Shown: positions 1-64,000 of the stretch, in pieces
Layout of the letters: each line of letters starts with the position of its first letter
How positions within the stretch are numbered: the stretch's first letter is position 1
Translations under genes and position numbers: made by a program
Notes under the pieces: model-generated
Seen by the model: only the letters and a program-made list of their open reading frames with translations
Told to the model about the DNA's origin: nothing
The model's database searches: none
Assembly: GCA_950295325.1 (NCBI GenBank)
Contig: OX485809.1
Span: 22,768,144 to 22,832,143, forward strand
Source of the DNA: Polytrichum commune
Taxonomy: Eukaryota > Streptophyta > Polytrichopsida > Polytrichales > Polytrichaceae
Direction: 5' to 3'
DNA: 64,000 nt

Positions 1-695
1 TTCATAAGGCATAATCGGTTGTCTACTTTAAAAACAAAATTACTTCAAAGAAACTTAGAATCTTGATCTATTCTTTCTAATTCTCCTTGAGGGTTGACTT
101 GTTGAAAATTGCTCTGCAAAATCTAGAAAGGGTATTAGTTGTCATGGATTGAACTACTTATGGACCCTTTATGCATATTTCTGCACCCCCTAATGTGAAG
201 ATACATACACTCCCTCCCATTGTATGTACCCCATAACACGCGTCTGTGCAACTAGAAAATTAGCAAGTCTATGGTTGTGATGATGGACGTGCAAGTTTTA
301 AAAGTTGTGCACAACTCGTATCACCATCAACCTATGAGTCCTTGGAAATTATCCTGATATGCTATGCTACTACAATACTTAGACCTATACACTCAACGGA
401 ATGATCATGGCAGGATTGATAGAACAATAATAGGTAGCAGTTTCATTGCAGTCGGAAGGAAGAAGTGACTTCATTACTCTGCTTGTTTGAGAACAACTGA
501 TCAAGAAATTTGCAACTCTACTATTGTGATGGACTTGGAACATTTCCCGTTCGAGTGCAGCTACTTAGTAGTGCTTGACTGTACTCAAGATAATTTCATG
601 ACATGGTTGCAATGCATATTGAGGCAAATACTAGGTAGTCGAATCTCATGTGCAGTTAGAATGTGAAGGCAGTAGAAGTGAGTGGATTTCCTTAC
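1..695. other. window edge, probable KCS intron
   Basis: No open frame resembling the C-terminal third of a KCS enzyme (the catalytic His and Asn regions) is visible on the minus strand here. The stretch is therefore best read as the first intron of the gene that begins at 1791, with the remaining exon or exons to the left of the window. A short imperfect duplicate of the exon-intron boundary lies near 430-498. Confidence 0.4.
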
Positions 696-1791
696 TCTGC
701 TTGTTGGAGAGCAAAACTGCGGAAGCACCCCAGCGGAAGATGCAATTGCCAACCATCATGGAGCGGTCATTGCCCCGGTAGCCTTGCATGCCACTGATGA
801 CCTCGGCACTGAGCACCACAGCCACCGAATTTTTGTGCACTTGGAGCAGGTCCCTGGCCAATCCCACAGCCAGCACCCCGGCACTGCACCCCATGCCCCC
901 CAAGTTGAAGCTCTCGATATTCTCGCGCAGCTTGAAGTGGTTAACCACCATGGCGGACAGGGAAGGGGTGGGACAGAAGACGCTGGAGTTCACCACCAGG
1001 ATGTCGATGTCATAGGGCCTCACTGCGTTGCTACGCATCACCTCCTCCATGGCCCCGAACAGTGCCATCTCCGCCTCCACCAACGACTGACGCACGCTGA
1101 AGTCTGTTGGCTGGCGATGCATCGAGGGGGGCACGTATGTCTCCTCCCCGAGCCCCGACCCTTCCAGAATCCGTTTCTGGAACTGGATGCTCTTGTCGTT
1201 GAATAACTTGGAGTCGATAGCGAGCTGGATAAATTTCGCCTTCCCCATCTTCCACTCGTTGGAGGGCTTGTAGCATGCGAAGTCCAGGAGGTAGGTCTTG
1301 GATGTCGAAGCTGGGAAGAAGAAGAACCGCCTCAGGAGGTCCACAGACAGGATGAAGGCCATGGTGATGAGTCCCATGTATGCCGCCATGGTGTACAGGG
1401 TTATGTTGTAGTACTGGGCCTGCAGGTGAAGTAAATATTGGATTGGGAAGAAATTGTGAAGTAGATGAATCTGCGATGACGTTGATGCTGTGATGATCCC
1501 GAGCTGCTTGTAGATTTCGGTGGCGAGCAGCGGACTGTGTTGCCAGACCAAGTTGACAGTCTGCGCGGCCGCCACCACCAGGAGGAGCGGCACCATCGCA
1601 CGGGACTTGAGCGACCGTTGCAGATCCCTGGATGGGGCCACGGTGCCAATGCCCTTGAAGCTGATCAGCCTTGGCGACAATGCCTTCTTCACGCTCATAG
1701 AATCTTCTCTCAGCTGCTCCTCCTCCCCTTGCATTTGAATCTTCGACCTATGGTCCTCACAGCTTGCGTTACAACCATCCATGGCACCCAT
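696..1791 (-). CDS. KCS: 3-ketoacyl-CoA synthase, 5' exon (partial)
   Basis: This encodes the N-terminal two thirds of a FAE1-type beta-ketoacyl-CoA synthase, the ER-membrane condensing enzyme that sets the chain length of very-long-chain fatty acids for waxes, cutin-like lipids and sphingolipids. Two hydrophobic segments are visible (about residues 66-83 and 131-152), followed by YLLDFACYKP (about 167-176), a family hallmark. The active-site Cys is in NLGGMGCSAGV (C302). The exon ends after LLSNK at a good donor (A|GTAAGG, intron starting at 695). The open frame past it is intron. The catalytic His and Asn of the family (usual length about 480-530 aa) must lie left of the window. The start is the ATG at 1791, which is followed by about 60 residues of poorly conserved, charged leader. 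Family assignment is firm. Whether the whole gene is intact cannot be seen. Confidence 0.88.
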
Positions 1792-2616
1792 TCCAAGAAG
1801 ATCGAGTCCTCCCTCGCGACGAGGATATATCGACTCAGGGGGTCACAAATAGCAGACAACCCCCCTGCTTCACTTAATGAAATGTAGAGCACACGTACAT
1901 ATGAAGAAGTGAGGTGTTGTCTCCTTCCCTGAGTGTCGCCGAATCCTCTAGTAGGACTCCAACAGCCGCAACACTGTACCTAGCTGCCTGCCTGCCTGCC
2001 TGCCTTCCCGTCCTCGGCACGTGGAATTCCTGGACCAGATCGGCGACCAACAGCTAGGTGATTCTTAAACCTCTGCTCTGGTGCGTGGGAGCCAGCTGAG
2101 CCTGCAGCATGATTGTGCACCGATGATGATGAATTTGCACGTCAAACCTCCACAAATACCATGAATATAATTGAAACTGGGATGGGCCCTCAATGTCATG
2201 TGCCTGCAGATGCACCCAACAACGACGTAATGAGAAGTTTTAGTACCACAGCTCGCTAGTTAGCTGCTGCAGCAGGAATTGGGGTGGGAGACTGGAGAAG
2301 TGGTATAGTACTATCCTTTGGGCTCAGCTACCCTCACTAAGAAGCTCGCAGCCTCCGGAGGGATCCCAGCTCCACTTCATGAGCGAACTGAATCCCTGCA
2401 GTGTGAGGTCTCAGGAGTAGAAGTGCCGGGCCAGACGAGCTGACGCAGGAAATATATACTTGCATTGGCAGTACCTGGCATGCCACTTGCAGGTCATAGA
2501 ACCGCTTGCAGCAGTCACGCATGATGATCAGAATGGAGGAACAGAATGAAGAAGGAACAGAATGAAGGAAGAACAGAATGGAGGAACAGTGGTTGTTCTA
2601 TCCTGCACGTGGATGC
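1792..2616. other. KCS upstream region, no gene
   Basis: This is the presumed promoter and 5' UTR of the KCS gene, which reads leftwards. A short tetranucleotide run (gcct repeated) lies near 1985-2005, and gaaggaacagaatga-type short repeats lie near 2530-2590. No convincing exon, TATA box or RNA gene was recognised. Confidence 0.4.
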
Positions 2617-3300
2617 TATAACCAGTACTGCTGGTCATCCGTGATTTTTCTGGCTTCATATAGTTTCATGTAGCCGGTGTAGCACCATTACATGGCGATG
2701 ATGTGTCATAATACACATGCAATGATCAGAATTTTGGAGACACAATTTTGTGGTTGTGATCAGGGTTTGGTGGTTTTCCATATAAAGTCCGATGGCTACT
2801 ATAATGAGCGTCGCATAAGAAGGATTTTGGCTCCCACGTTTTTCAGTTCATCTCACCTCTAGTTAGTTAGAGCCATGTCCAGAATGTTAGTGGCCACTCG
2901 AAAAAAATTCTGGACTGCTAATGTGACTAATCCTTCCACGATGGGAATTCCCTCACTTTGATGCTATTAGTGCTGCTCAATCCGTGATTTTTGTGGCTCT
3001 TTACAATAAAAATTATAGCCGGCGGCAGCACTAATATATGATGACGTGTTACAGTGGACATGAATCTGACCAAAACTTGTCACAGATGTGATAAGAATTT
3101 GGCGATATTTTTACACTGGCTACATACCATAATGCACGTCACATAGAGAGGACGTTGGCTCCCAGCTAGCCTCCCCTGTTTTCCAGTTCTCCTCACCTCT
3201 ATTGAGGGTCATGTCAAACTATTGGTGGCCACTCAAAATGGCTGTAGCAGCTCACGAGTCACGTCACTGATCTTTACACGGTGGGAATTCCCGGTGATAG
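2617..3300. repeat. tandem duplication, unit about 343 bp
   Basis: Two diverged head-to-tail copies (about 2617-2960 and 2960-3300) share landmarks in the same order: ccgtgattttt, a tagccgg box, ggctccca, agttc-tctcacctct, ggccactcgaaa/ggccactcaaaa and gtgggaattccc. A fragment of a third copy lies near 3395-3470. The array is upstream of the KCS gene. Confidence 0.75.
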
Positions 3301-3806
3301 GGTCATCAGTGGGCCTCATTCATAGCCGTTAATGATCACGGATATTCTCGACATTGCTGCTACTGCTGCAGTTTGTTGAGTTCCTTCTAATCATCCGGCC
3401 ACAATAATTTTGTGGAAGAATCATAGCCAGGGGAAGCCTGGTGTAATTTATAATGATGTAAAAGTGGGGAGGCAGGGTTATCTATCCAACTGCAGCCTGC
3501 ACCGCTGCCTGCATGCTTGCTACCTAGCTAGGCAAGGCAAACGCATATAGAAAATGAGGATATGGAAGTTGCATCCACTTAATTCAACATGGTGGAGCTC
3601 GAATGTCCTGCTACACTATTAAGTACTGCTCTGCTGTGGCTGCAGGTTGCAGAGCCGGGGTAGCTATGAACTTTTGACCAGCTTTCCCTGCTACGAGGCT
3701 CCCCATTTATGGCCATGCACTTCTCTCTTGTACCTAGTTGCGCCGATGATGATGATGATGATAATAATGATCATACTCGAGGTGGCCACTCTAGTGATCC
3801 CGTTTA

Positions 3807-4760
3807 CAACAGTGGTTTCTAAATCACTTCTAATGCTCATTCATCTAATGAAGTTCTGATGAACTTGTTTTCATTCAATACAGAGGACCAACATACATCC
3901 TCGGAAAGTCGACCGTGGCCCTTCAGAGGAACCCATTGATACCAATTGTGTCTGGATTAGGAAAGGTTTGCCCTTCTAAATGTCACCGTTTTTAGACCTA
4001 CTTAGATGCCATATCCCTCTACAACAGGGCTTTCTGAATCACTGCAATGCCGGTTCATCTAATGAAGTACTGATGATGTGACGTTATTTCAGAGGAGCAG
4101 GATAGATGCTTGAAGCCTGGCATTTCGAGGAACTCATTGACACAATTTATGTCTGAATTAGGAGAGTTTTGCAATTCGAATGTCAACGTTTTTAGAAGTA
4201 CTGGAAAACCTTTTCCCTTCACAACGCCCTTCAATTAAGTAATTATGATTCTTTGTTAATTCACACAGAGGAGCAACACACATCCTTGGAAAGTCGAGCG
4301 TGGTCCTCCATAGGAATCCATTGATACCATTTGTGTCAGAATCAGGAAACGTTTTGACTTTCAAATCTCGATGTTTTTAGAACTAAATATTAGCCATATC
4401 CCTTTACAACAGTGCTTTCTACATCAATTCTGATGCTCATTCATCTAATGAAGTACTAGAGACTTGATGTTAATTTAGACAGAGGAGCAATATACATGCT
4501 TGGAGGGTCAGGCGTGGCCCTTCAGAGGAATCCATGGAGACCATTTGTGTCTAAATTAGGAATTGTCTGTCCCTTTAAATGTCGAACCACTCAAAACCAA
4601 CATCCCTGTACGACAAGGGTTTCTAAATCGCTTCAATGCCGATTCATCTCATGAAGTACTTATGATTTGATGTTATTCCGCACAGGGAAGCAACGCACAT
4701 TCTTGGGAGGTCGAGCCTGGCATTTCGAGGAATCTATTGAAACCATTCGCGTCTGAATTA
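3807..4760. repeat. tandem array, five units of about 175-215 bp
   Basis: Successive units each carry, in order, tttctaaatca, attcatctaatgaagta, cagaggagcaa, catgcttgga-agtcga, ggcccttcagaggaa, ccattgataccatttgtgtct and gaattagga. The cagagg anchors fall at 3881, 4090, 4265, 4480 and 4683. Two further degenerate units are detached near 6240-6385 and 6700-6860. Short open frames here are fortuitous. Confidence 0.8.
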
Positions 4761-4865
4761 GGGTTTTCCACCACACCAGGCACTTCCAGGCATTCAAACA
4801 AAAGGTTTGCGGACGACGAAAATGCCACCACACCAAGCTTTCAAATTTATTGTGAGGCATTGCAG

Positions 4866-5175
4866 TCACTGAAGCTCGGTGGCTTCAGATGTTACAAAAG
4901 CTCTGCAGCGGATGAGCACCACTGTGCGCCGATGCTCATAGCAAGCACCTCCCAATCTAACTAACTTGGAGCTGCAAGAATAACGCCTGGCAGCTCCGTT
5001 CGCTGTACAACAGTGTGTGCCGATGAAGCTGATATCACAAAACCTCAGATTCTGCAGAGCACCAGAGTGTTGGTGCTCATGGCAGCAAGCACCTCCGAAA
5101 TTAAGCTGAGCAAGAACGATTACAAGCTCCATTCGGTGTTTATTGGTGTCTGCCGATGCATGAGGATGTGGCCTC
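4866..5175. repeat. imperfect direct duplication, about 160 bp
   Basis: Two copies share ctgcag, gtgctcat, gcaagcacctcc, gagc-aagaa, cagctccgttcg/aagctccattcg and gtgccgatg in the same order. They are diverged and unclassified. Confidence 0.5.
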
Positions 5176-5278
5176 AATGTGGCTCAAAACAGCAGAAGAG
5201 ATGTCCATGTTGTTCTCTCACTTCCATAAGCCTGTGCAGCTGCAGATTCGAGATATAAATTGAGATGGCTGTCCGTGA

Positions 5279-5814
5279 TCAAAAGAGGGCCCGACGTATT
5301 CCTAGTGACGACAAGTGCTGTAAAAAGTTCTGCTCTGTACTATTATCATCGTCGCTGTCCTTGTTGTCTCGGTCATCACATTGCAGATGACCACCAAAAA
5401 ACCTTGAAACAGATCGCCGAACAAAGTAGATGAGACGTATTCCGAGCTTGCCCACACATTTTCCTTGCAAAATTTGCCAGAAATCCTCCACAACCTTTTT
5501 CTCAAGTGCCAGTCATGGTTGGTGGCACGAAAACGAGCGTGGGACCATAACCCACGAAGATTGACTCGTAAGCTTGCCTCCTTACTTAGTGAGGGCTTTG
5601 GCAAGAATTCAACTGAGAGTTCCAAAGCCACTGCACAAGGAACTTCCCACCGCGGACGCCGTTGACGGTGAATGCAAATCACCAAGGCGGTAAACATGCG
5701 AAGGATTTTGAAGCTCAAAAAGCAACAGCGAATCTCAATCAAGAAGAAGGGGCAGTATTGCAAATCCAGGAATTCCCTCAAACAAATGTACAAGATTTTG
5801 CCTTCCGGAAACAA
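5279..5814 (-). other. two overlapping minus-strand frames, unknown
   Basis: A 170-codon frame starting at 5814 and a 70-codon frame ending at 5279 overlap on the minus strand in different phases. The upstream frame looks protein-like as far as NHDWHLRK. The second looks protein-like from EDFWQILQGKCVGK into an acidic stretch (DDRDNKDSDDDN). One frameshift near 5480-5490 would join them, which would fit a decayed coding exon, perhaps from a mobile element. No family is recognised, and chance open frames are quite possible. Confidence 0.2.
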
Positions 5815-7081
5815 TAAACCCTGATGGCAAACAGAAAAGCGTGGATGAACGGCCGGGGTCTCTCCGGCACGTACCCAGCCGGTGCGGCCTCCGTCAATGG
5901 ACCCTGCGTTAGGGACCGGCTAAGCTCCCTACCCGGTTGGGAGCTTCCAGGTAGGCCTTGGCCAAATCCGGTTCCGGCCCAACACCCTCTAGTGCAGCTA
6001 GGCCCTAAGAACTTAAGAAGCCAATTTTGTAAAACATCGATTGGGGCATGGTCCTGCTGACCTTACCATGTGAATGCAGCTTAAAAGGATGCTTACGCTT
6101 TAAGATGATGGTTTAGGAGTGCCATACCAAGTGCTACAGATAATGTAGGTGCTGCCCCGGGTGGTGGTGGTGGTGGTGGTGGTGATGAATTCATAATCAT
6201 AATGAGTATAAAGTCATTACTTATTATGAATCTACATTTCATTTCAATTTCCTTTTTAATGGACTGATGATGTGCTATTTCATGAAAAGGAGCTTGGAAA
6301 GGGGAATTCCACTTAAGAAACTCTTTGATACAAATATACATAGTCATGGACTAGGGCAAGGTTGCACTTTCGTATGTCCACAGTTTTAGTACTTAGTATG
6401 TGAAGCAATACTTCTAGAGCGGGATTAACCATCTAGGTATTTCTCTTAGGTTTTTAATTCACTTCTAGGATTTTTTATTTTTTATTTTATTTTTTTGAAG
6501 TTTATAATCTAAAAAATGATTGAAATGCAAAAGAAGCTCTAAAATATTGCTTATGCTCTGAAATATCATTCTAAGAACTCCACACTAGTTTCTAAAGACA
6601 TCAAACCCGTACAAGTGCTACAAATATTTGTTGCACCGGGTGATGATGATGATGAAGTATGCAACCACAGAAACACTAGAATTATGATGAGACTAGACAT
6701 CACTTCTAGTGTTTCTAATTTTTTACACCACATGCACAACCCTCACACAAAGGAGAACAACATGCTTGGAAAGAGGGCGATGAAAATAATCTATTGATGC
6801 CATTTTCGTTCGATTTAATCAAGAACAAGGTGTTCCACAATCAAACGTCGACACTCATAAGTCTAACGCAGAGATCGCCATCCAACCTTGAAAACCCTCG
6901 TCACGCGAAAGCAACTCCCTAATAGTGCGTATGCTTCAAAACGTTTTAGCAGCTCCAAACCAGGTTCTAAAGACGCTGACCTCAGCTGCCAGATACTTTC
7001 CACTCACCAGCTCGGGTGATGATGATCAATGATAACAAAGGAAAATTCGCTTTGAGCAACGGTGACTTCATTGAAGGTGGA
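5815..7081. other. intergenic, GC-rich patch and microsatellite
   Basis: A locally GC-rich patch of about 240 bp (5830-6060) is followed by a (GTG)n run at 6161-6183 and by two detached degenerate units of the 3.8-4.8 kb tandem array. No supported gene. Confidence 0.4.
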
Positions 7082-7089
7082 GTTTCGCT

Positions 7090-7315
7090 CAATGATAGGG
7101 GAGAACCGGCAGTTAGTTACAGATGAACAGGTTGAGTTTGAGAAATAACCGGTTGAAGTTCAAGATTGCAGGAAAATTACCGAACGTTTTAGAGGAATTT
7201 ATAGAATATGCCCTAATTTAATAAAGGAAAACCGGAGGATGTCAACATATAACCAGTTGGACTTGCAAACATTAGGATCTCAACCGATTATGCCCAAAAA
7301 TCTCCCCGATCACTG
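7090..7315 (+). mobile_element. hAT-type MITE, copy 1 (226 bp)
   Basis: A short element with imperfect terminal inverted repeats (CAATGATAGGGGAGA at the left, TCTCCCCGATCACTG at the right) is flanked by an identical 8-bp duplication, GTTTCGCT, at 7082-7089 and 7316-7323. An 8-bp target duplication with CA-rich termini is the mark of the hAT superfamily. There is no coding capacity, so it is non-autonomous. Other copies are at 19743 (inverted) and 38620, with a fragment at 35095. Confidence 0.88.
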
Positions 7316-7327
7316 GTTTCGCTCGCT

Positions 7328-7679
7328 TTTCCTCCTCCACTACATCCAATGTATCAATCCACTGGCCTTTGCTCCCCACTCACGACGCACCACTTAAACC
7401 TGTAACACCATGAGGTCATCTTCTTCATCAACCCAGTGTTCATGCCTGCAAAAAGCTGGGCGGTGCCCTTTGCAGGCACAGTCTAATGTTCTAATGTTCT
7501 AATTTTCCTCCTCCACTACATCCAATGTATCAATCCATTGGCCCTTGCTCCCCACTCATGACGCACCACTTAAACCTGTAACACCATGAGGTCATCTTCT
7601 TCATCAACCCAGTGTTCATGCCATGCCTGCAAAAAGCTGGGCGGTGCCCTTTGCAGGCACAGTCTAATGTTCTAAGCTG
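7328..7679. repeat. recent tandem duplication, unit about 176 bp
   Basis: Two nearly identical copies run from cctcctccactacatccaat to cagtctaatgttcta, offset by 176 bp (anchors 7331 and 7507). The few differences include an extra atgcc in the second copy. The similarity implies a recent event directly abutting the hAT MITE. Confidence 0.9.
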
Positions 7680-8695
7680 CTGCAGATTTGGCACCTAGCA
7701 CTCATTAGTGGAGGAGAGAGTTATAATAGGTGGAGCAGGTTCATGGCCCTTCCTTCTCTTTCTCCTCATTGCATGTCCCTCACCACCGCCTTCCGGGAGT
7801 CGTTCGATTGCCGATTGGATGATTTGAGTTTTGGGCCTCCTCGATCAACTGCCTGCCTGCCAGGAAACCCGGATTGTGGTTTAAATGCTGCACCCATGTA
7901 ATTTCTGTGGCACAACTAAATGCAACAATGTGGCATTATAGTCAAACCACCTATTCCCATTCAGGACTCCATGGGGAATCTATATATAGGGTGCTATGAT
8001 TTGTATCTGGTCAGAACCAATAGTGCCATGACACATGTCTCTATTTTGAGTGCTAGAGTGAGGAGGAAGGAGTGGTTACAATGAGCGGTTATGGCATCCT
8101 CTGGATATTAGTAATATGTTCAGGCCAATTTTTGGCTTCAAATGTTCACATCGTTTTCAATCTAAGGAATTAAATTACTGAAATTTTTTTTGCAGTCTTC
8201 CTAAGTTCTATCTTCGTACACGAGGAAATTTGCACCCCCTTATACTTCTCCCAATCTCGCATAGAATCTCTTAAAAGTGATCAGTTATGGGCACCTCAAC
8301 TCTAAACGAGGGGGGCATCAATCGATGATATTTTGTGGGCATTGTGTGCAATTGCCGTGTGGAAATGCATGTGCATGGTGGCATGACACACTATCGTAAT
8401 CAACCCAATTATAGTGAAATGTTGAAACTACTTTGTTGCTTGAGTTGACAAATCAGAGGCAAAGTGAGAGGGAATCATCGCATACAAGTATACCTCTCAT
8501 TCATCCAACATAAAAGCCCTGAAATGGTAGTATGCACCCAGAGGGTACTTCACTGAAGGCCCTACCCTACCTCACCCTACCTCACCCTAACTCAAAGAGT
8601 TTTAGCTCTAACAACAGCTCTAGCTAATGGCTTTTCACACCACATTACTTAAGTATTGTTCAACCCTTCCTGGCCCCTTACATTACACCAACTAA
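7680..8695. other. intergenic, no gene seen
   Basis: Unique-looking DNA with no supported exon, apart from a short cctaccctacctcacccta-type run near 8561-8592. Confidence 0.4.
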
Positions 8696-9253
8696 GGGGT
8701 TGTTTACATCATGGACCATGAAGTGGTCCAAAGACCTTGTAAAATTTGTGATTTGCTATTGAACTCATCCCGGGACCACTTCGGTTTACACCATGGAAAA
8801 AATGTCAAAGCGACATGGAGATCAAGGTCCCCAAAATACATATTTTAAGGCCTACATCATCCACTGACATGATCCAACATGTTTTGTAGTGAGAGAGGCA
8901 AAAGAGGTGCTCTGGTAGAAAAATGTAGGGGCCCATGGCACAGATTTATTGTTATAATCATATCTTAATGAATTTTTTCGTGGGGAAGAGAAGATGAAGA
9001 CAAGAGGATGGTCAAATGTGATTTTTTGTTTTTGTTTCAAAATTGTCTTTTTTTAACATATATTAAAAAAAAACCAGCACATTCATTTTTTAGTGCATGG
9101 TCATTCTTCTTGATCCACATTTGGTTTACACCTAGTGAGGGGTCCAAAGGCTTTGTAAATTGATTTTTTGAGAAATAGGACCATAGAAGTTGGACAATGA
9201 AAAAAGGCCATCTTCCATGCTCTAACTTCATGGTCCATGTTGTAAACCGGCCC
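8696..9253. mobile_element. Harbinger-type MITE, family B (558 bp)
   Basis: Terminal inverted repeats of about 29 bp are present: GGGGTTGTTTACATCATGG at the left, and on the opposite strand at the right GGGCCGGTTTACAACATGG, both continuing ACCATGAAGT. They are flanked by TAA at 8693-8695 and TAG at 9254-9256. There is no coding capacity. The terminus resembles the other GGGCC elements in this window. Confidence 0.75.
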
Positions 9254-9327
9254 TAGGACCCACTTTAAATCCCCAAGCCACCTTCCTCGCCTAATAACAT
9301 GGGCCGCTAATACTAGTTTGGCGCACA

Positions 9328-9707
9328 TGGGCCCGGCCAACCTCAGCCTCTGCCTAGCGGCTAGCCAAGTGGCCCTCCACGGTTGGTCGGCAAGGGTTGC
9401 GTTCAGACCTCCACTAGAGGTTGATACGTTAGGTGGGCACAAAGCGCCTTGCTGCGCCTGCCTCCGCCTCCCCCCGCCTTTCATTTACCCTATCCCGGTG
9501 TCTGTGAGCATGGAGAGAGAGAAAGGAGAAAGAGGAAATTTGAGTTCTGTAGTAAGAAACTTGCAAAGAATTACTTGGCGGAGGACGGCGAATCCATGGC
9601 TTTTGGACTGAGGTGGACAGTCCGCTTCGCCACCCTTGCCGGTGGAACCTGGATGAGATTCATCGCCTCCGCCAAGCGGAGCGGCAAATGTTGCTTATGT
9701 GCACGGC
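9328..9707. repeat. dispersed 380-bp repeat, copy 1 (SINE-like?)
   Basis: This stretch is about 80 percent identical to 46008-46372. Both begin ggcccggcca and end near catcgcctccgccaagcgga. A polymerase III box A-like motif (TAGCCAAGTGG) is followed 39 bp later by an imperfect box B-like motif (GTTCAGACC). In the second copy both are also imperfect. No target duplication was found, so a tRNA-derived SINE origin is only a possibility. The moderate open frames across it are not conserved between copies. Confidence 0.65.
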
Positions 9708-10306
9708 ATTACTGCCAAGTCCAAGTGCTCCCATTGGCTAGGCTATTCGCATTTGCTAAGAATACCAAAAAGCCTCCATTATCTTTAGGCCATAATTGTG
9801 ACGAGTTTTTAGCGGCAATGGCCTATTTTCAGTTGGCTTGACTCCGGCACCAAACTCCCAACGGCTCAACCCAACCATGTCACTTTCTCATCCATTCTCC
9901 AAATTGCATGGTTTTAGTCTTATTTTTGGTGACCTACTGTGAAGAGAAATGGGAATGCCACTCATGTTCCAACCAACGAGAATGGGTGGTCACAATCCTT
10001 GGTCACTACACTAACCATCCCAAATAGTGCGTTATTACTATAAAGAGTTATGTAGTGCTATAACTATTTAACAAGAATGTAATAATTACCAAACAAAGTC
10101 GTTTATGTAACCCTTACAAATTGATTCTTTCCATGAATGTCATTGTAAACACAAACATTGCTTTCAAGTCCACCATGAGTAACACTTACTCTACAACCCC
10201 ACGCCTCCACCATCTCAAAAGCAAACCCCAAACCCTAGGGTGTTTGGTTAGTGACAGGTGATGGTGGTGGAAAAGCCATTCATGACCCGTGTGAACCGGC
10301 CCTAAC
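9708..10306. other. intergenic, no gene seen
   Basis: Nothing supportable. The last 20 bases (gtgtgaaccggccc then taa) look like the right terminus of another GGGCC-type element whose left end I could not find. A related stretch sharing ccctagggtgt-ggtt-gtgatgg lies near 14895-14950. Confidence 0.35.
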
Positions 10307-10309
10307 TAA

Positions 10310-10826
10310 GGGCCGCTTTACACCTAGAGGCCGGGCCAATTCCCCTTGAGGCCAATGCATGAAATTTCAACCCCTTTTGGGTTGAAGGCCGGCCTCAACT
10401 ACACATTATAATAAGATTATAATGGGGGGCAATTTTCCCATATGTAAAGGCCTTAGGACCAAGAAGCTAGGTTGATTCAATAAATCTAGCATATTCCAAC
10501 GGATCTAGCATAATTTAGCATAGAGTTGTTCATGTTTCCACATAATCCAATAGATATGGTGTGTTGAAAAAATCATATTTTAATAGAAAAGTTTTTTTTA
10601 TAATTGAAATCTGACACTGGCCCTCCATTTTGGGTGCACCCAATTCAACGAGCTCGAGCCGTGTCAGACCATGCATTTTTCGATTAAAAAATTCATACCA
10701 CCAAATCGGCCCAGCTTCTAGGTGTAAAGGGGTTGGGACCGATTTCAGCCTTTTGACCAATCACAAGTGAAGATTTCAAGCCTCTTACACAACGAATTGG
10801 CCCGGCCTCTAGGTGTAAAGCGGCCC
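10310..10826. mobile_element. Harbinger-type MITE, family C (517 bp)
   Basis: Near-perfect terminal inverted repeats of about 33 bp begin GGGCCGCTTTACACCTAGAG at both ends. They are flanked by TAA at 10307-10309 and 10827-10829, the 3-bp TWA duplication typical of PIF/Harbinger elements. The interior has no transposase. Long perfect arms suggest relatively recent activity. Confidence 0.9.
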
Positions 10827-11268
10827 TAAGTCATCCATGTCTCAAGAGAGATTTAACTATTTGACCACAACATGCCCAATCAACTTGAAACCTGCACGTG
10901 CAATATCATCGTACGAATGGGCGAAATTGGGGTTGCCAACATTGAGGAGTCAATAACTTTGATTGTGCATCTGCCATGATGCAATTTGGATGCATATGGG
11001 GATATAAGCATGCCAACACATGACAAAAGGAATTCCCCTCTCATTGAATCATTCAAAGTTCACTTGCTTTTTGTTCCTCTCATATACTTTGAATCTCTAT
11101 CTTTACACTTTTAGCTTTCCAAATTAGGCCATATTGGAGCATATGCAGACAAATTCTTTTGTCCAATGAAGAGGGAGAAGACTTCACATCCAATCTCAGT
11201 TTCGCAATGCAAAAGTTAGGGCCATGGATACATGAGTAGTCACTCTACCACACTAAATATGATAGTTA

Positions 11269-11760
11269 GGGCCACTTCACACATGAGACTGAGAGCCCGT
11301 GACCATTACACTTCAAGCACTCTCATTGGTGGAAAAGGCCGAGCCGGTCCAAGTTCGCTTCACACTACGCTTGAGGGATCAACGGAGTATGCGAATGCAA
11401 GATGGATGTAAAGTCTAAATGGACTTTTTCTACATGGCATCAAATGGATCATGAGTCATGGTCACTTGGACTACTTTCAAAAACCACGTCTTGGAAGTAG
11501 GCCTAACAAAAAACCGGGAGACCATGGCACTCCGACCGTTGATTTATTCTATTTTATCATGTGTGAGGACCCGCATGAATGAAAGTTCATTGAAATATCA
11601 TTAGGTTGAGGGCCCGGTCACATATGACTTCACGCTACACTTGAGGATCCATGACCACACTAGATGATTTTGGAGGTGTGTTAAAATAGCATTTGGACAC
11701 TTTCTTTTGGGCTCTCACAATTTCAAGGTCACGGCTCTTGGCTCGTGTGTGAAGCGGCCC
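11269..11760 (+). mobile_element. Harbinger-type MITE, family A copy 1 (492 bp)
   Basis: The ends are GGGCCACTTCACACATGAG and (opposite strand) GGGCCGCTTCACACACGAG. They are flanked by TTA at 11266-11268 and 11761-11763. Five copies of this family are present here (11269, 17247, 31925, 34380, 35557). Short open frames inside recur between copies but carry stops in some, so they are not genes. Confidence 0.92.
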
Positions 11761-11883
11761 TTAGTGTCACCAATTCTAATTGTCTTGCCAAATACTAATT
11801 GTAAATTGCGGTGTAGTGTCACTAACACTATATGTTAACCCAACATTATTTGTCATTCCTTGTACAACTTTTGGGGGGATGGC

Positions 11884-12136
11884 CTTATCAACTAAAATGA
11901 GCCAATTGGTCCGCTCAATTTCATGTAGGGAACGTGATGGAAACGTAATGATTGCTAGTTGGAACGAGAGAATACTCGTTGAGGGTTCTTAAAATACAAC
12001 TCAACCATTCCAATACACCCACACATGTTTATAAAACCATACAAATAATCAATTGTAATATGGAAGATCTCATCAATTGTGACAAAATTAAAGGATTGTC
12101 TCATAATGGCCCAATTGACTCATTTTAGTTGATAAG
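11884..12136. mobile_element. inverted-repeat element, family D (253 bp)
   Basis: Terminal inverted repeats begin CTTATCAACTAAAATGAG at both ends and continue into (C/T)CAATTGG. No clear target duplication was identified. A remnant of the right-hand end recurs near 60813-60855. Confidence 0.7.
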
Positions 12137-15100
12137 ACCTTGGGATTGAAGATCCACATTGTTGGCACTTACAGTCACTTACCAAGTGATTTTTTTCATC
12201 CAATTTCAATCATCCATGACAATGATTCATCACAAGTTGTTGACAACAGAAGGTAGGGTTTTGGCCAATGGATGAACTCATCCATCATCCATGACAATAT
12301 TTGGAAGAAATGTCATCCGATAAGTTACCATTGTGACATTAAATATCATATTTTAGTGTACCTATTGTCACGGCCATTGGGAAAGAATCATTGTGGGTTG
12401 AAGGTGAAGGTGCATTTACACACAACCACCGCAATAGTTGAAGAGTGGGTTTGTCCTCAATAATTGTCTCTCATAGAATATCATCCACCTTGACGTCAAC
12501 AACGTGTCCCATACGTTCATATAAGCGTCCATGACAATGACAATGCCAATGCCAATGCATGTCAACGTTGACGTGCATATTGACGGGATGTTGTCATGAA
12601 AAATGAGTCCCCGTACATGTTGTCTCCTGTCTATGACACCATCGACACCTATCGTGATGAAGATGATGAAGGAAATCACAATCTCCCACCACACAGGATG
12701 GCTTCAAAAACAACGCCTAAAACTACAATATCACAAATTCTAATATGCAGGACGAACATATTGTCCCCCTTAATATTCTCCCGTCCCACAGGACGTCAAC
12801 CAAAACAACGATTGCAATTGTATTTCCACAAAATGAAATGTCCATGTCATTTCTTTATGGGGTTCACGTGTCATCCCACACAAAATGCAATGTCCACGTC
12901 ATTTCTTTATGGGGTCCAAGTGTCGCCCACGTAAGCGGCGAATTCCACGTGAAAGTGGCCCTCCTAGCACTACCAGCATATTATTTGCTTACATGGAGCT
13001 GACATGTCCTCCATGTGTCCGTCTCTAGGGACCATGGAAAACCATGTTTCATGTGATGTCACATAAAAAACGAGCTGAAATCAGACATGTTATCTCTGAT
13101 TTCCTCATGTTTTTGGCACGTCAATTATAACGGATTTTAGGTGACGTCCAAAAAACAAAGTCCATGTCAAAGTGAACGCCGATAGGCGTTTTTTCCAACG
13201 TTTAAAAAAACATAGTTTTCTTATAGTGCATTGGTGCAATTCGTGGAGTAAAGGCAAACATTTTCATGCATTTAAGTGGGAAGGTTGTCTAAAGGCACAC
13301 ATCTTCTACAAATCATCTCTCGTGTTATGGCTTTCAAGTCCTCTTCTAGTGCCACAAAAGTAGTCCCTACAAACAAAATCAAATCAAAGAAAGTAAAGTA
13401 AAACTATTTGCGACTGATCCCAACTACACCTTGTAGTATAATTAGGCAACGATTGCATCAAACAAGCAAAGACAAGAGCACAATAACATAGCCACAATCT
13501 AGAGAGCAAAACTCAAGGGAGGCCATGAGTGCTCTGAGAGCCTCCATTTGGTAAGAACCTAGAATCCAAATGCAAACCCTACCAAAAATGAACAAGGTCG
13601 CCATTGAGGACTATGACAACAAAATATGAAATCGTGAAATGGATGAAACTAACACATCTACATTCTCAAAACCTCAAGGCCCCCTTTTTAACATCTACAT
13701 TCACTTTAAATTTATCAATAGCTTTTCTAAATGTACACACCAAAGAGAATTTATACCTCTCACTTATGTATACTTTGTACATTGATACCTCAAATAGTAC
13801 CCCTTCTTACACTCACAACAATTCATATGTGGTATGAAGAGTCCACCAACCAAGGGCTTACCATAATAGTGCACCCAAGCAATAACTTAAGAACCCACCA
13901 GTTCACAAGAGGCTTTACTTCACCCTTGGTTCACGGAACCAAAAACAAACGATAGGAAATAGAGAAGGTTAACACAACTACAACCATCATCCACCAAAAC
14001 AGTGGTTGTGTGTAAATTTGCCTTGCGTATTGCCATGTATTCAATGTTTGTGTTGTATTTCTTTGGTGTACATCTTTGTCCGTATACACAAATCCCCATA
14101 ATGCATAGAGCCATTCAACAACTCCAATAGTACCCATCGCAACAATGGAGGTGGCTGTGATTCCCCAAAGTAGGTGAAATAAATGTTGGTAGAAACTCAT
14201 GCTGTACTTGAGAAGGAGGTTCCTTGGACCCTTGCCAACTCATCAATCAAAGCACCAAAAACAAAATTGACATTGACCAGTTTGTATTGAATATGAGAAT
14301 AATATGATGTCTCACTATATTGAAGAAGTACATGCAATAAAATGATGCACTAAAATTGTTTAGATTCCCTACATAATGCACTTAATCATCATCCAACTCC
14401 AAAGGCACTGCCCTCCGGTTTTTGGTTGATTTCCAAGTGTCAAAAATTCTAGCCCAATTCATGTTTTCCATCGGAAGACTGCGCTATGACACTTGCATCA
14501 ATGCATCCAATGTTTCAAGTCTCAATCGACTTTTGCAATCACTCTTCACCCAATATTGTTTGGAAAATCCATGTTCACATACAGATGTGTTTGCCAAGTT
14601 GAAGTTGCAGTTAGTGCCAAGTCGAAATTGGAGGAGTTATTGGAATTTGAAAGTGTTTGCTAGAGTGCCAAGATTGGAGTCCAACTATTTTTATTATTTG
14701 CAAATTGCAGCCACTATAGTTTGCGACATGTAGTTTTTGGAGAGGCCTTCACTATGAAGGGTGGAAACTTTGCATAGCACATTTTTGTGAAGGGCCCAAA
14801 AAACAAAAACTTTTTTCATGGCCAAAATGGCATTTGACAGGTGTTGAAGACTTCAATATTGAACATTGCCCCTACCCCACCTCAAAAATGAACTCTTTGA
14901 ACCCTAGGGTGTGGGGTTGGTGAGGGCCGTTGATGGTGAATAAACCATTCACAGGTTGGATGAAATATGAAGATGTTGGATGATTGTCTCCAACTTAAGC
15001 CCTACCTAACACTTTATAATCTCCATTATGTGTATGCCCTTGTTGTATAATTATGTACATGCCCAATGTTCCATGGTGCATTATAGTTAGGCCATAACAT

Positions 15101-16012
15101 ATCTACATTGCCATGAAGAACATTGCCCTAGCTCTATGTGTATTTTGTGAATGATACTCACCATTAATACCTCTAATGTGCACCCATGTGCTACAAGTAC
15201 AAAAATTCAAATCACCCCGGGTCTACATTGTAGGTTATAATGTTCTTAGTGTGCATTTGAGAGACTTTTAACAAAATGAGCTCCAAATTGATACACATCT
15301 TACCTAGCCAGTTTCGACTCTAAGATTTGCAATATTCAATATATTCCCCAACAAAATTGAACACAATATTCAAAATATCCTTTTTCTCCAAGTAAATCCT
15401 TGTTAAATGTTTATCTAGAAATAAAATTTCCATATATATTTATGAAATAATAAAATTTCCATCAAGCCTCCCACATAGGATGGGTATGTGGAAAGGTTGA
15501 TGCCACAACAATTTCCTCAAGTCTAAGCTCTAAGCATGCTATTTTGATGCGCGACGATGTAAATTATGGGCCACACTATAAAACAACAAAAGGCAAGTCA
15601 CACAACAAGTGTGTCCACAACATTTACCATAAATAGTGTAGTAAGCTCTAATAAGTGGGGTTTACACGAACCCTAGTTAAGGTGGAGGGGCCTATCTCAA
15701 ACGCCTCTTTAAATAACCGTTTTCCCTTTTCTTTTTCTTGTGGGGTAGCGGGTGTGAAAGGAGCAGCTATAAAGTGCAAATGGCTTTTGTTGTGATGAGG
15801 TCAATTTTCATTTACAATCTACTCCCATGTGGTAAAAGTTCATCCATATTGAACGAGTGTCCCATGGGTACTTTCCAACTACACCTTGAGTGTTGGTAGA
15901 TAGTCATTTAATGACCATAGGTGAGTGCTTGTGGATTTGGGCAAACCAATCCATACATTCATTCTTTGTTGGATGCAAACACTCTTGCCTCCAAGGAACC
16001 AGTGTACGGGTT
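12137..16012. other. long AT-rich intergenic stretch
   Basis: No supportable gene in nearly 4 kb. Open frames (for example 13931-14200 minus with hydrophobic stretches, and 14422-14733 plus) match no family and have no splice context. The small duplication at 12833-12932 is listed separately. Confidence 0.4.
12833..12932. repeat. tandem duplication, unit about 50 bp
   Basis: Two adjacent units share aaatg-aatgtcca-gtcatt, tctttatggggt and gtgtc-cccac. Confidence 0.75.
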
Positions 16013-16136
16013 GTCGAGAAGAAGTCTATGGGCGATGAAAGTAGCTTCTGACTTCTGGTGAGGCCACGTTGCATGTGCTTTCTCGACCGTCGGATTTGAC
16101 CGATGTAACCCTCCTCCCTTGATCTCCTTTCGCCCC
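16013..16136. repeat. dispersed 124-bp repeat, copy 1
   Basis: Shared with 32533-32652. Both run from ttgtcgagaagaagtctatg to gatgtaaccctcctcc and gatctcct, with about 85-90 percent identity. The beginning (tgtcgagaa) and an inner site (ttctcgacc) are weakly complementary. Unclassified. Confidence 0.8.
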
Positions 16137-17243
16137 ATCCGTGCATGTGTATATTGTTGGTGAATAAGAATAACTATTGTTCTCTGTTTTTAATTGAATG
16201 TGATAAATGGGAGAGTGAATTCTAAATGTGCATGAATCTCTTTCCAAAGGGGAAGGGGATGCTACACTTAACACATGACATTCATGTAGCGTTACACGTC
16301 AAGAGTTGTCACCATGGTTTTTTGGTGCACTAAAGTTGTTTGTTTTCTATCTAAAATGAAATGGATTAATAGCACAATATGCATGCCATGTTGTATAAAT
16401 TGGGTAGATTGGGATGTAAACATGCTCATGATGTAGAGTCAAGATCAAATCTATCCATTTGTGTTCAAGGAATTACATTGGTCCATGTCATACACACCCA
16501 CCCGTTTAGTTTTTTAACACTTACTAAGTGGGCAATAGTAGAAACATCCCCCTATAAGTTGGTTGTTGATTCCACCTAATTTTAGTTCACTAGACTAATT
16601 TTGGGGTCTATGTCCTTCATTTAGGGTTTAGTTTAGCATAAAACAATAATTATGGTTTCTATAATAATAATTAACGTTTTCACTCTTCCCCTCCCCCTTG
16701 GTAGGTGCTGTGAACATTCACCCCACACTAGCACTGAAAGTTGATTGTCAAGGGCTAGTTGGAAGCATCTTCTCTCACGCAAGGAAGCCATGAGAGTGTT
16801 CAATATTTGCCTAAAAATATGCAATTTCAGGAGTCTGCAAGAAGAGTCTTTGGGTTGTGCGTAAGAGTCTAGAAGTTTGGCAATTTGCAATGAGCACCTT
16901 CAATTTGTGCAGTTTTAGCAAAGTGCCAAGAGCAAAGAAGAAGCAATTTTGGCAAGATCAAAGAAGTTGAGAAATGGACATATATATGAGACTTGGCCAA
17001 CACATCCTCAATGAGTGAATGACTTTGTGCATTTATCATAGTAGTAGATTTACAAATATAACAATGACATAGGAACTTTTGTCATTGACGCAAGATGTGT
17101 TGTCCAAGTCTAGTTATATGCTTGTATTGAAATATTAGTTGCACAAGTCAAATTACTGAATGCCAATCAAGAGTTCAAGATTTAAACTGATAGAATTTTT
17201 TTGTGGACCTATTGAGGTTGTGTATCGTTGTAAGAATGTATAC
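16137..17243. other. intergenic, no gene seen
   Basis: AT-rich DNA with no supported exon or repeat. Confidence 0.4.
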
Positions 17244-17246
17244 TTA

Positions 17247-17749
17247 AGGCCACTTCACACACAGGATTGAGAGCCCATGACCATTACAATTCAAGCACTC
17301 TCATTGGTGGGAAAGGTGGAGCCGGTCCAAGTTCACTTCACACTACGCTTGAGGGACCAATGGAGTATGTGAATGCAAGATAGAGTTAAAGTCTACATGG
17401 ATTCCTATATGGCATCAAATGGATCATGTTTCATGGTCATTTGGATTATTTTCAAAAACTACATCTTGGAGGTAGGCCTAACACAAAACCGGGAAACCAT
17501 GGCACTCCGAACGCTCACAACCGTTGATTTATTCTATCTTATCATGTGTGAAGATCTGCATGAATAGAAATTCATTGAAAGGGCATTTGATTGAAGGCCC
17601 AGTCACATATGACTTCACGTACACTACACTTGAGGATCCGTGAGCACACTCCATGATTTTGGAAGTGTGTTGGGACGATCTTTGGACACTTTCTTTTGGG
17701 TTCTCACAATTTCATGGTCACGGCTCTTGGCTCGTGCGTGAAGTGGCCC
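17247..17749 (+). mobile_element. Harbinger-type MITE, family A copy 2 (503 bp)
   Basis: Same orientation as copy 1. The left end is AGGCCACTTCACACAC, with the first G changed, and the right end is GAAGTGGCCC. It is flanked by TTA at 17244-17246 and 17750-17752. Interior landmarks (gagccggtccaagttc, ggcactccgaacgctcac, atgacttcac, ttggacactttctttt) are colinear with the other copies. Confidence 0.92.
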
Positions 17750-17889
17750 TTATGCACGAAGTCACCCTTATGTAGTTCTTTGCCAAAACCATTATGGTCA
17801 CTACTGAAATCACTAGAGTTGTAGCTCTTTCCCAAGACCACTACGATAGAACTACTTCCAAAGGCGCTAGATAACTAATGCCCCCGGGA

Positions 17890-17907
17890 GGGGGGGGGGG
17901 GGGGGGG
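17890..17907. repeat. G18 homopolymer
   Basis: A run of 18 G residues, preceded by cccccggga. The length in the assembly may be unreliable. Confidence 0.9.
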
Positions 17908-18394
17908 TGGGTCACTAAGGTGGAACACCACCATAAGATCGGCGGACATTAAATAACTCTTCACGAACTTTTGAGGGTGTCAAATCCAGGTTGGGGCAAC
18001 CCTCTAGAGAAATTTCTGAACTTGATTGAAAAATGCTACCCGCCCCGCCCAACTTTGAAAAAAACATTGCCCTTGCATTGTTGAAGGTCGCTTGACTACA
18101 AATCCCATATTGAGTGCATTTCACCTTTAAAGTCTATAATCCAATATATATATATATGTGCACTTCCAATTAATAAATAAGAAATTGATTGGGATTTCAT
18201 TCCGGAAGTGAAACCATCCATGAAGCACGTAATTAACCTGGAGGTCAAAAGCATTACAAAATCCTCATTAACATGGAGGTTATGATTTTTGTGACTTACC
18301 ATTTGAAATTGTCTTTGTCATTCTAAAATGAAACTTAAATTAGTGTGTTGATTTAGTATGTATATTTAATAATAGTTTTAAACTTCAACATTTC

Positions 18395-19041
18395 TTTAAG
18401 GGCGTTCCAACATTCTTTGGGGTCTTCTATTTTTGGTACATAGTGTATGACCTTGGTTTTTGAGGGACATTATGAAAATGTCCATGGCTTTGTCCTTCTT
18501 CCCATGTATGGTTGGAGTATCCTCTAGAACATCTGCAAGTTCCATAACGATGATTTGTTTTGTTGGACACACAAGTTGTCACAACTTTTCTTGTTTTTAG
18601 ATGTCCAAATCTTCACCTTCCAAACTCCATAGTTAGTTGCACCCTCGAGTTTGTTGCATTCTAACATGGTAAAGCTACCCTCTCCTGCCATTCTATTGTT
18701 TGTCTTATGTAGGGAAACAATTTATATTTGTAGAGCCAACTTGTAAGGTTCAATTTTCTCTCTTAACTCATGAGTCTATCTAATGTTTTCAATCCATACA
18801 TCAAGTGTTGGGACCTATGTTAGTCGTGTCATTTGACTAGCATGGTGGTTCACTTGTGTTGTTGTCTTCTAGGTTGTTGTTCAATGCTTTGTAATGCAAC
18901 ACTCGTCTCAAAATTTGCAACCTTTTGGAATGGACTTTCACCTCCCTCCAAGTGACGTTCTTCATTTCCACACCTCTCAAGTCGAATCTCCTTGTGGACT
19001 CCACACCACCGCCATGTCTCTCCCTTGGAACTTTGATACCA
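18395..19041 (-). mobile_element. Ty1/copia remnant: PBS plus decayed gag
   Basis: On the minus strand, TGGTATCAAAG at 19041-19031 is close to the initiator-Met tRNA primer-binding site of plant copia elements. It is immediately preceded by ...TTTCTACA, a plausible LTR 3' end, so LTR sequence should extend upward from 19042. Downstream, fragments of gag can be read in shifting frames, such as NYGVWKVKI near 18630, KDKAMDIFIMSLKNQ near 18480 and IEDPKECWNALKEM near 18410, which follow the copia gag pattern. Stops and frameshifts show it is dead. No second LTR was found. Confidence 0.6.
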
Positions 19042-19104
19042 TGTAGAAACTGTTGCTCACAAGGGAGTAGTTGTATTCAAGTACATCCATAGTACAGATG
19101 CTAT

Positions 19105-19140
<36 letters not shown>

Positions 19141-19141
19141 G
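19105..19141. repeat. (TG)n(TA)n microsatellite
   Basis: About nine TG units followed by about nine TA units, inside the region expected to be the copia LTR. A separate (TTA)n run lies near 19461-19482. Confidence 0.9.
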
Positions 19142-19734
19142 TTTCTAGGAGGATACGTTGATTAATACTACATGTATTTGGAACCTATGGTAAGAGAGTA
19201 AAAGTAGTTGGATAGTGGAGTAGAGGACTACTAGTGACTTTATCTTCCACTTGCCTACATCTTTGGCTACTCCTTTGCCTATTACTCATGGTAACTAATT
19301 GTTTATATGGTAAGTAATCTAAATGAGTATTGGACAATAGGGCGTGAATGTTTCAACAACATTAGCATTTAGATGAGCAATTATGGGTTAAACTATAGAT
19401 TGACTATGTGTTACCTTAACTTTACTCCTTCGGAATTTGTAGCAATTTCCATATTCATGATTTATTATTATTATTATTATTAATTTTGGCATTCTCCTTA
19501 GAATTTTTTTCTCTTTGCAAGAAAAACAAATCCTCCATTATTACTCCTCCTAAACAGATGCAAACTTTCTTACCTTCTCGGTTGAAGATGCCTCAACCTT
19601 AGTTATGAATATTTGAAGACATAGTCCAATCACTTTTAAACACGTATCTTTATGATGTTTGTTCTATGATCTTCACCGAACGACAAACCAATTCAATGTA
19701 GGAATCCGATTAAGAAAATGAGCCACCTTAAGAC
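19142..19734. other. intergenic, no gene seen
   Basis: Part of this may be the remainder of the copia LTR. No exon is supported. Confidence 0.35.
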
Positions 19735-19742
19735 CCATTAAC

Positions 19743-19974
19743 TAGTGATCGGGGAGATTTTTGGGAATAATATAATCGGTTGAGATCCTAGTGTTTGCAA
19801 GTCCAACCAGTTACATGTTGACATCCTCCGGTTTTCCTTTTATTAAATCGGGGTATATTCTATAAATTCCTCTAAAATGATCGGCAATTTTCCTGTAGTC
19901 TTGAGCTTCAACCAGTTAATTCTCAAACTCAACCGGTTCATTTGTAAGTAACTGCCGGTTCTCTCCGATCATTG
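19743..19974 (-). mobile_element. hAT-type MITE, copy 2 (232 bp)
   Basis: This is an inverted copy of the 7090 element, with TAGTGATCGGGGAGA at the left and TCTCTCCGATCATTG at the right. The flanks CCATTAAC (19735-19742) and CCACTAAC (19975-19982) agree at 7 of 8 bases, supporting an 8-bp target duplication that has since mutated once. It lies about 430 bp upstream of the ACBP start codon. Confidence 0.85.
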
Positions 19975-20405
19975 CCACTAACTTAGTCTCCTTAACATAG
20001 GCTTTGCAGTGACAAATGTGTTGTTGGTGATTCCATGATTGAAATACACAATAACTTACTGGAGAGGAAGAGCAGCGGGGGTGTCAGCCCTCACCATGTG
20101 GCATTGACAGCACGTAAGTTAATATGCTGAAGAACTGCCTGGATTCCCTGGAACTGCAAAAAGATCAGAACTTTGAATTCCTGCACAAAGAGAGAAAGTT
20201 ATAAGCTTAGGCATTCATTGCCCAACCACCCAGCAGTACCCTTCGTCGTCCTCCTCCGCCACTTGGGGGGCGAGCTCCAATTCGGTTTGCTTACAGCTGC
20301 TGTATCCATCGACTCATCATTTTGCAACCGCACCTGCTTTGTGGAGACCACAAGGTGTCATCGTTGGAGTGGTGGTGGGCCGTTGCCGGATCAAGCAGAA
20401 CTACA

Positions 20406-23056
20406 ATGGGTTTGGAGGTGAGCTCGGCCGGCTACTAACCTTAGTTAGTGTGTGTGGGTTTTGAAAAGCTGCCTGGGTTGATTGATTGAAGAGCTAGGTA
20501 CTTAGCTTAGGATCCTGAATGAACTTGGAGTAGCTGTAACTTGGTATATATGATTTTAGTGGCTTCAAGCAGTTTTAGATGCATCGCGGCCTTTTCTGTA
20601 GAGCTCTTTAAGTCTATTGAGGGGCCAGCCACATACAGCGTGAGCTCAAGCTCAAGCTGGCAAGTGTGGTGGGCCAAGGTATAAAAATGGTGGAGCTTTG
20701 GTTCCTCTTTTGTTTTGTTTTGGGTTTGGGTTTCACTTTCAAGTTCAACCTCGAGCTTGGGCGTGAAGAGGGGACCAAACTTGAGGCAACGCTCCACCAC
20801 CGTCTCTGACAACTACAAGTAAGGGCTAAAATTATTTTATCTTGGCCCACCAAATTTGCGAGCTCGAGCTGTGTGTGGCAACCCCAAGGAGCTGACGAAG
20901 TAGCTGGCTATGGCCCCATGAGTAATTTGAGAGCGATAAGGATAGTGATCTTTAGTACCTAGTTTGGAGCTGGTTTGGCATTATAAGCATTTTCAGCACT
21001 TCTGATTCCAAGAAATGTTTTTAACGTTTCTAGAAGTGCGAATGTATATGTATAACTTGGAGGATGTCGGGATGATGACGTACCCTCTACAACGTCGACG
21101 TTTGGAAGCGTAAAGTTCCTCTGTCTAATGCAGACAATAATTTGTCCATGGATTCCTCTCTCTCTCTCTCTCTCAATGCCCTGTTTCCAAGCATGTGTGT
21201 TGCTCCTGTGTGTAAAACAACAAATCATCCATTCATTAGAAGCATCAGAAGTGATCTAGGAACCTCTGTGCCAAAGGGAACTAGAGTTGCCACCCCACAC
21301 TGCGTTTATTTTGTTGCAAACGCTTGTCAAAGTTTGATTGTGCTTTCAGTCAGCCTCCGAATGCGAATTGAGTGTAATGGGTCTAAGCATTAAATCATGG
21401 GTGGTGGCATACATGTAATAGGAGGACTTTCAGAAGGCAGTGGAGGAGGCTAAGGCGATTCCTGAAAGCATCGATCACATGGACAAGCTGACCCTCTACG
21501 GTCTTTTCAAGACAGCCACGGTTGGCAAGTGTAACATCGGTAGGTTTCTTCCCACACCACATTCATGCAATTGGATGTATTAACTTCATAGCAATTATTA
21601 AGCTTCATAAGAGCGTTCTGTAGGACTGGGACCCCAAGGCATCAAAAGCCATGTAAGAGAATATCATGGTGCAATTCTAAGCTTTTTTTCTGATAACCGT
21701 GAACGTTTTACATCTTCAGATATCAGGCTCATAATGGGGTCATGAGGATTGATAGGAGCTTGCAACTTGACTAGAATTGAATTGAATTGAATTGAGAGAA
21801 ATTCTCTAGATTCAGGTTATTGTAATGGATATCTCAAGTACGAAACCCAAGCGAGAGGTACAGTGGGAAAAACCTGGTGTATGGAGGTCCACTCACAAGG
21901 CTTTGCCACTTTACCGCATGTTCCATACTTGGTGGTAAATCAAATTTCTCAAAGTTCCCTGTGAAATCTGGAGTATTCCAGCTGGAATTCAATCAAAACA
22001 CGGCTGAGTTTGTATGTCTCTGTGCATCCAGCCGATCCAGGGATGTTAAACATCACCGCCAATGCAAAGTACAGAGCATGGAAGCTTTTTGAAGGTACCT
22101 TACTTACCGAAATTACTAGAGGTTCTTCTTTCATTACAGAGGTCATGTGTCAGCAATTAAAATTCCTTGTGTATGTGCGTGACTGCACCGATAACATTCT
22201 TCAACCACGTCAACACTCAACCTCTACAAGGAATAGTCGTTGTTGGGATCCTAGAATAAATATGTTACGAATCTCTAAATGTACATTTCAGGTTGAATCT
22301 GGTACTTTTAAGTTTAAGGTTCGTATCATTGGGACAGTCTCCTTCCTTGGAGAACAAATCGGACAATTAGAGGCAGTGAAGTTAGCAAAGTCAAAAGCTT
22401 GAACTATCTTGAAATACAAACGGGCGAAGGATTGTGTAGTTGACGAACGTTGCATATATGATCAGAAGCTCTACTTTGTAATCACAGAAATGAAAAACTT
22501 GGACCGAACCATAATGAATTATGAATTGTATGAACCAGCACAAAGTACCGTATAATTTTAATAAGCCCCCATATAGGAGTGACCCCTTGATGGGCCTCAT
22601 TCCTCCCTCATTCTTACGAAGAATGAGCCATTTCTCATTAAGCACTTGAAGCTTACGCAACTCATTCATGCCATTTTCAATCATATTCAAGCCTCTACTT
22701 AAAAGAGTGAGCTCCCCATATTATTAACAATTGTATCATGAGAATCAGTAAAGATGGAATTTTATATCGTAGTTGGGTAAATGATTGCTCTATAGCAGTC
22801 ACTAATGCATTTTGACTGTGTTATTGTCAACTTGTTGAGCACAATAATGTCGCAAATACGACACTTTCTCTCAGTGGAAACTAAGAATGTCACAAAGTTG
22901 ACAAACGAATATGACATTAAATCCACTGGATTCCAGTAGTGCGTATTATGATCTGTCTCGAGAGTCATGACATGCATTCATATGGCAGAGAAAACTTCGG
23001 ATGAAGCGAAGAAAGAGTACATCGCCAAGATCACTGCGATAAAAGAGGATCTCTGA
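20406..23056 (+). CDS. ACBP: acyl-CoA-binding protein, 4 exons
   Basis: A small cytosolic ACBP that binds long-chain acyl-CoA esters and moves them between lipid pathways. I assembled four exons by hand: 20406-20417, 21422-21539, 22032-22094 and 22989-23056. All introns are GT-AG and all phases fit, giving 86 residues (family usual about 85-92). The first exon codes only MGLE. Exon 2 carries DKLTLYGLFKTATVGKCNI, the core acyl-CoA-binding helix region. Exon 3 codes the loop and helix 3 (DPGMLNITANAKYRAWKLFE). Exon 4 codes KKEYIAKITAIKEDL and a TGA stop. Expected ligand residues are present (Tyr of LYG, Lys of FKT, Lys of NAK, Tyr of EYI). The second Tyr of the usual YG-x-Y-K is Phe, and the KW of the usual AKW is KY. 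Intron 1 (about 1 kb) holds a short inverted-repeat element. The sequence 5' of the ATG (about 20200-20405) is GC-rich and looks like UTR. Nothing is broken. Confidence 0.9.
20621..20885. mobile_element. inverted-repeat element in ACBP intron 1 (265 bp)
   Basis: Long imperfect inverted repeats begin GGGGCCAGCCACATACAGC at the left and GGGGTTGCCACACACAGC on the opposite strand at the right, and both run on to a shared gtgggccaag. No target duplication was clear. The GGGGCC start resembles the Harbinger-type elements nearby. Open frames across it on the minus strand are incidental. Confidence 0.65.
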
Positions 23057-23955
23057 CACTCTTATCACATCATCAAGATTCAAATACAAGGAAGTTAATG
23101 CTGCATGGATTTCAGAGCCCTTTGGATTCGTCTGTTCACGTTTTACAAATATGTACTAAGTATTCAGTGCATTATGTCCATACTACTGCACCAAAATTGG
23201 ATGTGTGTTGAGACTTGAACTGATTTGTAAGCCTCTCTGAGCAATTCTCGAGGGAAGTTCAGCTGCATATCATATATATCTACTGATGTTTCATGCCTTG
23301 GCTTCTGCATCTATATGCCAGCTTGGACTTGACTTGCTGAAATCGGTGAGATGAGGTTGTAGGGGTTTTTCTAGCCCTTTTCTAGCTTGAGCTTTGGGGT
23401 TTTTTTTTTTTAGCAATCTTGCTGCAATTAAATGGAGAATCTTGAACATAAGGTCTTAAGTGGTCATTTCCTCTGACTATCCCAATCTCCTAGGATCTTA
23501 AACATGCAATTAATACAAGATAATTAGCAAATCCAAATTGAGGTTGTAGTTGTTTTCCTCTTAATATTCAGAGCTCGGTTGAATATCCTATACATTAGAG
23601 TTATCCTTTAACTCAACCGGAGTTTTAGTAGGGAGTTGGTTGTTTTGCATGCATAACTTTCCATGTTTGGTAAGTTTTGGGTGCATGCTTGTAGTCAATG
23701 TGGAGGTTTGAACCAAGGACATTCCATATTGGTTCATTGGGTACCAAACTCATTTTGGCATGCCTTGCAACTAATCTACTAGTTATACTTGGATTGGGGA
23801 GTGAGGTCTAAAACAAGAGCATCTAGTTGCAAGTGGTGCAAATTGGACAAGTACCTTATTTGCCGTAGTAATGAGGTCACCGTAATATTTTCAACACTAA
23901 ATCTGGTGGTGAGAGCATATTCTGATGGTCAAACTATGCTAGAACATATTTCAAC
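23057..23955. other. ACBP 3' region and intergenic
   Basis: The first few hundred bases are the presumed 3' UTR and terminator of ACBP. Beyond that nothing is recognised, apart from a T-run near 23400. Confidence 0.4.
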
Positions 23956-23958
23956 TTA

Positions 23959-24356
23959 GGGCCGGTTCACATGGGGTCCCAAGTCCCAAGTACCATTCAT
24001 GTTAGCAAGTCCCAACGTGGAGGCAGCGTCCCAACTTTTGAGCCTCAAGTAACTATTATAATATGGGTATTTTATCATTAAAGCCAGATCTTGATTATTT
24101 TATGATAAAATATTCACAGGACATGTGTTGAGAGTTGGGTTGGTCAAAAAGCTTGACCCAACTCTCAACACATGTCTCAAGCCTCACCTTCAAAAAGTGT
24201 TGTCGTGTGGGCATCCATGTCATAGTTGGGACTTAAGACTTGGGACCCTGTGTGAAGTGGTAAGTCCCAACTTCCATGCTCTCAACGGCTAAGATTGCAT
24301 GGATTGACCTCAAATGACTTGGGACTTAGGACTTGGGACCCCATGTGAACCGGCCC
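23959..24356. mobile_element. Harbinger-type MITE, family E (398 bp)
   Basis: Terminal inverted repeats begin GGGCCGGTTCACATGGGGTC at both ends and continue CCAAGTCC. They are flanked by TTA at 23956-23958 and TTC at 24357-24359. Inside is a 20-bp-arm hairpin (24121-24140 and 24156-24175). A second, diverged copy of part of that hairpin lies just outside the right end (about 24392-24426), so an older related insertion may be nested here. Confidence 0.82.
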
Positions 24357-26704
24357 TTCAGGGACGGGACTTGTGTTCCAAGTGGGGTAGAGCAAAAAGC
24401 TAGACCCAACTCTCAACTCGTGACTCTTGTTAGGTCGCCTTAATTTATTTGCATTGTTTTGCAACTCTAGCAAGTGTCATGAGCGTTAGCCATGCACATC
24501 CCACACATGCGTATGGTTAGCTCCCCATACCAACCTCCAACCTCATAGCTTGATCACCAAACCCTCTTACACATGCATTCGGGACTCTCCCCTTGGTATG
24601 AAGCAATGGTTACGTGCGGACTTTCATTCATGTTCATCCAATCTTGAGTTCATCATCACGTTGCCGGAGCAACACTACAACAACCCAAAGCATACTTGGC
24701 AACTTCGCCCCCACGTTGGGTCAACGCTTGTGGAGGCTGCGTTGTTATATAGTGGGTAGGGTCTGTTGGCAGAGCCGCCTCCCCATATAAGCCTCTAGGA
24801 CTCCGCGCGCGGCCCTAACCATGCCGTCATATAACCATTTGTTTATCTCCTAAGAGTTGGGGCCAGGTAGTCATTTTCCCTTTAACAGTAGAAATACCAT
24901 AACCCATGAAAATAAGGTGATTTGCATTGAAGATCTGGTCTGACAATCATGAAATAATTTTCCAAGATAGACGAGAAGGATCCATGAAGAATGCAAGTTG
25001 TTTCATATTTTTTCTGCCCTATACAAAAATAGCTACAAATTTTCAAATTAGAAAGTTGTCCAACCCCTACTCGTTCACTAGATTCTCCCTACAACAAACA
25101 CGGTAATCTGCATTTCCATACAGAACATCGCTTAAATTGGTTACCTCATGAGTACATTAACACTCGACTCCCATTGGCTACACTAAGTGTACATGTATTG
25201 AAGTTGCTGCCAAGCCATGATCAGCTTTAGAAATGGCACTTCACCATTATGACGGCGGTCTAGTGCACAGGTAGAGGGTGGTTAACGGGTTATGGTATTT
25301 CTACCTTATCTAGAGTTAAATGATGAACTTGAGAAAAAAAAACAATTATGAATATTCTGTAATAGAACCGAGTTACTAGGAAGATTGCAACTGGAGGTGA
25401 ACCAGGAACTTGAACTACACTAAAATGTGTAATTATTGGTCATGGAGACATAATTTGGAGGAAATTAAAGTGGATGTCCACTCTTCATTGAGATCCCCTT
25501 GCCATGGAATATCACAAATCATATTTTGGATCTTATACTTCGTTGTGTATGGCTAAATCATCTACACTAATTTCACAAGGAGAAAATTAAAGTGACCCAC
25601 TTTGAATCCTCACAAAATAATCATTTTGGGTAAACATTACATTCAAATTTGGAAATGATTGTGGGTTCTTCTAGTTGAACATGATTCCCATTAATCAAAT
25701 AATTTTGTTATCATTAATTTTCACAGTCATAGTATTCTAATCCAAATTTAACATCTGCTTTGGTCTTAATACATGCAAGTTAAGAAAAATACATGGTAAA
25801 AGTTGCAACAACATATAAGTAAACACTTGCAAAATAACGAGTAGTCGTACAAAAATCCCCCAATATCCATTGAAGGTGTTGGATCATCACCCAACAAGAT
25901 AATTAAGATTCAACATTTCCCATGGACTCTTCCTTTCTAAACAAGAACCCACTTTTAATGGGCATAGAATTGATTTCTCCTATAAGTGTGCATAATAGTT
26001 TGGATTTATGCTTAGTGATAACTTCCTATTGAGAATACCATGTAGTATACACACCAAGATATAGGATATAACTTACTACATTTTATATCCCACTTAGTGT
26101 GTGTGGTACTAATTCTTGAAACGCACACTATTTGTTCAAGGCTCGAAACTAGTGAGGGTTGAAATGTTTATCGAGATGATACTAAATTCATGAATACATG
26201 CTCATTTACCATACTTTTCAAGAAAATTGTTGTAGTGTGTGTTATAAGGTGCTTGTAGAGTGATCATGTTTACAAACACATACTTGTCAATGAATAGTGT
26301 TAGGATACATAATGCCAATATTTTTAGTGAATGATGCTGCTATGAATAACATTTTCATTGATCGTGCCGAGATGAACATTGCTTCCTCGATCTTTTGGTG
26401 ACATTGGTTTCATAGTGTAAAGAAATTTAGTACCACCTTCACTGATTACCCACACGCACTATTAGCCTTCCCTCGCTAATTGGGCATATCAACATTGGCC
26501 ACATAAAGAATTATATTATTTCACAAAGTTATACCTCCAAATGGTCCTCCACACTAATTTTTGTATTTGCTTGATTACCATATCATTAAGTTATTGATTG
26601 GTGTTGGTGGGACCAAGTATGACCGCCGGCCTGCATTGATTCGTCCACGTTGTGCACACGGCTTCGTTCGTCAACGTCCGTCTCGGTTCGTCGACCACTT
26701 CCCA
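24357..26704. other. intergenic and upstream of PAC1
   Basis: No gene is supported until the PAC1 promoter. The last 130 bases before 26705 are GC-rich with several cgtcc/gtccgt motifs, consistent with a housekeeping promoter and 5' UTR. Confidence 0.4.
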
Positions 26705-26713
26705 TTAGGGTTT
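26705..26713 (+). promoter_or_regulatory. telo-box upstream of PAC1
   Basis: TTAGGGTTT is an exact match, in reverse, to the plant telo-box AAACCCTAA. This element is common just upstream of or within the 5' leaders of translation and other housekeeping genes. It lies 154 bp before the start codon. Function here is inferred from position only. Confidence 0.5.
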
Positions 26714-26866
26714 GAAGCTCTTCTCTCGCCAGCGTAACTTAGTGCTCAAGCATTCTTCGTCTGATTGCATACAGGAGGATTTTCCAACGCCGTTTCGGTT
26801 TATTGATTGGGGTAACTTTGGATTCAATCACAGGAACATTACTATTGAAATTTTAATATCATCACA

Positions 26867-27619
26867 ATGTCTCGCCGATATGACAGCAGGACGACGATCT
26901 TCTCCCCCGAAGGTCGACTCTACCAAGTAGAGTACGCCATGGAGGCAATCAGCAACGCAGGTGCAGCAATTGGGGTATTGGCGAAGGATGGAGTGGTGTT
27001 GGCAGCGGAGAAGCGCGTCACATCCAAGCTTCTGGCAACACTCAAGTCCACAGAGAAGATGTACAAAATTGATGACCATGTGGCATGTGCAGTGGCAGGC
27101 ATCATGGCGGATGCAAACATATTGATCAACACGGCTCGTTTATCTGCTCAGAGATACACCCTTGCATATCAGGAGCCTATGCCCGTGGAGCAGCTTGTTC
27201 ATTCTCTATGCGATACCAAGCAGGGGTACACGCAGTTTGGAGGTCTTCGCCCCTTTGGGGTTTCATTTCTGTTTGCAGGGTATGATAAGAATTTTGGATT
27301 TCAGTTGTACATGTCTGATCCCAGTGGCAACTACGGGGGGTGGAAGGCTGGTGCTATTGGAGCCAACAACCAGGCTGCCCAGTCCATGTTGAAGCAGGAC
27401 TACAAGGATGATATGACCAGAGAACAAGCTGTGCAATTGGCACTGAAGGTGTTGAGCAAGACCATGGACAGTACTTCTCTTTCGGCGGAGAAGCTAGAGC
27501 TTGCGGAAATCAGTCTCAGTCCCGAGGGTGTATTCCAGTACCAGGTTTGCAGTCCAGATAATCTGAATAAACTTCTATTGAAACATGGCATCACACAAGC
27601 AGCTGAGGAAAGCAATTAG
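26867..27619 (+). CDS. PAC1: 20S proteasome subunit alpha type-4
   Basis: A full-length alpha-ring subunit (alpha3, PSMA4/PAC type) of the 20S core proteasome, which degrades ubiquitinated proteins in cytosol and nucleus. It has 250 residues, the usual family length. It starts [16 protein letters not shown] and carries the alpha-subunit signature region ([16 protein letters not shown], residues 13-28) that forms the gate. It then has the conserved core [20 protein letters not shown] (about 66-85), [15 protein letters not shown] and [12 protein letters not shown]. Alpha subunits lack the catalytic Thr, and none is expected. The coding region is uninterrupted. An in-frame stop TAG ends it at 27619. 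The ATG is well supported because the MSRRYDS N-terminus is invariant in the family. A longer in-phase reading with an alternative start is not credible. Confidence 0.97.
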
Positions 27620-30393
27620 GTCAAGGAAGCAATCTCGTCAACTTTACGGTGGATCTGGAAGGACAACTCTTACACTGTCTAATTTCCAGTATCCATAAGT
27701 TCTCAGAATGCCTAATTTACAGGTCTCACATGTTTACATTGAGAGATGACGGCATGCAATAAGGCTCAACAATGACCTCAGATATCTTACAGGTGGCCAA
27801 GCTTGTGATGGATCTGAAACTAAATCAAGTCCACATATCAGTTCCACTCATGTCATGACCTAACAATATGTGGTTCTGGATGCTATTTTGGCCGCAACAT
27901 GTATAAATTTTATCATCAATTGTAATTTTTTTACGCTTTTGCAGAATATGACCTTCTCTGGTGAGGATTTCAAAAGCTACTTGATAGACATGATCCATGG
28001 TTTGGAAAGTTTGCCCAATCGATGAGCACTGTCGTCAGAGTCAAAAAAACATGAGCAAGTATATGCAAGTTTAGCCTGATTTTCCTTTTGATATCTATGT
28101 GCACAACTGCGACTGAATTGGCAAGGGAGACGTCAGATAAACTTTTGGGTGGGCTCCCATATACTGATTTGTGATGACTTTGTTGATTATGTTTGGAATT
28201 CACATGGTTAAGACATGCCTCCTCAGCAAGTAGAGGATCAAAGCCACCGTTGTAGTTTTCGTTGGTGTTACAGGACTATGAAAGAATTGACATCAATGTC
28301 TGATGTTCTATATTTTCAAGTCCTGTTCATTTTCAGGTTGTTCGAGCAGGTTCCTCCTTATCTTTCTTGAAGGGTACAGTATAGGTTCCAACGTTTTTAC
28401 ATGTCAGCACGCTCTCCTGTTTTGCTTGTATTCTTGAAAGGATGTATATAATGAACGAGACTGGTGAATTTCTTCAGATCGAACCTTAGGTATTCAGAGA
28501 GTCTTGAGAATAGAGCTGCAGTGAAGCTTCATGGGTACCTAGTTAGTTCCTCAGGTTGAAGTCCTATATTGCCTAGGTAAGCCCTCCATTTGTTTGATTA
28601 AAAAGACCTAGTAGTCCATCACACAACTATGCTGTGCAGTATTTCTTGGTGAGTGGAATTATTGCAGAACAGTGATGGCAGGCTCCTTCTTGTCCTGCCC
28701 TTAGGCAAATAAGATAAAGTCTATTGCTTAAATGTTCCATGCCATCTTTCGAGTAGGTGGAAGCTCTTTCTCTCAGGTATGTGGATGGACTGCAGCTATC
28801 TAGTTCTCAGGTACTTTGAATGAATATTTTGACATCTGAATTGCTTCGTCCACCTGATCCTTTCTAGATGTCAGATTCTTGGGTTTGACCTTTATATGCT
28901 AGGTTGTTTACATTTTGTTTCCACATATCTGTTGGTTTTGAGGTTTGAAGTGAGTGGATTAAAATTCTGTGTTTATGAATCTTGCAGTTTTGAGTGCCAT
29001 ATTGCATCACACAATGTCAGTACTGTACTTCATTGTATGCTGAACTTTTTGGTGGCATATTTGTTTGTATTTTGATGCATTTGTAGGAAGTGTGCTTTAT
29101 TTTGGGCGTGTAACCCAACATCACCTTCAACTTGTTACTTAGAATCTTTCTTGCAGGAGATTGAAGGGTTGTGAATGTAGAGGACGTACTCTTCTTTTCT
29201 TGGCCAATTACAGTTGATCAGTTTTGTTGCAGCGCCACTGATTTATCAGGTTCAGGAATACTTTTTGTTCAATTTCGAATCGTGTGGCTAACACTCAGCC
29301 TACTATGCTTTTGTTGGGTCAATCTGGAAACTCCAACATCATGTTAATTGATGTGTTGATATTCTTTTCTTGAGTTTACTTATGTAGGTATCGTCTGTTG
29401 ATCATCAATGGTGAGGAATCTGTAAGTGGAGAAGGAGAAGAGATATTCTCAGTGGCATTCTGAATGCTCCCAAGTATGCTATTTAGTATGGTTAGACATG
29501 GTTGCACAAAGTTAATATGGTCTTTGAAACATTGTGCATAATCTCATTTACATGCTCCCTTTATGGTTATACTTACTATGGGTTGTTGTTGGCGAACTGC
29601 TTGCTTGAAAATGTAAACATGGCCTTTGGCCTTTATTTATATATCAATTAGAGTGAAATAGACATCATTTTTCGGAGAGTAGTGGGACTATATATTTACC
29701 TGGCTGAAGATCAATATAAACTTTTAGTCTTTCATGTTGTGATACTTAATCATCAAATTAGGTAAGAAAAATCGTATAATTTGAAACGTACACAATCTCC
29801 TCAATGCTCAAATTCTGCGTTCATGTTAAGTTCAGTCAACTCTCTCCATCTGTAAAGCATTTAAACATGTCCACACACACTGCAATAAATTTACTGCCAC
29901 TTGATATCTGGCACAAACCACTACTGATTTGGGGGATTTCCAATCACAAAGTACAAGGGGAAAGTGCGATGACTCATGAGGCGGTATGCCAGTTTCAGTT
30001 CTTGAAGAAGTATCCACCCAGACAAGATGGAGAATGCAATTGAAGTTATGAGTGCAACCAAGACTTAGCAGCCCAGACGAGTGTCCTCTACATTTGATGA
30101 AGGCTCACCTGATTCCTAAGAACAATGTCAAAGGTTCCACTCTGGAAGCCACAGCCAAGATCCTTTGTTAGAATTTTCCATGATGTGCCAACCCAATCTT
30201 ATGTGTCCTTCCCAATTTTCGCCCATCCAACTCTGTGACTCAAGTGCAAAAACACAGTGAATTGGAGTTCATTGATCCACCTCCACTTTATGGTTGTCAT
30301 GGTAGTGGTGATTGTGGAGAATGCCTTGATCACCTCCCTGCCTTTTGGATGGCTCACATTATGCTTCACTGGTAACAACCACCTAGAGTTGAT
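27620..30393. other. PAC1 3' region and intergenic
   Basis: Nearly 2.8 kb without a recognised exon. The first few hundred bases should be PAC1 3' UTR. T-rich tracts ending in ag (for example near 28335 and 29155) resemble splice acceptors, so an unseen non-coding or UTR exon is possible, but no protein family shows. Confidence 0.35.
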
Positions 30394-30396
30394 TAA

Positions 30397-30554
30397 TAGC
30401 CCACCCACACTTACTGGTGCGGGCCACCAGTGAACGATTCTTACCAACATGGATTATTTTTAGAGTCGGTTCAGCTAGTGAGAGCCATTGGTTGCAACCA
30501 GTGTTGATACTCACCGTTCATTGATGGCCTGCACCAGTAAGTGTGGGTGGGCTC
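30397..30554. mobile_element. short TIR element (158 bp)
   Basis: Arms of about 39 bp with few mismatches begin AGCCCACCCACACTTACTGG. The element is flanked by TAA at 30394-30396 and 30555-30557, consistent with a Harbinger-type insertion. A single-stranded copy would fold into an almost complete hairpin. Confidence 0.7.
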
Positions 30555-31921
30555 TAAGTGTTTCTAGTGTATGACTGTTACATCGACATAAATGTGATGA
30601 CATTTTGGGAGGGAGGGAATTATCACTGACAAGCATACTTCTCATCCATCCAACATTTTAAAAAACTTGACCCTCTTTAGGTTGATGGTCAAATCATCTC
30701 AAGTGAGTTGGACTAGAGTAATTTTGGACCATTTATGCTAATTATGATGAATCAAATGAGCTTAAAAAAGGTAACCTTTGGGTTGCATACTATTTCAAGG
30801 TTCTTATGTTAAAAAGATGAATGAGAGGTATGCTCGTATGCAATAATTTTCAATCCTGCCATTTTGAAAGTCAAGGTAATCCAAATTAGTCCACCCTCGT
30901 ATTACACGTCTCTCTTTCACCAATTCAATTGCAAAGCATATTATATAGCATAAAGTGCCTTGAAATTCCTTCATAATTAGCTACTTCTGGAAAATGTTGT
31001 GGAGCATGAGATTAGATGATGATGTTTTTATCAGATGGCTCGTAATCAATATTTTGAAACACCCAAAAATCAAACAAAAGTCCAAAAATAAATAAATCAC
31101 AATGATGCTTAAGTTGATAAGTAACACCTTATTTATTTCAATGTAATATATGCAAGATTCGTAACAAAGGTGGTAAGTTTTAAAGTGCAGCTAGCTTCAA
31201 GTGTTTGCATTTGTACTCACCATCTCGCCATAATGTAGGTGATTGTAAATCTTAAGGTTGTGGATACGATGTGCACAAACATTTGGCCTCATATTGGAGA
31301 TATTAAAGCGGACATGTGGTGGCAATTTAGTTTGGAATTATCTACCTACTAGTTTAAGACATCCTCAACAAATATGACTCATGTTTTTTCACCCCACAAA
31401 TGAAAGGTTCCCACTTCATTAGACCCAAACTCCTACTCAACAACCTCACCCTCAACACCAAAGAATACAACTCTGATAAAGACATCATAGCAAACACACC
31501 CTACCATCTATATCTCCCGTGCACAATCGCAAATCTATGACCGCACATCACAACCATCACATTATATTCGGTAATCGGAGACTTTTTCATGATTTTGAGA
31601 CTAATTAAGGATGTGATTTTCAAATAAAGAACAAGAAAGACACAAAATATATTGAATGTGACTTAATAAAGTGATTTGCATGGGCGGCACTAACCAACTT
31701 GGCACAAATACATGTCATCATAATAAGAAATTGAACTAGATATTAAACTATTTGGATTTATTTTGAGACCTTCCAAAGTCTCTAATTAACGAATATAGTG
31801 ATACAACTAACTAGATGTTAAAGACTATTCTATCTACCCCATTGGTAGATGGGTCATTCTTACCGAAAATGGGTTGTTCAACTCTTGCACCTACTTGGGA
31901 TGCCCTAACGGTAACTACCAC
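30555..31921. other. intergenic, no gene seen
   Basis: AT-rich DNA. No supported exon or repeat. Confidence 0.4.
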
Positions 31922-31924
31922 TAA

Positions 31925-32424
31925 GGGCCACTTCACACACAAGCCGAGAGCCGTGACCATGAAATTATGAGAGCCCAAAGAATGTGTCTTAAAGGTTGTC
32001 CCAACACACCTCCAAAATCACGTAGTTTGGTCACGAACCTTGGGTATAGTGTGAAGTCACATGTGACCGGATCATCAACCAAATGCTATTTCAATGAATT
32101 TTTGTTCATGTGGGTCTACACACATAATAAAATAGAATAAATCAACGGTTGTGAGTGTTCGGAGTGCCATGATCTTCTGGTTTTGTGTTAGGCCTACCTC
32201 CAAGAGGTAGTTTTTAAAAATAGTCCAAGTGACCATGAAACATGATCCATTTAATGCCATGTGGGAATCCATGTAGGCTTTACATCCATCTTGCATTTAC
32301 ATACTCCATTTTGGTCCCTCAAGCATAGTGTGAAGCAAACTTGGACCGGCTCCGCCTTTTCCACCAATGAGAGTGCTTGGAGTGTAATAGTCATGGGCTC
32401 TCAGTCTCGTGTGTGAAGTGGCCC
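31925..32424 (-). mobile_element. Harbinger-type MITE, family A copy 3 (500 bp)
   Basis: Opposite orientation to copies 1 and 2. It has complete termini GGGCCACTTCACACACAAGC and (right) GTGTGTGAAGTGGCCC, with TAA duplications at 31922-31924 and 32425-32427. Confidence 0.92.
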
Positions 32425-32532
32425 TAAGCATACCAATTCATGCTATGACCTAGTGGTATACATTCCCAGCTTACCTTGGAGATGCTCATACTAGTAGTCG
32501 CTACCGGACCCACTTTATTTCAGTCTACCTTG

Positions 32533-32652
32533 TCGAGAAGAAGTCTATGGGCGATGAAAGCAACTTTTGTCTTTTGGTGAGGCCACGTTGCCTATGCTTT
32601 CTCGACCGTCGGATTTGACAGATGTAACCCTCCTCCCCTGATCTCCTCCGTC
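32533..32652. repeat. dispersed 124-bp repeat, copy 2
   Basis: Counterpart of 16013-16136. It lies about 110 bp beyond a family A MITE. The first copy is about 1.1 kb from one. Confidence 0.8.
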
Positions 32653-34376
32653 CACTGTTGTCTATCCACTAACTTCAGCCTTAACCTTTACCCAGCCGTC
32701 CCTTAATACTACTCACACAACCATATTCAATGATGAATACTACTACCATACTAGGTAGTTACGATTACCGGTTATGTGATATTTACCCAATAAGAACTAC
32801 ACTAAATATGATATTTGGTGTCATATGCTAATTTATGTCACTTTGGTAAATTTTTGGATGAGCTTCCCTTGGTTCTGCGTCCACCCTAAGGACTCCTTGT
32901 TTACTTGAGAGTTTGGTCCATGCCATGCCATGCGGCTAAGCTTAGCGGCAAGCATGACCTACACCAACAAGTAAGTTCATGATTTGCACCTTATTTTGTT
33001 ATACACACTTGTGGGTTTGTTTGTGGGTGTGCAAAGTGAAGAAGTTTTAGAGAAGCTTGTTAGGAATGTTGCACTTTCTTCGTTTCTTTCAAGTTCCGTA
33101 TTCTCCCATCGTTTGCATGTGTATTTGAGTCATGGTTTGCTCCCTTGATTGATTTTTTTAAATTTTTTTTTTGGGAGAGTGTTACAAGATCTTGGATTGT
33201 GGTTGTTGTTTAGGTACCCTCAATATACATGCAGTTAGAGAGGGATTGTATTGTCTTGGGTTACCAACACTACATGTTAACTCAAGATAATGCAATCCTC
33301 TCTCCTTCTACCGGGTATTGACTTGTCTCTTTTTGCTTATTGTTCCAAGTTTAGAATGTACACTAGCAATCAATCCTTCCTCTTTGTAATAAGAACATCT
33401 TCGACTACTCCTCAACGCTTGAGGCACCAATTTATATGCTTCATACCCTTATTAGATGGTCATGTATTTAGGTAGAATAAGTGATATCGACTCTCTTTAT
33501 AAATGACTTAATACATTCGTACAATCTTTGATATATTGGTTTCACTAGACCTTGACTACGTACACTCAATTCCCATGAATTACCTTGTTCACTCACATAA
33601 ACTCTCCACAATAACTAATGCTAAAAGATTCTTACTACCAAACAATCTACACAAGTTGGTAACCTTCACAAGTACTTAATCATACCACACCATTGTTCCC
33701 CTTTTCTTAGATACTATCTTAGCTCTAATCCCCAAAGTTTCTAAAAAGGTAAACAATCTTACTGTTAACACTAGACTAAGGCTTATTCCAACACTAAGGC
33801 TTAGTCAAATGCCTACTTTGGATGAAAAATATTTCAATATTATCTTGAAGTAAACAATCATGGCATTATTAGTACGGTTGCTCATTGGTTGGGATACTCA
33901 AAAGTCAATGTTCAAAACCCACTTAACACTAACCATTTTGTGCACATCCATACAACCACTTAAGAAAATTTGCAAATGTGCTCTTTGAAAATCCATCACA
34001 ATTTGAAGTTTAGGCACCTGAATCTCATTCTTATGACATTCAAAATGTAATTGACCCCCCCCCCCCCAAAAAAAAATCATGAAATTCTTGAGCATCAAGG
34101 AGGCCAACCCTTCTAGAAATAACCAAAATAGGCTTGTTTACCTTATAATAGTCGAAACATTCTTGAAGTGAACAACATGCATGAGGCGATAACAAGGTTC
34201 ATGTGCTATATATGCAAGCTTATTGTGATCTTTTAGCTATTTCGTAAACCACAGCTTTTTCTTTTTCTAGATCAAACGAGCCACTTATGGATGACACAAT
34301 CGAAGCCTTGCTTCCTCCTCAATATTTGAATAGGGATTGCTCAGCTTTTTAGTGAGTCAGTGCAATTTCCTTCACC
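32653..34376. other. intergenic, no gene seen
   Basis: No exon is supported. A C13 run followed by A9 lies at 34055-34076. Confidence 0.4.
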
Positions 34377-34379
34377 TAA

Positions 34380-34863
34380 GGGCCACTTCACACACGAGAC
34401 TGAGAGCCCGTGACCATTACACTTCAAAGCACTCTCATTGGTGGAAAAGGTGGAGCCGGTCCAAGTTCGCTACTTCACACTACGCTCGAGGGACCAACGG
34501 AGTATGTGAATGCAAGATGGATGTAAAGTCTATATGGATTCCTACATGGCATCGAATGGATCGTGTTTCATGGTCACTTGGACTATTTTCAAACATCATC
34601 TCTTGGAGGTAGGTTTAACACAAAACCGGGAGACCATGACACTTTGAACGCTCACAACCGTTGATTTATTCTATTTTATCATGTGTGAGGACCCACATGA
34701 ATAGAAATTCATTGAAATAGCATCTGGTTGAGGGCCTGGTCACATATGGCTTCACACTCCACTTGAAGATCCGTGACCCCACTACATGAGTTTGGGGGTG
34801 TGTTGGGACGGCCTTTGGACACTTTCTTTTGGGCTCTCACAATCTCATGGTCACGGCCAGGGC
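34380..34863 (+). mobile_element. Harbinger-type MITE, family A copy 4, right end deleted
   Basis: The left end is intact (GGGCCACTTCACACACGAG after TAA at 34377-34379) and the interior is colinear with copies 1 and 2 up to catggtcacggc. The last roughly 25 bases of the right terminus are missing. The element passes through agggc into TAA at 34864-34866, as if the terminal arm had been deleted while the outermost bases and the target duplication survived. An element lacking an arm should no longer transpose. Confidence 0.82.
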
Positions 34864-35094
34864 TAATTTTTCACCAAGTTTTTGCCTGTCCACGTCCAAA
34901 AACCTTGAATTGAAAGGCAAAAAAATTTGCAACCCATCCCAAAACCGATAATTTCTAAACCAACCCATCCATGGAAAGGTTAAAAGAAAAACAACCTGTC
35001 CCAAAACCGGTTTGAAAATGAAAATACCTGTCCTGCAAGAGGTATAAATAAGTCTCTTACAATGTTGGTAAAAAATTAGAAAAAAAAAAAAAAA

Positions 35095-35162
35095 ACCCCG
35101 AAAGATGTCAACATGTGACTGGTGCACTTGGAAACAATAGGATCTTGGCAAATTATGCCTTC
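35095..35162 (+). mobile_element. hAT-type MITE fragment
   Basis: About 70 bp matches the right half of the 7090 element (aagatgtcaacatgtgact, aggatctt, attatgcc). The rest is absent, and unrelated A-rich DNA precedes it. Confidence 0.6.
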
Positions 35163-35556
35163 AATGTTCGTCAATTATCTGTCTTTTGCTGTCGATTCTC
35201 ATCTTTCCAGTACACCCCATTCTAAATTTTGTGGTGGATGAATTAATGTATGCAGGTGAATCAAGCACTTCAAGATTGATATATTGATTGGGTATTAGTG
35301 ATTTGATTGCATTATGCTTATATTCACATGTCATATATGACATAATGTAACTGATATTTGTATCATATATGACGCTCCTTCCGACCGGATCAAAAGTTGG
35401 CCTGGAGTCATCTGCCCTAAGTAGGTACGTAAGTCCAAGTGGCTGATTTGGAATGTAATGGGGACCATGCCAAATTCATTCATGGGGCAGTCACAGCTGG
35501 GAAGAGAAGACAATAGAGACGACCAACTTTTTATCAATGCAAAAACACGCTACTTA

Positions 35557-35935
35557 GGGCCACTTCACACACGAGCCAACAGCCGTGACCATGAAATTGT
35601 GACAGCCCAAAAGAAAGTGACCAAAGGCCCTCCCAAGGCACTTCCTCGACACTTCCGAAACCAAGTAGTGTGGTCGTGGGTCCTCAAGTGTAGTGTGAAC
35701 TCATATGCGATGATCGGGCCCTCAATCAAATGCTATTTTAATAATTTTCTATTCATGCGAGGTCCTCGCACGTGATAAAATGGAATAAAGCAACTGGTTG
35801 TGAGATTTCAGAGTTCCATGGTCTCCCAGTTTTGTGTTAGGCCTACCTCCAAGAGGTGGGGTTTGAGAATAGTCCAAGTGACTATGAAACATGGTCCATT
35901 TGATGTTATGTAGGAACCCATGTAGACTTTACATT
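35557..35935 (-). mobile_element. Harbinger-type MITE, family A copy 5, truncated
   Basis: The left terminus (GGGCCACTTCACACACGAGC after TTA) and about 375 bp colinear with copy 3 are present. The match stops after catgtagactttacat, so roughly 120 bp including the other terminus is lost. Confidence 0.85.
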
Positions 35936-37257
35936 GGTCATACAAGTTTTTATTTGAGTCCATTTGTTCCATGTAACATTCTCAAACTATGAATTATGAA
36001 TGGAGGTTACATCAATGGTGGTTGAAGATTTTGTAAGCATACATAGGTGAATAGCCACTTTGGCACCCTCGTGTTGAATATTAGTGTTAAAAATATTAGT
36101 AAGCACACCAATGCCAAGTTGTTGCCTAGTTATTTTTTGTCACATGATACCAGTGGTCAAGTTGTTGCCTAGTTATACTAATGGTCAAGTGGTTAATGCA
36201 TGCTACACATCATCCTCAAATTAAGGTAAGTGACACTAATAAACATGCCATGAGACAACAAAATATTAACAATGTAGAGCTATTAAGGAGCTTTGAAACT
36301 ACATGGATCATCATAAATATTGTGGATTACACTAATAAGTTCTTTTCCCCAAACTGAATTATTGAGGATAGTGTTGTGGGTTCTCACTATTTACCAACCC
36401 ATGATATATATATATATGTCATTAGAGGTCCATGTTCTAGGTTACATGAATTCTATTGGGATGAAAATAGTGTGCATTTGAAAGATTTTGAAGCTAACGT
36501 AAGGAGGTGGGTATAACATGGGGCTTATAACAAGTATAGCTATAGTTGCACACTATTTCATGCATGTTCGTGTGTGTTGTGGGCTACAATCCAAAATTAC
36601 CAAGGATAAGTCTTAGATTATACATCTTCTCAGACTATTTACAATGATGTAGTTTAATCTCAATTCAACTTATAAAATTTGGCATGTAAATAATCTATAA
36701 TTTTTTCGCTACATTGATATGTGCAACTAGGTTTCCTCACGCTAATTCATCGATAGTTTACATTGCTTTGAGTAGTAATTACCAATTTACAAACACAATA
36801 TTTGTTTGATTCAATATGTGGTTGGTATACAGATGAATGAACAAGCTTCCAAGTTTTTGTGATATAATCTTGATCCAAGCTAATGTGCATGGGTAAAGAG
36901 GCAACGTAATTGCGCATATAAGTGTAGATGAACGAGGGGTATGATAGGCAATGTAATAGTTCCTCACAATCTTGAACCCAATCTCACTTTATAAATTTCA
37001 TTCACCACAACGTTTAGATATCACACCTTGTGTTTACAAGTGCTTGATGCATGCATGGAGCTTTTTGAATGTGATCAACAAATATCCACTTCAAAGCATG
37101 TGCATGGCAAGTGCCATTCATGACAACATGCTAGGAATTAAAGTCACATGGAGTGACTATCCACCTAATTGCAGAAATTTATGTAAACTCCATTCATTGG
37201 TTTACCTGTATACATGCTTGTCTGAGATCTGGATATTGAATAGGCAGTGCAAGTAGT
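35936..37257. other. intergenic, no gene seen
   Basis: AT-rich DNA with no supported exon. A short direct duplication (caagttgttgcctagtta) lies near 36116-36176. Confidence 0.4.
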
Positions 37258-37546
37258 ACCTAACCTAGCACCAATAAATAAATAACCAACGTCGGGCAAT
37301 TCGATGTGAATTTCAGTCCGTTGCCCTACCCTGCTCAAGAATCCTCTTGATGCAGGGTGGGGTTTACTGCCAACCTTGCAGTGGGTGGGCTCTTGGTTTT
37401 CTACCGACTTAGCTAGTTTTTTTCCCGTTGAGTAGAGAGAAGATTTCTCAGCGGGAATCGAACCGCGAACCACTCCATTCAGAAATGGGTACCTCTCCAC
37501 TATCACTTGGTAGTTTAGGGTCATCTTGGACCTAACCTAGCACCAA
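37258..37546 (-). mobile_element. tRNA-derived SINE with 17-bp target duplication
   Basis: The body (37275-37529, 255 bp) is flanked by perfect 17-bp direct repeats, acctaacctagcaccaa, at 37258-37274 and 37530-37546. Read on the minus strand it begins ccaagatgaccctaaac. It has a box A-like motif (TGATAGTGGAGAGG) and, about 40 bp later, an exact box B (GGTTCGATTCC), the tRNA-type internal polymerase III promoter. It ends in a ttatttatttat tail next to the 3' duplication. Long variable target duplications, an internal promoter and a simple 3' tail define a SINE mobilised by LINE machinery. The open frames across it are meaningless. Confidence 0.9.
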
Positions 37547-38611
37547 CTGATTACCGTCATCCTTAAAACTTCTATGTAGATGATAATTTGAGCAAACTAA
37601 AGATATTGGCAGAAATTGGATGAGCATGACTGCTTTGTAATATAGCAGGGTGCAATTTGGTTCACACTTCGAGTGTTGAAAGCCAATTTCCACATGGAAT
37701 GAACATGATCTTGACCAATTTGAACATGACATGTGAATTATTATTATTATTATTATTTTGTGTTGAACTAGACAACACCCTACAATATTGTCAATTAACA
37801 CAACCTTTTCTAGAAACTCTTAGTCTAGTGAATTGGTGCAAATTTGAATGGTTTAGTTTTTGATACTTGGATGTCATCCAAATTTGATAATTTCATGTAG
37901 ACTTCATTCATTGATTTATTGTTACAACTTACTCACATATTCGGGATGTGGAGATTTAATAAGTACAATGTTTTGTCTAATCAGTGTGGGTTACCATGTA
38001 GAGTTACGTGTTTCTACAACTTTTTACCAACTGAGTTATATCATATTCTTTGGTATGCATATTAACTACTTGTGTTATTTGAGCAAAATCTATAATACTC
38101 TCATGAAAAAAATTATAGCAATACGTAACTCCAAATGGTAACCCACACTAAATAGACAAAATAATGTAGTATCTAGTATCCTAGTATGGTACAAACCATA
38201 ATACTATATTAAATATTGTATCTAGTGTCACTTACTATTTGGAAATACACAATGCTATAACTCTTTATTGTATACCTCATTTATTGCCAACAAGAGTCAT
38301 TAGAGTACATTAGCATCTTTTACTTGGTAAAAAATACATTAATAGTAAAAAAACAAAGCACCGAGTAACTCCAAATAGTAAGTGACACTGTATATCACAA
38401 TTAGTTTAACTGCTTGTAGCATATATAATACAACTAGTATGGTACGAATCTAACCTATTGTCCTAGACTACTGAGTAAACAAAAAATGCATTGGTTCAAT
38501 TTGGATAAATTTAGTATTGGCGATAAACAGTGACCACCATTCATTCTTATAAATAGTTTGTTCGGATAACTGTTGCAACTTTCATTGGTTGACTTTTGAA
38601 ACTTAGATGTG
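37547..38611. other. intergenic, no gene seen
   Basis: AT-rich DNA with a (TTA)n run near 37737-37757. No exon is supported. Confidence 0.4.
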
Positions 38612-38619
38612 TTTTGAAC

Positions 38620-38847
38620 CACTGCTAGGGGAGAACCGGTGGTTAGTTACAGATGAACCGGTTGAGTTTGAAAAATAACCGGTTGAAGTTCAAGACTTCA
38701 GAAGAATTAGCGATCATTTTAGAGGAATTTGTAGAATATATCTCAAATGAATAAAGCAAGAACCGGAAGATGTCAGCATGTAACCAGTTGGATTTAGAAT
38801 CACTGGGATCTTGACTGAGTATGCCGCCAAAAACTTCCCGGGCAGTG
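38620..38847 (+). mobile_element. hAT-type MITE, copy 3 (228 bp)
   Basis: Same orientation and layout as the 7090 copy, with termini CACTGCTAGGGGAG and CCCGGGCAGTG. The flanking eight bases on the two sides do not match, so the insertion is old, rearranged or a recombinant. Confidence 0.85.
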
Positions 38848-39395
38848 GTTAATTTGAACACCAACAAATTTGTGTAGGCTTCATTCTTTGATTTTATTGT
38901 TATATATACATGCCTGTGATTATAGATTCAAAAAACTTATTTGTAAAGTAAAGTGGATGAAACCATGGGTTTAGTCCTAAACCACGAGTTCATGAGAATA
39001 AATTTAGAGTCACCTAAGTTTCTTAATATTTAACTTATCAACCACAAGGAGTGTTGTTGGGCTACTAAAAATTGGTTTTCTAGGATGGGTGGACCAAGCT
39101 AGCCTTGCATAGATCAATCCAAGATTTAGGATAACATGTCCCATGCGCATATCCATTTTTAGATCCTAGAATTATCTCATAGTTTCAGAGGTGGGAAGAG
39201 GAAGTCCTAAAATTTGCACCCAACTTCCAAAGTAGGCTCCAAAACACAATGAGCTAGTGAGCTCTTAATAGAAAGTTTTCTCAAAGAGGGATCAAACCCA
39301 TGATTTCGTCCTTCTTTGAGAAAGACTTTACGGATAACTCTAATACGTAGATTTACTTAGTGAGGCATGTGGGCCTTTTGTGGTCACTCTTCTTG
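38848..39395. other. intergenic, no gene seen
   Basis: AT-rich DNA. No exon is supported. Confidence 0.4.
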
Positions 39396-39600
39396 ATTGA
39401 ACATCTACATTTGAATCGTATGTGGCAAGGCAATTTTTAGTTAGGAATGGACGCCAAAAAAATACATGTTACGATGAGATTGAACTACATGCTCAAATAT
39501 ACTAGGCATTTTCTAGATTCATTTATCAACACAATTTGGGTCAATACCATTCTAAACCATATTGACATTGGGGCAATTTCACTACATGGATATGAAGGTT
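39396..39600. repeat. dispersed 150-200 bp repeat, copy 1
   Basis: Diverged copy of a family recognised by catctacatttga-t-gtatgtgg, a central tgaactacatg-tcaaa and attctaaac/attctagact. Other copies are at 39835, 48695 and 50705. Unclassified. Confidence 0.5.
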
Positions 39601-39834
39601 ATTGCATGGGATATAGACTTGAACAATATCGAAACCCCAAATGTCCTCAAATATTCAATGTACCATACTTGTATTAGAAAGATGTAGAGTCCTAATCTTA
39701 GACACCAAATTTTATATTGGAAAAAAGACGATACCGATTCAACACTTGTACTAACATTATCATCCTAGATAATTCTATTGAGCAAAAGCCATCGGCATCG
39801 AGGTAGATGTGCCTAATTTGGTTCACTGCTCTTG

Positions 39835-40000
39835 ATTCAACACCTACATTTGAGTGGTACGTGGTTTGGTGTGGCTCCAAGAACGGTTATCAGAAAGACA
39901 CATATCTTAAACATATTGGACTACATGTTCAGAATGTGATAACCATTCTAGACTCAGTAGTAGTCATCATAATTGGGGAGACCTATATCATGACCACTTA
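39835..40000. repeat. dispersed 150-200 bp repeat, copy 2
   Basis: Shows the family order acacctacatttgagtggta, gtggctccaagaa, ttggactacatgttca, ataaccattctagactca and ttggggagacctatat. Confidence 0.6.
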
Positions 40001-40732
40001 ATGAGCACAAGAATCTTCACTTTTGACAACGAATAGGATGGTTCATTCGTGCTCCAAAGTGTACGACGAAAGTGGCTACGGCCTTGATTTGGATTTGCTA
40101 GCCGTGTTGTGCTAGTGGCGGGTTTCATATCCTAGGAGACGTGGTGTAGACGGACAAAGTAACCATTCAAGGCCCACCTACCTTAGAGTTTGGATGAGCA
40201 CAAGTGTAGTTACAAATCGGCATTGGGCAAGCAAAGCAGTGACCGCCACCCGGCTAATTCATAAATGCTGAGCTCATCACTGCTCGGGTGCAAATTCCAT
40301 TGAATATGATGGTCGATGGAGAGCTTAAATCCAGGTACTGATGCAGCCAATTAGTGACGGACACACCACACTGGTTATGGGCAAGCAGGCGCAGGGATGG
40401 ATTGATGACATGTCGCGTGACGACTTAGTTTGGGGGCGTCGGATGATGAGATGGAGTGATTCCGCTCCGAAGATTGAGCGATGGCGGGGAGGTGATAATA
40501 AATGGCGACTAAGAAAAGGAAGGAATGGCCCACGAAAGCAGGAGAGGGCAGCTTGGGGATTGAAGGAGGGGCGTGGGTGAAGCCGTGCACCCCGGGCCCT
40601 CATTCATCACCACTCCGCTCTCCGGGTTGCTTTCTGTGAATCCCCTCAAGCCATGCGAACCACAGGCGAGGCCGACCACAATCCTCTAACTCACTTCAGG
40701 AACTCACCCTTCTCCTTTCCCCCCCTGGTTCC
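40001..40732. other. intergenic, GC-richer, no gene seen
   Basis: Several overlapping open frames on both strands (40325-40603) reflect a rise in GC content rather than a gene. None resembles a known family. Confidence 0.35.
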
Positions 40733-41098
40733 CTTTCTCGCTTGACAATATCTCCCTCAACTGTGTGTACTTACTAATAACGTGCCCCGACTCTTCACCA
40801 GAGACGCTCCTGCAATCTGTCTGCACAGCCCGGGAAGCTAGCTTATCAATGTCTCCCACAACTATTGGTATCAGATTCGTTGGATGTGTCTAGTTTCAAG
40901 CCGCGAATCGGCCTGGTCATTCTTGAAGCTCCTCATCATACAAGCTGCTGATCTTCCCTTTCTCGCTCAATATCTCAGATTCATCGGAGGCACTTACTTT
41001 TGTCTGCACAGCTTGGCAAGCTAGCTCAAACGTCTCCCTCAACTATCAGTATCATATTCATTGGATATGTCTAGTCACAAGCCCCGAACTCGACTCAC
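40733..41098. repeat. imperfect tandem duplication, unit about 210 bp
   Basis: Shared order in both copies: ccctttctcgct, caatatct, tctgtctgcacagc, ggcaagctagct, gtctccc-caactat, ggtatcagattcgttggat/agtatcatattcattggat, atgtgtctagt and caagcc-cgaa. It lies about 1.3 kb upstream of the GIL1/IRKI gene. Confidence 0.65.
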
Positions 41099-42403
41099 CG
41101 ATGTCATATCAGATTCCTCGGGAGACACGCACTTCTGTCGCATGTAGATCATCACAAACCTCGACCTGCGGCGCCGACTGGGTTGGGTAGTTGGGTAGCT
41201 GGGTTGGTGTTGTGATGGGGATGAGGATGGGGATGGATCGAGGAGGTGTGCTTCCTCATAGCCCGCCACGGATGAGTGCTCCCTCATAACCTGCTCGGAG
41301 TGTTGCTGGTTGTTGCAGCAGAGGCAGAGGCGGAGATGGTGAAGTTAGATATGTTGTGTTGGTTAGTATCTGGTTGTGGCGGAAGGACGGAGTGGAATTC
41401 GTGGGAATGAGTTGATTTTTGGAGAGGTTGAGACCGAATTGGAAGAGGAACGGTCGGAGGGAATTGATTTGACAACTTGGACGGTAGTTGTGGGTTTAGG
41501 GGAGCTGCGAGGGGGATTTACGTGTGCCAGGAGATTGACATTCGGCCGGACTCACCCAGGACGTTTGGGAGATCGTTGCCTAAATCTCTGCTGCAAGTCG
41601 AGACGGATTGATTGATTGATTGGGTGGACGAATGGGCCGAACAGTGCAGAAAACGAATCTGCTGGGGGATGACGACGGTGGGGACATGGCGATGGGTGGC
41701 TCGACCGCGCTGAGCCGGGCTCGAGCTAGACGCAACGGAACAACGCCCCAACATGAGTACCCGATCTTCACACCCGTAAGCTTCGTGGCCCCTCCCCCCC
41801 CCGGTCCAAATTTGTAGTGTGATACGAGTGCCAAGGTTGCCCGCTCGGGACACGAATTCGTCCCGAACCGTAGAGGAAGGGAATTCTTCATTTTCATTTG
41901 AATTCAAGAGAATGTGCAATGCCAATCCATATTCTAGGTATTACTAAATCTCCGGTTCCATAAGCGGTAACTACCATTTCAGAAGTTGTTGCGACATGGT
42001 TGCGTGTGGGTAGCATTGTATTAAATGCCGAGTCCTCCTCTCCGCAAGCATGTCGTTGCCAGAATTTTTTTCTAATCTTCATACATGTGCTTCGAGTCCA
42101 CTCATCTGGTCTTCCAAATAACTAGCGTGTTGCATCGCATTGCACCGAGTGTTAGGTTTACTCTGTTTTGACCTAACGAGCCGCCATCCGGGGTGAATCG
42201 ATGTCGTTCACCAAGCAATCCATGTCTCGGATCGTGTAAGCAGCTGTGTGTTGAGTTATACCGCCCCTTCCAACCTTCGATTACATCCTGAGACTCCTTG
42301 AACCCGACTCTGGGGTCGTTGCCAATCTACATTCGGTCGGCCGTTTTCTTGCGATTCCCATGCTGCAATTTACATTCGGCAAATTGTGTATACTACTCAG
42401 TTG
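41099..42403. other. upstream region of the GIL1/IRKI gene
   Basis: GC-rich DNA with many overlapping short frames on both strands, probably promoter and 5' UTR. A possible 3' splice site (tttgcag at 42429-42435) just after the chosen ATG leaves open that the true first exon lies in this stretch. Confidence 0.4.
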
Positions 42404-44989
42404 ATGAAAGCTCTTGGATGTGGGTTGAATTTGCAGGGCACTGGCGAAGAGCCGGAGCTTTGCCAACAGGCGGCCAAGAAAGACCCTAGACGGCGGAGCT
42501 TTACAGGGGATGCTCAATCTCCCGATGATAACATGCAAGGGGTGTGGAAGGAGATCTACACCGACACACAGAGCACAGCAGAGCAGCAGCAGCAACAACA
42601 ACAACAACAACAGCAGCTATTCATGCCCTTTAGCCCTGGCCAATTTCTCCACACCTCGAAAGCCAACCCGTCAGCATCTCCAACCCAGCACACCCTCCGG
42701 CCGCCTGGAGCGCACCACACACCTGGTGGTGCGAATGGTTCCACAGTGTCAGATGTGGATCTGAACGCACAATCTTCCACAGACGTCCTGATACCTCCAG
42801 GAAAATTTTCAGCTAGTCCCCGGAGCAAGTACCTCATTCCAGTGTCCAGCCCCGACAACAGCTTTGTGGGAAAGTACATGAAGCGAAACAATGCCCCAGC
42901 ATCACCTTCGTATGCTGCCATGAGTCCTCGCACGAATCCATCCGGAGAACGCCAACCGAAGCTTACCCAGGTGAACTTTATGAGCCCATCGCAGTCGGAG
43001 ATGGGGATTTTGACACCCACTATGTCGCAGGCGGCTCTTAGCCCTGATTTGTCGAAGGGGGGTGGCTATTTATTTGACCGTCCTTTGTCACCTGCTAGAA
43101 TGCTTCCGCCTGCCATGACACGCTCACCACCTCACATGGAAATGCTTAGTCCTTCTGCCTCGGTGAAATCTTCGAAACCTGTTGTGAAAGCCTCGAGGCG
43201 CAAGGTTGAGCAGAGCAACATCAACAACAACGCGTCCCCCCGAGGTTCGGTTTCGAGGGAGAGGTCTCCGTGGAAGGTGTTCAAGGAGTCTCTTCATGCT
43301 ATGTCTCCAGCTCTGTCCACCAAGGATGAATCCCATATCCGAGGGTTCGCCAAGGACCAGCTTAATGCTTCGTTTCAAGGCAGCGGCAGGCGAGCGATGG
43401 CTGCAGCTTCTTCGAATACTGCTAGTGTAGGATGGGCTGGCTGTAAGGGCGGAATGTCCACGGCTGCGATGGACCTTGAAAGAAACACCTCAGGTACCGC
43501 AATTTGGACTTTTGAGATGTGCTTTAACTTAATGCACGAACTTCTGAGTTTATCTATCGCCGACACTTCTTATTCCACACCGATTTAATCACATCAAACC
43601 GCATCAGTGAAGCAATGTCTACTAAACACAGGCTTCAAGTTTTAATCTTCTGCGTTTCTGTGGTCTATGTTGTAGCACCAAAGGGTATGTATTAACACTA
43701 ACTCAACGTGAAACCCTGGTCACTTGCATATTGAGATGTTAATGTGGCGCTTGGACTGAAAGTTGTGAATCTATGCGATTTGTACAGAATCCTCAAGCGA
43801 TTTATCAGTAGAGCCACCCAAGGTGTTGAGAGTGAAAGCACCGGCGGCCCCGAAAGATTTGAAAACAGGGAGCAACCATAGCATGTTCAACTTCCTGAGC
43901 TGGGGTAAGAAGAAGTCGATTCCAGGAAGGAGTGAGTCCTACCAGTCGGATTTAGCAAGCACGAAAGCGGATTCGAACTCGATTAAGGTCATGGACTACA
44001 CCATCAAGACGCTGCAGGGCAAGCTGGAGCAATCCAATAAGAAACTGGAAGCCGCGACAAATGAGATTAGGGTAATGCAGTCGGCCATGGAAGCCTCAGA
44101 GGAGAAGTGCAAGCAGCTGCAACAGCGGTGTAGAGAACTGGAATTCCAGCTTGGGAACCGACGGAGCGATTTTGAAGACGTGGAGTCGGAATCGTTCACT
44201 CGGAGACGAGAGAGTGGTGGTTCAGGGTTGACGCCGAACAAATTAGGTCGCAAATTCACGTTGATGGAAGTGACTCCCCAGCTGTTTCAAAAGGCCGTCG
44301 AAGAGTCCAAGGTGTGCATCAAGAGACTGGCGTCAACCATCTGTCACCATATCCGAGACTCCGGTGAGTCGGCGACGCAAGTGATCACAGCTCTCTTGGA
44401 GGAACACAAAGTGGGCCGATGGGTGAACCGAATGCCGCGAAATGTCATCATACTTTACTTCGAGTCGTTCCTCAATCAGGTCCTGTACGAGAGCTTCGAA
44501 AATGTGAGCTTCGAGCCCAACGGCGCCTCCTCCGCGTTCGATCCCGAAACTCTCAAGATGGAAAGCTGCAAGGCGTATCAGGAGCTTAAGAAGCAGGATT
44601 GGGCTAGCGTCGAGAAAACCCTCGACAAACCTGGCTCCGTCGTTGTGAATGCCAATTTCCACCGCTATTTCGTTGTGCGCATGGAGCTCATTCTCTCAGC
44701 GCTTGGAAAGCTGGCCGAAGTGGATGCCTCAGACACTCTCATGGCTGCCTTTTTCAGTGCTGTGAGATCTGTTTGGCTTGTCCATCACCTCACATTTGCA
44801 TTTGACCCCCCGGTCACATTATTTCGTGTTGCAGCAGCTGCAGATTTCGATCCCAGGTACATGGATCAAGTCACCACCTTCGAGGAAGAACCGATCCGCT
44901 CCAAGATCAGCATCATGGTGAATCCAGGGTTTATTGTAAATCGTCAAACTATCAAGTGCCAAGTGTTCTGTAGCAGTAAATATCAATGA
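42404..44989 (+). CDS. GIL1/IRKI-domain protein
   Basis: A plant-specific protein related to GRAVITROPIC IN THE LIGHT 1 and IRK-interacting protein, linked in Arabidopsis to light control of gravitropism and receptor-kinase signalling. Exons: 42404-43493 and 43788-44989, with an optional 9-nt exon at 43676-43684. Both joins keep frame (763 or 766 aa). The N-terminal 360 residues are low complexity, with a Gln run encoded by CAG/CAA (42582-42618) and many SP motifs (ASPSYAAMSPRT, FDRPLSPARML), suggesting phospho-regulation. Next comes FNFLSWGKKK, a coiled coil (IKVMDYTIKTLQGKLEQSNK onward), the DUF641-like helix region starting FTLMEVTPQLFQKAVEESK and the conserved C-terminus (SAVRSVWLVHHLTFAFDPPV, VNPGFIVNRQTIKCQVF). 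The ATG at 42404 is the first in frame. The next in-frame ATG is at 42532, and a splice acceptor at 42435 could replace the start. The open frame past 43493 is intron. Confidence 0.9.
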
Positions 44990-46007
44990 TTGTTTTACCA
45001 CGATTTCTCTACTTATTTGCTTCAGCTGTTCTTTAAAAAGGCAGCCTGCAACTCATGCGAGTGTATAACTATGATCTGATTCCCGAACCATATCAACCAT
45101 GTGCCGTAAGGGTGTTAGCAGCTGACTTGCCACATTGTACACAATATTGCTAAACATGTCTAGCAGGACGAGAACTGCGCATGAGGGCAATGAGACTAAA
45201 CTTAGATGTCAGGAAGTTTTCACCTAGGTACTCCCTTAGTAGCATTTTTATTGTTGAGAATCAAGACAATAATAAAGTTTGCCGGAGATAAGTCGATTAA
45301 GGACAATGTGACTCTTGCTTTTTGGAAGACACTTTGGAGCTTTCAAATGGCGTTGATTCGTGTGATAAATTTGTAAGCATTTTAATTTTGGCTGGGGTGC
45401 TGTATGCGTGCCCACCATTTGTAGAATTTGGAAGAATTAGCCGTTTGATAGGTAGGGCTGATAGAGAGATTCAGGAATCAGGCCCTGTTATGAGATGGGT
45501 GGTAAACAGAAACTCCTCAAATATACCCTGAAAGGCCCAAAACAATTGTATAGGTTCATCATGATCTATATTATTGCCACTGCCTGGATTCCATCTGCAC
45601 ATGTGCATAACCTCCTTTCATGGCAAATTTGAGCTTGAGGGCAGTGATTTTTTATCCGGTTATACGCTGCTGATTTTCGATTTTAAGAATAAAAAGAAGA
45701 AAATTCTAAATTTATCCCATGATTTTTCGCGGATGAAATAGCCAGAAACATACCAAAAAAATCCCAAGAGTTGCCAACCTTTGGATCAATTTATTAATCA
45801 TCCATATGTGGCTTTGTCACTCCAATGGTTGTAGCCAATGCTCCTGTCTCGAAAACTTGAAATAAAAATGGCTGCTTGTGTATGGGGTGGAGGGAGATTC
45901 CTAGATTCCCTTGATGTACGCTTTCTTAGGCTTTGCAACGGGTGTGCTCAAAATGAATAGGATCAATTGTAGAACATGCTGACGTCAACAAGGAAAGCCA
46001 CATTGGC
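44990..46007. other. 3' region and intergenic, no gene seen
   Basis: 3' UTR of the GIL1/IRKI gene, then unremarkable DNA. Confidence 0.4.
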
Positions 46008-46372
46008 CCGGCCAGCCTTGGCCTCCGCCTGGCAGCTGGCCAGGTGGCCCCCTGCGGTTGGTCAGCAGGGGCTGCGTTCATACCTCTGTTGGAGGCTAGT
46101 ACACCAGGCGGGCACAAAGAGCCTTGCTGCGCCCGCCTCTGCCTCCCCCACCTTCCATTTACCTTATCCCGGTGTCGTGAGAGAGGAGAAAGAGGAGATT
46201 TGAGTTCCACAATAAGAAACTTGCAAAGAATTACCTAGCAGAGGACGGCGAATTCATGGCTTCCGGCCTCGGGCAGAGGGTCCGCTTCGCCACCCTCACC
46301 AGTGGAGCTAATGAGATTCATCGCCTCCGCCAAGCGGAACGGCTAATGGTTGCTCATATGCGTGGCACTATA
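46008..46372. repeat. dispersed 380-bp repeat, copy 2
   Basis: Same orientation as 9328-9707 and about 80 percent identical. Box A-like TGGCCAGGTGG and a weak box B-like GTTCATACC occupy the same places. No target duplication was found. Confidence 0.65.
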
Positions 46373-47385
46373 AATCATGCAATGTCAAATGCAAAAAACT
46401 TTCACTCCAATACAATAAACTTTGTTTAAAAGACTTTGGAGTGTCTACATTGAATGTTGTACTAGGTACATTCAGAATGTAGTCAAATCTTTCAATTGGA
46501 TAATCAAGTTGATATTAACCTCTATCTTACAAAGGTCACTTCACTCCGTTACTCTAGGGAGTTAACCTTTTCCACAAACATCTTCATATATTTCTGATCC
46601 CATAAACCTTTTGGGTTCCGGACTTTCAATTCAATTTTATTTCATTGAGGTGTAATTATTTACGAGTGAGGTGGAGATAATGGACACCCTTCCTGAATTA
46701 GTTACCAATGCATTACTGACACAAGCGCTTCTGACCAAGTGCAAGCAATAGCATAAGAAACTCTACACCAAATGCAAGACTGGTTTCTCTAGTTTCTTCT
46801 AACTACAACTAGGACACAAGTCGTTCCTGGAAGAAGCTTCAAAAGCCATTCTTCACGGAATCCCTCAGCTCAGCTCAGCTCACCTTCAGCATTGGCTACA
46901 CAAATAACATATGAAAATAAAGCAATCTAACTGTAGGCCATATCTGAAGATTGTCTGCAACAGAACACTGGTCTATAAAGAGAACTTGACATAAGTTTCA
47001 TGAAAGTTATGTAGAGCACGTATTAATATTTCTCCATTTTGTACAGCTGCAAAATTAGAACTAAATTTCCATGCGGAATGACATGATTAGATTGGAATGT
47101 ATGAGAAGAGTAACTGGAATTAGTGATCTCGTCAATGCGAGGGTGTCCTTGGTCAACAGTAGAAAAGTTGTGAGAAATAATTTGACTACCTTTCGGCTAA
47201 CTGTCTGTCAGATGCTGGACATATAGTTTACACTCAGGGAATGCTCATCATGTCACTTAGTACCGAGTTTTTCATAGAGGTGATGTCCACAAGAGGTTTC
47301 ACCCTTGAAATTTTGAGCAATTTCCACAAAACCCTTCTGATTACACACCTTGCTTTGAGAGAACTAAATGTTGCATTTTCAACTG
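46373..47385. other. intergenic, no gene seen
   Basis: Only a short cagctcagctcagctcacc run near 46865-46883 stands out. Confidence 0.4.
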
Positions 47386-50376
47386 CTATGCTGGAGAAAA
47401 TGGTTGCACTCGACCCTTTCCAATAAAGTAAATTTCTCTTGATGTGCTACGTGTTGCCTTGGGCCGCAACCAGCACAGTTGCCGGAATCTTCCTTTACAA
47501 ATTTTGATGAAACCTGCCAAAACACCAACAAGAATGTCAACTTCCACAATCAAATTCTTGGACACTCCCACTCTCCCGAGAGGACATATGAAATAAGCCT
47601 GAAGCTAGAAATAGACAGGGCCACAAAATCAGAGTCAGCAATATGAACACAAGGGAGGGATGATGCAACACGTCACAAACCAAAAATTATCACATTAGCC
47701 CACCACAGAAACCTACTGTATTATACAAGGTCAAAACCAGTTTTCATCTGGTATCCTCTTTTTTTGATACCAGTAAGGTATGGGCATTTGGCAGTGATTT
47801 TGTTTTCCATACCATTCAGGTATAAATACCATGCAAGAACCTTGATACCAAGGCAAAGTTGCCCTAGCGTCGATGTGGTTTAGAACGGTATTACCCAAAT
47901 AATAACTCAAGTAAAGAAAGATTCTCTCACCTTGACAGACCCACCAAATATCAACATATGATATTACAATTTTTGATACCCAAAGATAGATTCTTTGATT
48001 CCATTATTGATGTTGATTATTAATCCAAGCATTCACCTATATACCAGACCAACACCGGTCAAAACCTAAACTATCCAAATGTACACACATAACTGAGTTT
48101 CAAATTTAAAAGAAACTTGTAAATGCTGAATATAAAGAACATGTTTACAGAGAACCAGACAAGCTAAGCGATAAAATTTGTATAAAAGCTTCAGACAATG
48201 CCTTCAATGTAATGCTTCACAGATGTACAAGGGAAAAGAGAAGTACCTTGACTTTCCTCGCCCTCAAGAAGTTTGATGATAAGGCTACCTCCGGGCAGAA
48301 GAATCCCACCACTGTCAGGTATTGCATCGCTTGACTCAGACTGACCGAGTGCAAGGTGCAAAGCACACAATCCTAGTTCCCCAGAGAGTGCTGCATCTTT
48401 CTCTGCCAAGCCTGAGACAGATGGGCACATATCTGATAATATCACCGAGTACCCCCTTCCCTGCATCATGTCCAGATTTACAATATGTAGTTCAGATTTA
48501 CAATCTTTCTCTGGAAAAGTTCATAAGGGATGGAATGTAGCCTTGACTTCATTGACTGTGTCCTCATCTTAAATGGTTCCAACAACATGAGATATCCCAC
48601 TTGGGAAATTGATCCAAACTACGAAGAGGCAAACCACTTCTTATTTCTCCCCCTACTGTAATTAAGGTATGGGGGTGTTATGCAGTTACTTTCTTAATCG
48701 GACACCTATATTTGATTGGTGTGTGATTAAGTGAGGATCAAACAACAAACATCATAAATACACATGTTAAAAAAAATTGGACTACATCTTCAAATTTTAT
48801 TAAATACTCCACATTCGATAGTGAACACAATTGGGAGGACCTAGGTATTCAGTTAAGGAATCAACAAACAGGCACTTGCTATAAGTATTATTAAATCATG
48901 GGAGGTCCAATTTTCAATCTGGTTTTGGTTGATGTTTGATCATAGATTTGCTAATGCAACTCATATTTGAAGACATATAGCTGATCGATAGAAGATGGAG
49001 AACAAGAAAAACGAACTGAATAACACCCGCATACCTTATCCAGTGTTCAGCATTGTTGTGATTGTACTGTGACTACATCACAGCCACATTCGCTAATTGC
49101 AAATATCTGAAAGCCGTGGTGCAATAGGTATTTACTTAATATGTGTTTGTTGTGAAAGTGCAATATTAGAGTAGACAAGTGTCCCCACTGTCACTCTCTG
49201 AAAATGTTAAAACCAAGATGAGAGTGAGTATGTACCGAAGGTGAGAAAGACGCTAGAGCGGCTGGTGACATCTGTAGCACATCACCGCAGATTGTCTGCA
49301 CCCGACTGTCACAGTGATCGGCTGGCACCTTTACCTTCTGCTCTGGATTCAACCAGCAAAGGAGATTACCTCTGATACCTTCTTGTAAAGACACTACATG
49401 CACTTGATTTTATTATCTGAAATATGGCACAATCTACGCAGTCCAAAACCACAATTCACTGGGTAGATTGTTAAATATGCTATGTCAACACGCACAAACA
49501 CACCCCACACACACATACACACACACACACACAGAGAAAATGCAAGCAGCTCTTCAAAGGAGATCTATTGCTGGTCACTTAAAACGGACCACCAAAAGGA
49601 CACAATTGAATATACAGTGCCTTTGCCATTCTCTAATTTTTACCATGATCATAATTTTCCTCTGTTGTGCGTCACTTCAACTGTACAATTGCATGATGGG
49701 AAACATGAACATACGCCACGAGAAATTTGTGGCAAACAATTTAATCAAAAAAAATTCCCTACAAGGATTGGGATGAGAACACTGCTAGGGTTTAGGGTTT
49801 AAGGATTTAACACTCAAGGTGTTCGAAAACAAGCACCTTTATGTCAATTCCAACGACCACGCCACCCTTCTCCACAGGCCCCAAATTTTGGCAAGCCACC
49901 TACAAGCAACAATGCAACTGTAACATCATCTATAAAATCAATCACATTGCAGAGCCAAAACCCATGACTCTATAGGCAAAATCCAAGTGACCCATGACTC
50001 TATACGCACCCATCGGGTTGCCCCTTAGAACCCAAATGTGCTCTGAATCAAGAAGTGCCAACAGAGTAAGAAAATCTCTCGAAACCTGCAGAAATGCTCC
50101 AGGGGCACACCCGAGATCGAGCACAGAGCCGCCTGGTCTGATGATCCGGTGTTTTTTTTGTATCTCCACCAACTGCCAGCCCCAAAACCCCCAAACCTCA
50201 GACTATTTATGCAACCAGAACCTCAGACTGTTTATATTTTCACAACCAAAACCCATCATCTCCACCAAATTTCTCCGTGCAGGGAGATTCAAACTATTTA
50301 CCTTGAAAGCAGAGCGAGCCACAAATTTGAGGCGGCGTGCCTCGCGGTAGAAGAAATCTGCGGTGCCTCCACTCAT
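47386..50376 (-). CDS. FtsJ/RrmJ-family RNA 2'-O-methyltransferase
   Basis: An S-adenosylmethionine-dependent 2'-O-ribose methyltransferase of the FtsJ (RrmJ/MRM2) family, closest by eye to the short plant form, probably acting on organellar rRNA. Six exons: 50302-50376, 50086-50172, 49837-49899, 49236-49337, 48247-48460 and 47386-47513. All junctions are GT-AG and in phase, giving 222 aa, full length. The SAM motif is DLGCAPG (44-50). The family K-D-K-E tetrad is complete: K25 (RSAFK), D119 (LSDMCPS), K172 (LIIKLLEG) and E207 (TSREIYF). The start MSGGTADFFYREARRL matches the plant N-terminus, so there is little room for a long transit peptide ahead of this ATG. A longer start one codon group upstream (MIP) is possible. 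Intron 4 contains a dispersed repeat, and intron 3 a (CA)n run and telo-box-like TTTAGGGTTT. I see no defect. Confidence 0.93.
48695..48860. repeat. dispersed 150-200 bp repeat, copy 3
   Basis: Lies inside intron 4 of the FtsJ gene. Shares acacctatatttgattggt, ttggactacat-ttca and caattgggaggacctag with the 39.8 kb copy. Confidence 0.55.
49492..49533. repeat. (CA)n microsatellite in FtsJ intron 3
   Basis: Interrupted CA-rich run ending in about nine CA units. Confidence 0.85.
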
Positions 50377-50704
50377 TGGAATCACCTTTCTCCAGCATCC
50401 ACAAGAGTCAAAATTTCACTCTGTCTGAGTCATCACTGCGATGATTTCCATGTTCACAAAGTCACCATTAACTAATCTCGAAGCACCAAGTGGAGGTAAG
50501 CTACAATTGGGTTGTGGAGCGATTCAATTGCCTTCGTATCTGCTTTCCATTCATGTTTGTATCGAATGAGAGTGACCCCACCCGTCACGTTCATACAAGC
50601 CTCTATCCTAAAGAAGGATCCGGGGAGGATCTCAAGCTCATTATAACATTGGTATGAAATAAGCTTACATGGGCAAGGTAGACAACCCTTATTTTGCTTT
50701 CTTT
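50377..50704. other. upstream region of the FtsJ gene
   Basis: Presumed promoter and 5' UTR, reading leftwards. No element recognised. Confidence 0.4.
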
Positions 50705-50870
50705 CTTGTAAGGAAACCTATATTTGAGTGATATGTGGTTTGTTGTAGCTCCAAGGAAAGATACCAAAAAGATGTGTGTTTGAAAGACATTGGATTGTGA
50801 GCTCAAAAAACGATGATCATTCTAGGTTCAATAGTCAACATGATTGCGGGACCTATATAACACATATTTA
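50705..50870. repeat. dispersed 150-200 bp repeat, copy 4
   Basis: Shares aacctatatttgagtgatat, gtagctccaagga, gacattgga, ttctaggttcaatagtcaaca and gggacctatat with the other copies. Confidence 0.6.
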
Positions 50871-51879
50871 GCTATTTCCGAACTAGTTGGGTGAAATCTA
50901 GACTTAAATTGTAGGTTTTGTGGAAAACCATTTCGTTTTTGCATTCTACTAGTGGAGTGGATGGCAGCTGCGAGGCACATGTGAAGACGTGAATCCCATA
51001 TGTGTGGTGTGATGCAATGTGGATCTGATTCATTGAGTTAGAGCTCTTCTTCTCATTGATAAGTGAAGCCAATTTCGTCCTAATGAATTTATGTATTTGA
51101 ACACAAGGTTCTCTATGTGATTGAAAATTATGTTCATCTCTTCCATCTTTATTCCAACTACAACTCACACTACCATTATTATGCACTTATCGATTCATTA
51201 GGTGGACATTGCACATGTATCCATGCATAATTTTCTTGTTTACACCTTTGGTGTTCATGTATTTTGTATGGTACATGTGCACAAAACATTGCTATGCATC
51301 TGTAAAATGGTGGAAATGTATGGAAGGGTTCCATGATACATGGTTGTGCTGCTATTGAGGTTAGACTATTAGGTTGCTCGTAGTCATATAGTTGTAAAGG
51401 TTAGAGGTTAACGAACAAATAAGGTTCGATAACCCCATATGCTTTGTGGGAAGTGGGAGTTGTATCCCATGTCCACTGTATGAACCAAGGAGGAAAAATG
51501 CAATAAAGAGCAAGGCAAGGTGTGGAGGTGACCATCTCACTCCAAGCATTGTATATATGCCTTTGTGTATGTGTATTTGTTTGTGCAATTTGGTCTCTAG
51601 TTCTATTATACTTCAATAGGTTATGGGCCTACTCACGCAAGTTGTAGAGTTAGAGATTTGATTGCTAGTTGGTTAGGGAGTGGACCTTGGGTGTTTTTAA
51701 TGCTTCAAAGAGCCTTTAGGTGCTTCATGTTGGAGGTGCATTGGTGCACATTTGGAGCATCGGTTGGTAATTGGAAGTTTATAAATTATAAAATTATATG
51801 TGTACAAGTGCACATTTGGAAGTTATAAGTGATGATTTGAAGTATTCATAATGTTTGAATGCAAATTTGATGCTATTGA
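50871..51879. other. intergenic, no gene seen
   Basis: No exon is supported. Confidence 0.4.
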
Positions 51880-52910
51880 GTGTTGATTTGAGTTGGTTAA
51901 GTGCAATTGTGCATATTTGAGGGTATCCAAGATCACTTGGGTTTTGAATGATTAGATTTGAGTTGCTTGAGTGTATTTGTACATATTTAAAGGATATTAA
52001 AGGACATTTGAATTAAAGATGGTTTGATTTGAGTAATTTGATGGTGCAAAAATATATTTGAGTTGAAGGAGGCTTGATTTGAATGGTTTGAGGGTACAAG
52101 ACACATTTGAGTTGTAAAGGGTTTGATTTGAGTGGTTTCAAGGTGCAAAGGCACATTGAAGATGAAAAGGGCATGATTTGAGTGTATTGGAAGTGCAAAG
52201 GTGCATTTGAATTGAAGAGGGTTTGATTTGAGTGGTTTGAGGGGTGGAAAAACACATTAAAGCTATAGAGGGCTTGATTTAAGTGGTTTGAAGATGCAAA
52301 GACACATCAGAGTTGTAAAGGGCTTGGTTTAAGTAGTTTTGAAGGTGCAAAGGCACATTAGAGTTGTAGAGGGCTTGATTTAAGTAGTTTAAAGGTGCAA
52401 AAATATATTAGAGTCGTAGAGGGTTTGACTTAAGTGGTTTGAAGGTGCAAAGACATGTTAGAGTTGTAGAGGGCTTAATTTAAGTGCTTTAAGGGTGCAA
52501 AGACACATTAGATTTGTAGAGGGTCTTATTTGAATGATTTGAGGGTGTATATGCTCATTTCAATCGAAGAGAGTATGATTTAAATGGTTTGAGGGTGCAA
52601 ATGCACATTTGAAGCAAGAAGAGTCATTTGAGATTGAGAAAATCTAATTTGAATGAATTGAGGGTGCGAAATTAAGTTTGGGAGCAAAAATCCTCATTTG
52701 AGTTCAAGACAATGACTTGAGTGGATTGAGGGTGAAAACTCAAGTTTGAGAGCAAGAGGACTCATTTGAATTCAAGAGGATCCAACTTTAATAGATCGAG
52801 GGTGCAAAGTCAAGTTTGAGAGCAAGAAGGTTCATTTGAGTTCAAGAGGACTTTATTTGAATGAATTGAGGTCCAAAAGTATATTTGAGACCAAAAGGGC
52901 TTGATTTGAG
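51880..52910. repeat. 50-bp minisatellite, about 20 units
   Basis: A regular 50-bp period is plain from the ggcttgattt anchors at about 52071, 52121, 52171, 52221, 52271 and 52321. Typical parts are gggcttgatttgagtggttt, gaaggtgcaaa and ggcacattagagttgtaga. The edges are more diverged and the middle most regular. Open frames here arise from the repeat. Confidence 0.92.
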
Positions 52911-53009
52911 TTTATTGAGGCTTGTGAAGTCATTGAATGCATAAAATTGCATAGAATAAATTGATTTGAGTTATTAAATAGTATATCCCAATCTTTAGGC
53001 ATACATTGG

Positions 53010-53560
53010 CATCACATGAGGGTGAAGGTACAAGAGTTATTGACAAGTTCAATGAAGAGAACATCAATCTTTGGAAATTCAAATTGGAGAGGGGATTGCC
53101 TTCCGTGGACCTTTAGAGCATTGTGGATGAATCCGAGGAAGCTATGCCTTTTAACAATAATCCCAAAGTGAAGAAAAATATGAAAGGTGTGCCAAGAAGG
53201 AAATTTCCATCATTACACTTCATTTGGCAGATAGCCAACTTGCATATATAAGAAGTTGTAAAGGACCAACAAAAGCATGAAAAACCCTTTGCAACATCTA
53301 TGAGATGATGATCTCGTCCAACATTCTCTTCGTTCATCTTAAGTTTTTCACATACAAGATGTAAGAATGTGATATCTTGTTGGACTACATCAACAAGGTC
53401 AAAGTACTTGCAGATCGGTTTGTTTGCATGGAGGTACCTATTAAAAAAATGAAGATATTGTTATGACTTTGCTCAAGAGTTTGTCATCCTTTTACGATTA
53501 GTTGATCACCGCTTTGAAAATCAGGCTTATGAAACATGAGTCATATATCTATGGAAAATG
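53010..53560 (+). pseudogene. decayed Ty1/copia gag
   Basis: Translating in shifting frames gives copia gag landmarks in the right order: INLWKFKLERGLPS, then NNNPKVKK, then LCNIYE-like and FVHLKFFTYKM, then LDYINKVKVLADRFVCMEVP, then a VMTLLKSL-like stretch ending in LITALKIR. Several stops and frameshifts interrupt it. The pol region is not found downstream. It sits directly after the 50-bp minisatellite, where a copia 5' leader would be expected. Confidence 0.7.
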
Positions 53561-55059
53561 TTCATAACATTGCCCAAAACAATTCTCATGTATGGATATT
53601 TTCTCAAGCATGATGGGCAGGGTGGAATTTTTTCCTAGGTGCCCAAGAAGAAATTTCTTGGTTGCCCGAAAAATGTGCCCAACAAAAGAATCGTATGTTA
53701 AATACACCTAAAGGAAAGAAAAAAAAATCAGTGTATTTTACCCTAACATGCGAAGTCCGTTTACGGTCTAATGAGCATGAGAGTGGGGGCGGCTTAATGC
53801 CTATTTTTGTAGGTGGACCATGCGGTTAGTGTTAGGACTATGTGTTCTATATTAGTTTTGGGTTTTACTATTAGTAAGTGTATGTAATCGAGTGGGACTA
53901 GGGCTTGTTTCTTTTCTAATTTCCTTTTGTTTAGGATCATGTGTGATAGGTACCTTATAGCAATTTGGGAGAAGGATTTCATTAGTTTATAGATTCTGGA
54001 GTTGGGGATTTGTAGGTCTTGGAGGAGTTTAACAATTTTTGTATGTATAATGCCCCTTATTCTTGCCATGATTATGATGGGTGGTAATACTATCCACTCT
54101 AGTTGGGATAGGAGTGGGTGGAGAATGGCGTATTTATCAAGTTTTGGTTGATGGTTTTTGCAGAGAATCTATAGTTGTAGTAAGTGAATTAAAATATTTG
54201 TACTTTGATGTTTGGACTAGGTGTGTAGGGTGGTTTATATGTAGGTGGGGCTCCTAAGATGCATAATATATGGGACGTTGATTAGGGTAAAGCAATGGGT
54301 TGTGGGGTGAATTATTAGAATGGCCCAACATCAGTAGGCCATGTCTTCTCATAGTTATCTCTGATGCCTTTTAAAATCTTGTGAACTTCTCAACAACTCA
54401 AGTGGGGGATATCTTTCACTACATGTCACTGAAAGAACCCAAAAGAAACTCATCCAATCCATGCATTATATCAGTGGTATTGGAATATAGTGATTGTCTT
54501 TGAATTTTTGTCCCACCCGGTGGGTGTGCGGTTGAGGTCATGGGTCTCATTGGAAAAGTTTTTGGGACAATGCTTGTCCTACCCTTGCATGCAAATGCCC
54601 GTAGTCATAACTTTTGGCATTAGGGGAGGAATGGACTCAAAAGGTGCCCACGAGTTTGGTCGAGAAAAAGGCTTTTCTCTAATATTTGGGTGTACAAACT
54701 AGAATTAAATGGTGTACTCCTCCGGTACTTGGGATGTCGCCGACTCGCCGTGTCCTCCACATTGTCCAGCCGGCGTCACATTGATGAGGTGAAGTACGAT
54801 GACGTGGTGTTTGGGTTGCCCAGTTGGCAACTTAAATCATCCACTTCAATGCTTGCATGGCGGATGGATGAGGGTTGGAAATCCACGTGGAGCTAAGGAG
54901 GAGTCTTTCCAATGAGTGAGGGATTGGCAAGGCCGGTACTAACTGTACATGCCCACTTGAGGTGTACCACAATGGGGGAAGCTATGTGTCACTAGGTTCG
55001 TCCATGTGATGACTACTTGAAGTGGGGTTGATTGAGGGGGAGATTCACTAAACATGCAC
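53561..55059. other. intergenic, no gene recognised
   Basis: Possibly further remains of the copia element. Open frames at 53794-54069 (minus) and 54490-54900 (plus) match nothing I recognise. Confidence 0.35.
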
Positions 55060-55800
55060 CCCATTAGATACAATATAGCCCGATCAAAGCCGTTGATTCT
55101 TCCCATCACAAAATCGGGGCCATTATTGTTACAAGTTAGTGAGATCATATCAAAGTCGTTCATTCACCCCACTTGCTTGATCCTCCCACCACAAAATTAT
55201 GACCAATATTAATACAAGTTAGGTAGCTCACATCGACGTTGTTATTTGGGACCACTATTAGTCCAAGTTCGTTTGGGGTATATCAAAGCCGTTGATTCTT
55301 CCCACTTGCTTGATCCTCCCAACACAAAATTAGGACCACTCTGAATATGTATGTAATGTACTCATGATAATACTACGCAATAGTGTTCATTGTCTTTGTT
55401 TGTTGCGATGGTCCTGGTGGAACTGGTTCATAAATGTGAGATAATTACTTGGGAACTACTCACACTATATAGATTGTAGCCGTTGATTTAAGTCAATATA
55501 AGTGGCCCATGATACTCGTATATTCTAACTTCCAATGTCCGCAATGGTTAGATCAGAGTTGTTGATTCTTCCCAATTGTTGGCTCTTCTCAATTCAAATT
55601 AGAACAAATACTAAAATATACTAATTTGTAGACAATCCACTATTCAATCTATTTGAGTAACTTCATAATTGGGGTTGCCAAGTGCTATTATGTTGGAATC
55701 GATCAATCAAACACAATATCTTTAATCACGAGTGCAACTAGAATACACTGGGGTGATCAGGGTTGTTGATGGCTCCCAATTTTTCACAACGTCTCCATAC
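55060..55800. repeat. degenerate repeats upstream of the unknown gene
   Basis: Four to six diverged units share atcaaagccgttgattcttc, ccacttgcttgatcctccca, cacaaaattaggaccac and tattagt-caagtt. They are irregularly spaced (about 80-200 bp). Such arrays can be subterminal repeats of a DNA transposon, here lying just upstream of the transposon-like gene at 56154. Confidence 0.5.
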
Positions 55801-56153
55801 AAAATTGGCATTACCATAGAAATGAGGTTATTTGTAGATGTTTTACTTCATGATGTTGATTTCACATTGGAATATGATTGCAGCCGTGGATCTATTAACA
55901 ACCATTCATACTTGTTTGGTGTCCTCAGCCACCAGTACAAAGTGTTGTTAAAGTTTTAATTCCCCCCATATGTATTGATTATGATGTGGAGGAACTGTGA
56001 CCAAATTTCTGAATTCCCACCCAAAATCCACCGTCCGAATCTTGGATGACGGTTGTTAGGTTTCCCCTCCATTGGCACTGGGAAAACCACACCCTCTGTT
56101 GTTGCAAGAATTCAATCAGTTGCAGTTGTGCGACTGTTTTGTAGGATGTTATA

Positions 56154-59100
56154 ATGGCATTGCTTGATGAAGCCAACATTGCTCGGGCCTATGTTCCATC
56201 AGTGGTTCTTGATTCAAAGTATGCGCCTATTTTTAAAAGAGGTAGTCGAATTATGGAGGGGCAAAATCCTAGGACTTGTTTCCCAATCAAACGCAAAGCA
56301 GGTGACACCAATATCGATTTGTGGCTTGATGGATCCATCTATCCCACAGATCCTTCCACTGGGATGCCTCCACCGTTCAGGACACTAAAGGCATTTTTAG
56401 AATTCGTATGTCATGGACAAGCAAGCCTTTTAGGATATATCGAGAAGTTGGCAGGTCCAAATGGATATAGCACCAACTTAGTGAGAATTCTTCAGCAGAA
56501 AGTATTAGACCACAATGTTTGTACCAAAACAGAGATTGAACGCTTGCAACATTTTATTGAACATTTGTTGAATGAATTGGATGCAGTGAAAAAACGTTGG
56601 GCTCTTGAAGTGGTTGAATTGCAACAGGTTAGAACAGATTAGATGAAATCCTACCAGTTGCAAAGTGAGCACTTGAGAGAACAATGTCGAACCTTGCAAC
56701 GTGATTTGGAAATTAATTTGGAGGCGTACAAGCAACATCTACATGTATATGAATGTCAAGCCAGGGAGGCAACACATGCTCATGAACAAATTGTAGAGGA
56801 GGGAAAGAGAGAATCAGACGAGCGCCTTGCAATGTTGAGCCAAGAAGACCTGCATGTTCTTAACACCCTTACAACGGAATTAACTGATGCAAAAAATGAA
56901 ATGGTGAAGCTCCAACAGAAACTACAGAAGATGGTGATGACACCCTTCGGTAAGGTCCCAACTTCGTCAAACAAGGTCTTTGGACCAATTGGCGCAAAAA
57001 GGAAGTCAACGACGTGCTCGATCGTATTTCAGCAATTAGGCGTTTGTTGCAACCCAACACTCACCACCAAGTGGTTGACCGCAACAAGGGAAGTGGTAGT
57101 AGGAAGAGGTTGTGTGGTCCCAAATCCACTCAAGAAGGAATTGCTACCGCACTTGCTGGGATGTTGTCAAGAGATGAAGCATTAGCTCTTGGATCCACAA
57201 CAAAATTGAGTTTTGTTGGAAAAAGAATGGCCAATTACTACTTGAAGAAGATTAGTGTTGAGATTGATACCGAGTCAATCTTGGCAGCATGTGACATGAC
57301 TGGGGTGTCCCAACGTGGATATGGACAAATCTATAAAACTATCAAAGGTCGAGTTGGTATTGTGGACAAAGATCTGAAAGCCAACTTCCTGCCTACTCCT
57401 AACAAGGTATGTTAGTCCCACTGCCTACTTCATTGATGCAATTGTTTTGGGCACCAAAGAAGTGGTTTTGAGAGGCACTTACATAATGCATTGTTGATTG
57501 TTGTGATAGGTGAGGATGTTGAGAGTGGACTTGAACATGAAGCTTAAGGATTTTGTGGGGGACTACTACCACATAAACAATACGCATGAGGTAGCACCAG
57601 CTAGGACATCATCGAAGACAAAGAATGAGAAGGACAAAATGATTGTTCTGAATGACAAAAACACATTTTTTGCTGACATTGAAGTTGTTCAATGGACTAT
57701 GGTGGCATTATATGGGATAACAGAGGAAGGTATGTGGTGGAGCTCATGGAAGGATATCATGAGTTATTCAATGTTGTATGTGAAATTTGGCAAAGTTGAA
57801 ATTGACTTGGGTGAAGTTCTTTATATTTGCAGAGGTTGGTGATGATCCGCTCAAGTTTGTACTAAAACTTGACGAGGCCGAGATTTTGCATGGAAAGAAA
57901 TTTGAGAGAGTTTCCATAACCCTCATGAATCGTGTCTTAGATCCAAAGGTCATTAAAAACGATGAAAGATATTTCTCTGTGCAATCAGAACAAGAGATTT
58001 GGCCGATAGCATGTTTCCTAGTGGCAAAAGAGTCATATGAGGTTCTAAAGTGGACATTTGCCCAAACAAAATTCCCGGAGGTGATTGCTGCCCAAGAATC
58101 AGGGCGACCTTTGGTGGTACCAGACATAGGAACATTCAAAGTGGAATGGCATTTGAGTGCTGATATGAAGACCATCAAATGCATGTATGGACTTAAGGGT
58201 GGAACCATGTCCAAGTTTGCGTGCGTCTACTGCAATCAAGAAAAGGATAAATCTTTGGTGGTGTCGGCTCCAATTGCTTCACTTGTAGCAAAAAACAGAG
58301 CGAAGAACAACTGGAATGGTGGTTTGTTTGCACGAAGTGTTAGCATGGGGCCAATTGAGGTTGGCAAAAGAGACAGGTGGAAGCCTATTTTGCTCATACC
58401 GTTGGAGAGAGTTCACATCTGCACCCTACATGCTCTAACCAGGATCACCGAAAAACTATTACATTTGCATATTATGTTCATTTGGAACATGTCCAACCCA
58501 ACAAGAAAGGAAGTAGCAATAGAAAGAATGGAGAAATCTTTATCAGCTACAGGCATGCATGGTGGGAACGTGGTCATCAACAAAGACATTGACCGGATCG
58601 AGTGGACCCAACAACAACATACCAAAAAAAACCCTCTCTAAGTGGAGTTAATGATGGGAGGTTGTTCCAACCATCGACTTGGTCTGGCCAGGATCGAGTG
58701 TGGAAAGATGTCTTTCATTCGGAAGACAACCAGCTGCAGCGAGGGCAAGCTTACCTTGGTAGGGTGGCAACATGGATTGCGTTGGAACAAATCTAGCCAT
58801 ATTTGTGTGGATTGACTCTCACAAACGATCAACGTACTGTATTCCAAACAAAGGTGGAAGAGTTTGGAAGGTTGTTCATATGCAATTTTGGAGAGGAACA
58901 TGTCACCCACTACATGGTGAGTCATTCTTATTCTGAAAAATGGTTTTGTTAGGCCACTGCCGTATTGTTCAAGTTGGGTCCATATCCTTGACTCAACACT
59001 TTGTTTATGGTTTGCAGCATGTTCTTATAAGGCACGCCCCATGGTTCGTTCAAGAATATGGAAGTTTAGTTGTATGGAACAACCAGGGGATGGAGAAGTC

Positions 59101-59466
59101 CCACCATGCGGCCAAGTCCAGTCTTCAACACCACACCCAACATGGTGGTACCAAAAGAAGAACTAGTGCTATTGTACAACAATACCAGCACTGGTATCGA
59201 AATATCCAGCATAGGTTTGCGAACAAGGCAAATTGAGGGAAATATCTTTACAGAGGCCCATTGTTGATGAAAACAAAGCCCAAATTTCTGAACGTAAACG
59301 CCTAGCCTATCATTCATCGAACGCAAATATTGCCCATGCTGCATGGACTGCAACTAAAATTCGTAATGGTAGCAGGTGGGTAGGTAGAGTTGTTGACATC
59401 TCCCCTACTTTAGACTCAACAATCCCAATTGAAGTGGTGGACCCAATTTCAACCTCTATTGGATAA
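56154..59466 (+). pseudogene. multi-exon transposon-like gene, unknown family, decayed
   Basis: No family recognised. Exons that keep frame through GT-AG introns: 56154-56949, 57033-57406, 57510-57729, 57833-58916 and 59018 onward, about 970 codons in all. In order: an N-terminal domain with FKRGSRIMEGQNPRTCFPIK, a long coiled coil (about residues 120-260), a basic Ser/Arg segment (GSGSRKRLCGPK), then a central region with FACVYCNQEKDKS (a single C-x2-C), RVHICTLHALTRITEKLLHL and, near the end, VVWNNQGMEKSHHAAKSSLQ followed by YQHWYRNIQHRF. Breaks: TAG at 56640-56642 and 58794-58796, a one-base loss at the A8 run 58624-58631, and a TGA at 59234 with the tail (ISERKRLAYHSSNA onward) in another frame to 59466. 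Stops inside an otherwise well-kept reading frame suggest recent inactivation of an autonomous element or a domesticated gene. The start ATG is a guess, because an acceptor-like ttttgtag lies just upstream. Confidence 0.6.
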
Positions 59467-60214
59467 TATGCAGCAATTTAGGTTGCAGGTTTTGAAATAC
59501 AATATGAAGCTAATTGTTGTAAAGTAAGAGGTAGTTTTATATCAAAAATTGTCGAATTGTTGAGAAAATTGGATGTGTATGGAGCTATGTATTAGCCATC
59601 AAAACAGATTGTCCGATGTCTAGTGCAAACACCTAAATCTAGCCATGTGAAGCGGACATCACGAACATCTTAAAATATAATTGTTGCAACCACCCCCCCC
59701 CCCGTACAAGATGGGTCAAAATTTTATCAATTGTTTTTCATGAGTAGATATACATGGCATCTATTACATAGTAAAAAACAATAACCAAATTTGATGATTT
59801 TTCTAAATAAAAATAAAATATTGACGCAAAATTGACTTGAAAAAAGTACTACAAAATTTAAGATGCCTAAAAATTTCAGTAAAATATACAAAAGATATTA
59901 TCTATGCTTATGCATATGTAGAAATTAAATTAAATTATATATGGCATATAATATAGGGTAGCAAGCTTTTATCGCACGTGTTTATGAAGGTAAGCGGGTG
60001 TGATGGCCCGAGAAAAATCTTTGCACTATTTTTCTCCCTCTTTAGTATGACATTTTTGGGTAATCCAAAAAAAATTGTATTATGGAGTTGTCGTCTTCTC
60101 ATTAATATGAAAATGACGTAAATTTGTCATATCATTGAGGGAATATGTAAACATAAGTAATATGAGCTTAAAAATATATACAACGAGTTCACACCTTTTA
60201 TAGCCCATTAGCTA
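59467..60214. other. very AT-rich spacer
   Basis: No gene. A C12 run lies near 59692-59703. AT-rich DNA is compatible with a 3' flank of the unknown gene. Confidence 0.4.
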
Positions 60215-60440
60215 GCTGGGCTAGCCCATATTTTTGAGGAATTAATCTTGCCATAGCTAGGCTAGCCCATATTTTTTGAGGCCTCAATCTAGCCATAGCT
60301 AGGCTAGCCCATATTTTCTAAGGCCTCGATCTAGCCATAGCTGGGCTAGCCCATATTTTCTAAGGCCTTGATCTAGCCGTAGCTGGGCTAGCCCATATTT
60401 TGGGAGGCCTCGATCTAGCCATAGCTGGGCTAGCCCATTT
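60215..60440. repeat. 42-bp tandem repeat, about 5.5 units
   Basis: Each unit reads approximately gctgggctagcccatatttt, then ctaaggcctcgatctagccata. It contains the self-complementary GGGCTAGCCC and CTAGCCATAGCTGGGCTAG-type symmetry, so each unit could form a small hairpin. The array lies between two convergent gene sets. Confidence 0.92.
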
Positions 60441-60559
60441 TTTTCGGGTACCGTTTTTAGCTGGACTAGCTGACCTAATAAATTAATTCATGTAGCTCAT
60501 ATAATGAATTCAAGGAGACATTGTCTCATCAATACAATTATATTTCATATCAGTCAAAA

Positions 60560-60751
60560 TCACTCATCGTCATCAATATCTAAAACATGTTGCTCATCAT
60601 TCTCTACCAACAAATTGTCATCATCCTCTATTTGCAACTCCTCATCGAAAATAGGGCGTTTGGGAATGTGATTCTTCCAATTGGAATTATCCAACAAGAT
60701 CAACTTTTCAGGATCGTATGGCATTAGATGTTTGTTCAACTTCAACATCAT
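60560..60751 (-). CDS. possible terminal exon, acidic C-terminus
   Basis: A 63-codon minus-strand frame. The start has KLNKHLMPYDPEKLILLDNS, the middle NHIPKRPIFDEE, and the tail is strongly acidic (DDDNLLVENDEQHVLDIDDDE). It stays open for about 18 codons above the first ATG, so it could be a last exon. Composition looks protein-like, but no family is recognised and no upstream exon was linked. It may be unrelated to the gene at 61413, whose stop lies before it. Confidence 0.3.
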   Translation of the reverse strand: MMLKLNKHLMPYDPEKLILLDNSNWKNHIPKRPIFDEELQIEDDDNLLVENDEQHVLDIDDDE

Positions 60752-60812
60752 TGATGCCTCTGCAAATCCTCCCCCGAGCGATGATCTCTTTGGAGTAATA
60801 TGGGGATATTAA

Positions 60813-60855
60813 CTAAAATGAGCCAATTGGACCATTATGAGACAATTCGTACCGA
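60813..60855. mobile_element. family D inverted-repeat element, end remnant
   Basis: ttaactaaaatgagccaatt and the following ggaccattatgagacaatt match the right-hand end of the 11884-12136 element. The rest is missing. Confidence 0.55.
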
Positions 60856-60880
60856 TGGGAACGTGCATTGGGAACGTGCT

Positions 60881-60900
60881 TCACGGGTAAATACCCGTGA
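60881..60900 (+). repeat. 20-bp palindrome, copy 1
   Basis: TCACGGGTA-AA-TACCCGTGA: perfect 9-bp arms around AA. The arms differ from the other copies by a compensating pair of changes, which keeps the symmetry. Confidence 0.9.
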
Positions 60901-61010
60901 ATTGCCATCATTGACATAGACTAACACACTATTTCATGCACATTGGTGTATATATATAAGTGAGATGAATGCCTTGTACTTGCCGAAAGTGAAACTTAGC
61001 CCACCTGTAA

Positions 61011-61030
61011 CCACGGGTGTTCACTCGTGA
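61011..61030 (-). repeat. 20-bp palindrome, copy 2 (inverted)
   Basis: CCACGGGTG-TT-CACTCGTGA, with two unpaired positions in the arms. The TT centre shows it is inverted relative to the others. It shares about 60 bp of right-hand flank (gaccaaccaac, gcaaca, atccataacac) with copy 3. Confidence 0.85.
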
Positions 61031-61184
61031 CCAACCAACACCCCGCAACAGATGAACCTATATCCATAACACAACATAAGTCGACACCACTAAGGAACAA
61101 CCATGCGCATGTGAACAAATGTATGCAAATATAATGGGTGTAATCATAAAAACCATCATGGGCACTTAATACAAAAACATCCAA

Positions 61185-61204
61185 CCACGGGTGAACGCCC
61201 GTGA
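61185..61204 (+). repeat. 20-bp palindrome, copy 3
   Basis: CCACGGGTG-AA-CGCCCGTGA. Two unpaired positions in the arms. Confidence 0.85.
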
Positions 61205-61367
61205 CCAACCAACGGCATGCAACACACGATGCAAGATCCATAACACTTGCAGGAAGGTCTACAAGTCATACCCGACTACACAACTAAGGGTCAAAACATC
61301 ATTTGGATTTGATAAAAATTGGCACAGTGTGAACAAAATATGTCACAAAGTAGATGAATTGTTGTAT

Positions 61368-61387
61368 CCACGGGTGAACACCCGTAG
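61368..61387 (+). repeat. 20-bp palindrome, copy 4
   Basis: CCACGGGTG-AA-CACCCGTAG, one arm mismatch. It lies 26 bp beyond the stop of the minus-strand gene at 61413. Confidence 0.88.
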
Positions 61388-61412
61388 ACAATCTATAACC
61401 ATAAAGGTCCGG

Positions 61413-61973
61413 CTATCTACAAGAGGAGTATGAATCAGTAATCATTTTCAACATCTTGTCATGGGGTATCCTTTGAGCTACACTACATTGCTTGCGCTTG
61501 AGTTCTTCAAGCCGTTTTTTCTCCGCCGTCAAAGCTGTAGCTTCTCGAAGTTGTTTCACCCTTGCAGCCATGTAATCAGACATGGATGAGGTGGTATTGG
61601 GTGAACTACACCTCCAACATCCAGAACTATTTCCCGAGCCCGTGGGCTCACTAGGCTGTGTGGTTTGGAGAGAAAGGTGTCTCTTCACACGAGCGCGTGT
61701 GACCGGAGCTGCAACCACGACCGCGACCGGAACAGCCACCGCAAGCGCAACATCGCTTGTTTGGAGCATATGTGTCTAACACAACATAGGCCAAAATGAT
61801 ATTAGAATCCCCAGGACGAAACACAACCACAAAAAATTAGATTCATGTGGAAAATAAATTACCTTAGGGCATGGAGATGTCACTTCGGCGAAGTCGGCGT
61901 TAGCATCCGGAGGACGGTGTCCGCGAGGTGGAGTGGCAATATAGTTCTTAGGTCGTGTTGGAAATGGGGAATG
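61413..61973 (-). CDS. unknown gene, last two exons
   Basis: Two exons, 61863-61973 and 61413-61775, join in phase 0 through a GT-AG intron (61776-61862) into 157 codons with a TGA stop. Further exons presumably lie upstream, because the first exon begins at an acceptor without an ATG. The first is Pro-rich (PPRGHRPPDANADF). The second has a small-residue hydrophobic stretch (DVALAVAVPVAVVVAAPV), a basic segment (TRARVKRHL), a Ser/Thr-rich linker, and a charged C-terminal helix (RVKQLREATALTAEKKRLEE). It looks coding from its splice consistency, but I recognise no family. Palindrome copies lie on both sides. It could be a second protein of a transposon. Confidence 0.45.
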
Positions 61974-62185
61974 CTGTTATGGTACAAGAACATAAGATTC
62001 CATGGAAGCAGGACATTATGTGCAAGAGGAGCCAGTGGGTGCAAGATGAACATGTGCAAAAATAATTGAATTATAGCCGACTAAGTCCTACATATTAATG
62101 TTCCCCATAACAACCCAAACTCCCAAGTTGTCAACTAACATTGTCCAAGTGTTCTGGTACATTCATTGAATCAACCACCACATTG

Positions 62186-62205
62186 CCACGGGTGAACACC
62201 CGTGG
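62186..62205 (+). repeat. 20-bp palindrome, copy 5
   Basis: CCACGGGTG-AA-CACCCGTGG, perfect arms. It lies between the two minus-strand genes. Confidence 0.93.
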
Positions 62206-62442
62206 GATAATGCCAAACGTTCAATGTGGTTGTAAATAGTCGAAACTTCTCTAACACAACAGTGTTGCAAGGTAGTAGAATCCGAGTGGCATACATTCAT
62301 CACCATATCATGTTTGCATGAAATAAGTCCACAAAACCAGAGCAACTTCCAAAAAGTCCAAAAAGTTTTAGTTCCACTTATTTCACATACAATGTACGAG
62401 CGAGTTGCGGCCCCAACAAGGGATCTACACAGACATCTGCGC

Positions 62443-63975
62443 CTATGGGACCATACGGGCAGATTTCAGACTTGTATGTCTAGCTAATGATTGCTTATAA
62501 ATCTGAGAATTTGGCAACTCTAGATTGAAGGGTCCCTGGCCTGATGGATAAGGGTTGCTCCCCACAAAATCTGGCACATATTGTTCAAAACTCAAGAGCC
62601 TTTGTAGGTAATTATGCAGAGTGTCCAAGCTTTGGTTCGACAGAAATGGGGGAGGGTTGACGTAGCTCCCAGGAGGGTTTGGGATGCATTTGTAAGGGGA
62701 GTCATCAACAAGTAGTGTGGTCCTATGAGAGGGTTGCTTCATGTGCGGCAGAGGATGTGTCCGGCTCCACTCAAAAAATGCGCTCAGGTCTTTCACGAAG
62801 AAGCTTGAATCGGAATTCATAGGACTAGGAAGAACTTGTCCTCTCTCATCCTTCAGAGTGTCACATAGTTCTTGCCCAATGACATACTCTGGATGTCTAC
62901 ACCCTTTGAAGAAGTGTCGCACAATTGGCTGGAGATTCTTCATGAGCTTCGACGACCAGATGACAACATGGAAGTTCGAAAGAACAAAACGCAGAAAGCG
63001 TCCCAGTCCTTTCCTAGGTATTAAGGCACTATATGGGAGAAAGAGGGGAGCCAACTCCCCAGTTATAAGGGGGCTATATTGTGATTCAAGAGACTTCCTG
63101 GTGTTGACATTGTCGCACTTTGTTGACCTCACAAGGATCCCGTTGACATCCAGCACTAACCATATCTTCTCTCTCCGATGGACAACAGTGCTTGGAGAGG
63201 TGAGTATCTGGCGATGACAAAATCTCAAGTCATTCTAAAGGTTTTTAATCTAAGGAAACAATAGATTCTAATGGATATTTCTCGACTAGGAAACAACAGA
63301 TTGGGTTGACATATGTATGCATCCGCAATAGAAAATAATGCTTGCACATTTATTGATTAGTTTTGCGAGCTAGGGGAGAACATCGTACCGAAGGAGGTAA
63401 TTCGGCCGTGGCTGTAGGACCTGTGACCACATCAACACATAACTTATGAGATCCACATGCTGAAAACCATACTCTCCCACGGGTGAACACCCGTGGGCAA
63501 AATATCAATCAAGTATTGGACATGATCTAACAATTTGCGTGGAAATTGTAAACTACAAACCAGGGGACCCACGGGTGAACACCCGTGGGACCAATTCCAA
63601 TCAAATAACACCATATATGATACCTGGAGCTCGGTCTAGGAGTGCAGGGTCGTCATGAGAACTCGGGGGAATGACCTCCCGTTCTGCCGCAACCAAATTG
63701 GAGGAAGACGGTTGACCCTCAGCAACAGGGCCAACATGGACATCCCTCCTTGGAGAATCTGGCACTTCACTGACGTCGATGATCTCCATGGTAGAATCCA
63801 CAACACTGCCAGCTTGAGCGGCGGAGGATCCCGGGAATTGACCTCGTCCTCCACGATGTTTTGGAGCTTCAAACGCGGTCCATCTCTTTCTCATTTTCTT
63901 CAATGAAGCGGCATGTAGAACATGTTTCACCTTCACTGCTTCACAAAACGCTGGAGTGGAGAGATAAGCGAACAT
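62443..63975 (-). CDS. FCP1/NIF-type HAD-fold protein (5' end uncertain)
   Basis: A member of the FCP1-homology (NIF, HAD-fold) family, whose best-known members are Ser/Thr phosphatases. Exons: 63624-63975 and beyond, 63389-63420 (32 nt) and 62443-63207, with in-frame GT-AG junctions. The HAD core is complete in outline: motif I WLVLDVNGILV, motif II VVIWSSKLMKNL, a Lys in FVKDLSAFF and motif IV TTLLVDDSPYK. Motif I has D-x-N where active phosphatases have D-x-D-x-(T/V), so the general acid is replaced and activity is doubtful. From memory, plant relatives of this subgroup often share that change. The first exon is Pro/Ser-rich (VVDSTMEIIDVSEVPDSPRR) and starts with ATG at 63975, but the frame stays open to the edge, so the gene may begin outside. 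The intron between 63421 and 63623 holds two of the palindromes. Confidence 0.82.
63476..63497 (+). repeat. 22-bp palindrome, copy 6 (intronic)
   Basis: The 20-bp core CCACGGGTGAACACCCGTGG extended by C and G, perfect arms. Inside an intron of the FCP1-like gene. Confidence 0.93.
63568..63589 (+). repeat. 22-bp palindrome, copy 7 (intronic)
   Basis: Identical to copy 6 over 22 bp, 92 bp away in the same intron. The right flanks of copies 6 and 7 share a few bases (aat-tc-aatcaa). Confidence 0.93.
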
Positions 63976-64000
63976 CTTGTGATAGTCATACGACTTGTAT

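Follow-up and report, generated by a model that had tools for sequence, protein, structure and literature searches.

The window, the whole 64-kb stretch of Polytrichum commune DNA analysed here, ends inside a giant DNA transposon, of which positions 60800..64000 are the left 3.2 kb. Seven copies of a short palindrome lie in this part, and they appear clustered because the window ends inside the transposon. Such palindromes are probably family-specific binding sites at which a protein of the element itself, most likely a ParB-like one, would act as a dimer against host silencing. Sites for a dimeric protein had been one of three candidates in a preliminary description of this DNA, and they are the best fit of the three to the near-invariant sequence, the paired arm changes, the avoidance of conserved frames and the family-specific palindromes.

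Palindromes in the window

Palindromes were scored against a 20-bp core consensus, CCACGGGTGNNCACCCGTGG. The seven copies start at 60881, 61011, 61185, 61368, 62186, 63477 and 63569, in agreement with the preliminary description, where the last two were listed as 63476 and 63568 by including one extra paired base on each side of the core. Six of the seven match the core at ≤3 mismatches (0.02 expected, from 100 shuffles) and the copy at 60881 carries 4. The claim that none occurs elsewhere was confirmed by scanning the 64-kb window at ≤4 mismatches, which gave no eighth copy. Features of the region are as follows.

60796..60799, no strand, target-site duplication of 4 bp, TAAT, left copy, the right one lying past the window edge
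60800..64000, plus strand, giant transposon, 3.2 kb from its left end onwards
60800..60830, plus strand, left terminal inverted repeat, ATGGGGATATTAACTAAAATGAGCCAATTGG
60881..60900, no strand, palindrome 1, TCACGGGTAAATACCCGTGA, subterminal, symmetric changes, 4 mismatches to the core
61011..61030, no strand, palindrome 2, centre TT
61185..61204, no strand, palindrome 3, mixed arms (CG in right arm)
61368..61387, no strand, palindrome 4
61416..61700, minus strand, conserved frame, 89% identical to copy B34 (tblastn between copies)
62186..62205, no strand, palindrome 5, exact, between conserved frames
62443..63234, minus strand, frame of 263 aa for a phosphatase of NIF type (NLI interacting factor-like), PF03031, E 1e-11
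63477..63496, no strand, palindrome 6, exact
63569..63588, no strand, palindrome 7, exact, centre AA here and TT in copy B34
63601..63999, minus strand, piece of the following minus-strand frame, which in copy B34 is acidic and 642 aa long

The pairing-preserving changes described for palindrome 1 are real: the ends are T..A, and A/T replaces G/C beside the centre. The copy at 61011 is inverted as reported, with centre TT in place of AA, and 10 bp inside the palindrome at 61185 are missing from copy B34. None of the seven lies inside the NIF frame or any other frame conserved between two copies, in line with the earlier statement that none fell in an assembled exon. A satellite or simple tandem repeat, already judged unlikely, was ruled out for the window copies by their uneven spacing and unlike flanks; palindrome arrays with 47-48 bp spacing exist elsewhere in these elements.

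Folding was compared with shuffled sequences, and z fell below -2 for five of the seven palindromes. This agrees with a role as RNA hairpins in the element's transcripts, in control of splicing, production of small RNAs or termination, as does the placement of many sites in the gaps that separate conserved frames, the expected place of introns. The copy at 61011, however, gave z -0.36 and prefers an alternative pairing to the hairpin, the sequence itself is conserved beyond pairing, and sites are found outside genes too. Structured RNA, the second of the earlier candidates, thus keeps the folding of most copies in its favour and is the weaker candidate; we consider it very improbable.

The transposon and the distribution of its sites

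The whole copy, G000:C7:22828943-22859518, spans 30.6 kb, of which 10.9 kb are a nested insert that has direct terminal repeats; the right end of the copy is at G000:C7:22859516, 27.4 kb past the window edge. The terminal inverted repeat was found genome-wide (≤3 mismatches) at 60 + 63 ends against 0 in the control. Among 12 pairs of ends, 11 have perfect 4-bp target duplications (10/10 further pairs); in the twelfth, copy B34, three of the four bases match. The element termini read ATGGGG. CACTA elements have CACTA termini and a 3-bp duplication, and membership of CACTA (En/Spm) was ruled out by the ATGGGG termini and 4-bp duplication. The window's own subfamily looks recently mobile, five other copies being 99-100% identical in the NIF frame.

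The window's copy holds 28 palindrome sites (≤4 mismatches) over 30.6 kb, of which the cluster first described is only a part, the remainder being cut off by the window edge. No site was found inside the nested 10.9-kb insert. Degenerate palindromes lie near both ends, at a distance of about 82 bp on the left and about 83 bp on the right, and an array is placed upstream of the frame for DUF7869 (PF25273 match, E 2.8e-46), the probable transposase. Both placements would suit binding by the DUF7869 protein with a role solely in excision and end pairing, like sub-terminal repeats elsewhere, and the DUF7869 protein likewise differs between families. Against this, most sites of the window's copy are deep inside the 30-kb element with no concentration at the ends, and the listed third-family sites (see below) closely flank a ParB-like gene; binding by the DUF7869 protein is accordingly rated unlikely.

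Searching the whole genome with ≤2 mismatches allowed gave 1502 sites, and the reversed control gave 6; exact sites numbered 819 and 0, respectively. Of the 819, the first 50 listed are all on contig C1, and 42 of these are inside element copies or fragments, the element intervals being set by hand and covering 0.25% of the stretch. Five of the other eight lie in a tandem-repeat family, L015-L017, in whose three 10-kb loci no gene of the window's element was detected. One of these loci, L015, contains 32 copies of a AGGCCTCGGATCCGAGGCCT core and two perfect palindromes of the window type; the AGGCCTCGGATCCGAGGCCT core has 2894 sites genome-wide at ≤1 mismatch. Since no element gene was detected in its three loci, this family was not counted as a fourth element/palindrome pair. 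The preliminary description had also considered that the 20-mer might be only part of a longer repeat. It is indeed mostly inside a multicopy repeat, but sits there as conserved recurring sites and not as an arbitrary stretch.

By arm type, the genome holds 819 T/A, 208 C/G and 36 mixed palindromes, whereas 356 mixed would be expected if the arms were independent; both arms tend to change together.

Conservation between diverged copies

Sites were compared between the diverged copies W7 and B34. At 12 solitary sites the arms are identical at 212/216 bases and the flanks at 1181/1549 (76%), with a binomial p of 3e-20; adding three solitary sites, one deleted in B34 and two degenerate, gives 250/270 for the arms and p 1e-12. 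Conserved frames account for 43% of the element once its insert is excluded, and only 2 of the 28 sites lie in them (p 3e-5). These binomial tests assume that bases and sites are independent of one another, and the copies share descent, so that the counts are not independent events. Some flanks are well kept too: identity of 19/20 was reached by 753/2879 flank windows and by 10/12 sites. Within arrays, 246/252 arm bases are identical between W7 and B34, a sameness that could partly stem from tandem amplification and homogenisation. Element position 4148 holds a site that may be coding.

Diverged element copies have their sites at matching positions, and the centre of a site can be AA in one copy and TT in its orthologue. 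Miniature palindromic mobile elements inserted repeatedly into a host repeat, the third earlier candidate, would account for many copies with little flank in common. The candidate is unsupported given the orthologous positions in diverged copies; the nested insert also holds none, and the 42 of 50 first-listed exact sites belong to one transposon family, which makes this origin scarcely credible.

The palindromes could also be hairpin-prone DNA without a function, whose copies stay alike through tandem amplification, template switching and gene conversion. This reading would be in keeping with the 47-48 bp arrays, the AA/TT flips, the 10 bp lost inside one palindrome of B34, and one third-family copy in which four sites have turned into perfect TTCCTCTCGATCGAGAGGAA. 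It is nevertheless improbable: solitary sites keep their arm bases in diverged flanks, even with the three added sites, conserved frames are avoided, and such palindromes are present in each of three families.

Related families, the ParB-like protein and known systems

Related elements carry different palindromes. A C/G subfamily has palindromes with CCACGGGCG arms at 208 sites; among the first 50 listed of these, 39 belong to elements that share 71-81% identity with the window in the NIF frame, and 11 are not near any NIF frame. This subfamily is not uniform, a sample (L052) showing two symmetric C/G sites and three mixed ones with a further end change. A second family, whose elements share the gene order of the window's element, has the palindrome TACGAACG-NN-CGTTCGTA at 6957 sites; in the one copy examined with both ends no clear target duplication was seen. 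A third family, reached via its ParB-like gene, has the palindrome TTCCACTCGATCGAGTGGAA at 257 sites, and 33 of the first 50 listed are ≤2.2 kb from one of four copies of one ParB-like paralogue. These four are among five matches with the same range; the fifth, C7:14755131, lies past the last of the listed sites. Sixteen matches were listed at 24-28% identity; adjoining DNA was read for one, and four were compared by coordinates.

The different palindromes in related elements therefore suggest that each element encodes a protein recognising its own DNA tag. Sites for a host protein, for example a silencing factor or a transcription factor, were also considered, as one factor could likewise act on many copies; unrelated palindromes in different element families fit element-encoded readers better, and a host reader is decidedly improbable.

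The element carries a NIF-type phosphatase gene, the DUF7869 gene and, on the opposite strand to the latter, a gene with a ParB/DGQHR-like motif. The NIF frame has at least 147 matching stretches in the genome, the second family included, and the frame at 61416..61700 matched no Pfam family over cut-off. The motif FHVVNGQH / FWIIDGQH is common to the ParB-like proteins compared. The ParB-like label rests on this motif and on two matches of the second family's protein, both far below cut-offs (GmrSD_N, E 0.04; DGQHR, E 0.11). The first-family ParB-like frame of 477 aa gave no significant match in Pfam, NCBIfam, PHROGs or PDB sequences, nor did a first-family frame of 439 aa in Pfam, NCBIfam or PHROGs, nor the DUF7869 frame in PDB sequences. 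Neither a relative of the ParB-like frame nor any match to the palindrome was found in the viral contig collection.

In the favoured interpretation the palindromes would serve the transposon as cis-acting recognition sites, two identical half-sites being read by a dimer of an element-encoded protein, likeliest the ParB-like protein from the strand opposite the DUF7869 gene. It would bind 25-30 sites between conserved frames (presumed introns), in upstream arrays and near both ends. Coating of its own element would most likely keep the element open against host silencing, in a VANC/VANDAL-like manner, and the bound protein may also help bring the element ends together.

Several known systems are comparable. 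In bacterial ParB-parS systems a ParB-type protein acts with short palindromic sites on the DNA it serves. The likeness here, at the level of a motif, is in palindromic sites on the element's own DNA and a ParB-like protein; the element is, however, chromosomal and in a eukaryote, and no ParA-type partner was matched in the element frames scanned. TnpA of En/Spm (CACTA) is an element-encoded DNA-binding protein with repeated sub-terminal sites, linked to transposition and activation; CACTA sites are at the ends, whereas those described here are spread through the element. Sola1 elements have a 4-bp target duplication. This is shared by the window's element, and passages of PMC3627910 give the same for Sola2.

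According to passages of PMC12477816, Sola1-1_Ec32 of Ectocarpus is a giant Sola-1 element of ~20 kb with a ParB + DNA methyltransferase protein, its ParB-domain gene is transcribed opposite to the transposase as in the window's element, and such ParB-like proteins of giant transposons are proposed to bind and modify their own transposon. Those passages mention no repeated palindromes for Sola1-1_Ec32, unlike the element described here. A further difference is that no methyltransferase family was matched here, the transposase match being DUF7869; no methyltransferase catalytic motif was spotted by eye, which is no formal test.

In Arabidopsis, as set out in passages of PMC5735166, VANC21 binds motifs that are specific to its family and lie in introns and upstream regions of VANDAL21, the motif being 9 bp, in one-orientation arrays within tandem repeats, and differing between related families; the VANC domains are named there as DUF1985/DUF287. 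Family-specific motifs in non-coding parts of the own element are found here too, but as 18-20 bp palindromes, in elements of 19-31 kb with a 4-bp target duplication. Neither VANC domain had a Pfam match in the element frames scanned.

A broader and tentative possibility is that giant eukaryotic transposons run a ParB-parS-like addressing system, in which an element's own ParB-like protein marks, opens or pairs only copies of the same family. The protein would load on the palindrome of its own family and perhaps spread along the DNA, and protein and palindrome would co-evolve and split as families diverge. Among the papers listed from open-licence PMC text, none was seen to tie family-specific palindromes to ParB-like transposon genes.

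Candidate sites for three families are now in hand from one genome, with a site variant that tracks one protein subfamily, and the self-binding proposal is therefore directly testable with matched and swapped pairs. If true, it would add a further case of sequence-specific transposon self-recognition beside VANDAL/VANC, with palindromic sites, and would provide protein-DNA pairs that have diversified in nature.

Palindrome copies and their enclosing transposon

The seven palindrome copies were read directly in the window at the positions given in the preliminary description (60881, 61011, 61185, 61368, 62186, 63476 and 63568, numbered 1-7); the 20-bp cores of copies 6 and 7 begin at 63477 and 63569. 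Its statement that none occurs elsewhere in the window also stood, with no further copy at up to 4 mismatches. CCACGGGTGNNCACCCGTGG matched 6 of the 7 at up to 3 mismatches (expectation in shuffled sequence 0.02), and the copy at 60881 carries 4 mismatches to it. A genome-wide search of the 408 Mb, 64-contig assembly containing the window (G000) gave 1502 sites at ≤2 mismatches, compared with 6 for the reversed pattern; 819 sites were exact, with 0 for the control.

Four palindrome-bearing stretches were compared and found to belong to a large repeated element, similarity stopping at a common point on the side of the NLI interacting factor-like (NIF) phosphatase frame. ATGGGGATATTAACTAAAATGAG or a close form is present at both element ends in inverted orientation.

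Features of the window copy of the element (W7)
60800: left end, preceded by TAAT (60796-60799)
62443-63234, minus strand: NIF-type phosphatase (PF03031, E 1e-11)
G000:C7:22859516: right end, followed by TAAT

The 4-bp target duplication was perfect in 11 of 12 end pairs examined (W7 and 10/10 further pairs); the twelfth pair, from a second copy, B34, matches at 3/4 bases. Element ends were located with 29 bases of end sequence at up to 3 mismatches, giving 60 + 63 ends and none for the control, and many of the ends listed pair at a spacing of 19-25 kb. W7 reaches 30.6 kb because a 10.9-kb insert sits within it to the right of the window (G000:C7:22833550-22844419). The insert has 1.83-kb direct terminal repeats that are 99.8% identical and is probably a young LTR retrotransposon. 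The seven copies are confined to 2.7 kb because the window stops 3.2 kb into the transposon.

A 41-42 bp unit is present in six tandem copies just left of the transposon end (60213-60443). A tandem array of ∼50-bp spacing with ten in-register copies occupies 51949-52645, and several long plus-strand open frames at 56145-59236, with no Pfam family above cut-off, are possibly genes of another mobile element.

Among the first 50 listed exact sites, 8 lay outside element intervals, 5 of these in a tandem-repeat family (L015-L017), a point against the recognition reading given below. One locus of that family, L015, contains 32 copies of a perfect palindrome core, AGGCCTCGGATCCGAGGCCT, two palindromes of the first kind and a transposon end of the second family described below (C1:2261942). 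The core has 2894 genome sites at ≤1 mismatch.

Conservation and symmetry of the sites

W7 and B34 are well diverged, and W7 carries 29 sites at ≤5 mismatches. At 12 solitary orthologous sites 212/216 arm bases were identical, against 1181/1549 in 60-bp flanks (binomial p 3e-20), a comparison that excludes 14 array sites of uncertain register and three solitary sites (one with a 10-bp deletion in B34, two degenerate near the right end). Addition of these three gave 250/270 (p 1e-12). At least 17/18 arm bases were kept at 11/12 solitary sites. In a milder control, identity of 19/20 was reached by 10/12 sites and by 753/2879 20-bp windows within 150 bp, the latter because some flanks are conserved. 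The array sites alone had 246/252 arm bases identical; tandem arrays in these elements are likely to undergo homogenisation, which could account for part of the sameness of the sites. At some orthologous sites the centre dinucleotide is AA in one copy and TT in the other.

Conserved frames account for 43% of the element with the insert excluded and hold 2/28 W7 sites (p 3e-5); the 10.9-kb insert holds none. The remaining sites are found in subterminal regions, in arrays lying upstream of the ParB-like frame and of the DUF7869 frame, and in gaps between conserved frames that are presumed to be introns.

Arm pairing was scored in 109 sites from fetched sequence (≤4 mismatches): 47 pairs were changed on one side, 8 on both with pairing and 1 on both without, so single-sided changes are commoner overall. 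The clear case of paired change is at the eighth base pair, where both arms tend to change together. Genome-wide, sites otherwise exact had T/A in both arms (819), C/G in both arms (208) or a mixed pair (36, with 356 of 1063 expected under independence), these being copies, not independent events, and excluding sites that are also altered at another position, for example mixed sites in locus L052 and window copy 3. The C/G type largely tracks one protein subfamily. Among the first 50 C/G sites listed, 39 are in elements with a NIF frame 71-81% identical to that of the window and 11 are not. ParB-like matches in three elements of this group were 67-73% identical. The 4-kb sample of L052 has two symmetric C/G sites bounded by the aligned blocks that also bound window copies 6 and 7, spaced 99 bp rather than 92 bp, and three more sites, all mixed.

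Genes of the element and of related families

In B34, reading from the left end, the minus strand encodes a short frame and then the NIF-type phosphatase, followed by frames of 642 aa (acidic), 439 aa and 477 aa; 692-aa and 274-aa frames lie on the plus strand close to the right end. The 692-aa frame matched DUF7869 (PF25273, E 2.8e-46) and is, from its position and conservation, the probable transposase. A motif in the 477-aa frame, FHVVNGQHTLATC (second-family counterpart FWIIDGQHSLEAS), appears to resemble the ParB/DGQHR group. The second-family protein gave sub-threshold matches to GmrSD_N (E 0.04) and DGQHR (E 0.11), profiles which we take to be members of the ParB-like fold; profile search of the first-family frame matched neither. 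Frames downstream of the ParB-like frame at L051:8138-9646 (minus) and its counterpart L012:6731-8047 (plus) share an end motif, NVCGGSKFMYAA / NICGGNKAHIVA, which might be a worn methyltransferase motif.

In the window's subfamily, NIF frames of five other copies were 99-100% identical, one with two stops; that of a sixth was split in two pieces (96-98%). Given such near-identity, the subfamily probably moved recently.

The second family was located through a NIF frame 37% identical. Its gene order is that of the first, the 439-aa and ParB-like frames matching at 23-25%. Ten kb of this family contained no first palindrome at ≤4 mismatches and 12 sites of TACGAACG-NN-CGTTCGTA at ≤3 mismatches, a pattern with 6957 genome sites at ≤1 mismatch (control 14). 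Its end sequence occurred 514 + 524 times (control 0). One 16-kb copy had both inverted ends and no clear target duplication.

Protein search with the first-family ParB-like frame gave 94 matches, 16 of them just 24-28% identical. Three near-palindrome copies, probably within an intron before the next exon, were seen by eye in 1.3 kb downstream of one of these; the automatic finder listed nothing there because one position is unpaired. TTCCNCTCGATCGAGNGGAA, searched as a prediction, gave 257 genome sites at ≤1 mismatch (control 0). Of the first 50 listed, 33 lay within 2.2 kb, on both sides, of four matches of that paralogue, one being the source of the pattern and the other three the test, and 17 lay elsewhere; a fifth match of the same range is at C7:14755131, and the comparison covers the other four. 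At G000:C6:38879326-38879460 four third-family sites are perfect TTCCTCTCGATCGAGAGGAA, whereas their counterparts in three other copies leave a single position unpaired; it looks as though the palindrome had become symmetrical here.

Candidate recognition of the palindromes

Symmetric 18-20 bp sites that are fixed in sequence, lie outside frames and differ between families with the proteins have the look expected of recognition sites for an element-encoded dimeric protein. Third-family sites lie near the ParB-like gene, which makes its product the first candidate binder. These comparisons make recognition by some element-encoded protein quite likely, and recognition by the ParB-like protein moderately so. 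On folding the window copies, the hairpin was not preferred at site 61011, which argues against RNA structure, yet not in favour of any protein.

The nearest tested system is VANC21/VANDAL21: within its own transposon, VANC21 binds the motif YAGTATTAY, located in introns and upstream regions, and causes loss of methylation (PMC5735166). A 21.5-kb Ectocarpus Sola-1 element encodes, on the strand opposite the transposase, a protein combining a ParB-like domain with a DNA methyltransferase domain, and the authors suggest that proteins of this sort bind the transposon encoding them and modify it (PMC12477816). That outline fits the moss element, except that the moss frames scanned gave no methyltransferase match and the moss element adds candidate sites. 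An element-encoded dimeric protein, with the ParB-like protein as candidate, would recognise the palindromes of its own family, and the effect may be anti-silencing, end pairing or something else.
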